A stretch of 64,000 bases of DNA from the NCBI GenBank assembly GCA_024762925.1, contig JANTGM010000018.1, positions 1-64,000 of the forward strand. Direction: 5' to 3'. The position numbers and the translations under genes were made by a program. Of this stretch, positions 1-64,000 are shown piece by piece. Every line of letters begins with the position of its first letter. Positions within the stretch are counted from its first letter, which is position 1. Source of the stretch: Kofleriaceae bacterium. Lineage in GTDB: Bacteria; Myxococcota_A; Polyangia; Haliangiales; Haliangiaceae. The notes beneath the pieces are model-generated. The model saw only the letters and a list, made by a program, of their open reading frames with translations, searched no databases and was not told the DNA's origin.

Positions 1-60
1 AAGAAGACAACCGCGAAGAAGACAACCGCGAAGAAGACAACCGCGAAGAAGACAACCGCG
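1..60 (+). repeat. 15-bp tandem repeat, four copies, coding
   Basis: Four perfect copies of the unit AAGAAGACAACCGCG lie head to tail from base 1 and encode Lys-Lys-Thr-Thr-Ala. The array runs into the left window edge, so the true copy number is unknown. Perfect identity suggests recent expansion or slippage. Confidence 0.95.
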
Positions 61-738
61 AAACCCTCTTCCAAGGACAAGCCGCTCTCACAAAGCCAAC
101 GCGAGCAGATCGCTATTGAACGTGTTCTTAGTCGCGGCGAGACACTTGTTCGTTCGACACCCTTCAACGGGGACACAGCAAATCCCATTACGGGATTGGG
201 CCCAATTGAGGTTCAAGTTCGCCAGAAGGTTGTTGGGCGCGGTCGTTTGCAGCGCTTCATGCGAATGTTCTCCCCATCTGCGGAGCGAACTCACCTTGTC
301 ATGGTTGATGCCGAGGGTAACGCGACCAAGCTCAACAGCCGAGCAAACTCGCCGGTCTACCGACTCTTCCATGGCATCGCAAACACGATTCCAATACGAG
401 AACTGGCTCATGACATCGTCAACTCCAGTGGTGTGCGCAATGGCATCTTCACAGCCATACTTGGTGGAGCAGCAACAGCCTGGAATCCAGTTGGCACCGT
501 GGGAATCTTCCGTGGCGCGCAGCTCATGCTGGAGGGCATTAAGCGCCGCACTGATGCACGAAACACCGTCTTCGAGGGAACCGTCAAGTGGGCAAATCGC
601 ATGGGCTCCAAAGGCAAGTATCCAAACCTTGTCAATGCCTATCGTTACTACAAAACCCAACTACAAAAAACCAAGCCTGGAACTCGGCCAGCGACACTTA
701 AGAACTTTGCTGAGAGACTTGCTGGAAACGGGCTGTAG
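1..738 (+). CDS. Partial protein with Lys-Lys-Thr-Thr-Ala repeats, unknown function
   Basis: The frame is open from the first base to a TAG stop at 736-738, so the 5' end lies outside the window. The visible N-terminal part is four copies of Lys-Lys-Thr-Thr-Ala followed by a Lys/Ser/Gln-rich linker, a basic low-complexity tail like those of histone-H1-like or DNA-associated proteins. The remaining roughly 190 residues look globular, with an Ala/Gly-rich hydrophobic stretch around AILGGAATAWNPVG, and end in a basic segment. I do not recognise the family. A nucleoid or polymer-granule role for the Lys-rich tail is only inference. Internal TTG and ATG codons exist (for example 196), but the repeats are in frame and belong to this gene. 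Confidence 0.75.
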   Translation, partial: KKTTAKKTTAKKTTAKKTTAKPSSKDKPLSQSQREQIAIERVLSRGETLVRSTPFNGDTANPITGLGPIEVQVRQKVVGRGRLQRFMRMFSPSAERTHLVMVDAEGNATKLNSRANSPVYRLFHGIANTIPIRELAHDIVNSSGVRNGIFTAILGGAATAWNPVGTVGIFRGAQLMLEGIKRRTDARNTVFEGTVKWANRMGSKGKYPNLVNAYRYYKTQLQKTKPGTRPATLKNFAERLAGNGL

Positions 739-776
739 GAGCTGCAATGAGGACGAGGGCGCGGTAGCCTTGCACG

Positions 777-1268
777 ATGACACGCGACGACTTCTGGAAA
801 CTCATCTCAAGGACCATCAGCGCCGAGGCGCTGGAGGAGGCAGATCTCAGCGAGCTTGAAGCCGCATTGGCGACCATGAGCGCCGAGGAGATTGTCTCCT
901 TTGATGACCACTTCAGCAAGCTGCATTCGGAATCCTATGGGTGGCCGCTGTGGGGTGCTGCCTACATCATCAATGGCGGCTGCTCGGATGATGGATTTGA
1001 CTATTTTCGAGGTTGGCTCATTGCCCAGGGGCGTGATGTATTTGAGGCCGCGCTAGCCGCGCCAGACTCGCTCGTGGACCATGTGGAAGACGAAGTAGAG
1101 TGCGAGGACCTGCTATCCGTTGCATGGCAGGCGTACAAGAACAAAACTGGCAAGGGTGAGCTTCCTCCGAATGCTCACAAATACCCAAAGCTAGGTGAAA
1201 GCTGGGACTTCGACGATGAGGCTGAGATGCGAAAGCGCTACCCTCGACTCTGCGAAAAGTTCTACTAG
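777..1268 (+). CDS. DUF4240 domain protein
   Basis: This 163-residue protein begins MTRDDFWKLI and shows the DUF4240 pattern: an N-terminal FWxLI helix, a central W-P-L-W-G-A-A-Y-I-I-x-G-G-C-S-D-D-G-F-D-Y-F block near residues 57-78, and a following WLIAQGR and P-D-S-L segment. The family is small, soluble and of unknown biochemical function, and is often found near toxin/immunity or WGR-type genes. The ATG at 777 is the only start that keeps the FWxLI motif near the N-terminus. It lies 38 bases after the preceding stop, so it may be co-transcribed with the upstream gene. Stop is TAG. Confidence 0.8.
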   Translation: MTRDDFWKLISRTISAEALEEADLSELEAALATMSAEEIVSFDDHFSKLHSESYGWPLWGAAYIINGGCSDDGFDYFRGWLIAQGRDVFEAALAAPDSLVDHVEDEVECEDLLSVAWQAYKNKTGKGELPPNAHKYPKLGESWDFDDEAEMRKRYPRLCEKFY

Positions 1269-1384
1269 AGACGTGATCCAGAGAGATTGAGATGGGATCG
1301 CGACGTACGCTTGTTCGCTGGCACGGCGCGCGAAGGGAGCTTGCTGCGGCAAGGGACCGATCAAGCAACGATGAGCGTTGGCTG

Positions 1385-4300
1385 CTAGCCCCAGCCACCA
1401 CCTCCGGGAGTCTCGATTCGGAGTTTCTGGCCAGGCTTCATATCGAAGCTTGCTTTGCTCTGCACGTCTTCGCCATCAAGTAGGTTACGCCCAGCCTTGC
1501 CCGGCGAGCCTCCCTGCACTCCAAAGGGAGGGCGAGCACGACGCTCGGAAATGATCGACACGCGTAACGGGAGGAGTGCCTCCAACTCTCTCACCACACC
1601 ATCCCCTCCCCTATGCAGCCCTGCGCCACCAGAATTGGTACGCAGGGAAAACTCGCAGAGCCGCACTGGGTAACGTGACTCTAGTATCTCGGGATCAGTG
1701 ATGCGCGTATTGGTCATGTGTGTGTGCACTCCACTTGCTCCTGCCGCATTTGGTGTTGCCCCCGCACCACCCGCAATGGTTTCGTAGTATCCGAAAGTCT
1801 CGTTTCCAAAAGTAAGATTGTTCATCGTGCCTTGCGAGGCAGCACTCAGGCCCAGTGCTGCCAACAAGACGTCAACCACTCGTTGAGAGGTTTCAACGTT
1901 GCCAGCGGCGACTGCAGCTCCCTTTGCGGGGTTCAGAATACTTCCGATCGGAATGATGATTTCAACCGCCCGCAAGCAGCCGGCGTTGAGGGGAATGCGA
2001 GTGCCCACCATGCAGCGCAAGACGTACATGACCGCAGCAACAGTAACCGCAGTCGGTGCGTTCAGATTGCCCTGTACTTGAGCGCCCGTGCCTTCAAAGT
2101 CAATCTGCATAGAAGAGCCGCTAACCCGCACACAAACTTCGATTCGCGTTCCTGCATCCATCGCGTCTTTGAATCGGTATTCGCCATCCGGCAGGGCAGC
2201 GATGCTGGCTTCGACCTGGGCGGCGGCGTTGTCTTGCACGTGCCCCATATAGGCGAGCACCAAGGCGCGTCCCTTTTGGGCCACCAGCTGTGCTAGCAAG
2301 CCAGCTCCTGTCTGATTTGCCGCGATCTGTGCCTTAAGATCGGCCAGGTTGTCTGCGATGCAGCGTGCTGGATACTCACCACCAGCAAAGATCGAGCGAA
2401 TGCGCTCTTCAGCAAAGACACCGTTCTCTACGAGTTTCACCGCGTCAAGAACGACGCCTTCCTCGCCCAAGTGAGAGGAGAATGGCGGCATCGATCCGGG
2501 GGTTATGCCACCCACGTCTGCGTGATGCCCACGACTTGCCGTAAAGAAAATTAGCGTACCCTCCTCATCGTGCACAGGGGTGACCACCGTGATGTCCGGC
2601 AGGTGCGAACCACCGAGGCTGGGGTCGTTGGATGCGTACACCGAACCAGGCAAGGGCTTTGGGTGTCGCTCTAGAATTCCACGAATCGACTCCCCCATCG
2701 CTCCAAGATGCACGGGAATATGCGGAGCGTTGGCGACCAAATGCCCTTGAGCGTCAAAGACCGCACACGAGAAATCGAGACGCTCGCGAATATTCGTCGA
2801 CACGGCGGTGTCACGAAGCGCATGTCCCATTTGAACTGCGATAGACATGAACAGGTTGTTAAAAATCTCCATGCGGATGGGATCCGCTTGCGTATCACTC
2901 TCGTCTGGCTGCGCGATCACAGGTGTCTCGTCGTGCAGGACCAAGCGGTTGCCCTCATCAAGTCGGGCGACAAATCCTGGCTCCAACACGAGAGTTCCGG
3001 TGTCATCAAGAAGCAGTGCGGGACCGCGCAGTTCCGTGCCCGCGCTCAGTTGCTCGCGCCCAAAAACCGGAGTCTCTCGAAAGCCGCCACCTCTCCATTG
3101 CTCGTGCATCCGAAGAGGTACGAGTGTCTTTGTCGGTATCGACGATGAAGGCGCCACAGCTACGGGGTTTGCCTCTGCAGTCACCTCGACGCGCAGAGCG
3201 ACCATCTCAACAATTTCATCTTTCTGATATCCATAAAGCGCTAAGTGACGTTCTGAGAACTCTTCGGGGGCAGAGTCACCTGCTTTAATTGTGATGGTCG
3301 ATTCCGTGCCTCGATAGCGCAGATCAAGGAGGCGTGTGCATCGCACCTCGAGAGCGCCTTCCGATTCCAAGGTCTTGCGCCCCTGCGCTTCGAGCACCGA
3401 GAAGTCAGCCTCGAGGTTCCCCTGTTCGGATAGTCGCAAGCACCCAGCATCTGCTTGACCGTGCCAGCTCAGTCCTGCCAGACCCATGCCGTAGGCAGAG
3501 AGAACCCCCGCGAGCGAATCCACAAGAATCCTCCGAACCCCAAGCTGCCGAGCTACCGAACACGCATGTTGGCCACCGGCTCCACCAAAGACGACCATCG
3601 CAAACTCGCGCAAGTCTCTTCCTTTTGCCGTAGTCACCTCCCGAATGGCTGCTGCCATGTTGGCGTCTGCTATCTCGACGAAGCCCAAAGCAATGTCCAT
3701 CTCGCTCGTATCAACGCCCCGGGCAGCAAGGGATCTACGAATTTCCCCTAGCGCCTTGGTTACCGGCGCCGTGTCGAGGCCAAAGGGAAAACGGTCATCA
3801 ACAACACGCCCCAACACCAAATTGCAATCTGTCACGGTGAGCGACACCGCGTCGGTCGCTCCATAGCACAATGGTCCAGGCACCGATCCCGCGCTCTCGG
3901 GCCCGACCTGCAGTCGAAAGCCATTGTCCCGGCAAATCGACCCGCCGCCTGCTGCAACGGTGTGAATGTTCATTCCGGGTGCGCGTAGGCGAACGCTCGC
4001 GATCTCACTCTCATACACGCGCTCCAGCTCGCCGTCGTGGCAACTCACGTCTGTCGATGTGCCGCCCATGTCAAAGCCTATTGCACGCGGAAAGCCTGCG
4101 GCCTTCGCGATCTCGCTATAGGCAATCACGCCCCCAGCAGGCCCAGAGAGCACCGCATTCTTGCCGCGAAACCGTCCTGCACTTGTTAGCCCACCACTTG
4201 ACTGCATGATCTGCAAGTTGCTTCCCGGAAGTTCCTCTCGGAGTTCTTCTAAGTAGCGACGGATAATCGGAGTTAGGTAGGCATCGACAACGCTCGTGTC

Positions 4301-4891
4301 GCCGCGTCCCAGTATTCCAATCTCTGCGCTCACTTCTGAGGACCTTGAAACATCGTCGAAGCCTTGGGCACGAGCCACGTCTTCAATCTCCCGCTCAAGC
4401 CGATCGCTGCGATACGAATGCAATACAACAATCGCTAGACTCTCGATACCGGCATCCCGAGATTTTCTAAGTTGCGCAGCAAGCTCAGCCCCTGGTCTTG
4501 AGAGGGTATTGCCCTCTGAGTCTAGACGAGCATCGATCTCTAGGACCTCTTCGTAGAGCATCTCTGGCTTGATAATATCGAGCGCAAACAAGTCGGGCCG
4601 CGCCTGTGTTCCAATGGCGAGTAGGTCGCGAAACCCTCGAGTAATCAGCAGTGCTGTTCGCGTTCCTCGACGCTCGAGCAGCGCGTTGGTAGCGAGCGTG
4701 GTGCCCATGCGAATGTCACACGGGGGAATGGCCTGTTGTGGGGAGAGTTTGAGCAGAGCGCGAATTCCGACTAGCGGCGCACGATCCGAGGACAGCACTT
4801 TGACGACTTGAAGGGCTCCTGAAGGCGCGACACCAATGCAGTCTGTGAACGTGCCACCCCGATCGATCCAGAACTGCCAACGCTGCTCCAT
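1385..4891 (-). CDS. Fused HyuA-HyuB hydantoinase/5-oxoprolinase
   Basis: A protein of 1168 residues with both halves of the ATP-dependent hydantoinase/oxoprolinase family in one chain. The N-terminal HyuA half starts [18 protein letters not shown] and contains the ASKHA-type [14 protein letters not shown] and GPAGGV motifs. The HyuB half begins around residue 690 with [12 protein letters not shown] and contains [13 protein letters not shown] and [13 protein letters not shown]. The family hydrolyses 5-oxoproline or related cyclic amides with ATP. Length matches bacterial 5-oxoprolinases of about 1200 residues. The open frame extends 89 codons upstream, but the family N-terminus sits exactly at the Met at 4891, so that start is chosen. 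It is divergent from hrpB, with 34 bases between. Substrate not certain. Confidence 0.88.
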
Positions 4892-4925
4892 GCACTGATG
4901 GTACCTGCCCGCATCCGAATCGGAT

Positions 4926-7427
4926 ATGGTGCGCCAAATGAGACTGCCACTCCCCATTGACTCGCAGCTGGCTGAGATTGCCGAGGCCGTGAAAGAGCAC
5001 GGTGGAGCGGTTGTGGTCGCAGAGCCAGGGGCGGGCAAGACCACGCGAGTTCCGAGCATGTTGCTTGATGCGATGAATGCCCCGATCGTTTGCACCCAAC
5101 CTCGGCGGATCGCGGCCAGACTCTCGGCCAAGCGCGTTGCCCAAGAGCGCGGGTGCAAGCTCGGGTCGGAGGTCGGCTACGAGGTGCGGTTCGATCGCAA
5201 GGTTAGCGGCGAGACCCGTCTGCGCTTTATGACAGAGGGCCTTGCCTTGCGGCAGTGGGCTCGTCTTAGCGCCACCCCACACATCCTCGTTCTGGACGAG
5301 TTTCACGAGCGCCATCTCGACGCCGATATGTTGCTCTCCCTCGCCTCTCGAACTCGCACGACAGGAGGCCAACTCGGACTGGTTGTCATGTCGGCGACAC
5401 TTGACGCAGCTCCCGTCTCCGAATTTCTCGGAGGCTTGCCTATTATCGAAAGTGCCGGACGAAAGTTTCCCGTCGCAATGGACTACTTGCAACCCAGGCC
5501 TCAGGAGCACACAGAGACAACGGTCTCACGGGCGCTACGAGAAATACTTAAGGACGAGAACGACAAAGGAGACGTCCTCGTTTTCCTGCCTGGCCTTGCA
5601 GAGATTCGCAGAACACAGGAAAAACTCGGAGAACTCGCGGCCCAGCACGAACTGCTCTTGCTGCCGCTCCACGGGTCACTTTCACCAAAGGAACAAGACA
5701 GGGCCGTTGCCTCCTCTGATCGGCGAAAGGTCGTACTCGCCACCAATGTTGCGGAGACATCGCTGACCATTGATGGCGTCACGTCAGTCGTCGACTGTGG
5801 AACGGCTCGTGTTGCACGACACTCGCCATGGACTGGGCTTGCAAGTCTTCAAGTGGAAGCGATTAGCCGTGCCAGTGCAAAGCAGCGTGCAGGTCGTGCT
5901 GGACGCACGCAAGCGGGGCGATGTATTCGTCTGTACAGCGAGCACGAGCTTGTGGGCAGACGCGAGTTTGATGCACCGGAGATTGTTCGGAGCGACCTGG
6001 CTGCACCCACCCTGCAACTCGCGGCCGCTGGGACTTCACTTGGGGACATGGCCTGGCTGCAACCACCTCCAGAAGCAGCGCAAGAAGCTGCCAGGAAGCT
6101 TCTACGGGGTCTTGGCGCCACTGACGACGCCAACCGCATCACCGAAATTGGGCAAGCAATGACCGATGTCTCGGCGCATCCAAGGCTCGCGCGGTTGGTC
6201 TTGGAAGGCGCTGAGCTTGGGATCCCCCGGAGCGCAACTCTGGCCGCCGCAATTCTATCGGAGCGACCTCTCCGCCATTCGCAACGAAGAGGGCAGGAGG
6301 CAACGGCAGCGAGCACCAGCGATGTACTCGATGATCTTGAGGTCTTCTTTGAAGTCGAAGGGAGTAGTTTTCGCGCCAACATTGCAAGAGCCGCAGGCGC
6401 CGACCTGCAGATAGCTAAGAACATTTCTCAGACCTCTCGGCAGTGGCTGCGCGCATTTGACCAACGAGAGGATGATGATGTCTTGAGTATCGATCAGCGC
6501 GAAGAAGCGCTCAAGCGCGCCTTGCTAGCGGGTTTCCCCGACCGTGCCGCCAGGCGAGTGCGTCCGCGAGGAGAGTCACTGCTCTTGTGTGCAGGCGGCG
6601 CAGTAACCCAGTCGCGTAGCAGTGCAGTGCTCGACGCTGAGTACCTCTTGGCGATCGATGTTGAGTCGCGAGGGCAGCGCTCACTTGTGCGTACAGCTAG
6701 CGAGATTGACCCAACCTGGCTGCTCGATCTACCTGGAGTTCGGGATGTGGACGAACATGCCTTCGAGACCGATGGAGACCGGGTCGTGCGGAGAACGGGA
6801 ATCTACTATGGCGACATCGCCATTGATGAAGAGCGAATTGTGGACCCGAGTCGCCTCGACGAAGACATTGCCAAAGCCACCCTTCGGGCAGCGCTTCTCG
6901 ATGGAAAGCTTGTTCAGGTGATCGATGCAAGTGAGCTTGCCGCCTACCGATTGCGCCACGAGTTTGCCGCCAAGCACGCGCCTGAGCAGCAATGGCAAGA
7001 GCTAAGCGATCCGATGGTTTGTGATGCGCTACTAGCGATGAGCCCACGGCCAACAAGACTGGCCGACCTTCGGGGAACTTCTGTCATTGAAGCCGTGCAC
7101 TGGGCGTTGTCGGCGCAAGAGCGTGATGCCATGAATCGCCTAGCACCAACCCATGTGGCAATTCCAGGGCGCAAACGCGTACCAGTCAACTACGAAACAG
7201 ACAGACCCCCATGGATTCAGAGTCGCTTGCAGGATTTCTTTGGGGCCACCGATGCGCCGTCCGTAGCCCAAGGACGTGTTCCGCTTGTCCTTCACCTGCT
7301 CGCTCCAAACCGACGCGCGGTTCAAGTCACAACAGACCTCGCGGGTTTTTGGGTTCGCCACTACCCAGACCTTAGAAAGCAACTGATGCGGCGATACCCA
7401 AGACATCAGTGGCCCGAGAAGCCCTAG
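4926..7427 (+). CDS. hrpB: ATP-dependent RNA helicase HrpB
   Basis: A DEAH-box helicase of 833 residues, the usual HrpB length. Visible motifs in order: Walker A GAGKTT at 35-40, TQPRRIAAR at 57-65, DEFHERH at 124-130 (Walker B, with F in place of A, typical of HrpB), MSATLD at 155-160, [12 protein letters not shown], and [19 protein letters not shown]. The C-terminal HrpB domain ends with the family-typical [13 protein letters not shown]. Start is the ATG at 4926; a second Met four codons later is possible. HrpB is a cytoplasmic RNA helicase of poorly defined role (RNA turnover, or biofilm in some species). The next gene follows closely or overlaps its 3' end. Confidence 0.93.
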
Positions 7428-7459
7428 CCTACATCTCTACCGTCGGCTACGCTCCTGGC

Positions 7460-8395
7460 GTGATTCACCTCTTCTATGGAGACAGCGCTCGTGATGCCTT
7501 CTCCTGTTTCAACAAGCGCGGCAAGCAGATTGTCTTGCGCGAGGCACTTCTTGCTGGTCCCGCGGCCCTTCCTTCGCCCTCATGGATTTCTCAACGCGCG
7601 CGATTTCTCGCCGATGCCTACCAAGCCGACTACGAGGCCTGCCTTGAGGATCTCCGGAGGTTTGATGAGGAGATTGCGAGCCTCGAAGACGATGAAGAAC
7701 TGGTGTGTTGGTTTGGGCGAGACCTATTCTGTCAAGTTGCGCTCATCTATGTCCTCGTGCGCCTAGGAGAAACTCGCACGTCCAACATTTCTCTGGTGTG
7801 CCCACCCGATACCAATGAGAGTGTCTACTGCTTTGGCGACATTGCCCCCGCCGAGATGAACGAGTTCTTACAAAATCGAGTTCCGATCGAGTCGCTCGAC
7901 TTTCAGCACGCCGCCATCTCGTGGCACCTCTACGCAAGCGACGATCCCGAGAGCTTAAACGCCATCTTTGATGGATCCATTGATGTTGGTGCTCGATTTG
8001 CCAAAGCCCTAGAGCAGCACGCCGCTCGGTTTCCATCAACCCGCGATGGCCTCGGCACCACGGAGAGAGCTGTGCTCCTCTCTCTGCTCGACGGGCAAGC
8101 AGCATTCCCAGAACTTTTCCGAGACGTTGCAAAGCGCACGAGGCACATAGCGTGGGGCGATGGACAGGTCCGAAACATCTGCGAGCGACTTGCCGCGAGC
8201 ACACCACCACTGCTCTCGATTCACGGTGACGACGATGAGACCTTCACCCTCACCACGAGTGGCGAGGCGGCTTTGCAAGGCGACGGCAGCGTCATCGGCC
8301 GGCCCTCACATTGGCTTGGGGGCTGTGAGGTATCCGCAGAACCGCTGTGGGCTTGGGATGCCGAAGCCCGAAGGATCGTCTACTCGGGAACGTAG
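7460..8395 (+). CDS. DUF1835-family protein
   Basis: The N-terminus MIHLFYGDSARDAF (GTG start at 7460) matches the start of DUF1835 proteins, which open with a hydrophobic strand and a GDS motif. The central part has GRDLFCQVALIYVL and the C-terminus has a G-E-A-A-L-Q-G then HWLGGCEV segment typical of this family. An in-frame GTG at 7409 would overlap hrpB by 19 bases and add 17 residues that do not resemble the family, so the later start is preferred. Function is unknown. The gene converges on the next one and their ends overlap by 16 bases (8380-8395). Confidence 0.75.
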   Translation: MIHLFYGDSARDAFSCFNKRGKQIVLREALLAGPAALPSPSWISQRARFLADAYQADYEACLEDLRRFDEEIASLEDDEELVCWFGRDLFCQVALIYVLVRLGETRTSNISLVCPPDTNESVYCFGDIAPAEMNEFLQNRVPIESLDFQHAAISWHLYASDDPESLNAIFDGSIDVGARFAKALEQHAARFPSTRDGLGTTERAVLLSLLDGQAAFPELFRDVAKRTRHIAWGDGQVRNICERLAASTPPLLSIHGDDDETFTLTTSGEAALQGDGSVIGRPSHWLGGCEVSAEPLWAWDAEARRIVYSGT

Positions 8396-8940
8396 ATGCG
8401 ATTGCCGGCGGCGTCGTGACAACCGGCGGTGTTGCAGCTCCCCATGTTGTCGGCGATGGCCGTATTCATCTGGAGTGTGTTTGGGCAACGAGAAGCCTTT
8501 GCCTGAATTGGGAAGACAACCGCTTGGTCGGTGTAGAAGTTGCCGTTGAGTGCGGTGACCATCTTGATCTCTACGTTGTTTGCGTCGGTGTATACGATCG
8601 TGCCACCAGCCAGTGGTGTTGTGCCATTGATGTCTGTGTATGCTGTGCCTGCGAGTGTCCAAAGTGGTACGTCTTGCGTGTTGCCATCGTGGCAACCTCC
8701 AACGATGCATGAAAGGCCAGGATTGTGCTCGCCTGCGCCATTCGGAAGAACCGACTCTTCGCAGTCTGGATCTGCTGGCTGCGCGTCGACACCGTCATCA
8801 CCACCATCAAACACCACGGCGGACGCATCACTTGTTCCAGCGTTGGGATCTCGCTCGGAGACGTCTCCAACTTTGCACGAAGGCGCCATGGAGAGGGCAA
8901 CAGGAAGGACGAACAACGACAAACAAGCTAGGCGTCTCAT
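8380..8940 (-). CDS. Lipoprotein with two CX4CH motifs and a regulatory-like domain
   Basis: A 186-residue secreted protein. Its signal peptide MRRLACLSLFVLPVALS ends at a Cys in MAPSC, giving a likely lipoprotein although the lipobox is imperfect. An Asp/Ala-rich linker follows. Two CX4CH motifs (CIVGGCH and CNTAGCH) bracket a domain of about 60 residues (WTLAGTAYTDINGTTPLAGG) resembling carboxypeptidase-regulatory-like beta domains. CX4CH is a known variant c-type heme site in multiheme cytochromes, so this may be an envelope diheme protein, or the motifs may bind another metal. The longer frame upstream to 9078 lacks a signal peptide, so the Met at 8940 is chosen. Its 3' end overlaps that of the convergent DUF1835 gene. 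Confidence 0.75.
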   Translation of the reverse strand: MRRLACLSLFVLPVALSMAPSCKVGDVSERDPNAGTSDASAVVFDGGDDGVDAQPADPDCEESVLPNGAGEHNPGLSCIVGGCHDGNTQDVPLWTLAGTAYTDINGTTPLAGGTIVYTDANNVEIKMVTALNGNFYTDQAVVFPIQAKASRCPNTLQMNTAIADNMGSCNTAGCHDAAGNRIYVPE

Positions 8941-9127
8941 AGAAGGAGAGTATCCCCGATTTCCCCCTCTCGAATCCAGCACGAAACGCCGCGGGCCCCT
9001 CATACCAGGCAACGAGAAGGGGAAATGTGCCTTGCGCGTGATCCAGAACATGGATTCCTGGTGAACAACGATGAGCAAGGCGGCCAGCGAGCGAAGAAGC
9101 GAGTTTCCTTGGTCAATGCATCAGGCA

Positions 9128-9233
9128 CCAGTGCGCGATTCACGAATATAGAATGCGCTCACTTGTCTTCTCGCCCGCTGGACAGACTGGCTCTGCCAGT
9201 CTTCTTCGTTGTTCATCGGTCGCTTGGCACTAG
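9128..9233. repeat. CTAG-bounded dispersed repeat, short (106-bp) copy
   Basis: This copy matches the first about 99 bases of the long copies at 28374-28556 and 36295-36477. The left end is CCAGTGCGCGATTCACG (CTAG degraded to CCAG) and the right end is CGCTTGGCACTAG. A perfect hairpin, 8-bp stem AGACTGGC/GCCAGTCT with a TCT loop, lies at 9184-9202. The terminal CTAG at 9230-9233 contains the stop codon of the minus-strand kinase gene that follows. It has no coding capacity that looks real. See the related copies and the findings. Confidence 0.88.
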
Positions 9234-11353
9234 GTCCAGAGTCGACCGTAAAGTGAGTGACCCACGAGAAGAAGTGCATAAGCATGCAGATCGCCACCAT
9301 TCTCGCGAAGTACGCCAAAGTTGAAATCGAGCGCGGAGAGCCCGTCCTCACAACGCTCCACCACCTCAGCCACACGATGCTCACCGAGATTGTTGTCAGC
9401 AATCGAGGCAAGATCGGAGTGAATCACTTCAAGACGAGTGCGGGTCATCGGTTCTGCTTCGCTGATCGCTGCATCATCGATCCACTCGAGCAGCATGCCT
9501 GCGAGCTTGCGAGTGTCTACAAACTGATCGCTCTCACTTTCACTTGGCGCCACGATTCCGACCATGGCCGGATGCACGCGACGTGTGCTGCGATTTCCTT
9601 TGAGCAGCAGCGCCTCTGGACAGACATTGTTGTGCGCCAACCCCGTTGCATGCAGCCTCGAAACCTGGCACGCTACGAGGTACCCCAAACCGAATGCTTC
9701 TTGAGGCTCGAGCACATGCTCGGCAAGGTTCTGTCCAAACCGAGCATCTTCGACATGCTCGCTCAGAAGAAGTAGTAATCCGCTGTCCGTGTCGTTGATG
9801 ACTCGGTGGAGCGGCGTCATCAGCCCTTGTCTTGCGGTTCTCAGCGCGGGCTGGAATTTCGTCATCCACTTCTCAGCAATACCGGCCCGATCGGCGTGTG
9901 CTGAGAGGTCAAGAGCTGTCACAATCTTGGGATATACATTGGCATCGGGGAACTTGCCCGAAGCAAGCAGCTCTGGGTCTGGGGCAGCAGAGAAGATTGC
10001 ATGCCCCTTGACGCGACCGAGGGCACGGTGAAGCTGGTAACCCAGCTTTTGGAGAATGCCATCGACGGTGCCGATGAACTCGGCAGTGACAGTCTTGTCC
10101 GCACTGCCCTCGCGAACCAACTCAAGTCGGCTGTCATTGTCACCGTACCGCATGGTGACTTTGAACGATGAGGTTCGACGCCGATCCCGCTGGAGCTTTG
10201 GCAAGACGTCGCGTAGCGCTACAATCACCTCATCTGCGCTCTTGGGGCGCAAATCGGGTGAACGCTGCATGCAGTGCTCAATGATGGGCCGTACGACCGA
10301 TGGCACGCTGTCAGGATAGTCGATGTAGGAGCGCTCACCGCGAACAACGCCTTCGCTCACCTTCAGTAGAAGGCTCCACATATCCTCCGCTTCTCCGTAG
10401 GGAAGCTGCTCGGTAAAGAGCGCGAAAATGGCGGTACCGAGTGCGTAGATATCTAGGCTTGGCTCGATGGACGATTCCATGAGCGCCGAGTCGAGAATCT
10501 CGGGAGCCAATGAGTAACCAGGAGACCCAAAGATCCGGCCTTGAAATCGTGTCTTGTAGTTCGTTCCCGCAACGTCATCGAGTTTGAGTACCAAGTCAAA
10601 GTCAAAGAGACTGGCCGTCTCTAGCTTATCGTCAACCAGAATATTTCTTACGGTGAAATCGCGGTGCAGGTACCCCGCTTTGTGCATCGACGAGAGCCCA
10701 CTTATCGCCTGCATCAACAGCTCGACTTTTCGTCGCGCACTAAGCTGGCCTCTTGCAATAACCTCTCGCAGTGTCCCCGAGCGCAACGGGGTCACGATGA
10801 GGTAGTTGTCCGCGATGCGCGTGGATACGTATGTCGGCAAGAGATGCGGAGAATCGATCTCAGCAACGTTGTCCACGTTCTTCATGACCATCTCGTGCTC
10901 GTGACGCGCCGACGAATCGGTGCGCAATTGCAGCAAGAAGTCAGGATGGAAGACCTTGCCGACCACCGCTTGGGTTTGTGATTCGGGGCCCATGCGACGT
11001 CCCATCAAGAAGACGGTTCCCATGCCACCGTGGCCCAGCTCTTTGCCGGTTGTGCGGTAGTAATACTGCCCACAGCGAAATACGATGCCTGCCCGCTCAA
11101 GATCATCCGAGGCGACCTCGGCATAGGGCCGAGATTGCTCCCACTCTCTTGATAGGTCCACTGCCACGAAAAATTGCCCGACCGCCTCGTCCGAATCGAT
11201 TGTAGGGGTCGGGTCAAGGTCACAGCAACCCGTATCTTCCCAATAATAACAAATAGTTAAATTCCCCCTTGAGAGACTCCAACGCAGGTGCCGCGTCAGG
11301 GCGGCGACATATTGTCGCAATCTTTCATATGTGAGCCACAGCCGTGGTAGCAC
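9230..11353 (-). CDS. Ser/Thr protein kinase with a second, degenerate kinase-like half
   Basis: Residue numbers assume the ATG at 11353. The kinase domain spans about 100-385, with glycine loop ELGHGGMGTVF (105-115), Lys133, HRD at 230-232, Asn237, and DFD in place of DFG at 251-253, so it is probably active. From about residue 480 to 640 there is a second kinase-like fold: HNNVCPEALLL resembles a catalytic loop without HRD, so a pseudokinase is inferred. A hydrophobic C-terminal segment (LHAYALLLVGHSLYG) may anchor it. The start is uncertain: 11353 overlaps the divergent gene's start region, while a strong AAGGGGGAA ribosome site lies just before an in-frame ATT at 11254. The TAG stop is part of the adjacent repeat element. 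Confidence 0.85.
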   Translation of the reverse strand: MLPRLWLTYERLRQYVAALTRHLRWSLSRGNLTICYYWEDTGCCDLDPTPTIDSDEAVGQFFVAVDLSREWEQSRPYAEVASDDLERAGIVFRCGQYYYRTTGKELGHGGMGTVFLMGRRMGPESQTQAVVGKVFHPDFLLQLRTDSSARHEHEMVMKNVDNVAEIDSPHLLPTYVSTRIADNYLIVTPLRSGTLREVIARGQLSARRKVELLMQAISGLSSMHKAGYLHRDFTVRNILVDDKLETASLFDFDLVLKLDDVAGTNYKTRFQGRIFGSPGYSLAPEILDSALMESSIEPSLDIYALGTAIFALFTEQLPYGEAEDMWSLLLKVSEGVVRGERSYIDYPDSVPSVVRPIIEHCMQRSPDLRPKSADEVIVALRDVLPKLQRDRRRTSSFKVTMRYGDNDSRLELVREGSADKTVTAEFIGTVDGILQKLGYQLHRALGRVKGHAIFSAAPDPELLASGKFPDANVYPKIVTALDLSAHADRAGIAEKWMTKFQPALRTARQGLMTPLHRVINDTDSGLLLLLSEHVEDARFGQNLAEHVLEPQEAFGLGYLVACQVSRLHATGLAHNNVCPEALLLKGNRSTRRVHPAMVGIVAPSESESDQFVDTRKLAGMLLEWIDDAAISEAEPMTRTRLEVIHSDLASIADNNLGEHRVAEVVERCEDGLSALDFNFGVLRENGGDLHAYALLLVGHSLYGRLWT

Positions 11354-11361
11354 CGCCCTCG

Positions 11362-12228
11362 ATGTTGTCCCAAAAGGCAGTGAGCTACCCGGGCTGTGCC
11401 CTCTTTGCTATCGGACTTATGTGGGGAGCTGCCTCTTGCAGCAAGGACACAGAGAAAAAGGCGCCTGGGACACCTAAGACCGAAGCTGTGGCAGACCCGA
11501 CGCCTACTCCTAGGCCCGAGCCCAAACCCGCAGCCAAGAAACCGGATGGTCCTGTTGGAGTTGTTGAGGGAACCGTCACGCTCACAGGAGAGATTCCCGA
11601 GATGCCCCTGTTGCGTCGAGGCTCGGATCCCGCTTGCGACAATGGTGAGCTTCGCGCAGAGACCATCATGGCAAACAGCGACGGTGGCCTGGCAAATGTT
11701 CTCGTTCGTATCAAGCCAGGAACGGTGCCCGCTTGGACGCCCAGCGAATCGATTCTCATCGATCAAACCGACTGCATGTATAGACCACGAGTGACCGGTG
11801 GCGTTCAAGGTCAGACCGTAGAAGTCCACAACAGCGATACGACAACACACAACGTTCATGCACGACATCTTCCACTTGGCAAACGACAGGGAATTGAGAC
11901 GATCGTGAACCGCGCACAACCTTCGGGGGTTGTGATGAGTTTCGAGCTTGGCGATGAACCTGTAGCCAAACTCAAATGCGACTATCATGGTTGGATGCAA
12001 GGCTACGTCGTTGTTAGTGACAACCCCTACTTCACCGTAACGGGCGCAGATGGCTCGTTCAAACTCGAAGGAGCTCCTGTTGGCTCACAAACAATCGAGT
12101 TTTGGCACGAGTACTACGGGCTCAAGGAAGCACCAGCAGAGATTGCCGCTGATGGCAGTGTCACACTTGACATGAGCTTTGATGCAGTCAAGGACGATCC
12201 AATGGCTGCAGGAGGTCAGAGTCAGTGA
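11362..12228 (+). CDS. Blue-copper-like (cupredoxin) lipoprotein
   Basis: A 288-residue lipoprotein: signal peptide ending in WGAASC (Cys26), then a Pro/Lys-rich linker (38-65) and a beta-rich domain. A cupredoxin-type copper site is visible: His163 in TTHNVH, then Cys206, His209 and Met212 in KCDYHGWM. The last 75 residues resemble a carboxypeptidase-regulatory-like domain (FTVTGADGSFKLEGAPVG). It overlaps the next gene, ctaB, by four bases (GTGA), so a role in electron transfer to, or copper supply of, a heme-copper oxidase is likely from context. The ATG at 11362 gives a compact signal peptide; the GTG at 11344 is an alternative. It is divergent from the kinase gene. Confidence 0.82.
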   Translation: MLSQKAVSYPGCALFAIGLMWGAASCSKDTEKKAPGTPKTEAVADPTPTPRPEPKPAAKKPDGPVGVVEGTVTLTGEIPEMPLLRRGSDPACDNGELRAETIMANSDGGLANVLVRIKPGTVPAWTPSESILIDQTDCMYRPRVTGGVQGQTVEVHNSDTTTHNVHARHLPLGKRQGIETIVNRAQPSGVVMSFELGDEPVAKLKCDYHGWMQGYVVVSDNPYFTVTGADGSFKLEGAPVGSQTIEFWHEYYGLKEAPAEIAADGSVTLDMSFDAVKDDPMAAGGQSQ

Positions 12229-13103
12229 GTTCTGCCGTTGTTGAACCGGTCCGAGTTACCCCGCGCGACTTGGTTGCGCTGGCCAAGCCTGGCATCTTGA
12301 TCTTTGCCCTCATGACAACTGCTGGCGCGATGTCGCTTGCACCAGGAGTTGTGGTCCCGTCGCTATGGATCCCCCTTTTCTTTGGCACTGCCCTCATTGT
12401 CGCATCGGCAAACTCGCTCAACATGTACCTTGAGCGCGAGATCGACTGTCACATGGCTCGCACAAAGAAGCGGCCGCTTCCCGCAGGACGCATGGACCCA
12501 AGAGTGGCGCTTGTCTTTGGGCTCATCAATGTTGCCATTGCGGTTCCTGTACTCACGTTTGGCGTAAACGCGCTCACTGGCATGTGCGGAGTTGTAGCGT
12601 TTATTAGCTACGTGATGCTCTACACGCCAATGAAGCAGCGCACAACCATCGCGACCATCGTCGGTTCGCTCCCTGGTGCAATGCCAGCGCTAATGGGATG
12701 GACAGCAGTTACGGGTCGGTTGGATCCAGGAGGCTTGGTGATTTTCGGAGTGCTCTTCTTCTGGCAGATTCCCCACTTTCACGCCATTAGCCTGTTTCGC
12801 AGCAAGGAGTATTCGCGCGCTGGCCTCAAGATTCTCCCCGTCGAATCGGGTCCTGAACTCACTCGTGTTGCGATGGTTCTCTACACCGCAGTCCAAGTTC
12901 AAATCTCGCTAATGCTCTATCCACTGGGAGTCGCTGGGAAGCTCTATTTCCTTACGGCAGCGATTCTCGGTGGTTCGTACTTTCTCTACGCAATCGTCGG
13001 AGTTCGAAATGGCAATGCGAAGTGGGCCCGCCGCTTCTTTCTTTTCTCAATCGTCTACTTGCCCGTGCTCTTCATCGTCATGGTCGTTGACGGGATTGCG
13101 TAG
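12225..13103 (+). CDS. ctaB: Protoheme IX farnesyltransferase (heme o synthase)
   Basis: An integral membrane prenyltransferase of 292 residues, the family's normal length, with several hydrophobic segments. The diagnostic motif [19 protein letters not shown] lies at about residues 66-84 (Asp74 and the following Arg/Lys residues bind the farnesyl diphosphate-Mg). The second Asp-containing loop and the [15 protein letters not shown] motif are also present. It converts heme b to heme o for heme-copper terminal oxidases. The GTG start overlaps the TGA of the upstream cupredoxin gene (GTGA), so the two are translationally coupled. A DUF420 gene follows after five bases. No ctaA or oxidase subunit genes are in the window. 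Confidence 0.95.
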
Positions 13104-13108
13104 TTCTC

Positions 13109-13642
13109 TTGTCAAGAATCTCCCAGCCTGACAATCGCGGCTTCTTTGGCGAGCCCATCAATTGGCTTGTCTTGGCCATCGCGCTCTGCTTTGTTCCGAT
13201 CGCCGGCTACATGCTCCAAAGCGGAATGCCCTGGGACGAAATCCACCCAGCGCTCAATGCCATGCTCAACGCGAGCTGCTTCGTTTTCTTGATTGCTGGA
13301 CGCTCGGCCATCAGAAAAGGGCGTGAAGTCTTGCATCGCCAGTGCATGATTGCAGCGTTCACCGCCTCCTGTGTTTTTCTGGTGAGCTACGTCGCGCGTT
13401 TTCTTCTGAGCGGGACACATCGCTATGCTGGTGACGGCTGGGACAAGACGCTCTATCTCATCATCTTGTTCTCACACATGGTGCTCGCAGCTGCGCTCGT
13501 GCCTCTCGTGCTTCGAAGCATATATCTTGCTGTGAAAGACCAGCGAGAAAAGCACCGACGCATCGTTCGTTGGACCTGGCCTATCTGGGCGTACGTCTCA
13601 CTCACCGGCGTCATCGTCTACATGATGCTGTATCGACTGTAG
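13109..13642 (+). CDS. DUF420 membrane protein, CtaM-like oxidase assembly factor
   Basis: A 177-residue protein with about five hydrophobic segments. It shows the DUF420 pattern: HPALNAMLN near residue 50, a [11 protein letters not shown] loop near residue 75, H-R-Y in the next loop, a membrane FSHM segment, and [15 protein letters not shown] before the last helix. DUF420 members such as Bacillus YozB/CtaM are needed for cytochrome oxidase maturation, which fits its place five bases after ctaB. The start is a TTG at 13109, supported by the tight operon spacing. The gene converges on the Cys-rich lipoprotein gene with 69 bases between; no clear terminator was seen there. Confidence 0.85.
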
Positions 13643-13711
13643 CCGCACCAAGCAAAAGCGCCGACACTCGAAAATGCCGACGCCTTGCAAGGAATGTGGG
13701 GAGTAGGAGCG

Positions 13712-14548
13712 CTATGGGCAGACTTGGCTGCAGAAGTTTTCGATGTCCTGGCAGTCCAGATTGTTGTCTCCGCCGTCTGCACACTGGCTTTGCGCATCAT
13801 CGCAGAAGTCACAGTCGCTTGGCTCCTGTGGATCGGTTGGGTCTTGGCCGAAGCAGTTCACAAGAACATCCTGACAACTAAGAACTTCTCCGTCTGTAGT
13901 TTGGAAGCTGTCGTCAGCATTGTTCTCACATTGCTCCTCGGCGAGCTGACACAACTCGTCCTCACCGCCAGGGTTCCAACCGTCATCGCAGTTCTGGTGA
14001 CAGGCATCCCACTCCTGCTCGCACTGCTCAGTCTCACCTGCTGGGTCTTGGTTCTCGTCTCCTGGGTCGCCCCAGCCATTGTTGATACACTGATCAAAGT
14101 CTAGGTCGCATGCTTCACATTCATTGATTGGCGGTTCCGTGTCACAGTTAGCGGGGTCGGCATCGCACTGGCTCTCGCCTTCGCAAGCCGCTAGACACCC
14201 TTCAAACCCAACAGCGCAATCTTCGCCGGTACCACCATTGTCTTGATCGGCAACCGCACAAGCCTCGAAGCCAGCGGCGCAGTGCAGACACTCGTCTGGG
14301 GGCGGTGGAGCCTGACAGACATCAACGCACTCGATGATTTGCTGTGCACACTCTTCGGTAGCATTGCCATTGGCAAAGCAGTCTTGGAATGCATCCCAAC
14401 AGGGGTCGCACTCTTCGGGCAAGTCGGGGCCATTAGAGAGCAGTGAGAGTCCAGAGGTTGGTTCATCCTGGGGCGCCTCGGGTGCACAAGCACCTGCAAG
14501 CAAGACAGAGAAACTGAGGGAGACGAGAGTAATGAGTTTGGATTTCAT
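13712..14548 (-). CDS. Cys-repeat lipoprotein, unknown function
   Basis: A 278-residue lipoprotein: MKSKLITLVSLSFSVLLAGAC is a clear signal peptide with lipobox. The mature part consists of about five repeats of a Cys pattern near C-x2-C-x6-C ... C-x6-C-x3-C (for example CDPCWDAFQDC, CLHCAAGFEAC, CEACDLDFDQC, CDFCDDAQSQC), with Asp/Glu/Asn/Gly-rich spacers. It is strongly acidic and probably disulfide-stabilised at the cell surface. Metal binding is possible but not shown. A related Cys module is found in the lipoprotein at 16146-17006 on the other side of the sigma-54 activator gene. A -24/-12 promoter lies upstream, and GGAAA serves as ribosome site before the ATG at 14548. Confidence 0.85.
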   Translation of the reverse strand: MKSKLITLVSLSFSVLLAGACAPEAPQDEPTSGLSLLSNGPDLPEECDPCWDAFQDCFANGNATEECAQQIIECVDVCQAPPPPDECLHCAAGFEACAVADQDNGGTGEDCAVGFEGCLAACEGESQCDADPANCDTEPPINECEACDLDFDQCINNGWGDPGDENQDPAGETEQCEQEWDACHQNCDDGWNPGGEDELCQLAEEQCENNADDSFQTTDGEVLSCQDVLVNCFGQDPTDPQEPSDCDFCDDAQSQCADGGDNNLDCQDIENFCSQVCP

Positions 14549-14579
14549 GGGGGCAAATTTTCCTTTCGACGAGCCTTAG

Positions 14580-14595
14580 TGCGAACCCTGTGCCA
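14580..14595 (-). promoter_or_regulatory. Candidate sigma-54 (-24/-12) promoter for the Cys-repeat lipoprotein gene
   Basis: On the minus strand the sequence is TGGCACAGGGTTCGCA. The -24 box TGGCAC is perfect, GG and GC are separated by exactly ten bases, and the -12 box is TCGCA against consensus TTGCA (one mismatch). The -12 element lies about 33 bases upstream of the lipoprotein ATG at 14548, leaving room for a short leader with a GGAAA ribosome site. The divergently transcribed neighbour is an FHA-type sigma-54 activator, which supports the call. Confidence 0.6.
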
Positions 14596-14604
14596 TGACG
14601 AAAA

Positions 14605-14671
14605 CCTCAGTGTTTCTCGGTGCAAAGTACCGATGACGTCGATTGACGAGCGTCGGGTGGCAACACTGAGG
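14605..14671. promoter_or_regulatory. 10-bp inverted repeat, candidate activator-binding sites
   Basis: CCTCAGTGTT at 14605-14614 and its exact reverse complement AACACTGAGG at 14662-14671 are separated by 47 bases. They lie upstream of the -24/-12 promoter and between the divergent lipoprotein and sigma-54 activator genes, the usual place for enhancer-binding sites. The pair could instead form a long stem-loop in RNA. A similar CACTGAGGA string occurs on the minus strand about 130 bases upstream of the lipoprotein gene at 27386-28096. Confidence 0.45.
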
Positions 14672-14778
14672 AGTTGCGGCCGTCGAAAAAAAATCGCAGG
14701 TGATAGAAAAAAGCATCACTCTCCACGAGGGAAGAATCGACCTCGAAACGAGTGGCTGAGCTGAGCTAAGGTGGGCCC

Positions 14779-16149
14779 GTGGTAGATGATCGACGAACAG
14801 CAACTTGGCTGAGCTATGAGAATGGTCAAGCGACCTCGATGCAAATTCGACGATGTCGCCTCACCGTACTCAGTGGTGCCGACGCTGGCCTCGTTGTCGA
14901 AATTGAGAGCACGCTGATGCGAGTTGGTGCGCGCTCAAGCTGCGATCTCGTTCTCAACGATTCGCGAGTCTCCGGATTCCACTTTGAGATTCGCCTCGAC
15001 GAAGGCGGCTATCGCCTACTCGATCTCGGTTCCAGTAATGGCACCAGCGTTTCGGGATTGCGAGTTCGCGAAGCCTACCTCGAACCAGGCATGGTCATTC
15101 ACGTTGGTGACTCGCGCATTCGCTTTGATCCACAAGACAAGACCGCGCCCGTGGAGCTCTCGTTGGGCGCGAGCTACGGAGATCTCATTGGACAATCACC
15201 AGGGATGCGTGCGCTCTTTGCCCAACTTGAGCGGGTCGCACCAACAGAAGCAAGCGTGCTCATTCAAGGGGAGACAGGGGTGGGCAAGGAGCTTGTTGCC
15301 GAGGCGATTCACCGTGGCTCGAATCGCTCACACGGCCCGTTTGTTGTCGTCGATTGTGGCTCGATTGCTGGCAACCTGATTTCGAGCGAACTCTTTGGAC
15401 ATGAAAAGGGAGCGTTTACGGGAGCTGCCACAAGACACGAGGGAGCCTTTGAAAGAGCAAACGGCGGCACACTCTTTCTCGACGAGCTTGGTGAGTTGCC
15501 GATCGACTTGCAGCCCTCGCTTCTGGGAGCACTCGAACGCAAGCGCATTCGCCGAGTGGGAGGACGTATCGACATTCCCATCGACATTCGGGTAATCGCA
15601 GCAACCCACCGAGACCTGCCCCGCGCGATCAACCAGGCACGCTTTCGCGAAGATCTCTATTATCGCCTCGCTGTCGTTCGACTAAGTGTGCCCCCAATGC
15701 GAGAGCGACTCGAGGATGTGCCTCTCTTGGTCGCTCACTTTCTCAAACAACTACCAGGTGGCGACACGGTGACCCTAAAGCAGCGCACCGTTGAGAACCT
15801 CTGCCGCTACGACTATCCGGGCAACGTGCGCGAGTTGCGCAATCTTATCGAGCGGGCTGTCATCATGTCGGACTCAGGCCATACTCAGAGCCTCATCGCT
15901 AGCAGTCCGGCGCGTGTTGGCAACGCCCCTGCTCCCACAAATGCACAGAACGTTCTGCAGACCCTGATCGATACGACAGTGCCGTTTAAGCGAGCCAAGC
16001 GAGACATGTTGGACGAGTTCGAAAAGCGCTTTCTCAAGAAGCTTCTCAAAGAACACGATGGCAACATCTCGAAGGCTGCTCGCACCACTGGACTCGACAG
16101 AATGACGATTCACAAAATGGTGCAGAAGTACGGCTTGAGCCAGCGCTAG
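14779..16149 (+). CDS. FHA-domain sigma-54-dependent transcriptional activator
   Basis: 456 residues. An FHA domain spans about 28-120 ([30 protein letters not shown]), which binds phosphothreonine. The AAA+ sigma-54 interaction domain follows: Walker A GETGVGKE at 164-171, the sigma-54 contact loop GAFTGA at 211-216, Walker [11 protein letters not shown] at 231-240, and the YYRLAVVRL and [10 protein letters not shown] motifs. A Fis-type helix-turn-helix ends the protein ([19 protein letters not shown]). There is no receiver domain, so the signal likely comes from a Ser/Thr kinase. GTG start at 14779 with AAGGTGG five bases upstream. Its TAG stop shares CTAG with the convergent lipoprotein gene. 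Confidence 0.93.
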
Positions 16150-17006
16150 CCGCGAAAGCTCAGACACCCACTCGGGACATCGCAGTTGAGAAAGCAATCA
16201 TCACCGCTTTGCTCACAGGCACTGATGGTCTCGCTGATTTGCTCGCAAAAGGACCCGACATCCTGGCATGCAGCGATGCAGCCCTTGGGATCGTTCTTGC
16301 AAAGCTGGAAGCATTCCTCGGTGACTCCCTGGCAATCCAGCACAGGGACCCCACCAGGATTGTCAAAGCATCGCTGCTCGTACACTTGGCAAGGGAGACT
16401 GCAATCCGGCCCCCCATCCAGGCTGCACTCTTCATTGCACTGTTGCTGAATGACAGAGCAGCTATTTGCGCTATTGAGCCCCAAACACTCCTCCACCAGC
16501 CCTTCACAGTCAGCGCAGGGCTCGTTGCCGGGGAGAGGTTCCTCAGGTGTTGAGCTATCGGATGAACACACCAGGTTGAGAAGAATATCGTCGTCGGCCT
16601 CTCCGAGTTTTACCAATGCGCTCTGGCCTGAGATGAACGGAGCTTCCAAGGGCGCGGTTTTGGGGCACTCCCCGAACTGCAAATCATAGACGCTCAGCTG
16701 AATCCGCAGTTCTCTGTTTGCTGGCAACGAACCGAGGTCGAGCTGCGAACCAAGAATGCCTGCAAGATCGGTGAGTGGCTGCGTGTCTCCTGACACGTCA
16801 ACGCAGTCGCTAGCAATTGTCTCCCCGGCAGCATCGCTAACGTGTAGCCAAACTGTGCCGCTGCAATTGAGCTGCAAGTCACTGGCCGATGCGCCACAAC
16901 TGTCGGCGTCGAGCTGCATGGCTACCGAGATCGATTGCTGGTCGCTTGCCTGGCAGCCAAGAACCAAAGCGATCACTGCTGTTCCTCGCAGCTTCCGAAA
17001 CACCAT
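16146..17006 (-). CDS. Cys-rich lipoprotein related to the 13.7-kb lipoprotein
   Basis: 286 residues. The signal peptide [18 protein letters not shown] has a good lipobox. Residues about 20-150 form a beta-rich domain with four Cys (SCGAS, LNCSG, SDCVD, GECPK). The C-terminal 120 residues carry the same Cys pattern as the lipoprotein at 13712-14548 ([31 protein letters not shown]). The two thus share a module and flank the FHA/sigma-54 activator gene. The start lies 34 bases inside the 3' end of the upstream gene (16973-18121), so the two are probably translationally coupled. The TAG stop overlaps the activator gene's stop in a shared CTAG. Function unknown. Confidence 0.85.
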
Positions 17007-18121
17007 TCGTCGATAGTAGCGCTATCGCCATCGCTTGGGGAAAAAAGAAGGTACAGAGTGGCTCCGAGCGCAGCGCCTCCGCCTGCCGCCAGCAGTCCAC
17101 CGCCCCACCATGTCTTGTACCAGGAACGCGACCGCTTCGGTGTGCTCGCAACAAGCTCGGTACTGTCTGCTGGAGTCCGATCCAGTGCTGCGCGCCACCG
17201 CATGCTCCCAATCGCAACCCATGGACTAAGACTGCCTTCCACCTCGCGATACACCGCTCCCAAAGGCCCTGCATCGCTGTGCTTAAAGAGAACCAGGGTG
17301 GGTACCCCTGTTGCGGAGGCAAGTGCCCTTAGGTTGGTTGTATCTGCTCGAAGGGCACCTCTTCGAAGCTCAAGCAACCTTGCGACTCGCCCTATCTTCT
17401 CGAGTTTCGCGACGAGCTTCGTCTCAGCGGTGAGAAACTTCACAAAGCTTGCTCGCGTATACCCTGGTGCCTCCAACGACAGTAGATGCGGACCGGTGAG
17501 AACAGTGCTGGGTTCACTCGCGATGCCATCGACAAAGAGCCTGGCCGACGAGGGCGACCAGTCCTGCACCAGATGAGCGACTCCCGCCGTTGTATTTGCT
17601 TGCACGGCTTCGTCGTAGAGCTTCACGACGGCTGGCCGGTATTGACTAGCCGCGAGCCTCGTTATCTTTGGCGCGAGGCGATGACTCAGCCGGAAGTTGT
17701 CACGAGCCTTGTCTTTCTCTCCTTGGGCGAAGCGAACGAGCCCACCAAGCAAGTAGCGCTTGCTGAGAAGTCGTTGACCCTTGGCAGAAGAACTCTTGTT
17801 TCGCCAGCTTGCGTCAAACGATTCGAGGTGGCCGATCGAAGCCTTGAGTTCGAAGCGCTCGTAGGATTTCTCAGCAGCTTCTAGCTGCCCTTCTTCAAAA
17901 CTCCACGTCTCGGCAGCGGGCAGAGGAGCAACCATAGCGTCTCGGAGTGCTGCGTCATTGCTCTGTGAATACCCTGCAAGAAGAACGTCCTTGTGAATGA
18001 GCTTGTGCAACGCCGAAGAGTCGGTTGAGGTGCCGCTCACATCGACAATCAAGGCGGTCTCGGCCCCAGCCTTTGCGCTGCTCATGGCAGAAAGCAAGAG
18101 GACGACTACAAGAACACGCAT
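16973..18121 (-). CDS. Secreted PEGA-like protein with C-terminal membrane anchor
   Basis: 382 residues with a cleavable-type signal peptide (MRVLVVVLLLSAMSSAKAGA). The central part has a helical TPR-like stretch (LLGGLVRFAQGEKDKARDNF) and a PEGA-like segment (SARLFVDGIASEPSTVLTGP...LLSLEAPGY), a small beta domain common in myxobacterial envelope proteins. Near the C-terminus is WYKTWW followed by a Gly/Ala-rich transmembrane helix and an acidic tail with two Cys. The same anchor pattern occurs in the protein at 50164-51063. The gene is divergent from the Ser/Thr kinase at 18188 across 66 bases that hold an inverted repeat. Role not known. Confidence 0.75.
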   Translation of the reverse strand: MRVLVVVLLLSAMSSAKAGAETALIVDVSGTSTDSSALHKLIHKDVLLAGYSQSNDAALRDAMVAPLPAAETWSFEEGQLEAAEKSYERFELKASIGHLESFDASWRNKSSSAKGQRLLSKRYLLGGLVRFAQGEKDKARDNFRLSHRLAPKITRLAASQYRPAVVKLYDEAVQANTTAGVAHLVQDWSPSSARLFVDGIASEPSTVLTGPHLLSLEAPGYTRASFVKFLTAETKLVAKLEKIGRVARLLELRRGALRADTTNLRALASATGVPTLVLFKHSDAGPLGAVYREVEGSLSPWVAIGSMRWRAALDRTPADSTELVASTPKRSRSWYKTWWGGGLLAAGGGAALGATLYLLFSPSDGDSATIDEWCFGSCEEQQ

Positions 18122-18150
18122 GTCGGCAGTATAGTGTAGAAACGGACCAA

Positions 18151-18173
18151 GTGTCGGTGTTCACGCCCGACAC
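18151..18173. promoter_or_regulatory. Inverted repeat between divergent genes, candidate operator
   Basis: GTGTCGG at 18151-18157 and CCGACAC at 18167-18173 are exact reverse complements with a nine-base spacer. They sit in the middle of the 66-base gap between the PEGA-like gene (minus) and the kinase gene (plus), where a repressor could control both. A TATACT string at 18128-18133 on the minus strand could be a -10 box for the PEGA-like gene. Confidence 0.4.
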
Positions 18174-18187
18174 CCGTCACAGTTGTC

Positions 18188-20194
18188 ATGCCTAAGAGCG
18201 CCACGCATCGCTACGAACTCGTTGAGAGAATCGCGGTAGGTGGCATGGCCGAAGTGTTTCGGGCCAAGACGTATGGGCTGCACGGTTTCGAAAAGGAACT
18301 GGCAGTCAAGCGAATCCTGCCCGAGCTCGCCTCCAACCGCGAGTTCGTCGATCGATTTATTCGCGAAGCAAAGATCGCGGTCACGCTCAATCACGCCAAC
18401 ATCGTCCAGGTCACAGACTTCAGTCGCTTCGCAGATTCGTTTTACATAGCCATGGAGTTTGTCGACGGCATCGACTTGTCAACGCTTCTTAAGACGATGC
18501 GTGCACGTGAGACCCCCATTCCTCTTGCCGCCGCATTGCACATCGCCATCGAAGTTCTCAAAGGTTTGGACTTTGCTCATGGGCGAGGCGTTGTGCACAG
18601 AGATATTTCTCCCGCCAATATTCTTCTCTCCAAATCGGGCGAGGTGAAGATCGCCGATTTTGGAATTGCGCAGGCGGACAATCGTGGTTCCGGCCACACA
18701 CAACCGTTTGGCATCATGGGCAAGTGGCGCTACATGTCCCCCGAGCAGAGCCTCGGAGAGTCGCTCGACGCAAGCTCCGATCTCTTCTCCTTCGCTTCAG
18801 TAATGTTCGAGCTCTTTGCAGGCCAGCGTGTCTTTGACCAGGAGACGCCAGCGGAAATCGCTGACGCGATTCGCTTTGCCCCCATCCCAACAATGCGACA
18901 AGTACGCCCAGATCTATCTCCAGAGCTGGATAAAATCGTAGGAAATGTTCTCAACCGAGACTCTGCGGAACGGGGAAATGCGGCATCCATTGGTCGCGCG
19001 TTAATCGAGTTCTCGTACGCAGAGTCACTGCCTGTGACCGCAACCGACCTCGCCACGCTTATTGCAGAACATGAGCCTGGGTTTGAACGCGATACGTCGA
19101 CGACCTCTGACGAACTAATCGACAACATCATCAACTCTGAACTTGAGCAACGCCGGCCTGGCATGAACACGCGGCTCACTCGAATCACTCCGGTTGACAT
19201 GAACACGGACGAGACGGATACCGACGGCAATTTTGATGCATCATCAACGTCACTCACCTTTGTCGACGGAGGGCTTGGCAAGGATGGCCTAACGCAGTGG
19301 CTGCTCGGCAGTGCTCAGGGCGGTCCGGTTCAGGTTCCCGAGCAATTCACCGCGGCTCTGCCAACGGTTCCATCGAGTAGTGTGGACGAGCGACGGACGG
19401 AGCCGATGACTGCGATCGGCGAATCCCATCCCCCGCCCGCGCTGGTTCTCGAGCCGTGGACTGCAGCACCTTCTACTGCACCTTCTACAGCACCTTCTAC
19501 TGCACCTTCTACTGCACCTTCTACTGCACCTTCTACTGCACCTTCTACAGCACCTTCTACTGCACCTTCTACTGCACCCATGCCGTATCGCGTGGAAGCT
19601 GCGACGACTCGCTCTCGCCTGCCACTGCTCTTTGCGGCAATTGTTGGCGTCACCATTGCCCTCGTCGGCATGCTGCTGCTCATGGGCGGCGATTCTGATG
19701 ACCGCAACGTGGCGACTGTAGGCAATGTGAAACCTTCAAATGCCACCGAATCCTCTAAGAGAATGTCGGACGCAGCCACCGAATCGCCTAAGCCCCCCCC
19801 CGACTCTCCCAACGCCGATGCGATGCGCTCTGACACCAACGCCTCAAGCACTATGGATGCCGCCATCCCGCCCAACCCCGCTCCCCTCATTGAAGTTGAT
19901 GCTGCTACTCCCACAAAGCGTGCCGACACTCCAAAGCGCAAGCGCGACACGGGAAAGTTCGCACCAGATAAAGAGCGTGAAAAGCAGAGAGGGGAAATCT
20001 CCCTCTTTGTGAAGCCTTGGGCCAACGTTTACTTGAGGGGCAAGAAGATCGGTGAAGCCCCGATTCGCAGCCTTCGACTGCCACACGGAACGCATCGCTT
20101 GCGACTTGCGAACCCCGTAACAGGAGCCGAGAAAACCGTCACTGTCAAAGTGCCATCATCAAAACCCTATCGATTCTCACTGGCGCCTCAGTAG
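18188..20194 (+). CDS. Transmembrane Ser/Thr protein kinase with PEGA domain
   Basis: 668 residues. Kinase domain at about 9-275 with AVGGMAEVF (17-24), AVKR (Lys41), Glu60, HRDISPANIL (HRD 137-139) and DFG 157-159, all catalytic residues present. A Ser/Thr/Asp-rich linker follows, then nine perfect Ala-Pro-Ser-Thr repeats (about 427-462), one transmembrane helix (about 477-500), another Pro/Thr/Asp-rich stretch and a C-terminal PEGA domain (about 600-668: SLFVKPWANVYLRGKKIGEA). The kinase is cytoplasmic, and the repeats lie on the cytoplasmic side of the helix. It is divergent from an envelope PEGA-like gene and lies 2 kb from an FHA sigma-54 activator, a plausible but unproven target. Confidence 0.92.
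   Translation: MPKSATHRYELVERIAVGGMAEVFRAKTYGLHGFEKELAVKRILPELASNREFVDRFIREAKIAVTLNHANIVQVTDFSRFADSFYIAMEFVDGIDLSTLLKTMRARETPIPLAAALHIAIEVLKGLDFAHGRGVVHRDISPANILLSKSGEVKIADFGIAQADNRGSGHTQPFGIMGKWRYMSPEQSLGESLDASSDLFSFASVMFELFAGQRVFDQETPAEIADAIRFAPIPTMRQVRPDLSPELDKIVGNVLNRDSAERGNAASIGRALIEFSYAESLPVTATDLATLIAEHEPGFERDTSTTSDELIDNIINSELEQRRPGMNTRLTRITPVDMNTDETDTDGNFDASSTSLTFVDGGLGKDGLTQWLLGSAQGGPVQVPEQFTAALPTVPSSSVDERRTEPMTAIGESHPPPALVLEPWTAAPSTAPSTAPSTAPSTAPSTAPSTAPSTAPSTAPSTAPMPYRVEAATTRSRLPLLFAAIVGVTIALVGMLLLMGGDSDDRNVATVGNVKPSNATESSKRMSDAATESPKPPPDSPNADAMRSDTNASSTMDAAIPPNPAPLIEVDAATPTKRADTPKRKRDTGKFAPDKEREKQRGEISLFVKPWANVYLRGKKIGEAPIRSLRLPHGTHRLRLANPVTGAEKTVTVKVPSSKPYRFSLAPQ
19466..19573 (+). 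repeat. 12-bp coding minisatellite, nine copies
   Basis: Nine units of GCACCTTCTACT or GCACCTTCTACA encode Ala-Pro-Ser-Thr in the linker of the kinase gene. Units differ only at the last base of the Thr codon. Such an array can change length by slippage without breaking the frame, which would alter the linker between kinase domain and membrane helix. Confidence 0.95.
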
Positions 20195-20204
20195 CTTGGA
20201 ACGT

Positions 20205-21443
20205 CTACGAAGGTTCCCCAATCGGCTCGTACTCGCAGCCCATCGCAACAACCTCCTCTTCTGTGGGAAAGCCTATGGTCTCATACCGCGGTGGGTAGTA
20301 GTCCAATTGCTTGAGTCGATGCGGAATCACCTCAAGTGCCTTCGCAAAGGGCACCGTACACACCCGGTGCTCATCCGTATCTAGAAGCGCAATCGACTCA
20401 CTCTCTGGTAGATAGGTTTCCACGTTGCGTGTCCACGTTGCTACGACCATGCTGATTTCGCTTTGGTCCTCACTTCCGTAGAGCGTGAAGCTCGCCACAA
20501 ACTTGTCGACGCCGCGTACCTCCAAGACTTGTTCGAGCAACTTTTTCTGCGCCGCGTACTCCTCGGCACGTTCCATGATTCGCGCGACCCGATATGACTT
20601 GAGCTCCGGAAAGTCGTCCTCAGGGTGATAGGTCTGCCAACCTTCTTCCGAGAGAATGACCGGCACTAGTGAAACGGCGCGATCTTTTTCCTGCATGGGC
20701 TCTGCCAACGCCATTGCCATCTCCAGGCCTTCTTTGTGCTCTGAACCAATGACAATCATGTGAGATCGCGTTGGGCAAAGCACAACATGCGAACCGCGAA
20801 CTTCGAGCGCGGTGATGATGTCGGGAATTAGAAGTCGCGACGGCTCGTAGCAATCATTCCATGATGAGATGTAGATGCAATCGCCGGTTTCCTCAAACTC
20901 CACAGCCGCCCAAGCCCCGTCACTGCGCTCACGGAGATTTCCCTTGGCAACCTCAAGTGCGCTCCCATACGAGACACCCCATTCTTCGCACTGGGAGTCG
21001 GCAACCTGAGCGATGTGATCTTCGGCATCGATTGCAAGAGAAAGAGCAAAGTGCCCATCAGCAAAATTCCGCGTGTCGGTGACGTCGCTAATGTCTTCGT
21101 CGGGGTTCTGCAGCTCCAGTTGCAGTTTAAGGTGCTCAAGGTAGAAACGAGGACGCAGAGCGGGGAGCAGCTTGTCAAAGACCTCCGCAAAGTCATCGTG
21201 CGCATCTGGCACCATCATGGCGAGTCGCACATACCGCTCGAGTACATGGTGACGATCGCGTTTCTTTGCGGAGGTGTATTCTTCGTAGACGTTGTGGAGA
21301 AAGCTCTGTCCACCTTTTGCGAACTGCACAGAGAACGATTCTGGCTTGTACGTCGTTTCATTAGAAGGATCGCGTTGCTCGGCCTCCTGTAGGAAGAGCT
21401 TTGCAAAGTCGTCTTGGCTGATCTTTCGGTTGAAGAGTCCCAC
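20205..21443 (-). CDS. DUF1444-like (YtpQ family) protein
   Basis: About 412 residues starting MGLFNRKISQDDFAKLFL from a GTG at 21443 (an ATG at 21479 adds 12 residues). The middle part resembles the DUF1444/UPF0354 family: WGVSYGSALEVAKGNL, then DCIYISSWNDCYEPSRLLIPDI, then SHVVLCPTRSHMIVIGSEH. The last 150 residues are an extension with many Glu and conserved-looking W and Y residues. The family is cytoplasmic, with unknown function. It converges on the kinase gene, ending ten bases beyond the kinase's stop. No signal peptide is expected with the GTG start. Confidence 0.72.
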   Translation of the reverse strand: MGLFNRKISQDDFAKLFLQEAEQRDPSNETTYKPESFSVQFAKGGQSFLHNVYEEYTSAKKRDRHHVLERYVRLAMMVPDAHDDFAEVFDKLLPALRPRFYLEHLKLQLELQNPDEDISDVTDTRNFADGHFALSLAIDAEDHIAQVADSQCEEWGVSYGSALEVAKGNLRERSDGAWAAVEFEETGDCIYISSWNDCYEPSRLLIPDIITALEVRGSHVVLCPTRSHMIVIGSEHKEGLEMAMALAEPMQEKDRAVSLVPVILSEEGWQTYHPEDDFPELKSYRVARIMERAEEYAAQKKLLEQVLEVRGVDKFVASFTLYGSEDQSEISMVVATWTRNVETYLPESESIALLDTDEHRVCTVPFAKALEVIPHRLKQLDYYPPRYETIGFPTEEEVVAMGCEYEPIGEPS

Positions 21444-21509
21444 GAAGACGTGGGTAACAAACGCAATCACAATTGGCAAAGAAATTCCGAACGCCTCAGA
21501 AGAACTCTA

Positions 21510-23366
21510 ATGAGCCGGCAGCCACCAAAGAAACACTTCCAGGACCTCTGGGCGTGGTACGACCCGTTGGCGCGAGCAATTCTTCGCTCTATTCGTCGCG
21601 CAAAGCCATTTCGGTCAGTTCCACGCAGAGATTGTCAATCGCAGCGCGGTCTGGCCCTTGCGGAATGCTGTAGCGCTTCTCGCGATAGAGGTTGCCGAGA
21701 CTGCGGTCCTCTTCCTCCGCCCATTCAACGAGCCGCTCGTAGGTCCATCCACCAGCTCGCACCTCCAGAATCTCATCCCGGTCGTCGCGCCAGATCTTGC
21801 GACAAGGCAGTACTGGAACGACTGCTAGCGGCATGGCGCTCAAGTAAAGCTGAAGAACTCGCGCCCATCATCGAAAAGTTCTCAATCGCAAAAGAATCAG
21901 AGTCAGCGAACGAGATGCGCCGAACGCCTCCGAAGCACAAGGAGTGGGTGGCGCTTGCAAGGTCCATCGACGAACTCAATCGCGGGGCTCTCTTGGCAAG
22001 CCTCGCTCAGGATTCTTCTGGTCGAGTTAAGGAGCGCATCCAAGCAATCGCCAAGTGGCCCAAAGACCCACGAACGGTTGACGCCTTGCACAGGATCGTT
22101 CGAGACCTTCCTTGGGTGAGCAGCGGGAGCCGTCCAACGTGGACACAACTCTTCAAGCTTCTCAAGGAACTCGGAGATCCTCGCAGCGCAAAACTCGCGC
22201 GCGCCTTTGATCCTTCAAGCATCAAGTCGTCGTGGACGGGCCCCGCAGAATACATGGCTGGGCGACTAGCGAGCGTTGCAGATGCGATTGAAGCCCAAGA
22301 CCAACCCGAGCTACTCAGCGATGAGGATCAAGCATTTGCCAAGGAACTGCTGTCCAGCCTCCCAGCCGCTCCAAGCGGTGCATCGCACGAGGCCCTGCTC
22401 CAGATGGTTCTCGATAACCCGGCAGACGAAGAGACTCGACTGGTTGTTGCTGACGGACTACAGGAACTGGGAGACCCACGTGGAACTCTCATCATGTTGC
22501 AGCACCTAAAACTGGAAACAGGCCTCACCAAGGAGCAGAAGAAGCAAGAGAAGCAACTTCTCAAAGACAATATCGATGAACTCATTGGACCGATCAAAGC
22601 CATCTCTCTCGTGCGAGGGCGTGAGTTCGAGCGGGGCTTCTTGTCAGCGTGTGAGATCAAGCCGCAAGCCCACGAGCACCATCTCGAGAAGGCAATGGGA
22701 CATCCACTGTTGGCGACCATCACCAAGCTGCGCGCTCCAGTTTCGTTTGCGCTTCAAGAGCAGCTGCGAAGTCTGCGCCACTTGGCCATCTTGCCAAACC
22801 GGCAAGAGTCGCTTGAGCCGCTTTTTCGATCAAAGCGAACGTTGCTACTTGAGGTCTTGGAGTGCTGGATTTGGAATGAGGATGTCGAGCTGCTTCAATC
22901 CGTTCAATCGTTGCCCAAACTCAATAAGCTCATCCTTCATGGTCCCGATGAAGCGGCTCGGCGAGCTCTGCGAAGCGACTTGGCGAAGAAGGTCGACTGG
23001 ATCGCGCTCAGTGAGCCTGAGCTTGGAGCCTTGGTTGCAGCGCTTCCATCCATCACGACTGCCAAACCGAAACGCATCTCAGCCTTCTACGAGGAGGAGG
23101 CACCAGGAGAGTGGAGTTGTGAGATCATTTTGGAGCGCAAGGGTGCCAATGAATACACACGGCATCTAGAATTGTCCCCTGTTGGAGGTGGCTGGCAAGG
23201 GTCGATGTCGCGCATGTTGAAAGTCATTGATGATGCCTTCACCAAGACCAAGCCACTTCAGATTTCGAATACAGAGGTGCGTTTTCTCAAGAAGGTTCGG
23301 GACGAGGGCACGCGAGCGTCAATTCGGGAAGTGATTCCAAGCTCCATCGAGTTTTCGATGGACTGA
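21510..23366 (+). CDS. TIGR02996-domain protein with disturbed 5' end
   Basis: The core from about 21807 onward is typical of myxobacterial TIGR02996 proteins: LERLLAAWRSSKAEELAPII, WPKDPRTVDALHRI, and the signature LLQMVLDNPADEETRLVVAD followed by LGDPRGTLIMLQ. A C-terminal leucine-rich region follows. Function of the family is unknown. The frame stays open upstream to an ATG at 21510, but codons between about 21590 and 21800 lie opposite the coding remnant of a nucleotidyltransferase and encode an Arg/Pro/Cys-rich, non-natural-looking segment. Either this is a chimeric N-terminus or the real start was lost; the next in-frame ATG (21915) would cut into the conserved part. Possibly inactive. 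Confidence 0.65.
   Translation: MSRQPPKKHFQDLWAWYDPLARAILRSIRRAKPFRSVPRRDCQSQRGLALAECCSASRDRGCRDCGPLPPPIQRAARRSIHQLAPPESHPGRRARSCDKAVLERLLAAWRSSKAEELAPIIEKFSIAKESESANEMRRTPPKHKEWVALARSIDELNRGALLASLAQDSSGRVKERIQAIAKWPKDPRTVDALHRIVRDLPWVSSGSRPTWTQLFKLLKELGDPRSAKLARAFDPSSIKSSWTGPAEYMAGRLASVADAIEAQDQPELLSDEDQAFAKELLSSLPAAPSGASHEALLQMVLDNPADEETRLVVADGLQELGDPRGTLIMLQHLKLETGLTKEQKKQEKQLLKDNIDELIGPIKAISLVRGREFERGFLSACEIKPQAHEHHLEKAMGHPLLATITKLRAPVSFALQEQLRSLRHLAILPNRQESLEPLFRSKRTLLLEVLECWIWNEDVELLQSVQSLPKLNKLILHGPDEAARRALRSDLAKKVDWIALSEPELGALVAALPSITTAKPKRISAFYEEEAPGEWSCEIILERKGANEYTRHLELSPVGGGWQGSMSRMLKVIDDAFTKTKPLQISNTEVRFLKKVRDEGTRASIREVIPSSIEFSMD
21589..21800 (-). pseudogene. 3' remnant of a nucleotidyltransferase-like gene
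   Basis: The minus-strand frame ending in TAG at 21589-21591 encodes DEILEVRAGGWTYERLVEW, then AEEEDRSLGNLY, then PDRAAIDNLCVELTEMALRDE. This closely resembles the C-terminal end of a family of bacterial and phage nucleotidyltransferase-domain proteins. The catalytic N-terminal part is absent; upstream of about 21800 the sequence switches to the (plus-strand) TIGR02996 gene. The fragment therefore looks like a truncated gene left by recombination. Confidence 0.55.
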
Positions 23367-23407
23367 ACGCTAGGTGCAATGTGGCTTCAGAACAACGCCA
23401 TCCAAAG

Positions 23408-23791
23408 CTAGCCCGACCGCTCAAAACGAAAGTCGCAGCACGCACCACCTGTTGCGAGACTTGACTTGCGCTTGAGTTTCACGGGCACTTCGGGCTGCGC
23501 AAAGTAGACCTTGTCCACCTTACAGAAAATCGGCCCGAGTTCAGCGGCATCAACTCGCGACAAGAGCTCGACGAAGCGGCAAGCCGTTACTGTGAACTCA
23601 ACATAGTCTTCACCAATCACCGATTCGCCCTCAGCATTGAAGAAGCTCTGAACCATCGGAGGAATTGCAGCAATGAGTCTCTCGGGGGGGCGGGAAGTAC
23701 TGAGCATCTTGCTCAAAAACACTTTGCCTGCCTCGAGCGAGATGGTTCTCACGATCTCCCAAGCGCGCTCTTGACCGAGCTTGGCGCGCAA
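23408..23791 (-). CDS. ATC-hydrolase-like domain protein, probably 5'-truncated
   Basis: The 127 residues match the C-terminal part of the L-2-amino-thiazoline-4-carboxylic acid (ATC) hydrolase family: GEDYVEFTVTACRF, then AELGPIFCKVDKVYFAQP, then TGGACCDFRFERSG, with the three conserved Cys. Full-length members are about 150-220 residues. The TTG start at 23791 is the only usual start codon I see in this frame, yet family-like sequence (QLAPAVNLYFVLRAKLG) continues about 40 codons upstream in the same frame to a TAG near 23911 without another start codon. The gene may use a rare start or have lost its 5' end. Function in this organism not known. Confidence 0.55.
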   Translation of the reverse strand: MRAKLGQERAWEIVRTISLEAGKVFLSKMLSTSRPPERLIAAIPPMVQSFFNAEGESVIGEDYVEFTVTACRFVELLSRVDAAELGPIFCKVDKVYFAQPEVPVKLKRKSSLATGGACCDFRFERSG

Positions 23792-23908
23792 GACGAAATA
23801 GAGATTGACTGCCGGTGCCAGCTGACGCCTTGAAAGACGATCGCGTTCATCTCTTGGTTCGCCTCGGGCAGCAAAGGGCTCTCCTCGCGCCAGTTTTGCG
23901 ACAACCTG

Positions 23909-24241
23909 CTAAGCACCAAACTCGCCTGCATGCCCCCCATAGGCCTGTGTTGCGCGCCGATGCCGAAGTAGTAGGCCTCGGGCAAATGCCTCGTTTCCGC
24001 CCCATTGATCCATGTCGTACCAGAGTTCCTCACCAACAATGAGCCATTGGCCGTCCCCAGCAAAGCAGCGAAGTCGAACAGCCGCGGTAGGAGCATCGGT
24101 GTCTGTCCAGCCAGCCAGAGAGGGAAAGGCGGGAAGGTTTGACTTTGTAGAGAGATGGGTAAGAACATCCTCACTTCGCACGTGACGTTTGTGTCGCTTC
24201 CAACCCATCTGTTTGGCGCCTCGCTTTTGCTGCTTGCGCAA
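23909..24241 (-). CDS. Hypothetical protein
   Basis: 110 residues with a basic N-terminus (MRKQQKRGAKQMGWKRHKRH) followed by a part that looks like real protein: LPAFPSLAGWTDTD, AVRLRCFAGDGQWLIVGEELW and YDMDQWGG. I chose this frame over the longer overlapping one (23749-24390) because that one is rich in Ser/Cys/Arg and looks random. The end lies just upstream of the ATC-hydrolase-like fragment, so both may be co-transcribed. No family recognised; resemblance to small immunity-type proteins is only an impression. Confidence 0.5.
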   Translation of the reverse strand: MRKQQKRGAKQMGWKRHKRHVRSEDVLTHLSTKSNLPAFPSLAGWTDTDAPTAAVRLRCFAGDGQWLIVGEELWYDMDQWGGNEAFARGLLLRHRRATQAYGGHAGEFGA

Positions 24242-24338
24242 CGTTTTTGCGGTCTAACTACGCTCTTAGCGTTTGCAGAAAAATCCTCTAGGCGAGCAGT
24301 TGGCCAAGCAAACCTGCAGGTGTTGGCCAAGCAAATAG

Positions 24339-25547
24339 CTAGGGCAAGACAGCATCTTCTCGAAGAAGTGGTGCACCTTGATTGATCCAAGCCAGGATGC
24401 CCCGATAGTGATTGGAGTTAATCGTCCAAAACACGTTGGGATGATTTGGAACATCCTCATACACAGGATTCTGCAACAAGGGCGAGGCAACAGGGTCGGC
24501 TAGATCAATCCGCGGCGTTCCAGCAGGACTCACAGCATCCATTTGCAAAAGCTCGAGCGTGGCTTCAGCGCTGCCAACGAAGGGTAAGAAAAAGTCTGCA
24601 ACGTGACAGGTTGCGCAACCATCACCTCCACGAGCTACGGTTTGCAAGATCGGATGAATGTCCTCGGTAAAACCGAGAGCGCTGTTCGGGTCCAAGACAA
24701 TCGTTGGGTCACCTCGGCCATCGCCATTGACGTTGGATGTGACGAAGGAAACGCCACCTTCTGGCACGATCACAAAGATGGTCTGCGTGCCGGCGTCGTC
24801 CGGAAGCGTCACCGTGACGTTGTACTCGCCTGGATCGACGTTGAGAAATCCTGCTCGTGCACGCCGTAGATCGAGCTCTTTGGGAGCGCCCGGAATGGTG
24901 TAGTTGTCTAGCGCGCTCACAGGAGTGGTTGCGCTTGGAGAGAGGTCACTGCCATCCGCTTCCACAAAGAACGGCGTACTGACCGAGACGCCTGGATTGG
25001 CAATGGTGGAGAGTGCTAGATCTGCTGCAGGTAGCCCAACAATCGGGAGGGAAGCGGCATCCCGAAGATCCACCATCACAATGCCCTTGTTCGCCTCTGC
25101 TGTGATGCCTACGGATGAGTATTGGCGGGCCACCCCCTCGGTGGAGGCAATATACTGATCACGCACAATCGCCGAAGCCAACATCTGCAGTGCGCCACTT
25201 CGGCTGGGAACGTACCCTGTAGCAGACGATGTTAGGTAGAAGAGGCTGTTGGCCAACACTTCCATGCTGTAGACGCCCTCTGCATCAATGACTGCTGGAA
25301 TGGCTGGGTTCACGCCTTCGGTGACAACCTCAGCTCCAGTCACGGCTACCTCAGGAACGGCGAAGTAGTCGAGGACCTTGCCAGTCACCTCGTAGTTTTC
25401 AAGAGGCAATACTGTGCCCGCGCTATCCGCAAGCGGAGCAGCGTCGGTAGTATCGGCGTCGATTGGAACGTCCGTGGCATCGACACCACATGCGCCAATG
25501 GCCAAAGAAGGGAGAAGAGTCGCGAGAAGTTGGTTCGTGCGTTTCAA
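24339..25547 (-). CDS. Lipoprotein with single c-type heme site
   Basis: 402 residues from a TTG start at 25547 with GGAAG upstream. The signal peptide MKRTNQLLATLLPSLAIGAC has a clear lipobox. An Asp/Ala-rich linker follows, then a beta-rich region with a carboxypeptidase-regulatory-like segment (YEVTGKVLDYFAVPEVAVTG). Near the C-terminus GFTEDIHPIL leads into GGDGCATCHVADFF, a classical CXXCH heme site, in the arrangement seen in secreted proteins whose terminal cytochrome-like domain starts with 'HPIL'. WTINSNHYRGILAWINQGA at the end resembles the last helix of such heme domains. It is likely an outer-membrane-attached cytochrome-like protein. The longer frame to 25586 breaks the signal peptide. 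Confidence 0.8.
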   Translation of the reverse strand: MKRTNQLLATLLPSLAIGACGVDATDVPIDADTTDAAPLADSAGTVLPLENYEVTGKVLDYFAVPEVAVTGAEVVTEGVNPAIPAVIDAEGVYSMEVLANSLFYLTSSATGYVPSRSGALQMLASAIVRDQYIASTEGVARQYSSVGITAEANKGIVMVDLRDAASLPIVGLPAADLALSTIANPGVSVSTPFFVEADGSDLSPSATTPVSALDNYTIPGAPKELDLRRARAGFLNVDPGEYNVTVTLPDDAGTQTIFVIVPEGGVSFVTSNVNGDGRGDPTIVLDPNSALGFTEDIHPILQTVARGGDGCATCHVADFFLPFVGSAEATLELLQMDAVSPAGTPRIDLADPVASPLLQNPVYEDVPNHPNVFWTINSNHYRGILAWINQGAPLLREDAVLP

Positions 25548-25920
25548 AGGAGTGTCTTCCGCTGAGATTAGGTTCGCTGGGTACATCGCAGTTGGCGCCC
25601 TTGGGCTACCTTAAGACAACGCTTTGGGCCCTGACCACGGTGTTTTTGATTGTCTGGTCAATGCAAGCTGCTGGCCGAAGGAAATCGGCATAGTCGGTTG
25701 TATCTGTCGCGTGGTGTGAGGCACATGGGGTGCTACCGCCTTGATACCCCATGGACACTGGTGGGGACTGACCCGTAGTGGGGCCAAGAGAGCCCGGCAA
25801 ATCACAGATCGGCAGGGACGTAACAGACTGAAACCAAATAGGATGGTTTGGATCACATCGTGCAGTGAGAGGTGACCGTACCGACAAGGTCTCCAACCAG
25901 ACCACAAAGGCTTCACCATC
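25548..25920. other. Intergenic region between divergent lipoprotein genes
   Basis: 373 bases without a convincing gene. A GG-N10-GC arrangement (AGGCAC at 25719-25724, GTGCT at 25730-25734) resembles a -24/-12 promoter on the plus strand but would leave an about 190-base leader before the ATG at 25921. I see no tRNA, repeat copy or terminator here. The leader is rich in short G-runs and could be structured. Confidence 0.4.
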
Positions 25921-27207
25921 ATGAAACTTGCAACACTACTCCTCACCGCACTCCTCGCATTCACTGTCACCTCCCAAACGGCATGCACGGGCACCATCAC
26001 CGATGGCGGCTTCGCTGGCGAGAATGGTGGAGATGGTGATGACGGCCTCACTCCAGAAGAGGAAGAAGAGCAGGTTGCTCTTTGTGTTGGCGACGGTGAA
26101 GCAGGTGGCGCTTGCGAAGTGACTGCGGACTGTAATGCCCCACAAGTCTGCCTCGACAACGTTTGTGTCGGTCCCCAAGACAATGCGTACACATGCGACC
26201 CAATCGAGGGCATCGACTGCCTCGAAGCTGGTGAGACTTGTGTAAATGGTCTCTGCATCAAAGCTCCTGGTGCTTGCGAGACTCTTGACGATTGCCCACT
26301 CGGATTCACTTGCGACGCTGGCAACTGTACGCCAAGTCGCGATGGAGAGAGCTGCTCGGATCCCGGTCCTGGCCCTGCCCTTGCCGGTACCTACGAGACT
26401 GATAGCATCCTTCACCTTCGCGATGGTCTTCCAGGAGTTGTTGATGGCATCCTCGATGTAACGGAGGACGCTCGAGACATCATCAACGGTCAAGTCGACC
26501 TTGGCCTCCCAGGAGCCATCGAATTCATCATCGGTGGAATCGTCTCTGGCATCATTCGCCAGTACGTTCCCGGCTACGCAATCGACATCATCAACAACCT
26601 CGCTACGGTTAGCGACATGCTTGACACGATGCGAGTTGAAGGAACGCTCATCCTCGACGGTGAGGCATGTGACGGAAACTACCGCGCTAGCCACACTTGG
26701 GACTTTGTAACGGTGAACCTGAACGGCCGCGAACTTCGCACCGCTCCTGCAGACCTTCCTGGAGTTGAGAACGACATTGCTGAAGAGTTTGGAGCTCGTT
26801 ACCACTGTGGAGACCTTCTTCTCGACAAGCACCGCATCCAAAACACCATGTCTACCTTGGTTCGTTGGATTCTTGACACTGGCATCGAAGCCACCACGGG
26901 TCATCCAAATGTTGAGAGTGCACTTGGAAGCATCGTTAACTGTGATGCTGTTGCAAACGCAGTCGCAAATGCCTGCACCTTCTGTGGCGCTGCATACGGC
27001 CCAGCTCGAGGCGCTTGCGAAGCAGCTGTTCAGGTCGGAGTTCAGAAAATCTCTGAGAAAATCGACGAGGCAGCAGTCAAGATGTCTCTCATCAAGCTCC
27101 AAGCAGTCATTCCTGTCGGCAGCGATGGAAGCCTCGAGGATGGTGTCTGGTACGGCTCCCTCGTCGGCGGTGACTTCCTCGGTGAGCTTGAGGCCGACCG
27201 CCGATAA
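25921..27207 (+). CDS. Secreted lipoprotein with Cys-rich N-terminal module
   Basis: 428 residues. Signal peptide MKLATLLLTALLAFTVTSQTAC with lipobox, then an acidic Gly/Asp/Glu linker. Residues about 50-145 carry three copies of a C-x-x-x-x-x-C-x-x-x-x-x-C-x-x-x-x-C disulfide module (CEVTADCNAPQVCLDNVC and similar) common in myxobacterial surface proteins. The C-terminal 280 residues are amphipathic (repeated DIINNL, GGIVSGIIRQY) with two further Cys pairs; no known domain was recognised. TAA stop, followed by a good terminator at 27229-27263. Codon usage is regular, dominated by preferred C-ending codons, so moderate to high expression is possible. Confidence 0.82.
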   Translation: MKLATLLLTALLAFTVTSQTACTGTITDGGFAGENGGDGDDGLTPEEEEEQVALCVGDGEAGGACEVTADCNAPQVCLDNVCVGPQDNAYTCDPIEGIDCLEAGETCVNGLCIKAPGACETLDDCPLGFTCDAGNCTPSRDGESCSDPGPGPALAGTYETDSILHLRDGLPGVVDGILDVTEDARDIINGQVDLGLPGAIEFIIGGIVSGIIRQYVPGYAIDIINNLATVSDMLDTMRVEGTLILDGEACDGNYRASHTWDFVTVNLNGRELRTAPADLPGVENDIAEEFGARYHCGDLLLDKHRIQNTMSTLVRWILDTGIEATTGHPNVESALGSIVNCDAVANAVANACTFCGAAYGPARGACEAAVQVGVQKISEKIDEAAVKMSLIKLQAVIPVGSDGSLEDGVWYGSLVGGDFLGELEADRR

Positions 27208-27228
27208 GTCTCAAGTCCACAGCCTCTT

Positions 27229-27263
27229 CGCCCCCGCTTGGTACTCGGGGGCGTTGCTGTTTT
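27229..27263 (+). terminator. Rho-independent terminator
   Basis: Perfect 8-bp stem CGCCCCCG (27229-27236) and CGGGGGCG (27246-27253) with a nine-base loop, followed by TTGCTGTTTTC. It lies 21 bases after the TAA of the preceding lipoprotein gene. Confidence 0.8.
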
Positions 27264-27385
27264 CGGCGGTGTGGCTGCGGAAGCAACTCTGCTTCGGTCT
27301 TGGCTGGGCCTCTCTCTACCTATCAAGAGCTGTCAGCGGCTCGCTTGTGCCAGATACACGGCCTCGGCTGGGTATGACGCGCCTT

Positions 27386-28096
27386 CTAGAACGAGGTCTC
27401 AATGCCAGCGCCTATGGTCATAAACACGTCTTGGGAGTCGTCGTCGTGAACTTGAACCCATGTGATGCCGATGAGAAGTGATGTGGTGTTTAGGGGGACT
27501 TTGACTCCTGCGCCAATTGTGAGCCCAAGGGTTTTCTCGGGGGTGTCCAGCCTTTGCACGTCATCACCAGGCTGCGTCGTATCCACTTCCTTGGGATCGA
27601 TGGGAACACTTGTGTACGCGCCAGCGCTGGCAAAAGGGATGAGATAGCGATTCTCGTAACCCACCACCGCGCCAACATCAGCGCTGGCATACATGCCGGC
27701 AGCAGGCGCATATCCGCCACCCAATCCGGCCGTGAGCGCCAAGTTCTTTGACTCGGTTGGATGCACTTTGCCGCCTAGACGTCCCATCGTGACGTTTCGA
27801 TTGGTTCCAGCAGCTGAGGCCTCGGCAACGCTGGCGTAGCTAACATCTGCGACGAGCTCGACATGGTTGCCAGTGCCTCGCCGAAATCCGGCACTGGCTG
27901 CGACGATTTCTGGGCCAAAGATCTGACTACTCGAGCTCACGTTCGCGCGGGCCACCGTCTTGCCCTCTTCCAAGACCTTGGGGCTTGTGATTGCAAAAGC
28001 GCGGGATGGAGGCGTGTAGACGTTGTGACTGCAGGCTGTGGCGAGCAAGAGTGCGGGAAGGGCAACGAGGGCGAGGACGGGGTTTCGAGTTTTCAT
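27386..28096 (-). CDS. Lipoprotein, predicted outer-membrane beta-rich protein
   Basis: 236 residues. Signal peptide MKTRNPVLALVALPALLLATAC with lipobox. The mature part alternates short amphipathic strands with Gly/Asn turns (LALTAGLGGGYAPAAGMYAS, VGAVVGYENRYLIPFASAGAY, TLGLTIGAGVKVPL) and ends in Phe (GAGIETSF), the pattern of a small outer-membrane barrel. The combination of lipid anchor and barrel-like strands is seen in several myxobacterial proteins. Function unknown. The gene converges on the terminator of the upstream plus-strand gene. It is followed (upstream in its own sense) by two tandem copies of the CTAG-bounded repeat. Confidence 0.75.
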   Translation of the reverse strand: MKTRNPVLALVALPALLLATACSHNVYTPPSRAFAITSPKVLEEGKTVARANVSSSSQIFGPEIVAASAGFRRGTGNHVELVADVSYASVAEASAAGTNRNVTMGRLGGKVHPTESKNLALTAGLGGGYAPAAGMYASADVGAVVGYENRYLIPFASAGAYTSVPIDPKEVDTTQPGDDVQRLDTPEKTLGLTIGAGVKVPLNTTSLLIGITWVQVHDDDSQDVFMTIGAGIETSF

Positions 28097-28271
28097 GGCT
28101 GAGTCTCCGGGGGTTCAAGGAGGAAACCCCTGAGCGAGACAAACTGAGAACCACATCTTCGGATTCTTTTCCAAAGAAGGTTCATTGCCAGCCTTTGCCA
28201 GCCATGCCAAGGCATCCTCAGTGTCTTGTTCACAATCTCAGGTTCCAGTCATCATCGCTCTGGGAAGCGAC

Positions 28272-28377
28272 CTAGCGCGCGATTCATGAATATCGAACGC
28301 GCTCACTCGTCTTCTCGCTCGTTGGAGAGACTGGCTCAGCCAGTCTTCTTCGTTGTTCCTCGGTCGCTTGTCCCTAG
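28272..28377. repeat. CTAG-bounded dispersed repeat, short (106-bp) copy
   Basis: Starts CTAGCGCGCGATTCATG and ends CGCTTGTCCCTAG; exactly the same length as the short copy at 9128-9233. The internal hairpin GACTGGC/GCCAGTC is kept. Its final CTAG (28374-28377) is shared with the first CTAG of the long copy that follows directly, so the two form a tandem pair. Confidence 0.9.
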
Positions 28378-28556
28378 TGCGCGATTCATGAATATCGAAC
28401 GCGCTCACTCGTCTTCTCGCCCGCTGGACAGACCGGCTCAGCCAGTTTTCTTCGTTGTTCATCGGTCGCTTGCCCCAGCAAACTCCTTCTTCCCGCCTCG
28501 CCAGAAAACGAGCTGACTTCGCGATCACGAATCAATGTCCATCGATCGCGCACTAG
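28374..28556. repeat. CTAG-bounded dispersed repeat, long (183-bp) copy, MITE-like
   Basis: A 183-bp element with terminal inverted repeats of about 25 bp (20 of 25 positions match), both ends starting CTAGTGCGCGAT. It is about 93% identical to the inverted copy at 36295-36477. The central hairpin has one mismatch here. The right-end CTAG (28553-28556) contains the stop codon of the minus-strand DTW gene. There is no transposase and no believable ORF, so it is a non-autonomous element. Confidence 0.9.
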
Positions 28557-29209
28557 GTCGGTTTGTGTCGCCGAACCTTGTCTGGAACTCCGCCGTAGAC
28601 GTCATCGCGCCCAATCTGGCCACGACTGTATAACGTGCGGTCCACCATGCGCCGGAAAACGTCTGAGAGCTGTGCTTCAACGTGCTCCCCCTCGAGAATC
28701 GCGAACGCTCGCGCAATGGCCTCCAAGGTTGCGAGGCCACCGTCTTTCGGCTCGGAACGCAGACGGTAGGTTGTCTCATCGCCTGGTGGGAGACTTACTC
28801 GTGGCAAATCGGCAATCCACGCAATGCGCTTGGTCATCTTTGCCGCCTGACGCCAAGTCCCATCGGGAACCACGAGGCGAACCGGCCCATTCGCCAGATG
28901 CTCCCTCGCGAGCGGCTCAGCCTCATCACTTGGATAGAGTAAGAGGCCACCAGAAATACTCGTATCTCCATTCCCAAGCCAAGGAGCTTCGGCGGGCTCC
29001 CCCTTTCGACCGTGAACAAGCACTTCGCTTCCCCTCAAGCATCGTGCTGCTAGCTGCCCTGTGTTCGTAGGCTTGCGTGCCTCGTCGCGATGCATCACAA
29101 GGCAAAGGCGACTTGCCGTTTCAATCCGTGGGATGTGCTCACAGATGCAGAGGCTTTGATGTAGGGCGCAACTCTCGCATCGAAACGCCGCATTGTCTCG
29201 ACGACTCAC
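28553..29209 (-). CDS. tapT: DTW-domain tRNA-uridine aminocarboxypropyltransferase
   Basis: 218 residues. The N-terminus has the Cys cluster CESCALHQSLCIC (Cys 11, 14, 21, 23). The family's DTW core reads VVPDGTWRQAAKM (D-G-T-W), followed by YRLRSEPKDGGLATLEAIA, which matches TapT/YfiP-type enzymes that attach the aminocarboxypropyl group of S-adenosylmethionine to uridine in tRNA (acp3U). The GTG start at 29209 directly abuts the TAG of the ABC transporter gene with zero bases between, so they form an operon. The stop codon is supplied by the right end of the adjoining repeat element (CTAG 28553-28556). Confidence 0.88.
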   Translation of the reverse strand: MSRRDNAAFRCESCALHQSLCICEHIPRIETASRLCLVMHRDEARKPTNTGQLAARCLRGSEVLVHGRKGEPAEAPWLGNGDTSISGGLLLYPSDEAEPLAREHLANGPVRLVVPDGTWRQAAKMTKRIAWIADLPRVSLPPGDETTYRLRSEPKDGGLATLEAIARAFAILEGEHVEAQLSDVFRRMVDRTLYSRGQIGRDDVYGGVPDKVRRHKPT

Positions 29210-30988
29210 CTAGGCGGCCTCGATGAGTTGGTGCTCGACAAGGCGGCGATAGGTCTCGCTGCTCGTCATCAGCTCGTGGTGGCTGCCTTGCGCCGAGATC
29301 TCACCATTTTCAACCACGCAGATTCGATCGGCATCCCGCACGGTGCTCAGGCGATGCGCAATCACGAGCGTTGTACGGCCCTTCATGAGCTTGGAGAGGG
29401 CCTGTTGGACTGCCGCTTCGCTCTCGGAGTCTAAGTTGCTTGTGGCCTCATCGAGAATGAGCACTCGAGGATCCGCCACAATCGCGCGCGCGATGGCAAT
29501 GCGTTGCTTCTGGCCGCCACTGAGCTTCACGCCCCGTTCGCCAACCAACGTATCGTAGCCCTCTGGGAACCCTCGAATAAACGCATCGGCATTGGCATCT
29601 TTGGCGGCCTTCTCGACAAGCTCGGCGCTGAGCTCCGGGTTGGAATACGCGATGTTGTCGCGAATGCTCCCTGAGAAGAGTACTGGTTCTTGTGCAACCA
29701 CCGCGATGGCAGCGCGCAACTCACGGAGGCGAAGCTTTCGAACGTCCACGCCTTCAAGAGTCACTGCCCCCTCCTGCGCATCATAGAAGCGCGGCAAGAG
29801 GGAAGCGATCGTTGTCTTGCCCGCACCGGAAGGCCCCACCAGCGCCACGACTTGACCGGCATCGAGAACAATATCAACCCCCCGGAGCACAGGATCGTCT
29901 GGACGCGAGGCATAGTGAAACGAGACATCACGAAAGTGCACAGCGCCCTGCCCATCGGGCAAATCTACGGGTTCTTCTGAGTCGCGAATTTCCGGAACTT
30001 GGTCTACGACATCGTAGAGCCGCTCGGTGGCGCCCGCCGCTCGACTGAGAGAACCGTAGAGGCTGGCGATGGTGGCAAACGCCGTGGCGACCATGCCAGT
30101 GTAGATGAGAAAGGCCGTGAGTTCACCTGCAGTGAGAGTGCCCGCAATAACGGAGCGTCCACCAATCGTGAGGATGACGGCCAGGGCAGCGTAGGTGAGC
30201 ACCGAAACCGCTGACATAAACGATGCCCGCCACTTCACCAAACGCAAGCCCGACTCAAACGCAAGCTCTACATCGTCGCGATACGCTTTGGCTTCGTCGC
30301 GCTCCCGTCCAAAGGCCTGCACCGTGTCAATGGCGGCAATGGCTTCTTGGACACGCCCCGAAGCTTCGGCCAAGCGATCTTGCACAGCCTTCGAACGCTT
30401 GCGCAATTTTCCACCAAAGAAGACAGCAGCGACAGTGAATGGTGGAATGATCGCCAACATCACCATGGTGAGTTTCCAGTCGACGACAAGCAAGAGAGTG
30501 ACACCACCCACAAGCTGCACAACGTTGCGTACAGCCATGCTCAGTTGTGAACCGATGACTTCTTCGATGACGGCGACATCCGCAGCCAGTCGCCCAACAA
30601 GCTCTCCACTGCGCCGGTCGTGAAACCATGAAACCGGCAGAAGCATGATTCGGTCAAAGACCAAGCTGCGCAGATCTGCCACCGCTCGGATGCCTAGCCA
30701 ACTCATGATGTAGTGGCGAAACCACACGAAGACTGCATGCATCGCGAAGATGATGAAGAGGTAGGTGAGCACGTTGTTAAACGCGTCAGTGTCACCCTTC
30801 TTCATGCCGAGGTCGATGGCGTAGCGAGCAACCTGCGGATAGGCAAGCGAGACGATCGAGCCGAGCAGCAAGAAGACCGAGGCCAGATAAAAGCGCGCCC
30901 GATAGGGCCTCACAAGACGCACAAGTCGCAACAAGACCGAGAGCTGGCGCCCCCCTCGTTTCTCGGTCGTGCTGTCACTGTCCGCCAT
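29210..30988 (-). CDS. ABC exporter, fused permease and ATPase (MsbA/BmrA type)
   Basis: 592 residues. The N-terminal 330 residues hold the six-helix type IV exporter domain; the C-terminal part is the ATPase with Walker A GPSGAGKTT, Q-loop VAQEPVLFSG, signature LSGGQKQR, Walker B VLILDEAT and the H-loop VIAHRLSTV. As a half transporter it should work as a homodimer in the inner membrane. Closest in style to lipid or drug exporters; the substrate cannot be told from sequence. ATG start at 30988. It is the first gene of a two-gene operon with the DTW gene. Confidence 0.93.
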   Translation of the reverse strand: MADSDSTTEKRGGRQLSVLLRLVRLVRPYRARFYLASVFLLLGSIVSLAYPQVARYAIDLGMKKGDTDAFNNVLTYLFIIFAMHAVFVWFRHYIMSWLGIRAVADLRSLVFDRIMLLPVSWFHDRRSGELVGRLAADVAVIEEVIGSQLSMAVRNVVQLVGGVTLLLVVDWKLTMVMLAIIPPFTVAAVFFGGKLRKRSKAVQDRLAEASGRVQEAIAAIDTVQAFGRERDEAKAYRDDVELAFESGLRLVKWRASFMSAVSVLTYAALAVILTIGGRSVIAGTLTAGELTAFLIYTGMVATAFATIASLYGSLSRAAGATERLYDVVDQVPEIRDSEEPVDLPDGQGAVHFRDVSFHYASRPDDPVLRGVDIVLDAGQVVALVGPSGAGKTTIASLLPRFYDAQEGAVTLEGVDVRKLRLRELRAAIAVVAQEPVLFSGSIRDNIAYSNPELSAELVEKAAKDANADAFIRGFPEGYDTLVGERGVKLSGGQKQRIAIARAIVADPRVLILDEATSNLDSESEAAVQQALSKLMKGRTTLVIAHRLSTVRDADRICVVENGEISAQGSHHELMTSSETYRRLVEHQLIEAA

Positions 30989-31102
30989 GGTTTTGCCAGC
31001 ATACTGGCAGCCTCCGCGTTCGCCACCATCGATTGCACACTATGCGCCTCCTGAACGCCCGCAATCGGCAAGCAAACGTGCTGTTCGTGGTACTTCTTGC
31101 TC

Positions 31103-31963
31103 ATGAGTACCGTCCTAGACGAGCTAGTCAATCTCCTTGCCCTCGAAAAACTGGAGCACAATCTGTTCCGGGGGCAGAGCCAGGATTTGGGGTGGGGCTT
31201 GGTCTTCGGTGGCCAAGTTCTCGGCCAAGCGCTGAGTGCGGCTGTGCAGACGGTGCCAAGCGACCGCGCGGTGCACTCCCTACACGCCTACTTTTTGCGG
31301 CCTGGTATTGCGAGCAAGTCCATCATCTACGATGTAGACCGAATCCGCGATGGTAAGAGTTTTACGACTCGCCGAGTGGTTGCGATTCAAGACGGTCGAC
31401 CTATCTTCAATCTCAGCGCGTCGTTTCAACTCAAAGAAGAGGGCTTCGAACACCAGTTCGCAATGCCCGAGGCGAAAGGTCCCGACGGCCTCAAGAACGA
31501 AGTGCAGCGCTGGGCGGAGAAGCTCGACAGCATCCCAGAAAAATACCGACCAGTGGTTTTGGCCGAACGCCCCATCGAGATTCGCGCTGTCGACCCAGTC
31601 GATTCACTGGTGCCCGAAGCCAAGCCCGCTGAACACAAGCTGTGGGTGCGCGCCGATGGCCGCCTGCCCGATGAGCACGCGCTCCATTGCTACTTGCTCG
31701 CCTACTGCTCCGACTTCAGCTTCATGACAACCGCGATGCGCCCCCACCGCGCGACCTGGCTCGATCGCAAAATGCAGGTGGCGAGCATTGATCACGCCAT
31801 GTGGTTCCACCGTCCCTTCCGCATGGACGACTGGCTCTTGCACTCAATTGATAGCCCATCGGCAAGCAATGCCCGAGGGCTTGTACGCGGCTCGATTTTT
31901 ACGCGCGATGGAACTCTCGTCGCATCCACGGCGCAAGAAGGGTTGATTCGAAAGCGCGGCTAG
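31103..31963 (+). CDS. tesB: Acyl-CoA thioesterase II
   Basis: 286 residues with the double hot-dog fold of TesB: NLFRGQSQDLGWGLVFGGQV near the N-terminus, VHSLHAYFLRPG, and in the second half SIDHAMWFHRPF, then SASNARGLVRGSIF and AQEGLIR, which carry the Asp, Ser/Thr and Gln of the TesB active site. It hydrolyses medium/long-chain acyl-CoA in the cytoplasm. The ATG at 31103 fits the family start (MSTVLDELVNLL); a TTG two codons upstream is possible. It converges on the FKBP gene with nine bases between. Confidence 0.93.
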   Translation: MSTVLDELVNLLALEKLEHNLFRGQSQDLGWGLVFGGQVLGQALSAAVQTVPSDRAVHSLHAYFLRPGIASKSIIYDVDRIRDGKSFTTRRVVAIQDGRPIFNLSASFQLKEEGFEHQFAMPEAKGPDGLKNEVQRWAEKLDSIPEKYRPVVLAERPIEIRAVDPVDSLVPEAKPAEHKLWVRADGRLPDEHALHCYLLAYCSDFSFMTTAMRPHRATWLDRKMQVASIDHAMWFHRPFRMDDWLLHSIDSPSASNARGLVRGSIFTRDGTLVASTAQEGLIRKRG

Positions 31964-31972
31964 TCCGCCTGC

Positions 31973-32434
31973 CTAAGGTTCTGGATAGACTTTGATGAGC
32001 TCTACATCAAAGACCAACATGCCGGCGGGGCGCCCCGATTGCCCGCGGTACGCCAAGTCCTGAGGAATCCATAGGCGAAACTCATCGCCCTCGTTCATTA
32101 GTTGTAACCCCTCGGTCCAACCTGCGATGACCTGGTCAACGCCGAAGGTTGCGGAGATTCCGCGCTGAACTGAGCTGTCGAACATCTCCCCGTCTGTGGT
32201 CCAACCTGTGTAGTGCACGTTGACGCGATCACGTGGCCCGGGTGTGAGTTCCCCTTCCCCCTCTACCAGAACGCGATACGCGAGGCCGCTGCCCGTTCGC
32301 TGGGCATCAGCGGGAGCGAATGCAACATCGTCAGGCGCCGGTATGGGTTCTAGTTCGACAGGATCTGTTGCACATGCAGCAAAGAGAACACCCGCGATGA
32401 GCGGAAGAAGGAAGGAAGGGTTCACCATCGCCAT
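31973..32434 (-). CDS. FKBP-type peptidyl-prolyl isomerase lipoprotein
   Basis: About 153 residues. The signal peptide of MAMVNPSFLLPLIAGVLFAAC ends in a lipobox; a second ATG at 32428, better spaced from AGGT, is an equally good start. The FKBP domain covers about residues 45-150: VNVHYTGWTTDGEMFDSS, FGVDQVIAGWTEGLQLM, GDEFRLWIPQDLAYR and GMLVFDVELIKV, with the aromatic active-site residues kept. It likely assists folding of exported proteins at the inner or outer membrane. The open frame extends to 32548 but lacks signal-peptide character. Confidence 0.9.
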   Translation of the reverse strand: MAMVNPSFLLPLIAGVLFAACATDPVELEPIPAPDDVAFAPADAQRTGSGLAYRVLVEGEGELTPGPRDRVNVHYTGWTTDGEMFDSSVQRGISATFGVDQVIAGWTEGLQLMNEGDEFRLWIPQDLAYRGQSGRPAGMLVFDVELIKVYPEP

Positions 32435-32506
32435 ACCTGCGGAGTACCCTGGCTTTGGCCCCACGTCCAGAGTCGATTTGCTCTGTGTGAGACTGGCCCC
32501 ACAGCC

Positions 32507-32845
32507 ATGGCTAGCAAGAAAAAGAGAAAGCCCAAACGAGTCGCCCAACTAGCGCACCGGAAGCTTGCGAACAAGGAGCGGAAGCGAACTGCCGATTTGG
32601 ATCGCCTCTTTGCACTTGGACCGGGTGGAAGCCCACAGAGCCCCATTCCGGTTCCAACTCCGGTGCTCATTCAGTCTAGCGCCGAGGCCATGCCATGCCC
32701 GCTCTGTGCAGGCCGCCTGCGCATGCACGATGACGAGATTGACAGAACCACCGAAGCTTTGCTGCGCATCGCTCACTGCAAGTGTGACGGCTGTGGCGTA
32801 CCGCGAAAAATGTGGTTCCGCATTCAGCCTCACGTAGCAAACTGA
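32507..32845 (+). CDS. Small zinc-ribbon protein
   Basis: 112 residues. A Lys/Arg-rich N-terminus (MASKKKRKPKRVAQLAHRK) is followed by a Pro-rich linker and a C-terminal zinc-ribbon with four Cys: MPCPLCAGRL, then CKCDGCGVPRKMWFRI. It may bind nucleic acid through the basic tail; this is inference. Divergent from the FKBP gene with 72 bases between; the next gene (YheU-like) starts 40 bases downstream, so the two are probably co-transcribed. Confidence 0.75.
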   Translation: MASKKKRKPKRVAQLAHRKLANKERKRTADLDRLFALGPGGSPQSPIPVPTPVLIQSSAEAMPCPLCAGRLRMHDDEIDRTTEALLRIAHCKCDGCGVPRKMWFRIQPHVAN

Positions 32846-32885
32846 GAGATTTGCCGAGCTCCCCTTGCTAGGGTGCACGCATCGA

Positions 32886-33110
32886 ATGTCCGCTGTAGAA
32901 ATTCCCATAGACCGCTTGGAGCCGCAGACCCTCCGCCGCTTGCTCGAGGAATACGTATCTCGCGAAGGCACGGACTACGGCGAACAGACGTACGACTTGG
33001 ATCAGAAGATTTCGCATGTGATGAGGCAGATCGAGGCTGGGCAAGCGCTCATCGTCTTCGATCCGGAGACGGAATCCTGCAACATCGTGATGAGAGAGCA
33101 GCTTCGATAG
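32886..33110 (+). CDS. yheU: YheU family (UPF0270) protein
   Basis: 74 residues from the ATG at 32886. It matches the short UPF0270/YheU family along its length: IPIDRLEPQTLRRLLEEY, VSREGTDYGEQTYDLDQK, and VMRQIEAGQALIVFDPE. The invariant REGTDYG is present. Function unknown; cytoplasmic. An upstream in-frame extension to 32865 is unlikely to be used. Confidence 0.88.
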   Translation: MSAVEIPIDRLEPQTLRRLLEEYVSREGTDYGEQTYDLDQKISHVMRQIEAGQALIVFDPETESCNIVMREQLR

Positions 33111-33630
33111 TGGGAGCGCATCAAAGATGGATTCTACTGTGCGCGATCCATTCGCCGCACCGAAGATGCTCATCCGTGCCCCTGAGTCTTGGTGCAATTC
33201 GTAGAGCAGTTTGCTCGCAACGAGCCTATGCCCTGGCGAAGCCCAACGCTGGCAGGTGGGAGTCGAAATCGCCCCAGGGCAATCCAATTCCTCGGTGCCG
33301 AAACAACGTGTTTCCTAGCCTGAAATCGGACGGAGATCTACGCTCAGGAACAAGTGCAAAGAATACGTGTTTCGCCAGCTCCCTCTGCGCAGCAGAAGCC
33401 GCCTGCGAAGCGTTGGTGATGGAAATACTATTGGATGATCTACCAGTGTCCCGAAAGTGCGCAAACTCTTCGTTAGGCGGCGTTTGGGACGGTACGCGCA
33501 TGTTCCCGGCTTTGTTGGAAGGCGGATCGCGACATCAAACCACATGCCTCTAAGAGCGTCACAAGGATGTTGACCAAGCACCACCAAAGTGACTCACTAG
33601 GGCCCTACCGTAACCGCGAAAGCACAGGCC
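33111..33630. other. Intergenic region with no recognised gene
   Basis: 520 bases between yheU and the next lipoprotein gene. Several open frames cross it on both strands, but none has a family resemblance, good start or coding-like composition. It contains a CTAG at 33597-33600 and a GTTAGGC at 33472-33478 that resembles an integron core site by chance. It could hold an undetected small RNA or a decayed gene. Confidence 0.5.
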
Positions 33631-35409
33631 ATGTCACGTACAACAAATTTATCCATTCTCTTCTCCCTTCTCTTTGCTAGTGCCGCATGTGGAGGTGGTG
33701 ACAGCAACGACAGCGCCGATGCTGGAGTCAATCCGACCTTCGATGGGGCGGTCGTCTACGATGCCGACGTTCCTGCCGATGCCGACCTTTCGCCCGACGC
33801 CGACATCACGCCCGATGCAACGCCGATCGACAACGGTATTGACGAAGCTCGTGCTGCTGCCGATGGAGCTGTCGACCTACCCATCGTCGAAGTTCTCGTG
33901 ACCTACCTCAAGCCTGGCATCGGAAACGATCCTGCCGGCTTCTTTGTGCAAGCAGAAACAACGGGCCCTGCGCTCTTTGTTGCCATCGACCCAGCCGGTC
34001 TCACAACACCTGTCGCTGTTGGCGACCTCGTTAGCTTCACGATAACGGAGATGGACACAACAGGCTCTCTTCGCCAGGCAACCGCCATAAGCGGTGAGAC
34101 AATCATCAGCTCTAACAACGACATCACGGGGCTTGTGCAAGACGTGTCGGCAGCTGCGGATCTTGTCACAGCCCTCGACGATTACGAGAGCGAACTCGTC
34201 ATTGCGCAACTCACAGTCACCGAAGCATTTGGTGGTGCTGGATCAGGATTTACTGCAGGAGTGGTTGAGACCGCTGCGGTTACGGCAAACGCCGATCTTC
34301 GCCTGCGACTGCCAGCGACCCTGCAAGCGTCGATCGGTCTGGTACCAACGTGTACGGCAACGCTGGCTGCAACTCCGGTCTGGCGTTTCAACACGGCAGC
34401 GCAGCTCTCCGCCTTTGATGCTTCAGAGCTCACCGCAACCTGTCCTCCTCCACTTGTCGTGGAAGCCGTTGCTGTTTCCACAACAGAAGTCACGATTGAG
34501 TTCGATCGCGGAATCGATGCGGGAAGTCTTGTTGCCGACGGTTCTCAATTCACCTTTGACAACGGCCTGGTTGCAAGTGCCGCCACAGTTGATGGCCGTG
34601 TGGTGACGATTACGACAGGCACCATGCTCGATGGCAACGACTACACGACCACCATCGCAGATACGCTGCTCGATGTTCTAGGTACCGCTGTTGCGGCGCC
34701 CAACAATACCGCACTCTTCACGAGCCTCGCTGCTGACGAAACGGTTTGCGACGACGGCCTCGACGATGACAGCGATGGCTTCTTCGACTGCCAAGATGCC
34801 GCTTGTGCTGGTGACGTGGCATGCAACTTCCTCTCGCAGCTCTACCTTTGGGAAGTGGATGCCGACACCCCAGGCACCGATGAAGCCGAGTTCATTGAGA
34901 TTTGGAACAACACCGCTGCAGAAATCGACCTCGCTGCTGATGGCTACTACATCGTGGCAGTGAACGGCAGCGACGACCTCTCGTCAGATGCCTACGCCCT
35001 TTCTGGAACGGTCGCCGCTGACGGACTCTTCGTGGTTGGCTCCGACGATGTAACTCTGGCCGCCGACCTCGCTGTAGGTAGCACGAACCTCTTCCAGAAC
35101 GGCGCTGATGGCATCTTGCTTGTCCAGTGCCAAACCTGCACCGACGCAGCAACGGATTTCCCAACGGACACCGATGTTGGAACAGCTGCAACGTTCACAA
35201 GCGCTGGTGCGCAGACCGCCACGAAGATCGATGGCATGGCGTATGACACCAACGACAACGACGATGCAGGCCTGCTTGCCGCAGTCCTACAAGCGCTGCA
35301 GTTCAACGAGGACGCGAACGGCGCCAAGGATACCGAGTCGAACAATCGCACGTCGCTCTCGGGCTGGAACGCACTGCCCGCAAATCCAAAGCTCTCGGGC
35401 GTCGAGTAA
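33631..35409 (+). CDS. Large lipoprotein with LTD-like domain
   Basis: 592 residues. Signal peptide MSRTTNLSILFSLLFASAAC with lipobox, followed by an Asp/Ala repeat linker (ADVPADADLSPDADITPDA), a mark of myxobacterial surface proteins. Beta-rich parts follow: an Ig/fibronectin-like segment at about 290-360 (VVEAVAVSTTEVTIEFDRGI), an EF-hand-like DGLDDDSDGFFDC near 370 that may bind calcium, and a lamin-tail-like domain from about 405 (LYLWEVDADTPGTDEAEFIE, IWNNTAAEIDLAADGYYIV). LTD domains are often linked to secreted nucleases and adhesins. TAA stop, followed by a strong terminator. Confidence 0.82.
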   Translation: MSRTTNLSILFSLLFASAACGGGDSNDSADAGVNPTFDGAVVYDADVPADADLSPDADITPDATPIDNGIDEARAAADGAVDLPIVEVLVTYLKPGIGNDPAGFFVQAETTGPALFVAIDPAGLTTPVAVGDLVSFTITEMDTTGSLRQATAISGETIISSNNDITGLVQDVSAAADLVTALDDYESELVIAQLTVTEAFGGAGSGFTAGVVETAAVTANADLRLRLPATLQASIGLVPTCTATLAATPVWRFNTAAQLSAFDASELTATCPPPLVVEAVAVSTTEVTIEFDRGIDAGSLVADGSQFTFDNGLVASAATVDGRVVTITTGTMLDGNDYTTTIADTLLDVLGTAVAAPNNTALFTSLAADETVCDDGLDDDSDGFFDCQDAACAGDVACNFLSQLYLWEVDADTPGTDEAEFIEIWNNTAAEIDLAADGYYIVAVNGSDDLSSDAYALSGTVAADGLFVVGSDDVTLAADLAVGSTNLFQNGADGILLVQCQTCTDAATDFPTDTDVGTAATFTSAGAQTATKIDGMAYDTNDNDDAGLLAAVLQALQFNEDANGAKDTESNNRTSLSGWNALPANPKLSGVE

Positions 35410-35426
35410 CGAATACCGAATACAAC

Positions 35427-35476
35427 AGCCCCGCGCCGTTTTGCATTGCGATAACGACGCGGGGCTTGCTTTTTCC
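35427..35476 (+). terminator. Rho-independent terminator
   Basis: AGCCCCGCG at 35427-35435 pairs perfectly with CGCGGGGCT at 35458-35466 around a 22-base loop and is followed by TGCTTTTTCC. It ends the lipoprotein gene 18 bases after its stop. The next gene starts just after, at 35495. Confidence 0.82.
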
Positions 35477-35494
35477 ATCAAGAAACTACCTGCT

Positions 35495-36298
35495 ATGCCC
35501 TACCCAGATTTTGAAGAGCTCTCCATGGAGTTTCTCGGCAAAACTCGCACCGTTTACAAGGCGGGTGAGGGCCCTGCAATCATCGTTATACACGAAGTAC
35601 CGGGGCTGTACCCCGCGGTTGCCGACTTTGGTCGTAAGGTCGTGGCGCAAGGGTTCACGGTCTACATGCCGTCACTCCTGGGCACGCCTGGCAAAGACAT
35701 GAGCTTTCCCTACTCGATAAGAAGCATCGCGCGAGCTTGTGTGATGAAGGAATTCACCGTGTGGGCCAAGGGCAAGAACAGCGCAGTAACACAGTGGCTA
35801 CGAGCATTGGCAGAGCATGCGCACAAGGAGTGTGGTGGTGACGGTGTTGGCGCCGTTGGCATGTGTCTCACTGGAGGGTTTGCGCTGGCGATGGCTGTTG
35901 ACCCGTGGATGAAGGCCCCAGTACTTAGTCAGCCATCGCTGCCATTTGGCGTACTACCTGCACAAAAACGCGACCTCGGAATCGACAGAGCAACGCTTGC
36001 CGCGGTTCAGTCGAGAGCCGAGAACGAGGGGCTTTGCGTGATGGGGCTCCGCTTTACCAACGATCGCATGGTCCCGACGGAGCGATTCGCTTCTCTTCGA
36101 CGCGAACTTGGAGACAATTTCTTGGCGATCGAGATCGACAGTTCTAAGGGGAATGCCCACGACATCCCGCGAACGGCACATTCGGTCCTAACGCACGACC
36201 TTGTGCCATCCGAGGGCCATCCGACACAAGAGGCCCTAAACAAGGTCATGGAGTTCTTCCACTCTCGTCTCGATGGAACCTCCTTGGAGACGAGCTAG
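35495..36298 (+). CDS. Dienelactone hydrolase family protein
   Basis: 267 residues starting MPYPDFEELS (the frame is open far upstream inside the preceding gene; this Met directly follows the terminator). It has an alpha/beta hydrolase fold with the dienelactone hydrolase nucleophile motif GMCLTGG (Cys124) and the oxyanion-region motif VIHEVPGLYP. A His near residue 247 (EGHPTQEALNKV) may complete the triad. Likely cytoplasmic; substrate unknown. The 3' end is remarkable: the last codons end in AGC TAG, where CTAG is the end of the inverted 183-bp repeat, so the stop codon lies in the element. Confidence 0.85.
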   Translation: MPYPDFEELSMEFLGKTRTVYKAGEGPAIIVIHEVPGLYPAVADFGRKVVAQGFTVYMPSLLGTPGKDMSFPYSIRSIARACVMKEFTVWAKGKNSAVTQWLRALAEHAHKECGGDGVGAVGMCLTGGFALAMAVDPWMKAPVLSQPSLPFGVLPAQKRDLGIDRATLAAVQSRAENEGLCVMGLRFTNDRMVPTERFASLRRELGDNFLAIEIDSSKGNAHDIPRTAHSVLTHDLVPSEGHPTQEALNKVMEFFHSRLDGTSLETS

Positions 36299-36477
36299 TG
36301 CGCGATCCATGGACATTGATTCGTGATCGCGAAGTCAGCTCGTTTGCTGGCGAGGCGGGAAGAGGGTGTTTGCTGGGGCAAGCGACCGAGGAACAACGAA
36401 GAAGACTGGCAGAGCCAGTCTGTCCAGCGGCCGAGAAGACGAGTGAGCGCGTTCTATGTTCATGAATCGAGCACTAG
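36295..36477. repeat. CTAG-bounded dispersed repeat, long (183-bp) copy, inverted
   Basis: Second full-length copy, in the opposite orientation to 28374-28556. Both ends begin with CTAG (36295-36298 and 36474-36477). About 93% identical to the other long copy and the same length. Terminal inverted repeats match in 21 of 25 positions. The hairpin AGACTGGC/GCCAGTCT (36403-36421) is intact. Its CTAG at 36295-36298 gives the stop codon of the dienelactone hydrolase gene. Confidence 0.92.
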
Positions 36478-36634
36478 GCCCCGTAGAGTACGAATTTCTC
36501 TTACTCCCGCTCCTTCACACAACTGCGGCGCAGTTTCGCTCGTGATCGTTGTCTAGGATCACTGGAACCAACGAAGCACAAAGCGGGATCTTTGTTGGAC
36601 CCAGCTGTTCGCAGGCCCTACGCTTGGCTACGTC

Positions 36635-38026
36635 GTGGCCACCGTAATTGACAGGGACCTTATAGTCCGAGGCTCCGAGCAAATCCATGATGCCGATGTG
36701 GTGGTCAATGGTTGGGTCGAGATTTCTCAGGGGCGCCTTGTTTGCAAGAACCTCACTTGCCTGGGCTTGTCGATCGAAAGTGGCGGAGTTCTTGAATGCG
36801 AGCAGTTGCTGGCGAACTTCGTGGAAGTTGACAACTTGAACAACGATACAAGCGTGAGCGCAACGTGGGTACGAGCGCGGGTTGTTGACCTTGTGCAACT
36901 CGGCATGGAAGACGTCGTGAATCGCGGCGACGTAACCGCTGACTACTGCCAGCATTTTGGTGGCGACCTCAATCCAAGTTGGGATTACGTTCGTGGGAAA
37001 CCCGTGCTCCTCTCGGACTTCGTGGAGCCGCATCCCGATGACCCGGATGCGCCTATGTCGCTTGATGTGGGCGCAATCCGCAACGCCCTCGCTCTTGGCC
37101 AACGCGTGTTTCGCAAGCCTGGTCCTCTGCTCACGCTTGCGCCACGCGAGCTACCAAGAGAGAAGCCGACGCTCGATGAGACAGTCGATGAACTCGTCAC
37201 ATGGCTCAAAGCGAGGCCTGGGACGCAGCGCGATACGCTGGCCGCTCTTGCCGAATGGCTGCCACGCCTCGTGGTGTTGCCAAACGGGGCAAAGCTACAA
37301 GCAGGGCGCGCAATCCGTCGCTCGATAAAGTCGCCCAAGCTGCGCGAGAAACGCGACGAGTTTCTCCGAGAAGTCGGTGCAACGAAGCCCAACGTCGAAC
37401 GACATGAAGCGCCGGCAGTCGTGAGACTTGTGCGAGCTGCTCGCCCAGCTGAGTACTTGCGACCTCGGCCCGACGCGTGGCTCGACGAGTTTGCCGGTGA
37501 TACGAACCAAATTGAGGTCTACAACAATCCCGAGATCAAAGAGCTACCGGCACGTATCGCAGAGTTCGCGAGCTTGACCCGACTCGCTGTGTCTGCTCGG
37601 CTCTCACGTATCGACCCAGCCCTGGGCGTCTGCAAGCACCTTGAGAGCCTCGACCTGCGAGGCAATCAGCTAGAGATGCTGCCGGCTAGTATCGGGCAGC
37701 TGCAGAGCCTGCAGACTCTCAACGTCGAATCCAACCGCTTGTTGGCCCGCCTTCCCGACTCATTGTGCGACCTCAACAAGCTGCGCAATCTATCACTGGG
37801 TCACACGAGTATCAGCGAACTTCCCGCCAACATTGGACGCCTATCGGAGTTGCACTACCTGAGTTTGCACGGCTGCAGCCAACTGTTGGAGCTTCCCGAG
37901 TCGTTCTTCGATCTTCCCGCGCTTGGCAGCCTCTACCTTCATGGCACGCGGCTGCGGGTTGCCACACTGGACCGAATCCGCAAGACCTTTCCAGACTGTA
38001 ACTACTGGAACTTCTTCCAGGACTAA
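36635..38026 (+). CDS. Leucine-rich repeat protein
   Basis: 463 residues from a GTG at 36635. The N-terminal 110 residues resemble a beta-helix of polymer-forming type (LIVRGSEQIHDADVVVNGWV, LECEQLLANFVEV). A helical middle part follows (PTLDETVDELVTWLKA). Residues about 300-455 form at least six leucine-rich repeats: LTRLAVSARLSRI, LESLDLRGNQLEMLPASIG, LQTLNVESNRLLARLP, LRNLSLGHTSISELPANIG, LHYLSLHGCSQLLELPESF, LGSLYLHGTRLR. No signal peptide, so cytoplasmic. Probably a protein-protein interaction scaffold. TAA stop; converges on the large Sel1 gene. Confidence 0.82.
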   Translation: MATVIDRDLIVRGSEQIHDADVVVNGWVEISQGRLVCKNLTCLGLSIESGGVLECEQLLANFVEVDNLNNDTSVSATWVRARVVDLVQLGMEDVVNRGDVTADYCQHFGGDLNPSWDYVRGKPVLLSDFVEPHPDDPDAPMSLDVGAIRNALALGQRVFRKPGPLLTLAPRELPREKPTLDETVDELVTWLKARPGTQRDTLAALAEWLPRLVVLPNGAKLQAGRAIRRSIKSPKLREKRDEFLREVGATKPNVERHEAPAVVRLVRAARPAEYLRPRPDAWLDEFAGDTNQIEVYNNPEIKELPARIAEFASLTRLAVSARLSRIDPALGVCKHLESLDLRGNQLEMLPASIGQLQSLQTLNVESNRLLARLPDSLCDLNKLRNLSLGHTSISELPANIGRLSELHYLSLHGCSQLLELPESFFDLPALGSLYLHGTRLRVATLDRIRKTFPDCNYWNFFQD

Positions 38027-38057
38027 GAGCTTTTCTGTTTGGGCCGCACGTCGCCGC

Positions 38058-41000
38058 CTAGTCGATGTGTAGCGTCAACCCTCCCAGAGCCGCCCACGCC
38101 AGCTCAGTTTGAACGCCTTCGGTGCCGACACATTCCGAGTCACAGTACTTCCACGGAAGCCAGAGTTCGGCTAGCCCCAAAACATCGAGGGACACGCTCG
38201 AACCAAGATAGAGGGATGCACCCAGCTCGCCAGGAACTACGGTAGATGTCAGCTTCGCGGATCCACCAGCTCCATCCACTTCGATTCGGGTCCAAGGTCG
38301 CACACCCACGCCGGCATGCAGATCCAAGTTGCCTCCGTCCCGAAGAGGATCGGTGTGGATTTGCAGCATCGCTCCAAAGTCGATGGTGTCTCGAAAGGGA
38401 AATGAACGGGCACAATCCGAGGCACCACCATCACAATCGCCCCAATGAGAGAAACTCTTACGCGAGCCACCTATGACTCCCTCCAACGTTAGCAAGCCAC
38501 CCAGATGCAGCCCCAGTCGCAACTCGCCCCGTGCGCCGAAGGAGGTCGAATCGGCGCCTGCGTCCACGCCAGAGCGAAATAGCGACGAGCTCACAAAGTT
38601 TGTAACGCCACCCAGTAGTCGAACGCTCACGGGCGCGAGTCCCCCACCTGACGATGAGCGGGTCTTCGAAATGCCAGCCATGGCATTCGGCGAAGCTTCA
38701 CCAGCGCACGATCCCGAGTCCCAATGCTGACCTGGCCAGCAACACCCGCCGTCTTCCCCAGCCATGTGAATCATGCCCGGCTTCTCGCAACGGTGCGGCT
38801 CGAGGTCTGCCTTCACAACCGCTCGAGCCCCCTGCACTACGGTTGCCGTTACCATGGCACTCAAGCGGTTTGGTGCGCGAACCTCAACAGCATGCTCACC
38901 AACGACAATTCGGAAGGCGCGGTCACAGCCAAGCGTGGCCCCGACAACGTGCCCCTCTTCGCCGTCGCTTGTGCACGCAAGCACGATCCAGCCAAGCTGC
39001 GACTTTGCGTGAGTTAGCACACGCTCGAGTCCTGAACGATGAGCCTCAACCCAAGAGTCGTTTGCCGTGGCAAGCGCCTCTGATAGAAGCCGTTCTGCGC
39101 CTACGAACTTTCCCGAACCCTGATATGCGAGACCAAGTTCGGCCTGCAGCCGAGGTGAAGAGCTCTCTCGAATGGCGTCCTCCAGCACCTGTGCTGCGGC
39201 AACATCATCGCCTTTGCGGCGAAGCATTGCCGCCTTCGCGTAAAACGAATCCGCTGGTAGTGGCTCGTCGCGCACTTCCCCATCCAAGCGCTCGCATGCC
39301 GAGACAACCCCTTTGCGGCACAGCATGGCAAGCCCCGCGCACCCTTCTCCTCCGCCAGGATTGCAAGCCCTCGCGTAATGCTCAGCTGCTTTCTTTCGAT
39401 CCACCGGAGCCCTTGTTGCAATGTCTCCGGCGATTGCACACGCCGGGCCCGACTGGAGTTCACACCCACGGGTTGCCAACGTTGCGGCCAACGAACGAGA
39501 CTCTTTGCTCTGACGCCCAAGCAGCTCAGCTGCTCCACTTGCACATGCAGCAGCGTCCCCCTTGCCATTCATACAGGCGGCCTTGCGGAGAAGGCTCTCG
39601 CGCTCGTGGTTGTCTGGGGCCTCGCGTTTCAAGAGCGAAAGCCCCGAGCGGCACGCAGATGACGAGCCGGCGACACATGCGCGTTCAAAGAAGCCCAGGG
39701 CGCGCTTTGGGTCTGCAGGGATTCCATCACCATCACGCAAACGCTTTCCAGCACGCTCACACGATGGAAAATGCTCAGCCTCGCATGCGAAGTCGAGCCG
39801 CTCGATGTCAACCACCTCGGCCTTGCTTGCGTTCCTTTTTGCGCGTTCAAGCTTGGCCTTCAGGGCAGCAGCTTCGCGCTTCTCTTGGGCGATACGTGCA
39901 CGCTCAGCTTCGGCGCGCTTTGCTTCGGCCCGCTTGCTGGCAGCTTGTTGGCGGGCTTCTTCCCGTTGAGCCTCAATCCGCTTCGCGGCCGCGGCACGTT
40001 GCGCCTTTGCTTTGGCCTCGCGCTTTCGCTTTGCCTCCGCTTCACGAATCTTTGCATCCTTGATGGCTTGTAAGAGTTTCTCCTCCCGCGCCTTTGCCTT
40101 CTCTCTAGCAGCGGCCGCTTCAGCAGCGAGCGTTTCCGCACGGTGACGCTGTAGTGCTTCGCGCTCTTCTGCGGCCTTGCGAGCGGCCGCTTCCCGAGCA
40201 GCAGCCTTCTCGGCCGCCTTGCGAGCGGCCGCTTCCCGGGCAGCAGCCTTCTCCGCGGCCTTGCGAGCGGCCGCTTCTCGCGCGGCAATCCTCTCGGCTT
40301 TTCGCTTCTCCTCGGCGTCACGAGCTTCCGCTTGCTTGCGAGCCTCGGCCTCGCGCTCGGCGGCGGCTTTTGCGCGCTTGCGGGCCTCAGCTTCTCGCAC
40401 AGCAGCAGCTTCCGCTGCCTTCCTTGCACGAGCCTCGCGGGCGGCAGCCTGCTCTCGCGCTGCCCGCTCCTTGGCTTCTGCCTGCTCTGCTCGGCGGCGC
40501 TGCTCGGCTTCACGTGCCTGGGCTCGGCGCCGAAGCGATGCTTCCTTTGCTGCAGCGGCGACCGCAGTAGCACGCGCTGCAGCAGCCTCTTCGCTTTGAC
40601 GACGTGCCTCCGCTTCAAGTTCGGCAGCGGCCTTCGCCAGCTTGCGAGCTTGTTCCGCTCGTTCCTCGGCTTGCTTGCGAGCTGCGGCTTCCTGTTTTGC
40701 GGCAAGTGCTGCCTTCTTGCGCGCAGCCTCCCGAGCTACCACAAGACGTTTCTGCTCGGCCTCGCGCGCTGCCGCCTCTTCCGCACGTGCACGGTGTTCG
40801 GCCTCGCGAGCTTCGGCATCCACCTTTGCCTTGGCAAGACGCTCCGCACGACTGCGTTGCTCACGTTCTCGCTGTTCCGCTTGCAGCCGCGCCGCCTTCT
40901 GATTGGCGGCGATTTTTAGGGCTTCGCGAGCCTTCAAAGCGCTTGCCTGAGCTTGGGCGAGCGCGGCAGATTCTCGGGCAGCAGACTCATCCGCATTTTT

Positions 41001-42986
41001 CTTAGACGCTGCGAGACCTGCGAGTGCCTTCTCAGCGCGAGCTCGGATGCGAGTTTCCTTCAGTGCTGCCTGTTTCGCTTGCTTCTTCGATTTCGCCTCC
41101 TTGGCTGCGGCGAGTAGGGCCAAGCGCTTGGCCTTTGATTCTCGAAGCGCTGCTTGCTTAGCCTCCTCTTGAGCCGAGGCCTCACCTTCGCGGGCACGTT
41201 TCCGTGCTTCCGCCTCTCGAATGCCGGCAGCCTTCGCTTTCCCAAGCGCTATCGATTCTCGCTCGGAGGCTTGCATGGCTTCTTGGTGGGCCGCCGACTC
41301 GCGAGCCAATGCCTCCTCGGCTCGCTTGCGCTGGGCAGCCTCCTTTGCCGCAGCTTGGGCTGCACGCGCAAGCGCTTGGGTCTCTCGACGCCTGGCTGCC
41401 GCCTCGTTCTTCTCCGCCGTGCGCTGTCGAACCTCTGCCTGTTTTCGTGCCTCCTCTGCGTGCTGGGCGCTCATTGCCGCTTGGCGTGCGCGAGTTTCCG
41501 CCTGCCGTTGCGCGGTTTCTGCAGCAACCACAGATGCGACCTCGGGAGACACTGATGCCGAGTCCTCACTCGTACTCGATGCACCTGCGTTTTCAGAAGT
41601 ACTCGCAGCTCCAGAAATATTCGCAGTTCCTGAAGAGGACTGAGAATTGTCTTGCTGTGACGCGGGGCTCGTCTCCCTGGCGCGAGCAGCTGCCACCAGC
41701 GCATCTGTGGACTCACCCCCAGGAAGCTGTACGCAGGCATTGCGGTCGCCGAGCTCACACGCGCGGCGATACAGCGGCTCACGCATCTTTAGGGCAACGA
41801 TTGGAGCAAGAGCCGAACAGGCGAGCACTTCCCCTGCTTGGCAGAGCGGCCGGAGGATGGGCTCGGCCCGGCGAACTCCTCGGGGCGTTGCTGCCGCGAG
41901 GCCTATCCGCAGACACCCTTTCTCCCCACCAATTCCCGCCTTGCACGCGCGCTCAAGCCAGCGCTCGGCTTGCGCGGAGTTGGTCCTCACACCACGCCCC
42001 AATCTGTAATCCTGAGAAACACGAAGACAGGCGGCACCGTTTCCCTGGCGGCAACTGCGTTGGTTGGCCACGCGCGCCTTGCCAAAGAAGCGCCGGGCGG
42101 CCCTGGCGTCACTTTGTGCAGTGTACAACTCGCCGAGTTCCGTGCACTTGGGAGCAAGTTTCGCCTTGCACGCCAACAGCAGCTTCGGCGCGGCACCTTC
42201 CGCGTCACCACGGCGCATAAGAATACTTCCGAGTTCTCCGCAAGACAGGGCATCTCCGCCACCGCATGCTTTCTTGTAGGCATCCTCCGCTTGCTTTGTG
42301 TCGGCGCCGGGAAAGCCTCCGAGTTGATGCAATTGCCCAAGTGCCGCACACGCCCGTGCATTCGATGCCTCACAGCCACGGCTGAGAAGGGGCAGCGCGC
42401 CAGCCACATCGGTTGCGGCCAGCAGTCGCCCCGAATTTCCGCAACTCTTTTCGTCGTCTTGCTTGCAACCTTTCTCGTAGAGTTCTTGTGCTACGGCCAG
42501 CTCCGTTGCTTCAACCAATTCCCCCACGCGGCGACATCCAGCACCGTCGCCAAGCTCGCAGCCTTTCTCAAAGTCTCGACGCGCTTTTTGCCTGTCCAGC
42601 TTTCGGCGTGATTGCATGAGTACTCCATGCAAAGTGCAAGCAGGCCCGACATCTCGTTCACAAGCTGCCTTCAGTGTCCTGCGTGCGACTCGATTCCGGC
42701 GAAGTCCCGGCCGTTGCGTCGCAAGGTCGGCCGCAGCTTCGCAGGATGCTTGCTCTCCATTCTCACAACCGCGGACGTACAGTAAGAGCGCATTTGGGTA
42801 GCTCTTTGCCTGCTCCTTCGTTTTCCCTTCGGCATGACACTCGCCAAAGGTCCCATCCGCGCAACGTTGCGCCCAGACCTCAGCTGTCAAAGCCGGTAGC
42901 ACAATGGCTATGACCAGAATACGGAGCAGTGCCCGGGAGCCAAGAGAGTCATTCCAGAGCAAAGAGTCCTCGAACATTGCACGCAT
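38058..42986 (-). CDS. Giant envelope protein: Sel1 repeats, long coiled coil and C-terminal barrel-like domain
   Basis: 1642 residues. A signal peptide (VIAIVLPALTAEVWAQRC) is followed by about ten Cys-containing Sel1-like repeats to residue 450 (ACELGDRNACVQL-type units), a Ser/Thr linker, and a charged Ala/Glu/Lys/Arg coiled coil at about 490-1062, resembling TolA-like spacers. A second Sel1 block (about 1065-1200), a TPR-like stretch and a PEGA-like segment come next. The last about 190 residues look like an outer-membrane beta domain (LRLLGGVTNFVSSSLF, FGARGELRLGLHLGG, AALGGLTLHID). A 570-residue helix could span over 80 nm if extended. The Met at 42986 is the best start before the signal peptide. 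Function unknown. Confidence 0.82.
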   Translation of the reverse strand: MRAMFEDSLLWNDSLGSRALLRILVIAIVLPALTAEVWAQRCADGTFGECHAEGKTKEQAKSYPNALLLYVRGCENGEQASCEAAADLATQRPGLRRNRVARRTLKAACERDVGPACTLHGVLMQSRRKLDRQKARRDFEKGCELGDGAGCRRVGELVEATELAVAQELYEKGCKQDDEKSCGNSGRLLAATDVAGALPLLSRGCEASNARACAALGQLHQLGGFPGADTKQAEDAYKKACGGGDALSCGELGSILMRRGDAEGAAPKLLLACKAKLAPKCTELGELYTAQSDARAARRFFGKARVANQRSCRQGNGAACLRVSQDYRLGRGVRTNSAQAERWLERACKAGIGGEKGCLRIGLAAATPRGVRRAEPILRPLCQAGEVLACSALAPIVALKMREPLYRRACELGDRNACVQLPGGESTDALVAAARARETSPASQQDNSQSSSGTANISGAASTSENAGASSTSEDSASVSPEVASVVAAETAQRQAETRARQAAMSAQHAEEARKQAEVRQRTAEKNEAAARRRETQALARAAQAAAKEAAQRKRAEEALARESAAHQEAMQASERESIALGKAKAAGIREAEARKRAREGEASAQEEAKQAALRESKAKRLALLAAAKEAKSKKQAKQAALKETRIRARAEKALAGLAASKKNADESAARESAALAQAQASALKAREALKIAANQKAARLQAEQREREQRSRAERLAKAKVDAEAREAEHRARAEEAAAREAEQKRLVVAREAARKKAALAAKQEAAARKQAEERAEQARKLAKAAAELEAEARRQSEEAAAARATAVAAAAKEASLRRRAQAREAEQRRRAEQAEAKERAAREQAAAREARARKAAEAAAVREAEARKRAKAAAEREAEARKQAEARDAEEKRKAERIAAREAAARKAAEKAAAREAAARKAAEKAAAREAAARKAAEEREALQRHRAETLAAEAAAAREKAKAREEKLLQAIKDAKIREAEAKRKREAKAKAQRAAAAKRIEAQREEARQQAASKRAEAKRAEAERARIAQEKREAAALKAKLERAKRNASKAEVVDIERLDFACEAEHFPSCERAGKRLRDGDGIPADPKRALGFFERACVAGSSSACRSGLSLLKREAPDNHERESLLRKAACMNGKGDAAACASGAAELLGRQSKESRSLAATLATRGCELQSGPACAIAGDIATRAPVDRKKAAEHYARACNPGGGEGCAGLAMLCRKGVVSACERLDGEVRDEPLPADSFYAKAAMLRRKGDDVAAAQVLEDAIRESSSPRLQAELGLAYQGSGKFVGAERLLSEALATANDSWVEAHRSGLERVLTHAKSQLGWIVLACTSDGEEGHVVGATLGCDRAFRIVVGEHAVEVRAPNRLSAMVTATVVQGARAVVKADLEPHRCEKPGMIHMAGEDGGCCWPGQHWDSGSCAGEASPNAMAGISKTRSSSGGGLAPVSVRLLGGVTNFVSSSLFRSGVDAGADSTSFGARGELRLGLHLGGLLTLEGVIGGSRKSFSHWGDCDGGASDCARSFPFRDTIDFGAMLQIHTDPLRDGGNLDLHAGVGVRPWTRIEVDGAGGSAKLTSTVVPGELGASLYLGSSVSLDVLGLAELWLPWKYCDSECVGTEGVQTELAWAALGGLTLHID
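40171..40296 (-). repeat. 42-bp tandem coding repeat, three copies
   Basis: Three adjacent 42-bp units (40171-40212, 40213-40254, 40255-40296) inside the coiled coil of the giant gene, each encoding Glu-Lys-Ala-Ala-Ala-Arg-Glu-Ala-Ala-Ala-Arg-Lys-Ala-Ala or a close variant. Units differ at only a few bases, the mark of recent duplication. The 14-residue unit keeps the coiled-coil heptad phase, so copy changes would lengthen or shorten the rod. Confidence 0.88.
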
Positions 42987-43219
42987 GTCTGTAATGGTCG
43001 CACGAGACCTCCACCAACAGCCAAGGAGAGAGAGGCTTTCTTTTGCCTTTGCACGAAGATCTCTGTCTGCGAAAAACACTTACACGAAGACACACACATC
43101 TACGTCGCGCCGAGCGCAGCTCTCAAAGCGCAAAGACCGTTCCGAGCAATGACGTTGCGCTATCGTTGCACAAAAAGCTCGCATGCAGGCCGAGTGATTC
43201 GACCATCCCAATAGAACGT

Positions 43220-44725
43220 CTACCTATCGAGTGCCGCACGCACCCGAGCTGCGAGTTGTTCTGGCGTGAACGGTTTGCGAAGAAGATCGACCTCGTCATC
43301 ACCAAGAGTGGTGAGTTCCTCTGCAGCGTACCCCGACATAAAGAGCACCTTTGGCTCGTGCCCTTCTGCATGTAGTTGCTCGATCATGGCGGCACCGCTC
43401 ATCTCTGGCATTCGTACATCAGTAACAATCAAGTCAAAAGCGCCGGGATCCTGGCCAACTGCCAGTGCAAGGCCCTCTCGCCCGTTGCGAGCGATCGTCA
43501 CTTGGTAGCCAAACTCCTTCAAGTTGCGTTCGACAAGTGAGAGTATCGTCGGTTCATCTTCCACAACCAGAATCCGTTCATCACCACCATAGGCAGTGCC
43601 TTGAGAGACAGGTTTGGTGGTGGTCTCGATCTTGTCTTCGCTCACAGGGACAAAGAGATTCACCGTAGTTCCCTCGTCTACTTTGGATGTAAGCGAAGAA
43701 TGCCCACCGCATTGCTTGATGATGCCGTAGACGGTGGAGAGCCCAAAGCCGGTTCCGCTCCCGAGAGGCTTGGATGTGTAGAATGGATCAAAAGCGCGAC
43801 GCTGACACTCCGCATCCATCCCAACACCGCTGTCTCGGACTCGTAGGCGAGCAAAGTCTCCCATCGGCAATTCGCCAGGGGCCACCCGATCGCGGGTCAG
43901 CGAAATCTCCAGAGTGCCGCCCTCAGGCATGGCGTCACGCGCATTGCTCGCCAAGTTAAGAAGCACTTGGTCAAATTGGCTGGGATTGATTCGCACATAG
44001 ACTTCCTGTGCCCAAGCCACTTCGAGACGAATGTCTTCACCAATGATTCGTCGAAGCAGCGGCGCTATCGCATCGAGCGAACGGCCGAGTCCAATGACCT
44101 CACTTGCTGGAGGCTGCGTGCGGCTAAATGCCATGAGCTGCTCAACGAGAGCGGCCGCTCTCTCGCTTGCCTCACGAATCTCGCCGATAGACTGCAGAGT
44201 CACCGGGCCATCGTTGACTCGCTCAAGAAGCGAACAATTCCCAAAGATGGCGACAAGGAGATTGTTGAAGTCGTGAGCAATGCCTCCGGCCAGCTTGCCA
44301 ATGGCTTGCATCTTTTGCGACTGCCGCAGTTCCTCCTCAAGAGACCAGCGCTCGCTCAGGTCACGCCACACGACGTGGATGATGGAGGTGTCACCTTCAT
44401 CGATGACGGTGAGCAGGACCTCCGCGGGAAACACCTCACCATCGAGCCGCTTGTGCTGCCATTCGAAGCGATGACTCCCCTTGGCTTTTGCCAACGCCAT
44501 CATCTCGTTTGCCTTCTCGAAGGAGTCCCGCCCATCAGCCTGTTTTTGGGGCGATAGCTCCGAGGGATGTGTCTGCAATACCTCCTCGCGACTTGAACAC
44601 CGCAACATCGCGACGGCTGCAGCGTTGCATTCTACAAATGTCTCCCCTTCGATGATCAGACTGGCATCCGCAGAACGCTCGAAAAGCTGTTGGTACCGGT
44701 CCCTCTCCGAATCCCTATCCCGCAT
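43220..44725 (-). CDS. Hybrid sensor histidine kinase/response regulator
   Basis: 501 residues. A PAS domain at about 10-125 is followed by HisKA with His151 (GGIAHDFNNLL), a HATPase at about 255-360 with N box NLASNARDA, G1 DSGVGMD and G2 GSGTGFGLS, and a C-terminal receiver at about 383-500 with Asp436 (VTDVRMP) and Lys484 as switch residues. No transmembrane segment, so a soluble cytoplasmic sensor. The frame is open 88 codons upstream, but that part looks non-coding; the Met at 44725 precedes the PAS domain directly. No paired regulator gene nearby. Confidence 0.92.
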   Translation of the reverse strand: MRDRDSERDRYQQLFERSADASLIIEGETFVECNAAAVAMLRCSSREEVLQTHPSELSPQKQADGRDSFEKANEMMALAKAKGSHRFEWQHKRLDGEVFPAEVLLTVIDEGDTSIIHVVWRDLSERWSLEEELRQSQKMQAIGKLAGGIAHDFNNLLVAIFGNCSLLERVNDGPVTLQSIGEIREASERAAALVEQLMAFSRTQPPASEVIGLGRSLDAIAPLLRRIIGEDIRLEVAWAQEVYVRINPSQFDQVLLNLASNARDAMPEGGTLEISLTRDRVAPGELPMGDFARLRVRDSGVGMDAECQRRAFDPFYTSKPLGSGTGFGLSTVYGIIKQCGGHSSLTSKVDEGTTVNLFVPVSEDKIETTTKPVSQGTAYGGDERILVVEDEPTILSLVERNLKEFGYQVTIARNGREGLALAVGQDPGAFDLIVTDVRMPEMSGAAMIEQLHAEGHEPKVLFMSGYAAEELTTLGDDEVDLLRKPFTPEQLAARVRAALDR

Positions 44726-45085
44726 CGTGCGTTCAAATATACCCCAACCCTCGAAGAAACGGATGAAGGCTAGTGCGTGATTCAAAGAGAGATAAACTCT
44801 TATGAGAACGATGTAGGTACATACGTCACCCAGTGTTGCCGCACCATTTCGAGAGTTTTGCTCGACCGCTCGTGGAGGAAGCGGCCAATCGCGCCTTTCC
44901 GCACATCCAAGTTCTGCACCACGCCTTTGTGCACCTCCAAGTTTCTGCGCAAAAAATCCTGCGAATTCTTTGAATACCAGCGCTCGCAAGCAGTTTCAGA
45001 GGGATGTCGGTCACGACACTGTCGGTGTGGTAACTTTTTTCACGGTTGTGCTTCGAGAAGTGACCTGGCGTGCTAGTTTGGGTCA
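44726..45085. other. Intergenic region between histidine kinase and Gly-rich lipoprotein
   Basis: 360 bases separating divergent genes. Apart from the repeat-end relic at 44770-44784 nothing clear is seen. A T-run (TTTTTT) lies about 50 bases upstream of the lipoprotein ATG. Promoters for both genes are presumably here but no strong match could be named. Confidence 0.4.
44770..44784 (+). repeat. Possible relic end of the CTAG-bounded repeat
   Basis: CTAGTGCGTGATTCA matches the left end of the dispersed repeat (CTAGTGCGCGATTCA) in 14 of 15 bases, beginning exactly with CTAG. The similarity stops after these bases, so this is at most a single decayed terminus. Confidence 0.4.
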
Positions 45086-47350
45086 ATGCGCGCAACGCAC
45101 CCTTTTTCGCACCTATTGACGGTTGTCGCACTGTTCGTTGCGGCGAGCTGCGCTTCTGGAAGCCCAGCAGGAACTTGTGAGCCTGGCGATTCAAACTGCG
45201 AAGCCGATGGCTCGGTCTCTCCCTTTGCAGACGCGGGCGCTACGAACAATGCTGATGCGGGCCCAATGCGAGGATTCGGCGAGCCATGCTCGGATCGAAG
45301 CGAGTGTGCCTCCAACTTCTGCATCCTAGTTGGCATCGGCGGTGTCTGCTCCGACTATTGCATGGATGGCATGTGCCCCGAAGGCTATGGCTGTTTTGGC
45401 GTCATTGATGTCATCGAACCAGGCGAAGTTGACAATGTTTGTGTCCCGACAAGCACGCAAATCTGCAGCCCTTGTGAGATGGATTCGGAGTGCGCAATTG
45501 TTGGCAGCGACCTCTGTCTAACGAACCAAGACGACCGTTCCTTCTGCGCCCGTGACTGCTCGACGATCAGCTGCCCAGATGGATTCACCTGCAGTGACGT
45601 CGAGGTTGAAGGCACGATGTATCAACAGTGCCTGCCAACAAGTGGAGCATGCGATTGTACGGATGCTGAGGTGGGTGCGGTAGAAGACTGCACCATCACA
45701 ACCGACTTTGGGGACTGCACAGGAACTCGAACCTGCGGAGGTGCAACGGGTTGGGAGACCTGCAATGCTCCGTCACAGACCGATGCCCCAGACGGCGCCT
45801 TTGTCGACGACAACTGCGACGGTATCGATGGCGATCTCAATGGTGCGATCTTTGTGGCCACCAACGGAGGAACCGATGCCTCGACGTGTGGTCTCACCTA
45901 CACTGATCCGTGCGCGACCATAAGCTTTGGTATCGTTCGCGCCCTGCAAGCTGCTCGAGGCGAACTCTACGTCCAGGCTGGCGACTACAATGAGGTAGTC
46001 GTTTTGGTGAATGGCATCGACATCTTTGGTGGCTTTGATGCGAACTGGCAGCGCGATGTGCACACCGACTCCGAGCATCGAGTCACGATCACAGGAGCAC
46101 AAGACTCCGGTACCGGGGGCGATGATGAGTTCCTAACGATCCGCGCACACAATCTCGTGGTCTCCACCACTGTTGCAGACGTTGTGATTGTCGGCCCGGA
46201 AGCCTCGGGCGCAACGCTCTTTGGTGCACGCTCGTCGTACGCCGTTCACATTGACGACGCCATCGTCGACCTCCAGCGAGTGAGCATCGTGGGCGGCAAT
46301 GGCGAGGACGCTACAAGTGGAGCTGTTGGCTTGCCGACCTCCAGTGCTGGAGCAACCTCAGCAATGCGTGGTGGAACCGGCGGCAACGCAAACGAATTCA
46401 GCACCTCGTGCAACGACAGCAGTCACGGAAATGGCGGAAGCGCGGGAACCAACTCCTGCAGTGGAACTCGCAATCCGAACGCCGGGCGAGGTGGCAACGG
46501 TGGCGAGATGGATACTGATTGTGACTGCGTCTTTGGAGTATGTACATGCGGCCCTTGCGCGGCAACTTCTGGTGATAGTGGCGCAAATGCAGCGCATACA
46601 TTTGGCACCTTGGGTCTTGGTGGCAGTGGCGGAAGCGGCGGCGGTAGCTGTGGTGTCCCCACGCCTCCAGGTCGTGATGGGCGAATTCAAAATGGCAGCG
46701 CAGGTAATGGCGCTACAGGCAACGGATTTCTAAGCGGCAACTATTGGTTCGCTCGCTCGGGTACCTCTGGTGGCGTTGGACAAAACGGTGGCGGTGGCGG
46801 CGGGGGCGGCGGAAGCGGCGGCTGTGATGATGGAATCGACTCCTACGGCGCTGGGGGCGGCGGTGGTGGTGCAGGCGGATGCGCTGCAACCTCGGCAGGC
46901 GGGGGCGGTCAAGGGGGCGGTGGCAGCTTTGGTGTCTTCGTCGCAAGTGGCAGTCTCACAGCAAGCGACTGCACAATCGCTCGAGGCACTGGCGGAGCCG
47001 GTGGAAATGGCGGAAACGGCGGACACGGCCAAGTTGGCGGTGCCGGTCGCAATGGCGGCCTTGCCAACGGCGATTCAAAAGCCGGCTCACCGGGCGGCGA
47101 TGGTGGCCATGGCGGTCATGGCGGTGGCGGCGGCGGTGGCGGTGGTGGCATCTCCGCCGGCATCTACAGCATCCAATCTACGGTCGTGCAAGACTGTGTG
47201 GTCACTGGAGGCGCAGGTGGCACCGGTGGTTCGGGAGGCGTTAGCGCACCCGTGGCACCAGTGTCGATTCGCGATGGCAACGATGGCTCACCAGGCGTAG
47301 ACGGCGAACTTGAGAGCGTGGCAGTCTGCTCCGCTGCCAGCGGTTGTTAG
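45086..47350 (+). CDS. Gly-rich (PGRS-like) surface lipoprotein
   Basis: 754 residues. Signal peptide MRATHPFSHLLTVVALFVAASC with lipobox. The N-terminal third (about 35-240) is Cys-rich with repeated disulfide modules (CSDRSECASNFC, CEMDSECAIVGSDLC). A middle part at about 250-400 has right-handed beta-helix character (ATISFGIVRALQAARGELYV). The C-terminal half is dominated by Gly-Gly-X repeats (GGNGGNGGHGQVGGAGRNGG and runs of eight or more Gly), similar in style to mycobacterial PE_PGRS or collagen-like proteins, interrupted by short beta-helix rungs such as GVFVASGSLTASDCTIARG. Probably exposed on the cell surface. TAG stop seven bases before the convergent aminotransferase gene. Confidence 0.85.
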   Translation: MRATHPFSHLLTVVALFVAASCASGSPAGTCEPGDSNCEADGSVSPFADAGATNNADAGPMRGFGEPCSDRSECASNFCILVGIGGVCSDYCMDGMCPEGYGCFGVIDVIEPGEVDNVCVPTSTQICSPCEMDSECAIVGSDLCLTNQDDRSFCARDCSTISCPDGFTCSDVEVEGTMYQQCLPTSGACDCTDAEVGAVEDCTITTDFGDCTGTRTCGGATGWETCNAPSQTDAPDGAFVDDNCDGIDGDLNGAIFVATNGGTDASTCGLTYTDPCATISFGIVRALQAARGELYVQAGDYNEVVVLVNGIDIFGGFDANWQRDVHTDSEHRVTITGAQDSGTGGDDEFLTIRAHNLVVSTTVADVVIVGPEASGATLFGARSSYAVHIDDAIVDLQRVSIVGGNGEDATSGAVGLPTSSAGATSAMRGGTGGNANEFSTSCNDSSHGNGGSAGTNSCSGTRNPNAGRGGNGGEMDTDCDCVFGVCTCGPCAATSGDSGANAAHTFGTLGLGGSGGSGGGSCGVPTPPGRDGRIQNGSAGNGATGNGFLSGNYWFARSGTSGGVGQNGGGGGGGGGSGGCDDGIDSYGAGGGGGGAGGCAATSAGGGGQGGGGSFGVFVASGSLTASDCTIARGTGGAGGNGGNGGHGQVGGAGRNGGLANGDSKAGSPGGDGGHGGHGGGGGGGGGGISAGIYSIQSTVVQDCVVTGGAGGTGGSGGVSAPVAPVSIRDGNDGSPGVDGELESVAVCSAASGC

Positions 47351-47357
47351 GCGCGAC

Positions 47358-49061
47358 CTAAGACGTTTCCTTAGCTTGCACCTGCCCCTCATTGGGAAGC
47401 GGAAACCAGCGCAGCGATTCAAAATGAACTCCCACGTCGAGCGCCTCGCAGCACCCCGTCATTGCCGTCGGTAGTTTTGCGGCGAGCTCGCGAGCCTGAT
47501 CGAGATACCCTGCAAGCGCCGACTCATCGTTCTTCCTGTGACTATGGGGAAAGGCAACTCCATCCGCACGAAACTCCACATCGCGGAGTCGCATATTCGC
47601 TCGATGCTCCCAATCCTTGTGGCGCCAAAGTCCCGTATCTGGTGAGAAGCGATACAGCGCCAAGAATCTCCAACCTTCACGCGCAACAAAATCGACTGCA
47701 TCAAGAATGAACGAAAAGGTCTTCTCGGAAATGAAGTAGTTGAAGTTGATGCGAGTCCAGCCTGGTTTGATCCCCTCACAGCCGCGAAGAATCTCGGTTT
47801 GGTACTCCTTGGACTGCACGATGTCGATGCCTAGCAGGCGATGTCCATAGGGGCCAGCACACGAGCATCCACCGCGCGCTTGAATCCCAAAGAGGTCGTT
47901 AAGGAGGCTGACGACGAAGTTGTGATGCAAGTATTTCTCGCCGTGACGAGCCATGAACGAGACAATGGAGAGCCGCTCAGCGTTGGCATTGCCAAGGATT
48001 TGGATGTTGGGATTCTTGTTCCATCGCTCGATTGCCCGCCCCAAGAATGCTTGCTCACGCTCGTGAATGAGTGAAGCACCAACGGTGTCCTTCAGACGAA
48101 ACACCAAGCCAGCTCGAATTGCGCCAACGATGTCCGGTGTGCCTCCTTCTTCGCGGTGAGCTGGGTCTTCGAGGTAGCGGTGTTCGTCTGGGCCAACATA
48201 GGCGACAGTGCCACCACCGGGCACCGAGGGCACGCGGTTGGTGAGTAGCTTCTTCTTGACAACGAGAACCCCAGGCGTGCCGGGTCCACCGATGAACTTG
48301 TGTGGAGAGATGAAGATGGCATCTTTGTGATCGTCGACCCCAGCAGCAGTGCGCTGCATTTCAATTTGCACGTACGGAGCAGCTGCGGCGAAGTCCCAAA
48401 ACGCCAAGGCGCCATGCTCATGCAGCATTCTCGATATCCGCCGGGTATCCGAGACGATGCCCGTGACATTGGAAGCCGCAGAGAAGCTCCCGATCTTTAG
48501 CGGCCTATCAGAATATGTCTCAAGAGCTTCTTCGAGAAGGGCAAGATTCGGGTGGCCATTCTCATCCAAGTCGATGACTACGACATCGGCAATTGACTCT
48601 CTCCATGTGAGCTCGTTGGAGTGATGCTCGTAGGGCCCAACGAAAACAACGGGACGCTCCTCTGGGGCGATTTGCTTGGTGAAGCCGTATTGGTCATCTA
48701 GGTTTGCGGGAATTCGGATATTCAGAATATTTACGAGTTTGTTGATGGCGCCAGTAGCACCCGACCCGCAGAAGATGACAACATCATCGTCGTTCCCACC
48801 GACCGATTCCAGAATCTGTGCGCGCGCATCTTCACGAAAACGTGTGGTTTGCATGCCCGTGCTGGAGCTCTCAGTGTGTGTATTGGCGTAGTAGGGAAGG
48901 ACATGCTCGGTAATGAACTCCTCAATAAAGCTCAGTGAGCGTCCCGAAGCGGTGTAGTCCGCGTAGGTCACCAAACGAAAGCCAAAGGGCCCGTTGGTCT
49001 CATGATGCTTGCCAATCACGGATTCGCGAATCTTGTTGATCAGACCACTTGCATCGCTCAT
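47358..49061 (-). CDS. Class V aminotransferase (cysteine-desulfurase-like)
   Basis: 567 residues, longer than ordinary NifS/SufS enzymes (about 400). PLP-binding elements are clear: Lys255 in FISPHKFIGGPGT, Asp223 in FWDFAAAAPY, and the phosphate-binding SGATGAINKLV near residue 100. ARGGCSCAGPYGHRLLGID near residue 395 holds the place of the catalytic Cys in desulfurases. The last 130 residues are an extra domain (WRFLALYRFSPDTGLWRH). This long class is known from several phyla, with the exact reaction undefined. ATG start at 49061. Single gene, probably with its own promoter. Confidence 0.88.
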   Translation of the reverse strand: MSDASGLINKIRESVIGKHHETNGPFGFRLVTYADYTASGRSLSFIEEFITEHVLPYYANTHTESSSTGMQTTRFREDARAQILESVGGNDDDVVIFCGSGATGAINKLVNILNIRIPANLDDQYGFTKQIAPEERPVVFVGPYEHHSNELTWRESIADVVVIDLDENGHPNLALLEEALETYSDRPLKIGSFSAASNVTGIVSDTRRISRMLHEHGALAFWDFAAAAPYVQIEMQRTAAGVDDHKDAIFISPHKFIGGPGTPGVLVVKKKLLTNRVPSVPGGGTVAYVGPDEHRYLEDPAHREEGGTPDIVGAIRAGLVFRLKDTVGASLIHEREQAFLGRAIERWNKNPNIQILGNANAERLSIVSFMARHGEKYLHHNFVVSLLNDLFGIQARGGCSCAGPYGHRLLGIDIVQSKEYQTEILRGCEGIKPGWTRINFNYFISEKTFSFILDAVDFVAREGWRFLALYRFSPDTGLWRHKDWEHRANMRLRDVEFRADGVAFPHSHRKNDESALAGYLDQARELAAKLPTAMTGCCEALDVGVHFESLRWFPLPNEGQVQAKETS

Positions 49062-49253
49062 GAGATTAACTTTCGCTCTTCCGGGAGCTTGTGTCGAGAG
49101 TTCGTGACTCGCGCTTCAAGAGAACTCCTACATGTACCAACTTCACATGAAGACTTCACAAGCCGTGCTAAAATACCACTTTCCCATCGGAATACATTGG
49201 AAACCTGGCGTAAGGAATAGACCCAAAGCCGCCTTCGTTCGTTACACTGCCCT

Positions 49254-50180
49254 ATGCCTTCCCGCGCGCCTCTCATCCTCTCCCTGCTCGGCCTTGCAAT
49301 GACCACCTATGCAGGTTGGCTCGGATACACCGATATGTCGTGTTTTGAGCGTGCTGCTACCCTCGTGGTTGGCAGCTTGTCTTTGCTGAGCATTGCCGCT
49401 GTTGCAGGCCAGAGACTGAGGCTGCAGCGCGGCATCTCAATGACGCTTTTCGCGATGATGATGGTCATGCTCGCCAGCAAGTATCTCGGGCACCAGCTAC
49501 TTGCCATCGACCTCATGCATGATGAGCGCTACGCAACATTCCTTCTGGTGCTTTTAGGCGTGAATGTTGTCGGCATCATGCGTGGCTCCTTTCTCGCGCG
49601 TTGGCTATCCCTCGCCTTGGCGGGCGGTGGCGTTCTAAGCGCGGGGCTCAATCTCGCCCCCTTCGCGACACAGCCAAGCCAATACACCTGGACGCTTGCC
49701 ATTGGCATCGCCGGCTCACTTCTCATCTTGGCCAATCTCCTCGGAAGCAAACAGCGTGAGCACTTTGAGCGGGATGCAAGTCCACTTTGGTCGTCGCAAG
49801 ATCCGCTTCTCAAAGCGATTCGTTGGACCATGATTTCTTTCATGGCAGCGGTCCCCATGCTTCTGGTCTACACCTGGATGCAGCCCATTGTTCCTGCAAC
49901 GGCCCAAACCGCTCTGCCACTCGCGATCTTTCTCAGCCTCTCCATCCTGGCTTCTGCAAAGCGATGGGTCATTGGTGCAGTTGGGCTTGTGCTCGGAGGC
50001 ATTGCGCTCATCACCCAGGCCGCGTTCACCTATGTCTTGGCGGCGCAAATGCCGCACCCGGTGTTTGCCAATGTCGCCCTCTACTACGCGGTGTTCTGGG
50101 TGCCAGCAGGGCTGATGGCACTTCTTTGTGGTGCGCGCATGGTGGCCCCCGTTCTGCGATTGCTCAGCGACCGAAACTAA
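49254..50180 (+). CDS. Multi-pass membrane protein, unknown
   Basis: 308 residues with about nine hydrophobic helices (for example LILSLLGLAMTTYAGWLGY, TLFAMMMVMLASKYLGH, LALAGGGVLSAGLNLAPF, GAVGLVLGGIALITQAAF). No catalytic motif was recognised. It lacks a cleavable signal. The TAA stop lies inside the convergent lipoprotein gene; the two overlap by 17 bases. ATG start at 49254. Confidence 0.75.
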   Translation: MPSRAPLILSLLGLAMTTYAGWLGYTDMSCFERAATLVVGSLSLLSIAAVAGQRLRLQRGISMTLFAMMMVMLASKYLGHQLLAIDLMHDERYATFLLVLLGVNVVGIMRGSFLARWLSLALAGGGVLSAGLNLAPFATQPSQYTWTLAIGIAGSLLILANLLGSKQREHFERDASPLWSSQDPLLKAIRWTMISFMAAVPMLLVYTWMQPIVPATAQTALPLAIFLSLSILASAKRWVIGAVGLVLGGIALITQAAFTYVLAAQMPHPVFANVALYYAVFWVPAGLMALLCGARMVAPVLRLLSDRN

Positions 50181-51063
50181 AGCCGACAGGCACAGCGTCC
50201 GCGGGCTCGATGCCAAGCGCATAGACGGTAGCGCCTGTGCCCACAGCGGCAACCCCTCCAATGGCCGCCCAGACCCACCACTTTCGGTACCAGGGGGATG
50301 GTTCTTGGTAGCCTAGGGGAAGCTCTCTTGGGTGCTCTGCATCAAACCAAAGGAGAACCTCATTGCCCTCTCGGTCGTAGGCACTTCCATAGAGTTGCAG
50401 CACCGCTTCGCGCTTGGTCTTTACTGCCGGCAGGACAACACGTTTGACCTCGCCAGCTCCCGGCAAGGCAACCTGCAAACGCCGATAAGGCGCAGATGGT
50501 TCAGCACGGACGTAGAGAGCCAATGAGTGCAACATCGACAGTGGATCAGCCACCACTTCCACGCTGAGCGGAATGCGATCGTTTTCCTGTAGCCCCTGCG
50601 GCCAACTCACCTGCAGGTTGGTCTTTGGCAAAGCCTTGCTGCGGTTGCGAGCTCGCTCGTACAAGAAGGTTGCCTGGGGGGAAAGTGTGTAACTAAGAAG
50701 ATGTCCGGGTTCGAGAGCCAGAAGCCTCTTAAATGCCTCCAATGCCCTCTCTTCCTCTTTGAGGTATGAGTACGCGATTCCCAGCTGCTCATGCAAAGTG
50801 ATGAGCAGCTGGTGCCCGTATGGACCATTGGCAAGACGAGTCTTTAGCAGCGCCAAAGCGGGCTCAACTTCGAATGCAGCAAGTGCTTGCTTGGCCTCCT
50901 CTAGTGCCGCTTCTGCCGCAGCCTCCTGCATGCATTTCTTGCCATTCCAACGTGTGGACTCTGCGCAAACGCTCTGGAGCGACCCCACAGGAACACTGGC
51001 CTCACGTGTGGACCCGCCACACGCGGCCAAGGCCATTGCCAAGGTAGACACCAACCACTTCAC
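50164..51063 (-). CDS. TPR lipoprotein with C-terminal membrane anchor
   Basis: 299 residues from a GTG at 51063: MKWLVSTLAMALAACGGS has a clean lipobox, while the longer frame to 51249 has none. A helical TPR part (ALEEAKQALAAFEVEPALAL, LGIAYSYLKEEERALEAFK) is followed by beta-rich sequence. The C-terminus has PWYRKWWVWAAIGGVAAVGTGATVYAL, the same W-Y-x-x-W-W plus Gly/Ala helix arrangement as the protein at 16973-18121, then a short tail ending in FSFGR. Having both a lipid anchor and a C-terminal helix suggests it may bridge or be anchored twice. Confidence 0.78.
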   Translation of the reverse strand: MKWLVSTLAMALAACGGSTREASVPVGSLQSVCAESTRWNGKKCMQEAAAEAALEEAKQALAAFEVEPALALLKTRLANGPYGHQLLITLHEQLGIAYSYLKEEERALEAFKRLLALEPGHLLSYTLSPQATFLYERARNRSKALPKTNLQVSWPQGLQENDRIPLSVEVVADPLSMLHSLALYVRAEPSAPYRRLQVALPGAGEVKRVVLPAVKTKREAVLQLYGSAYDREGNEVLLWFDAEHPRELPLGYQEPSPWYRKWWVWAAIGGVAAVGTGATVYALGIEPADAVPVGFSFGR

Positions 51064-51127
51064 ACCACGAGTATATCGCAGGGCGCAAAAGCGGCCGATG
51101 GCACTGGGCTGAGTTCGCGGGGTTTCC

Positions 51128-52180
51128 CTAGATGCTTGGAAGGTCGCCACCAGACTCCGTTGAGACGTTGCAGCGACGCTCTGCCCAACGCCCAAGGAAG
51201 TGACCACCAACTTCGGGGCCGGCAATCGTCTCGCGATACCTGCCGCCAAGCGCTCCCACCTCGCCTGCTCGAGTCATCCAGAGACCACCAAAGTGGCCAG
51301 CCTGGTAACGTCCAGCGAAGATGCCGCGAAACTCGCCGTCCTGGTTGATGTACTTGCCAAAGAAGACGCGATTGCCATTTGCGCGTTGTCCATACACGCC
51401 CCGCAGATGACCGCTAAGCTCTCCATCCGCGTCGCGAACCTGTCCTAGAAGTCGGCCTCGGTCGCGAGCAACACGATGCCATCGTCCACCAAGTGTGCCT
51501 GAGGCGCAGTCTTCTTCCGAGCGCGCAATTGCCACAGCAACGATGCGATTTCCCGCGTTGTCAACGTCGAAGGTTTGTGGCGCCGCGACGAGGTCTCCGA
51601 GTTCTACTGAGTAAACCGAACCCTCGGTGGTGCTGTAGTCCAAGACCAGCGGGTCTACCGCATTTGGAGTTGGATCGACAATCGTGAGTCGAAGCCCGTC
51701 GCTTGCTGGACGTGTTGTGGATCGGAATGTGAGAGCACGAGGGGATTCACGCACCTCCAAACCGTCGCCTGTTGCTTCTTCAAACGCCACCGCACGCCGA
51801 ACTAAGATCGCTCCGCGATTTACGCTGAGCGTACCCGACCAATCGACAACCTCATCGGCCTGTGGGTCAAAGGGAATCTGTCCCCATCGCAACACCGTGT
51901 GCACAACAGAGGCTCCGGCTTGCTGCTGCATTGCAATGACCTCAGCTTGCTGCTCCATGCTGTCATCAAAGACAACTTCCGCATCAAGGTTGGCATTCTG
52001 ATAGAGATCAGCCTCGCCAAACATCGGCGCTTCATCTTCCATATCGAGCCCACCATTTTCTTGGGCAATCGCTGTGGTGATTTCATCGGCATCATCAAAG
52101 TGGTCTTGTGCACAACCGGCCAGCGGCGCAGCGAGCAGGAGGGCGGAAAGCAGGGTGAGTGGTCTGTAGGTTGGTTTCAT
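51128..52180 (-). CDS. Lipoprotein with G-x-F-x-G-type repeats
   Basis: 350 residues. Signal peptide MKPTYRPLTLLSALLLAAPLAGC with lipobox, then an Asp/Glu-rich segment. Residues about 95-220 are beta-rich. The C-terminal third has short repeats of the kind GELSGHLRGVYG, GEFRGIFAGRYQ, GHFGGLWMTRAGEV, GHFLGRW, which may form a beta-repeat surface. GGAG ribosome site before the ATG at 52180, and a strong -24/-12 promoter candidate at 52223-52238. It is divergent from the Ser/Thr kinase at 52413. Confidence 0.8.
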   Translation of the reverse strand: MKPTYRPLTLLSALLLAAPLAGCAQDHFDDADEITTAIAQENGGLDMEDEAPMFGEADLYQNANLDAEVVFDDSMEQQAEVIAMQQQAGASVVHTVLRWGQIPFDPQADEVVDWSGTLSVNRGAILVRRAVAFEEATGDGLEVRESPRALTFRSTTRPASDGLRLTIVDPTPNAVDPLVLDYSTTEGSVYSVELGDLVAAPQTFDVDNAGNRIVAVAIARSEEDCASGTLGGRWHRVARDRGRLLGQVRDADGELSGHLRGVYGQRANGNRVFFGKYINQDGEFRGIFAGRYQAGHFGGLWMTRAGEVGALGGRYRETIAGPEVGGHFLGRWAERRCNVSTESGGDLPSI

Positions 52181-52222
52181 AGTTAAATCTCCGGGTTAGG
52201 GGTTAAGGCTTCCCCCAGCCAG

Positions 52223-52238
52223 AGCAAAGTGTTGGCCA
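52223..52238 (-). promoter_or_regulatory. Candidate sigma-54 (-24/-12) promoter for the lipoprotein gene
   Basis: On the minus strand: TGGCCAACACTTTGCT. GG and GC are exactly ten bases apart; the -12 box TTGCT is a perfect TTGCW and the -24 box TGGCCA matches four of six positions. The -12 element lies about 44 bases before the ATG at 52180. This supports control by a sigma-54 activator such as the FHA protein encoded 6 kb away, though that link is inferred. Confidence 0.55.
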
Positions 52239-52412
52239 ACTTGGCGACCACAACTTCCCTTGTAATTCAGAAGTATTAGAGAGCCACTTTGCAGGACCGG
52301 TACCTCGAAGGATCAGCAAATCCCCTTGGCGAGCTTCTACTGATCCCTCGAGGAACCAGCTGCCCACTGAGCCAGTTGCACCAATGCAAGCCGAAAAGGG
52401 ACAATCAGATCT

Positions 52413-53894
52413 GTGGTGGCACCCGTCAAAGCCGGCGACATTCTCGCCGAGAAGTACTGTGTAGAACGCATTCTTGGAATTGGTGGCATGGGCGTTGTAG
52501 TGGCAGCGGAACACGTTGCACTGAAACAGAAAGTCGCTCTCAAATTCATGCTGCCAGATGCACTCAACGACGACGAAAGCGTTGAGCGTTTCATGCGGGA
52601 AGCACGAGCCGCCGTCCGACTTCGCAGCGAACATGTCGCACGCGTAATGGATGTGGGCTGCATGGAAAATGGGGCCCCGTACATCGTCATGGAGTTCCTA
52701 GAAGGCAAGGACATGGAGGATGTAATCCGCAAGGAAGCCCCCATGGGAGAGCCTGCTGCTGTCGACATGATCTTGCAAGCATGTATGGCTATGGCCGAAG
52801 CGCACAGCATTGGCATCGTGCACCGTGACCTAAAACCCGCGAACCTCTTTGTAACCCAGAGACCGGATGGGTCGCGGCAAGTAAAAGTCTTAGACTTTGG
52901 AATCTCGAAAATCCAGGATTCTGCGCAAAACGTCAGTCACACGAAGAGCTCGATGGCGATGGGCTCCCCCGGCTATATGGCTCCCGAACAGATGCGTTCT
53001 GCGAAACACGCCGACCACCGTGCAGACATTTGGGCGCTAGGAACAATTCTGTACAAGATGCTGTCGAAGAAGCTGCCCTTCCACGCAGAGTCGGCACCAG
53101 AAATGTTCGCAGCAGTGCTCACAGGTGAGAGCATTCCGCTGCCCTCGGTTATGCCTGGGGTGAGTCCAGAACTTGCTGAGATCATCCACCGTTGCCTTGA
53201 GCGGGACCGGGAGCTTCGATACGACTCCGTGGCTGAGCTTGCCAAGGCACTCGCTCCGTTTGGCAACGATCGCGCCGCGCATATGGCTAAGTCGATTGCC
53301 AACGTTGGAGTCGCAGCCGCAATCGATGCAACCCCGGCGGGTGCCATGGACTTGAATGTCACGGCCCCCATGCGAAAGCCGCCCAAAGGCAGTGCTTCCG
53401 ATGCCGCCATGGCACCGACCCATGTCTCCGACTCTCAACCGCCCCAGCCTGCTCCAGACCTCGCCGCCAATCCCCTTACGACACGTCGAGCCTCAGCCGG
53501 CCAGGCCGTGGTCGCAGTCCCCGAGGCGAATACCCATCAAGGGACGCCGAGTCGTGGGCGGCTTGGCCTGATCATAGGTGCCGTGGGTGTTGTGGCGATT
53601 GCTGTGGTTGGCTCGCTGGTCCTGCTGGGAGGCGATGGCAAAGCCAATCCCGCAACGGCAGCCGAAGCACTTCCCTTTGATGCAGCCCCAAGCTTCGATG
53701 CTTCCGTGCCTGATGCGAGGGTCGAAGTCCCCGCAGTGGTCTTGCCCGCCGATGCTGCGCCGCCGCCCGATGCAGCTCTCAAACACCGACGTCCACGTGC
53801 AACTCGTCCAAAACCAAAGCCGAGCCCCGAGGTGAAGCCAAAACCACCAATCAAGCCCAAGCCCGATGACGACCCGTTTGGAACCATGCAATAA
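52413..53894 (+). CDS. Transmembrane Ser/Thr protein kinase
   Basis: 493 residues from a GTG at 52413. Kinase domain about 14-275: GIGGMGVVV (22-30), Lys44 in ALKF, Glu63, HRDLKPANLF (HRD 137-139), DFG at 161-163 and GSPGYMAPEQ. A disordered Ala/Pro-rich linker is followed by one transmembrane helix (about 385-405) and an extracytoplasmic tail with Asp/Ala and then Lys-Pro-rich sequence (KPKPSPEVKPKPPIKPKP) that might bind peptidoglycan or acidic polymers. The next gene, a TPR protein, starts seven bases later, so they form an operon with the lipoprotein gene behind it. Confidence 0.92.
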   Translation: MVAPVKAGDILAEKYCVERILGIGGMGVVVAAEHVALKQKVALKFMLPDALNDDESVERFMREARAAVRLRSEHVARVMDVGCMENGAPYIVMEFLEGKDMEDVIRKEAPMGEPAAVDMILQACMAMAEAHSIGIVHRDLKPANLFVTQRPDGSRQVKVLDFGISKIQDSAQNVSHTKSSMAMGSPGYMAPEQMRSAKHADHRADIWALGTILYKMLSKKLPFHAESAPEMFAAVLTGESIPLPSVMPGVSPELAEIIHRCLERDRELRYDSVAELAKALAPFGNDRAAHMAKSIANVGVAAAIDATPAGAMDLNVTAPMRKPPKGSASDAAMAPTHVSDSQPPQPAPDLAANPLTTRRASAGQAVVAVPEANTHQGTPSRGRLGLIIGAVGVVAIAVVGSLVLLGGDGKANPATAAEALPFDAAPSFDASVPDARVEVPAVVLPADAAPPPDAALKHRRPRATRPKPKPSPEVKPKPPIKPKPDDDPFGTMQ

Positions 53895-53901
53895 CCTCGC
53901 A

Positions 53902-54897
53902 ATGCGCAACCGACGCGTCTTCCCCATATTCCTCTTGCTTGCTTGGCTCGCGATCCCAAGTCACGGATACGCTCAAGACGCCGGCGAGCAGGCCACCGCG
54001 CAGGCGCTATTCGACGAAGGCATGAGGCTCTTTAGCGAGTCGAAGTTCGCCGAATCGTGCGCCAAGTTTGAAGCGAGTCTGAAGGTTGTCCCAGCCATGG
54101 GCACACGAGGAAAACTCGCAGAGTGCTACGAAAAAGTCGGACGCACCGCAAGCGCGTGGGCAGCCTACCGTGAGGTGGCAGTGCTCGCTCAGCGCGCTGG
54201 ACAACCCCGTCGTGCGCAGGTTGCAGGAGAGCGAGCGGAGCGATTGGAAGCGAACCTCTCATATCTCACGATCGCTGTGTCCGCTGAAGCAAAGATTGCT
54301 GGACTACAGATTACCCACAATGGAGTTTTACTTAGTGAAGGGGCCTATGGCACCGCGATCGCGACCGACCCGGGAACGCAGACCATTGTTGTGCAAGCAG
54401 AAGGTCATCAACAACAAACCCTCAATCACGAGGTTGTCGACGGTGAGCGAAGCAGCTTGCAGATTCCGGTTCTCGAAGCGCTCCCAAACGAGGTATCCAC
54501 GCCCCCAGTCGTTGTGAGCGAACCTGTCAAGACACAGCGTCAAAGCAACATCCGCAAGATTGCGGGCATCACGACGCTGGCTAGCGGTGGTGGACTGCTC
54601 GTTGTTTCGGCGGTCCTTGGCTTGACAGCTAAGAGCAACTACGACGCCGCCTTTGACGATGGCCTCTGTGACTCGGATAACCAGTGCACCCCCGCTGGAG
54701 TCACCGAAGTCGAAGACGCGCGTTCCCTTGCGAATCTTGGAACCGTTGTGGCCATCTCCGGGGTCGCGCTCATTGGCGCTGGCGCCTACCTCTGGCTGAG
54801 CTCTCCTAACTCTTCTGAGACAAGCAGCCATGCCATTCATCTAACACCGACTGCGACGCACCAGAATGTCGGCTTCTCCCTCAGCGGGCGGTTCTAG
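53902..54897 (+). CDS. Secreted TPR protein with C-terminal membrane helices
   Basis: 331 residues from the ATG at 53902 (an upstream frame to 53866 overlaps the kinase gene). The signal peptide of [20 protein letters not shown] ends near SHGYAQ. TPR-type helices ([39 protein letters not shown]) are followed by a PEGA-like beta segment ([17 protein letters not shown]) and two hydrophobic helices ([32 protein letters not shown]). The type is common downstream of Ser/Thr kinases in myxobacteria. Placed between kinase and lipoprotein genes in one operon; role not known. Confidence 0.82.
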
Positions 54898-54901
54898 TTT
54901 C

Positions 54902-56188
54902 ATGGCTACCAAAACGTATTCAATTCTTCCCATTCTCTCCTTGTTGGCTGTCTCGGGCTGTGCACAACTCCTGGGTTTTGACGATGTCTCTGAGGCCAGC
55001 GATGCGGGACCTACAGTCGCCGATGCAGCCGCGGATGCCATGGTCGACCCGCTCGCCTGCGCGCTGGAAGAAATCACGCCAGCCCTTGGCACTTCAACGG
55101 GCAACACCGAAGCAAACACCAACGAGCGTGACCTCTCCTGTGGAAGCGTCGACTCCAATGACCTCTTGCTCGGTTGGCGAGCACCTGTCACCGACTACTT
55201 CGTCTTCACGACGATTGGTTCAAGTTTTGACACGGTCTTGGCTCTTTTTGATGGTTGTGATGGCGACGAGCTCTTTTGCAACAACAATGTCGGTCCGGGC
55301 AGCGAATCCGAACTGGTTGTGAAGCTTGAGCAAGACAGCGATGTTCTGGTGGCCATCGATGGTTTCGCCGGTGACACTGGTGATGTAACGCTAAGCGTCG
55401 AGCGCGTGTCCTGCCCCGATTCCGACCTTGAGGGTCAGACGTTTCCTTTGACGCTCACCACTGCGGGCTTTGGCGATGACTTTCAGGGGCAATGCGGAGG
55501 CGACCTACAAGAAGATCGAGCCTACCACTATGTTGCGCCAGCAGATGGCATGTATGCCTTCACTGCAATCGGCGAAGGACATAGTGCAATCGTCACTCTC
55601 ATCGATGGCTCGCGCTGCGAGGATCGCATCTTGGGATGCAATGCTGCCCCAGAGCCCCAGTTCACCTCGGAAGTGGTTCGTCGACTCTCGGCGGGACAAT
55701 CGGTCTCGGTCTTCGTTGATGGGGTCGAAGGAGCTGGTGCTTTTGATCTCGATATCAAGCAGGTTGCCACCACGTGTCCCTCCGAACCCCTTTCAGTCAA
55801 CACAGTTGTCCTAGGCGACTACGAAGCGCGCTCGATGTCATCGAGCTGCTCAACGGTGGAAGTTCGCAATGGCGTTAACATCAAGCAAGAGCTCAACGAC
55901 AAGACCTACCTCGTGAGTGTCCCCAGCGCAGGCAAAGGCTGCTTTGGTAGCTGTGACATCACAGTTGGTTCGAGCGGTGCCTTTAGTGTTGCGTTGCTTG
56001 AGGGATCCGATTGCAGCGGTGCCGAAGAGCAGTGTCTCCAGGGCGCAGAAGCCCCTGGTTCAACAACCCTCCAGGTCAGCATGGATGAGACAGAGATCAC
56101 AACACACACTCTCATTGTCACAGATCGCAACCCACTTGATGGGGGTGGCTTTACGGTAGAAATGCAGTGCTCCTTGGCTTGCGCCTAG
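54902..56188 (+). CDS. Lipoprotein, last gene of kinase operon
   Basis: 428 residues from the ATG at 54902, four bases after the previous stop (an overlapping upstream frame starts at 54866). Signal peptide MATKTYSILPILSLLAVSGC with lipobox, then an Asp/Ala linker. The body has three repeats of a beta-sandwich-like unit recognisable by F-D-T-V-L-A-L-F-D-G-C-D and V-A-I-D-G-F-A-G-D-T-G-D-V-T-L, similar to pre-peptidase C-terminal (PPC-like) domains of secreted proteins. About ten Cys probably form disulfides. Likely a surface protein linked to the kinase's signalling. Confidence 0.8.
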   Translation: MATKTYSILPILSLLAVSGCAQLLGFDDVSEASDAGPTVADAAADAMVDPLACALEEITPALGTSTGNTEANTNERDLSCGSVDSNDLLLGWRAPVTDYFVFTTIGSSFDTVLALFDGCDGDELFCNNNVGPGSESELVVKLEQDSDVLVAIDGFAGDTGDVTLSVERVSCPDSDLEGQTFPLTLTTAGFGDDFQGQCGGDLQEDRAYHYVAPADGMYAFTAIGEGHSAIVTLIDGSRCEDRILGCNAAPEPQFTSEVVRRLSAGQSVSVFVDGVEGAGAFDLDIKQVATTCPSEPLSVNTVVLGDYEARSMSSSCSTVEVRNGVNIKQELNDKTYLVSVPSAGKGCFGSCDITVGSSGAFSVALLEGSDCSGAEEQCLQGAEAPGSTTLQVSMDETEITTHTLIVTDRNPLDGGGFTVEMQCSLACA

Positions 56189-56224
56189 CGTAGCCCTATT
56201 TGGCAGTCATAAGAACACTTCCGA

Positions 56225-57847
56225 CTATGGCCGGTCAATCACGCTCTTGTGCCCACCGGCTTGGAGCTTGACGGTCTTGCGAAGACGGAGCGCTCCAGAA
56301 TCGGGGTGAATAAGCTCGATCACGTAGGTTCCTGGCGGATACCTCTTTTGCAGTTGAGGCGTTGCCCCAACATCCTTGCCATTGACGCGCACGAGCGCAT
56401 ACGGCTCTGCAGCGATCGTTAGCGTCCCGGTGCTCTCTTGCACAACAGCAAGAACAGGTGGGTCTGGAGCTGGAGTGTCTTTCTCGGGCGGCTTGCTCGC
56501 TCGACCTCCGCGCGATTTCTTGGGCTTGCGAGCGACCCCGCTATCTGGCTCGCTCTTGGCCACGATGATGGATGCATCCAGCAGGATATCCCCAGTGCGT
56601 GCACTTCCAGCATCCAATTCAGAATAACTCTGTTCTCGAGACGCATCGATTTCCGATGCTGCCAGAGTGCGCTCAGCCGACGAATCCGTCTGTAGCAAGG
56701 ACCACGAAATTCCTGCCACGAGCGCAACCACCGCGACAAGCACCAGTGCACCCATGGTTCGCCGCCTTGTTGGAGCAACCACTGGCGTCTCTAGCAAGGT
56801 ATCGCTCTCGCCAAGACGTGCTTCAGCCTCAGCGATCGCCGCAGCGGGAAGGGTTTGCTGGCCTGTGGCTCGCCCAACTCGGGGCATAGAAGCCCCGTCG
56901 GCAAGAACATCACGCAGCCAAGTTCGATGTGCCTCGCGCCTTTCCGACAACGCTACATCTGCGAAGTCCGCAATGCTCGGTGCAGAGACCTCCAAAGCGA
57001 GCTGCTCAAGTGCATCCGCCATTTCACCAGCGCTTTGAAATCGCTCTTCAACAGAACGCGACAACGCTCGCATGACAATCTCATCGAGCCCATCTGGAAG
57101 CTGGCCTGCAACCCGCGACGGTGGCACCAATTCTTGTTCGTCAACCGCAAGTGCGATCGCGAAGATCGAGTCTCCGCCAAAGAGGTTTTGCCCCGTGAGC
57201 AGCTCCCAAAGAACAACGCCTACCGACCACACATCGCTGCGATGGTCGACTCGCTTTCCTTTCACCTGCTCGGGAGAAAGGTATGGGGGCTTTCCTTTGA
57301 TGGTTCCAAACTCCGTCACTGGCGACTGCCGACCACGGACTAGCGCAATGCCAAAGTCCAGAACCTTCACATGACCGTCGTACGTGAGCATCAGATTGTC
57401 TGGGCTCACATCTCGATGAACCACCTCGAGTAGATTGCCTGCCAAATCTCGTAGCTCGTGCGCCGCATGCAAGGCCCGACACACTTGTGCGACAAGGCGC
57501 ATTGCCACACCAGGTGGTGTGCCCTCGTTCTTGAGATCGCTGAAGGCCACGCCCGGCACATACTCCATCGCCAGAAACAGCGTTTGCTCGTGTTCGCCGA
57601 AGTCATGCACCTGCGCAACGGCTGGGTGCTCCAGACGCGCCAAGAGCTGCGCCTCATCCAAAAACATCGTACGCAGCTCAGTGCGCTCGCTCAGTTCGCT
57701 TAGGATGGTCTTGATCGCTACAAGCTTTTCAAACCCACCCGTGCCGCGCTTTCTCGCAAGAAAGACTTTGCCCATCCCTCCAGACTTGATCTCGTAGACG
57801 AGTTCATAGTCCCCGAGCCGAGTCACCTCGGTGCCCTCAACTCTCAT
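56225..57847 (-). CDS. Transmembrane Ser/Thr protein kinase with PEGA domain
   Basis: 540 residues from the ATG at 57847, which overlaps the upstream gene's TGA by one base (TGATG). Kinase domain about 13-280: SGGMGKVF, Lys46 in AIKT, HRDVSPDNLM (HRD 144-146), DFG 164-166 and GKPPYLSPEQ. A transmembrane helix lies at about 365-388 (GALVLVAVVALVAGISWSLL), followed by a Ser/Asp/Lys-rich stretch and a C-terminal PEGA domain (ALVRVNGKDVGATPQLQKRY). Translational coupling to the FHA sigma-54 activator gene implies they act together: the kinase could phosphorylate a site bound by the FHA domain. Confidence 0.92.
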   Translation of the reverse strand: MRVEGTEVTRLGDYELVYEIKSGGMGKVFLARKRGTGGFEKLVAIKTILSELSERTELRTMFLDEAQLLARLEHPAVAQVHDFGEHEQTLFLAMEYVPGVAFSDLKNEGTPPGVAMRLVAQVCRALHAAHELRDLAGNLLEVVHRDVSPDNLMLTYDGHVKVLDFGIALVRGRQSPVTEFGTIKGKPPYLSPEQVKGKRVDHRSDVWSVGVVLWELLTGQNLFGGDSIFAIALAVDEQELVPPSRVAGQLPDGLDEIVMRALSRSVEERFQSAGEMADALEQLALEVSAPSIADFADVALSERREAHRTWLRDVLADGASMPRVGRATGQQTLPAAAIAEAEARLGESDTLLETPVVAPTRRRTMGALVLVAVVALVAGISWSLLQTDSSAERTLAASEIDASREQSYSELDAGSARTGDILLDASIIVAKSEPDSGVARKPKKSRGGRASKPPEKDTPAPDPPVLAVVQESTGTLTIAAEPYALVRVNGKDVGATPQLQKRYPPGTYVIELIHPDSGALRLRKTVKLQAGGHKSVIDRP

Positions 57848-59199
57848 CACGAATCGATGATATCGTGCTTTCGCAAGAGCGTTCGAAAGTGTCGGCGGTT
57901 TATTCCCGCGTGCTCTGCAGCGTGTGTGATGTTGCGCCCGAACCGCTCATAGACCTCGGCAAGATAGCGGACCTCGAACTCATCGTTCCACACCTCTTTG
58001 GCCTCCTTAAACGGCATAGAAGTATCGATCCTTGGACCACTTGCTGCCTCAACGGTACTTGCTTGTAGCCAAAGTTGGAGGTCTTCGAAGCGGCTCTTGC
58101 CCGGCCCGCTAAGAGCCCAGGCCCGCTCCAGAACATTGCGAAGTTCTCGGACATTTCCTGGCCAGGCGTGCTTCTGTAGGCGCTCCAAATTTGGGCCCGC
58201 AATCGGACCGGATGCGACGCCCCTACCTTCATAAAAACTCTTAACCAGAACAGCCAAGTCCTCAGGGCGATCTCGCAGCGGTGGAAGGTGAACGTGCACC
58301 ACGGCAAGGCGATAGTAGAGGTCAAAGCGAAACTCTCCACGCGCCACCATGTCGGCCAAGCGTCGATGTGTGGCTGCCACGACACGTGTGTTCACGTTGA
58401 CTCTGCGGTCGCTACCAACAGGCAAGACTGTTTGATCCTCCAGTACACGCAGGAGTTTCGTTTGGCATGACAGCGGCAGCTCGCCCAATTCATCTAGGAA
58501 TAACGTGCCGCCGCTAGCCTCAACGAAGGCACCTTTGCGGTCGCGGTTGGCACCAGTGAAGGCGCCGCGCAGATGGCCAAACAACTGAGAATCTAAGAGT
58601 TCTTCGCTCACAGCACTGCAATCAACCACAACAAGGGGAACACCAGCGCGCTCAGAGTGATCGTGCAGCGCGCGAGCAACGAGCTCCTTGCCGGTTCCGG
58701 ACTCGCCCTCAACGAGAACCGTCACATCGGTGGGCGCTGCAAGTTCAAGAATCGAGTACAGCTCGCGCATCGCGAGGCTCTTTCCCACCATCGCGCCAAA
58801 GCGGTCCCTCGGGCTCGGAGGCAGTACCGGGGTATCCGCAGCGAGAAGTTGTACATGCGTGTTCCCGAATACCACAGTAGAGCCGCCGGGAACCGCAATC
58901 GCCGAAATCCTCGACCCTTGCCAGAATGTCCCGTTGGTACTCCCAAGATCGCGAATGTGAATACCATCGGGGCCAGCGGTGAGCTCCGCATGCTCTCGGC
59001 TCACCTGTGGGTCCGTAAGAATCAAGTCACAATTCCGACCAGCGCCAATCCGAATTGGGCGAGCGCCGAGTGTGACCATGGCCCCCTTCCCATCGTCTGC
59101 CAATACACGGCATACCCAGCTACGAGGAGGTGCTTGGTCTTTGGCAGCCGTCATTACGAGCCCGGTCTGCATCAGCGTCTTTCGTGTGGGCTCTTGCAC
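57847..59199 (-). CDS. FHA-domain sigma-54-dependent transcriptional activator
   Basis: 450 residues if the GTG at 59199 is used; Met at 59172 or 59154 are alternatives. FHA domain at about 30-120 (RIGAGRNCDL, VSREHAEL, RDLGSTNGTF). AAA+ domain: Walker A GESGTGKE at 165-172, GAFTGA at 212-217, Walker [11 protein letters not shown] at 232-241, [12 protein letters not shown], and [10 protein letters not shown]. The C-terminus has a Fis-type helix-turn-helix (NITHAAEHAGINRRHFRTLL). Same architecture as the protein at 14779-16149 but only moderately similar. First gene of a two-gene operon with a Ser/Thr kinase; divergent from a lipoprotein gene. Confidence 0.93.
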   Translation of the reverse strand: MQEPTRKTLMQTGLVMTAAKDQAPPRSWVCRVLADDGKGAMVTLGARPIRIGAGRNCDLILTDPQVSREHAELTAGPDGIHIRDLGSTNGTFWQGSRISAIAVPGGSTVVFGNTHVQLLAADTPVLPPSPRDRFGAMVGKSLAMRELYSILELAAPTDVTVLVEGESGTGKELVARALHDHSERAGVPLVVVDCSAVSEELLDSQLFGHLRGAFTGANRDRKGAFVEASGGTLFLDELGELPLSCQTKLLRVLEDQTVLPVGSDRRVNVNTRVVAATHRRLADMVARGEFRFDLYYRLAVVHVHLPPLRDRPEDLAVLVKSFYEGRGVASGPIAGPNLERLQKHAWPGNVRELRNVLERAWALSGPGKSRFEDLQLWLQASTVEAASGPRIDTSMPFKEAKEVWNDEFEVRYLAEVYERFGRNITHAAEHAGINRRHFRTLLRKHDIIDS

Positions 59200-59203
59200 T
59201 GCA
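59188..59203 (+). promoter_or_regulatory. Weak candidate sigma-54 promoter for the FG-GAP lipoprotein gene
   Basis: GGGCTC at 59188-59193 and CTGCA at 59199-59203 have the ten-base GG to GC spacing, with 4 of 6 and 4 of 5 consensus matches. The ATG at 59235 lies 33 bases downstream of the -12 GC. The neighbouring FHA activator gene makes the location plausible, but the match alone is weak. Confidence 0.3.
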
Positions 59204-59234
59204 GAATGAACGCTATCACGTTAGGATGCCGTGA

Positions 59235-60959
59235 ATGCGTCTCCTGCTGCCACTTGCGACTCTATCGCTCATCTCCTGTGCCGACCCAAGTCTGAGCATC
59301 GAGTTCCTCGTGCCAAAGGAGTATCGGTCGCAAGTGGAAAGCGCCTCCCTCGCGATTGTGGTTCCACCGCAAGGCGCTCCATTTGATTGTGACGACATCG
59401 CGTTTGGACTCATTGATGATGAGCAGGTACGCGCCAATACCGTCGAAGAAGTACTCTTGCGCAACGGCACCAAGGCAGATCCTGGAAGCATTCCACGAGA
59501 GCAAGACAAACTCTTTGTGGCACTTGGCTATGATACTACCGGCGAAGAGTTGGTGGCGGGGTGTGCGCCATATGGCGTTATTGAGAACCAAGCAAAACTC
59601 GAACTGGCAGGCGAAGTCGTAACACTTGCTTCCATTCCCGAATTCGATCCACTACAGGTCGTAGCTCGTGTAACCGAGGTGCGAATTACCGACGGTCTGG
59701 GCCAGTTGGCGGCACAAGTCCCCGTGCGCTGGACAACGACGGCACCAGGAATTGCGCCAACTACCGTAAACGAACTGAGCAATCGAGACGGCGTTGTAAC
59801 GGTGCAAGTTGCCGAGCTTCCGCTTCCTGGCCCCGTCGCTGTGGATGTGCGAGCGCGCTGGGCGCGAAATGCTCCACCAATCATCACTGGCTTCAAGAAT
59901 CCATCACTCCTGTTTTCCGACACCCTTCCAAATGCCGACGCCGAAAGCGCTCGCAACCCGGATGAGATCTACCAAGTAGGACGAGTCGGCCCGAATGGCG
60001 AACAGGGGTTCGTCGCGATGAGCAGCCCTGAGGCGGGTCTATCGCGCCGCGCCTACGTTGCCTTCTATGACTCGGAGAGTGGCAGCTTCCAAACGCAAGT
60101 GAGTGTCCCACTGCCCCCCTCTGCGGCGAGTCTTGCACTCCTCACCGATGGAGATCGCGAGCGAGTCTTCACCACCAGCTCCACCGATATCATCGAGATT
60201 CTCAGTAACGGTTCGCTTGCGTTGACACCCTTCGGGAGCACCCTTCCCGTCATTCGACGTTTCCTCCCGCTGGGCAACTGCGACAACCCCGAAGACACAG
60301 AAGAACTCTTAGCCCTGCTATTTACGGGTAGCACGATTGCTCTTCGCGACGGCGAAGTCGTCGACTCAGTCTTCTCGGGCGAAGACGCGCCAGGCATCCC
60401 GCTTGCCAGTGGTTGTCTTAGCAGCGGCGAAACACTTCACCGTGCGGTTGTCTATGCGGGCTCCGGTGACGTAACACTTGTTGTCGATATCGATGGCCCA
60501 AGACAGACAACGATTGGCGTGATTCCCAGTGGCTTGTCGTTTAGTGAAAGCAGCGATGGCGAAGATGCACTGCTCATCGCAAATACGCTGGGCATCGAAG
60601 GCACTGATATCGTTCGATTTCGCATTGTTCCCGTTGACGATGACAAGCTCGATGTGGAGCTGATCACCAGCGACGCCACACCAACATTCGCACAGTCCAC
60701 TGCTAGCGGTGACTTTGATGGCGATGGCATCATCGACGTCTCGGCCGTTCTCGTTTTTGGCGACACGGGCGATGCGACCGACTATCGCCTCTACATTAGC
60801 CTGGGACTTGAAAGCTCAGTCGGTCGAGTCATTGGTCTCTCCGGGGCCAAGACAGGGCAGCGGCCGCGAATCTTCGTTCGCGACTTCAATCAAGATGGCC
60901 ACGACGACATCCTCATCGGCTCAGATGGCTCCTTCGAAGTCTTCTCAATGGCGCCGTAG
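59235..60959 (+). CDS. Lipoprotein with FG-GAP/VCBS-type repeats
   Basis: 574 residues. Signal peptide MRLLLPLATLSLISC with lipobox; TAGGA ribosome site nine bases upstream of the ATG. The N-terminal 200 residues are beta-rich (Ig-like), with an EVRITDGLGQLAAQVPVRWT segment. The rest resembles a beta-propeller: GDFDGDGIIDVSAVLVFGD and RDFNQDGHDDILIGSDG are classical calcium-binding FG-GAP/VCBS motifs. Likely a surface adhesion or carbohydrate/protein-binding lipoprotein. TAG stop. Divergent from the FHA activator gene, so it is a possible regulatory target. Confidence 0.82.
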   Translation: MRLLLPLATLSLISCADPSLSIEFLVPKEYRSQVESASLAIVVPPQGAPFDCDDIAFGLIDDEQVRANTVEEVLLRNGTKADPGSIPREQDKLFVALGYDTTGEELVAGCAPYGVIENQAKLELAGEVVTLASIPEFDPLQVVARVTEVRITDGLGQLAAQVPVRWTTTAPGIAPTTVNELSNRDGVVTVQVAELPLPGPVAVDVRARWARNAPPIITGFKNPSLLFSDTLPNADAESARNPDEIYQVGRVGPNGEQGFVAMSSPEAGLSRRAYVAFYDSESGSFQTQVSVPLPPSAASLALLTDGDRERVFTTSSTDIIEILSNGSLALTPFGSTLPVIRRFLPLGNCDNPEDTEELLALLFTGSTIALRDGEVVDSVFSGEDAPGIPLASGCLSSGETLHRAVVYAGSGDVTLVVDIDGPRQTTIGVIPSGLSFSESSDGEDALLIANTLGIEGTDIVRFRIVPVDDDKLDVELITSDATPTFAQSTASGDFDGDGIIDVSAVLVFGDTGDATDYRLYISLGLESSVGRVIGLSGAKTGQRPRIFVRDFNQDGHDDILIGSDGSFEVFSMAP

Positions 60960-61046
60960 CCAAGCACACTTCGCGACTGAAGTAGCCAACCACACTCCGC
61001 CTACTTCCGAATTAAGTAAACTTGGATCTCGGCCGATGAAGTCGTT

Positions 61047-62228
61047 GTGTACCTCGTGCAGTCACACGGCGTCTTCTACGAAGACGCACGTTTCATGGCC
61101 GCCTTCCCATCGGTGTGTCAAACAGCGACGGGCGAGCTGTTGCTGGTGTTTCGACGGGCACCTGATAGTCGCTGGCTTCTTGGTGCGGACTACGACCCAA
61201 ATCTGCTCAACGATGGCGATGACGAGGACGTGACGCCAGATCTTCACCGTCATCTCTTTCACTGGGATGCGCGCTCACAGCTCATCGCAATGCGCTTCGA
61301 TCAATCGCTACAACCAATCACCCCGCCTCGTGGTCTTAGCGTGGATGGGCAGTCGGCCGATCAAGATGCCTCATTGCTGCTCCTTGAGAGTGGAGAGATT
61401 CTGCTCTCCTCGTTCTCTTGGTATCCCATGCCTCCCGCCTTTGCGAAGCTGGTCCGCGCCTGGAATGGCAAGCCTTATGGGGGGGAGGGAAATACCGGCT
61501 GCAGCTACATTGCGTGGGGCAGCTACACGCGCTTGTTCGATGAGAGCATTGGCGCTTGGACCGAGCGTCAGTACCTTCCCAAGCTGCCCGGAGCCTTGCC
61601 CTTGGTTCCTGGGTTGCGTACCTCGCATGGCGGCTGTGTGCGAGGTCAAGCGGTGCTGCGCAACGGAGAAATTCTTATGCCAAGTTATAGTGAAGTAGAT
61701 GGCGCCTACTCTTCCCATCTCTTTGCATCAAGTGACAACGGCCGCACCTGGGCCTATCGCAGCCAGATGGCGAGCCATGAGACACTCAACCTCTACGAGC
61801 CGTCCCTAACCCTCTGCGCTGACGGCACACTCATCGCCTGGATTCGAACCGACCACAGCGAAGACCGCATGGCCAGCGCTCGCTCCAACGATGGCGGCTA
61901 CACTTGGCAAGCTTGCCAAGTCCACGACGCAATCGGGCACCCTGCTCATGGACTCCGACTCCGAAATGGCAAGATTCTATTGACGTACGGCTACCGACAT
62001 GAGGGTTTTGGGGTGCGTGCGCGTCTCTTGAACGAAGCAGGTGACAACATCGACCAAGCCCTCGAGTTTGTCATTCGTGACGACGGCCATTGCACCGACC
62101 TCGGCTATCCGTGGGCCCTGGAACTCGACGATGGCAGAGTTCTGATCGTCTACTACTTCACAACGAAAAACGGAACTCGGAATATTTCTTACAGCACACT
62201 CAATCTAGATCCCAATCCACTTCGCTGA
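61047..62228 (+). CDS. Sialidase-like (BNR repeat) protein
   Basis: 393 residues from a GTG at 61047. Six-bladed-propeller character with two Asp boxes, SSDNGRTWAYRS and SNDGGYTWQACQ, and FRRAPDSRWLLGADY and RTDHSEDRMASARS resembling sialidase active-site strands. Similar proteins are annotated as exo-alpha-sialidase or glycosyl hydrolase of the sialidase superfamily. No signal peptide is seen, so it is probably cytoplasmic or the true start is missed. Enzyme activity is not proven. The TGA stop overlaps the convergent oxidoreductase gene by 29 bases. Confidence 0.8.
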   Translation: MYLVQSHGVFYEDARFMAAFPSVCQTATGELLLVFRRAPDSRWLLGADYDPNLLNDGDDEDVTPDLHRHLFHWDARSQLIAMRFDQSLQPITPPRGLSVDGQSADQDASLLLLESGEILLSSFSWYPMPPAFAKLVRAWNGKPYGGEGNTGCSYIAWGSYTRLFDESIGAWTERQYLPKLPGALPLVPGLRTSHGGCVRGQAVLRNGEILMPSYSEVDGAYSSHLFASSDNGRTWAYRSQMASHETLNLYEPSLTLCADGTLIAWIRTDHSEDRMASARSNDGGYTWQACQVHDAIGHPAHGLRLRNGKILLTYGYRHEGFGVRARLLNEAGDNIDQALEFVIRDDGHCTDLGYPWALELDDGRVLIVYYFTTKNGTRNISYSTLNLDPNPLR

Positions 62229-64000
62229 GGGATCGAGGCTCCGCTTCGTTGCGGTTGTAGTCGATTTTACCGGATTCCTCTTCGAAAACCGGCGACGGAG
62301 TGGGTGTAATGCCTTCATCCACCAAGTAGGCCACTCGTGTTGCCTCTTCTTGCAATGTCGAATCATCGGCAAATCCCATCTCGCCGTCGGCCTGTGCCAT
62401 GATCTTGGCTGGATCGAAATCGACCAAGCTCGTAGCCTCATCGCCAAACGGGTTTGGAGTTCCGGACCGACTCATCAGAAGCTGTGCTTCCTCAGGGGAG
62501 AGGTGAGCGGTTCGCTCGTCCTCATCCTCGGCATGGGGTTCGAAGACAGGGCGCCCCTTGCGCTCGCTTGCAGCTTTCGCCAGGCCAACAATGACGGCCT
62601 GCTTAGGCTCGCCACTGACAGCCGCTGCGGAAACATGCGATGGAAGCGGCAACGCGGCTCCAGGGCTCGGACGTCCTAGTGAAGCCTGTGCAGACTGTTC
62701 GTAGTTGGAAAACAGGTCGTCAACTTTGTGCACCTGCGAATCCTCATCGGCTTGACGACCTCCTTCATCGCGGAGCATACGAAGAATTCTGGTGCGCTCT
62801 CCCGCGTCCAATTCGTCCCGCTTGTGCACCCGCTCGGCAGGGGCCGCATCGGCAAAATCTGAGAGTGACATACCCCTCTTGCTATCGTCACCGATGCCAA
62901 AGAGGCTACTTGCAGAGCGTACGAATCGCCGTCCCACGCCACCCTTGGACGAACCGCGTGTGCTTTCTCGGCGCGCGGCAGGCTCTGGCCGCCGTGACAC
63001 CGGCCGCCCAAAGACCTGTGCTGCAGCCTCACTCGCAATCTCTGGGCACTCTTGCGCGTCGGGCACAAACTGCCGAACGAGGGCATCGCTATTGGGCATT
63101 GGCTGCATGTGTGGACGTTCGATGTAGTGAACTCCCAGCGTGCCAAGCCACTTGATTGGAGGATCTGCACCAATCAAGACAAAGGCAGCCTCGTTGGGGT
63201 AGCGCTTCTGTGTTCCATCAGCCATCTGCAAAGTGACGGTGTCTTGACCAAACTCCACCACCTCGCTCTGCATCTTCACTTTGATGCGCCCTTGTGAAGC
63301 CCCTTGGTCTACGAGCTGTCGATTCTTGGCTTGGGCTCTATGAAAGCTCCGTCCGCGATACGACATGATGACCTTTGCCCCCGACTCGCTTAGAGCAAGA
63401 GCTGCCTCAAGAGCACTGTCGCCACCACCAACAACGCAAACGGCCCGGCCTCGATGCTCATCGGGGTCTTCGAGAAGTGATTGCACCTTGGGAAAGTTCT
63501 CACCTGGGACGCCAAGCGACCGTGGCTTGCCCCGTGTTCCCGTGGCCAAGACCACGCGTTGTGAGCGGTAGTTGCCACCAGTGGTAGCCGTCATGAAGCT
63601 GCCATCTTGCTGCTTGCGGACGGTCTGCACGGTCTCGTGCATTCGAATCTTCACCTGACAGGTGTCAACAAGCTCTTTCCAAAGCGAAACCAATTCTTCC
63701 TTGGTCGAATCAAAGATCGGCAAGAGCGAGAGATTTGGCGTCTCATAGGGCTCTGCCATTACGTGCTTGCCTTTGGGATAGCGGCTCACTGTCGAGGAGA
63801 TGATGTTCTCCTTTTCGATGATCACGTAACTCAAGCCCCGCTGCTGGCAAGTCAAAGCGGCGCTCAAGCCACCGGGCCCAGACCCCACAATCAGAACATC
63901 TACATCACCGAGACTACCCGGAGTCGGTCTAAGTCCCGACTGCAGCATGTGCTCGATGACCGCACGCCCAAGATTGGCCGCGTTCTTTACGAGGGGCTTT
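62200..64000 (-). CDS. FAD/NAD(P)-binding oxidoreductase with long C-terminal tail, partial
   Basis: The frame is open to the right window edge, with sensible sequence (KPLVKNAANLGRAVIEHML) before the Met at 63948, so the true start is outside. About 600 residues visible. It contains the two-dinucleotide fold of thioredoxin-reductase-like enzymes: FAD motif VLIVGSGPGGLSAAL and NAD(P) motif VCVVGGGDSALEAAL, plus VLATGTRGKP and AAFVLIGADPP. No redox-active CXXC was seen, so it resembles YpdA/ferredoxin-NADP reductase-like members rather than TrxB. The last about 260 residues are a low-complexity, acidic, probably disordered extension. Such proteins often begin with a ferredoxin or cyclic-nucleotide domain upstream. 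Confidence 0.85.
   Translation of the reverse strand, partial: KPLVKNAANLGRAVIEHMLQSGLRPTPGSLGDVDVLIVGSGPGGLSAALTCQQRGLSYVIIEKENIISSTVSRYPKGKHVMAEPYETPNLSLLPIFDSTKEELVSLWKELVDTCQVKIRMHETVQTVRKQQDGSFMTATTGGNYRSQRVVLATGTRGKPRSLGVPGENFPKVQSLLEDPDEHRGRAVCVVGGGDSALEAALALSESGAKVIMSYRGRSFHRAQAKNRQLVDQGASQGRIKVKMQSEVVEFGQDTVTLQMADGTQKRYPNEAAFVLIGADPPIKWLGTLGVHYIERPHMQPMPNSDALVRQFVPDAQECPEIASEAAAQVFGRPVSRRPEPAARRESTRGSSKGGVGRRFVRSASSLFGIGDDSKRGMSLSDFADAAPAERVHKRDELDAGERTRILRMLRDEGGRQADEDSQVHKVDDLFSNYEQSAQASLGRPSPGAALPLPSHVSAAAVSGEPKQAVIVGLAKAASERKGRPVFEPHAEDEDERTAHLSPEEAQLLMSRSGTPNPFGDEATSLVDFDPAKIMAQADGEMGFADDSTLQEEATRVAYLVDEGITPTPSPVFEEESGKIDYNRNEAEPRSLSEVDWDLD

Follow-up and report, generated by a model that had tools for sequence, protein, structure and literature searches.

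A 1,642-residue Kofleriaceae protein with a long charged rod between two Sel1 blocks and a predicted outer-membrane barrel at its C-terminus

One gene in the window (the whole 64,000-nucleotide stretch of DNA analysed here) encodes a protein of 1,642 residues that is probably exported to the periplasm and fixed to the outer membrane, where it would serve as a scaffold or tether whose long strut connects two docking blocks. The Kofleriaceae are a family of the class Polyangia in the Myxococcota. Taken singly, its modules are of known type or recur in other proteins; their order and the length of the rod are, as far as our searches show, new.

The gene is a single open reading frame on the minus strand, 38058-42986, as originally predicted and as confirmed by the sequence and a check of its open reading frames. 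An alternative, longer frame opens at a GTG at 43079, and no clear ribosome-binding site was found directly 5' of 42986. We favour the start at 42986 because the signal peptide of a congeneric genome (G001) is similarly laid out. The signal peptide (residues 1-39; 42870..42986, minus strand) was recognised by inspection, in line with the original prediction, as an N-terminal hydrophobic stretch followed by a VWA/Q site, with predicted cleavage between A39 and Q40; the congener (locus L027) has the same layout with an ALA/Q site. A search of NCBIfam returned no match.

Upstream of the gene, on the same strand, lies a PAS-histidine kinase-receiver hybrid (43220-44989, minus strand); the corresponding place in G001 holds a CAP-domain-like gene (read by eye) and no hybrid histidine kinase, and comparing the window with G001 revealed no conserved neighbour that would point to a partner. 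A leucine-rich repeat protein (36635-38026, plus strand) is convergent with our gene. Two more plus-strand genes encode exported-looking proteins: one of 754 residues (45086-47350), Cys-rich in its N-terminal part, glycine-rich in its C-terminal part and lacking a Pfam match, and one at 33631-35409 with a weak lamin-tail-domain match under the curated cut-off.

Sel1 repeats flank the rod at both ends, as had been proposed. Block 1 spans residues 42-432 (41691..42863, minus strand) and is followed by a Ser/Ala-rich linker, defined by composition (residues 433-495; 41502..41690, minus strand); block 2, with six Cys pairs, spans residues 1063-1245 (39252..39800, minus strand). Pfam Sel1 matched the protein at E = 3.1e-6, narrowly missing the curated cut-off, and the best sequence match of block 1 was Helicobacter pylori HcpC (1ouv, E = 3.3e-17), with HcpB (1klx) also matched. 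The AlphaFold2 model of block 2 consists of helical repeats, with pLDDT mostly 67-88, and HcpC came out on top in structural comparison (Z 14.4, rmsd 6.2, 204 aligned). Block 1 has 12 repeats with one Cys pair each (11 CX7C and one CX9C), the first Cys of successive pairs being 28-39 residues apart. Every Cys in the two blocks (24/24 and 12/12) belongs to a pair whose members are 8 or 10 residues apart, first to second. Such pairing exceeded that in 2000 shuffles: block 1 has 11 CX7C pairs, whereas shuffling gave 1.4 on average and 6 at most; block 2 has five, against a mean of 0.7 and a maximum of 4. Where block 1 can be compared, G001 keeps 19 of 20 Cys, and it has lost none of the 22 that lie between residue 683 and the C-terminus.

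Hcp proteins stand out within the Sel1 family by disulfides between repeats, and the concave groove of HcpC-like superhelices can hold peptide tails (PMC3851747). The repeats found here fit Sel1-like helical repeats of about 36 residues, and both blocks appear to be of the disulfide-bridged Helicobacter Hcp type, the disulfides themselves being predicted. Of the 46 Cys in the whole protein, 36 lie in the Sel1 blocks, all paired, and none in the rod, a distribution that fits an oxidising compartment. By analogy with groove binding in HcpC-like proteins, the earlier idea that the blocks are docking sites beside the rod is a reasonable putative reading. About 1.8 kb past the end of the window (G000:C18:65848-66354, L002) lies a gene for another Sel1 protein that looks exported and has Cys pairs of the Hcp type.

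The rod between the blocks (residues 496-1062; 39801..41501, minus strand) was originally described as a 570-residue coiled coil. Its length and composition stand: about 570 residues, 36% Ala with the rest mostly Glu, Arg and Lys, a net charge of +50, no Cys and no Pro. Gly is confined to positions 582, 588, 601 and 657, leaving 658-1073 as the longest stretch free of Gly and Pro (416 residues). The coiled coil did not stand. Across its full length the rod showed no periodicity peak at either 3.5 or 3.67 residues, and its helical hydrophobic moment fell below that of its shuffles (z about -3), more markedly in the second half. Control coils from E. coli SbcC and MukB, with boundaries that we chose ourselves, had moments at or above their shuffles, and TolA domain II fell between these controls and the rod. 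E/D-to-K/R pairs at i+4, on the other hand, were in excess of expectation (45 observed vs 25, z 5.5), and the rod of G001 followed the same trend. The sole exception is a local hendecad-like peak at 711-794, where some pairing of helices may occur. With no hydrophobic seam and a moment below shuffles, the rod does not qualify as a canonical coiled coil; a charged helix that lacks a seam describes its sequence best, and with its excess of i/i+4 pairs it fits a single alpha-helix. We also considered a regular 14-residue ladder along the rod and rejected it, since an iterated 14-residue profile found just seven units and the period is therefore local.

The length of such a helix bears on how it could lie in the cell. 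At 0.15 nm per residue, a straight helix of about 570 residues would measure about 84 nm, and the 416-residue stretch without Gly or Pro about 62 nm, compared with a periplasm of 327 +/- 28 angstrom, or about 33 nm, in M. xanthus (PMC9603273), whose value we used in place of one for this organism. A single upright helix of either length does not fit this gap, so the rod must tilt, follow the envelope or fold back. The proposal of a periplasm-spanning rod is thus not upheld, and an upright pillar is unlikely. A pillar could still be built if the rod oligomerised as a coiled coil reaching the inner membrane or peptidoglycan, with Sel1 block 1 docking there. The TolA-like composition of the rod, the barrel at the outer membrane and the hendecad-like signal at 711-794 would suit this arrangement, and hairpins could bring the rod down to a fitting length. 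However, the rod lacks a heptad signal and has a low moment, and its uninterrupted part alone would be roughly double the width of the M. xanthus periplasm (PMC9603273). We therefore regard this pillar, too, as unlikely.

A composition so biased and so highly charged might also mark low-complexity, partly disordered filler with no length requirement. The comparison with G001 argues against this. The two rods, in the single relative compared, align over 380 residues (all but the first ~190) at 69% identity with zero gaps, despite third-position differences in 153 of the 264 codons that encode identical residues; the excess of i to i+4 salt-bridge pairs also speaks against filler, which we consider quite improbable. 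The same alignment bears on the claim that in-frame 42-bp duplications show the rod length to be evolving. The units exist: Tandem Repeats Finder (TRF) found three in tandem, of 14 residues each, at 40174..40298 (minus strand), with an 87% match. The change in length was not borne out, as G001 has the same three units at the same place and, in this one congener, equal rod length over the 380 visible residues. Because the units are shared, the triplication most simply predates the split between the window's lineage and G001, although the sequences would also allow later homogenisation of the copies.

A beta-barrel-like end had been suggested for the chain, and structure prediction points the same way. 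The last 199 residues, folded alone by AlphaFold2 with two relatives (three sequences), gave eight strands with a mean pLDDT of 60 and a pTM of 0.58, the loops falling below 50; in a longer construct (residues 1041-1642), pLDDT in the barrel region was below 35. A Foldseek search with the barrel model matched OmpA (E = 2.4e-4) and NspA (E = 5.7e-4), and structural comparison gave OprF (Z 13.4, rmsd 3.5, 134 aligned), NspA (Z 13.2, rmsd 3.5, 153 aligned) and OmpA (Z 12.8, rmsd 4.0, 158 aligned); eight-stranded outer-membrane proteins thus headed both comparisons. All eight predicted strands alternate hydrophobic and polar residues, and the loops are long and short by turns. Pfam OMP_b-brl matched both the window protein and a relative (L025) below the cut-off (E = 0.086 and 0.058), and no solved structure was matched when the C-terminal unit was used in a sequence-profile search. 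With eight amphipathic strands folded as a barrel, at moderate model confidence, residues 1448-1642 (38061..38645, minus strand) are most likely an OmpA/NspA/OprF-like outer-membrane barrel, and the suggested tie to an outer-membrane domain gains support from this prediction.

The barrel also bears on which side of the membrane the rest of the protein would occupy. Because the loops alternate between long and short, both ends of the barrel should face the periplasm, and the N-terminal remainder should therefore be periplasmic. A very long rod with distal repeat domains and a barrel for an anchor does look like a surface stalk, with its N-terminal parts displayed outside the cell in the manner of an adhesin. 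The type V translocators known so far have at least 12 strands, however, and an eight-stranded OmpA-type barrel has, to our knowledge, no room to export a passenger. Together with the loop pattern, this makes a surface stalk very unlikely.

Three modules that were absent from the layout first described separate Sel1 block 2 from the barrel. The first comprises two or three pairs of TPR-like helices (residues 1246-1333; 38988..39251, minus strand), recognised from weak Pfam TPR matches, AlphaFold2 helices with pLDDT of about 80 and homology to TPR-PEGA proteins. Next is a PEGA-like beta domain (residues 1334-1397; 38796..38987, minus strand). Pfam PEGA did not match the window protein, but the region aligns with a more distant protein (L023) that Pfam PEGA matches at E = 0.004, under the cut-off, and it has seven strands in the AlphaFold2 model. 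The third is a Cys-rich module that we call CCWPGQ (residues 1398-1432; 38691..38795, minus strand), defined by alignment and a class-wide search and present in 48 of 317 genomes of the class; the window's copy matches no Pfam family.

Elsewhere (loci L011-L023) CCWPGQ stands in tandem in some proteins, and it shares a chain with a Ser/Thr kinase-like domain in L014 and with Sel1 repeats in L013. Of 13 copies compared with Pfam, a single one hit a family (Antistasin, E = 0.00026) and the other 12 had no match. The TPR-PEGA family was matched in 228 of the 317 class genomes, and two of its exported members with hydrophobic tails (L058, L062) have a Ser/Thr-kinase-like frame close by. A literature search on PEGA domains in myxobacteria found nothing.

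A whole-protein scan of genome contigs found nothing, whereas the aligned C-terminal unit, used as query, retrieved L024 and L025. L024, in G001, carries the rod, Sel1 block 2 and the barrel in one frame. The G001 gene is split over two contigs; the other piece (L027) encodes the signal peptide followed by Sel1 block 1 and is truncated by the contig end, so the junction of block 1 with the rod is visible in the window only. L025 is the C-terminal unit alone, with its own signal peptide and without Sel1 repeats or rod, and L023 is a more distant standalone unit, also with its own signal peptide; both peptides are cut before Q, and both relatives belong to the same class. The barrel was matched in two of 377 genomes sampled from the phylum, plus G001. 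Searching the genus's three genomes with the rod alone gave matches in the window genome and G001 and none in the third (G002, 86% complete). One candidate for a Sel1-plus-rod relative (L030) was rejected, as its A/E/K/R-rich region is not a comparable rod. In our searches the full layout thus occurs in the window genome (G000) and, in two pieces, in G001, both of one genus, which agrees with the original remark that no described protein is known to have exactly this layout. An assembly artefact fusing separate genes, which a draft of 246 contigs and a repetitive rod might invite, is scarcely credible given that the separate assembly of G001 has the rod, block 2 and barrel in one frame and, on a second contig, the signal peptide with block 1. 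Within one genus, a compact outer-membrane unit (TPR, PEGA-like, CCWPGQ, barrel) seems to have gained a rod and two disulfide-rich blocks.

We therefore favour a scaffold or tether held at the outer membrane, which might work as follows. The signal peptide would direct Sec export and then be cleaved; the C-terminal barrel, eight-stranded as predicted, would insert in the outer membrane, and all parts N-terminal to it would remain periplasmic. The CCWPGQ, PEGA-like and TPR modules and Sel1 block 2 would adjoin the membrane, and the rod of about 570 residues would hold the larger block 1 far from the anchor. Disulfides, expected from Cys spacing and Hcp homology, would lock the Sel1 superhelices, whose grooves could hold partner proteins or peptides. 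The rod would separate the two docking sites while lying obliquely, along the envelope or folded back, and not upright across the periplasm. More tentatively, a single helix of 60-84 nm may act as a strut or ruler along the periplasm, setting the distance between two disulfide-locked docking blocks with an anchor in the outer membrane. If so, this would be a bacterial periplasmic rod far longer than the gap that contains it, and a test of helices as envelope spacers outside TolA.

Several known systems each resemble a part of the protein. Helicobacter HcpB and HcpC share the exported Sel1-like repeats with one Cys pair per repeat, but consist of these repeats alone, without rod, TPR, PEGA or barrel. 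Class TPR-PEGA proteins have the same TPR-like and PEGA-like unit, although most of those that we read end in hydrophobic, probably membrane-helical tails and not in a barrel. Single alpha-helix domains share the excess of E/D-to-K/R pairs at i+4 and the lack of a seam; the rod is far richer in Ala, its E/K/R content being about 43% against up to 80% quoted for such domains (PMC5812594). The original comparison with TolA holds for composition, but not for anchor or architecture. TolA is held by an inner-membrane helix that is not cleaved; its domain II has 110-335 residues, and its domain III is globular (PMC12204202, PMC10666116). Its domain II resembles our rod as an Ala/Lys/Glu-rich helical periplasmic rod, and neither has a hydrophobic seam. 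The window protein has neither the SHLS helix nor domain III: its N-terminal hydrophobic stretch lacks the SHLS motif and leads into a signal-peptidase-like site and Sel1 repeats, and its one membrane anchor, the barrel, is at the other end. OmpA, OprF and NspA share the eight-stranded fold predicted for the last ~195 residues, which have no sequence family match above cut-off. In OmpA and OprF, however, the barrel comes first and the periplasmic part follows it, an order that is reversed in the protein described here.
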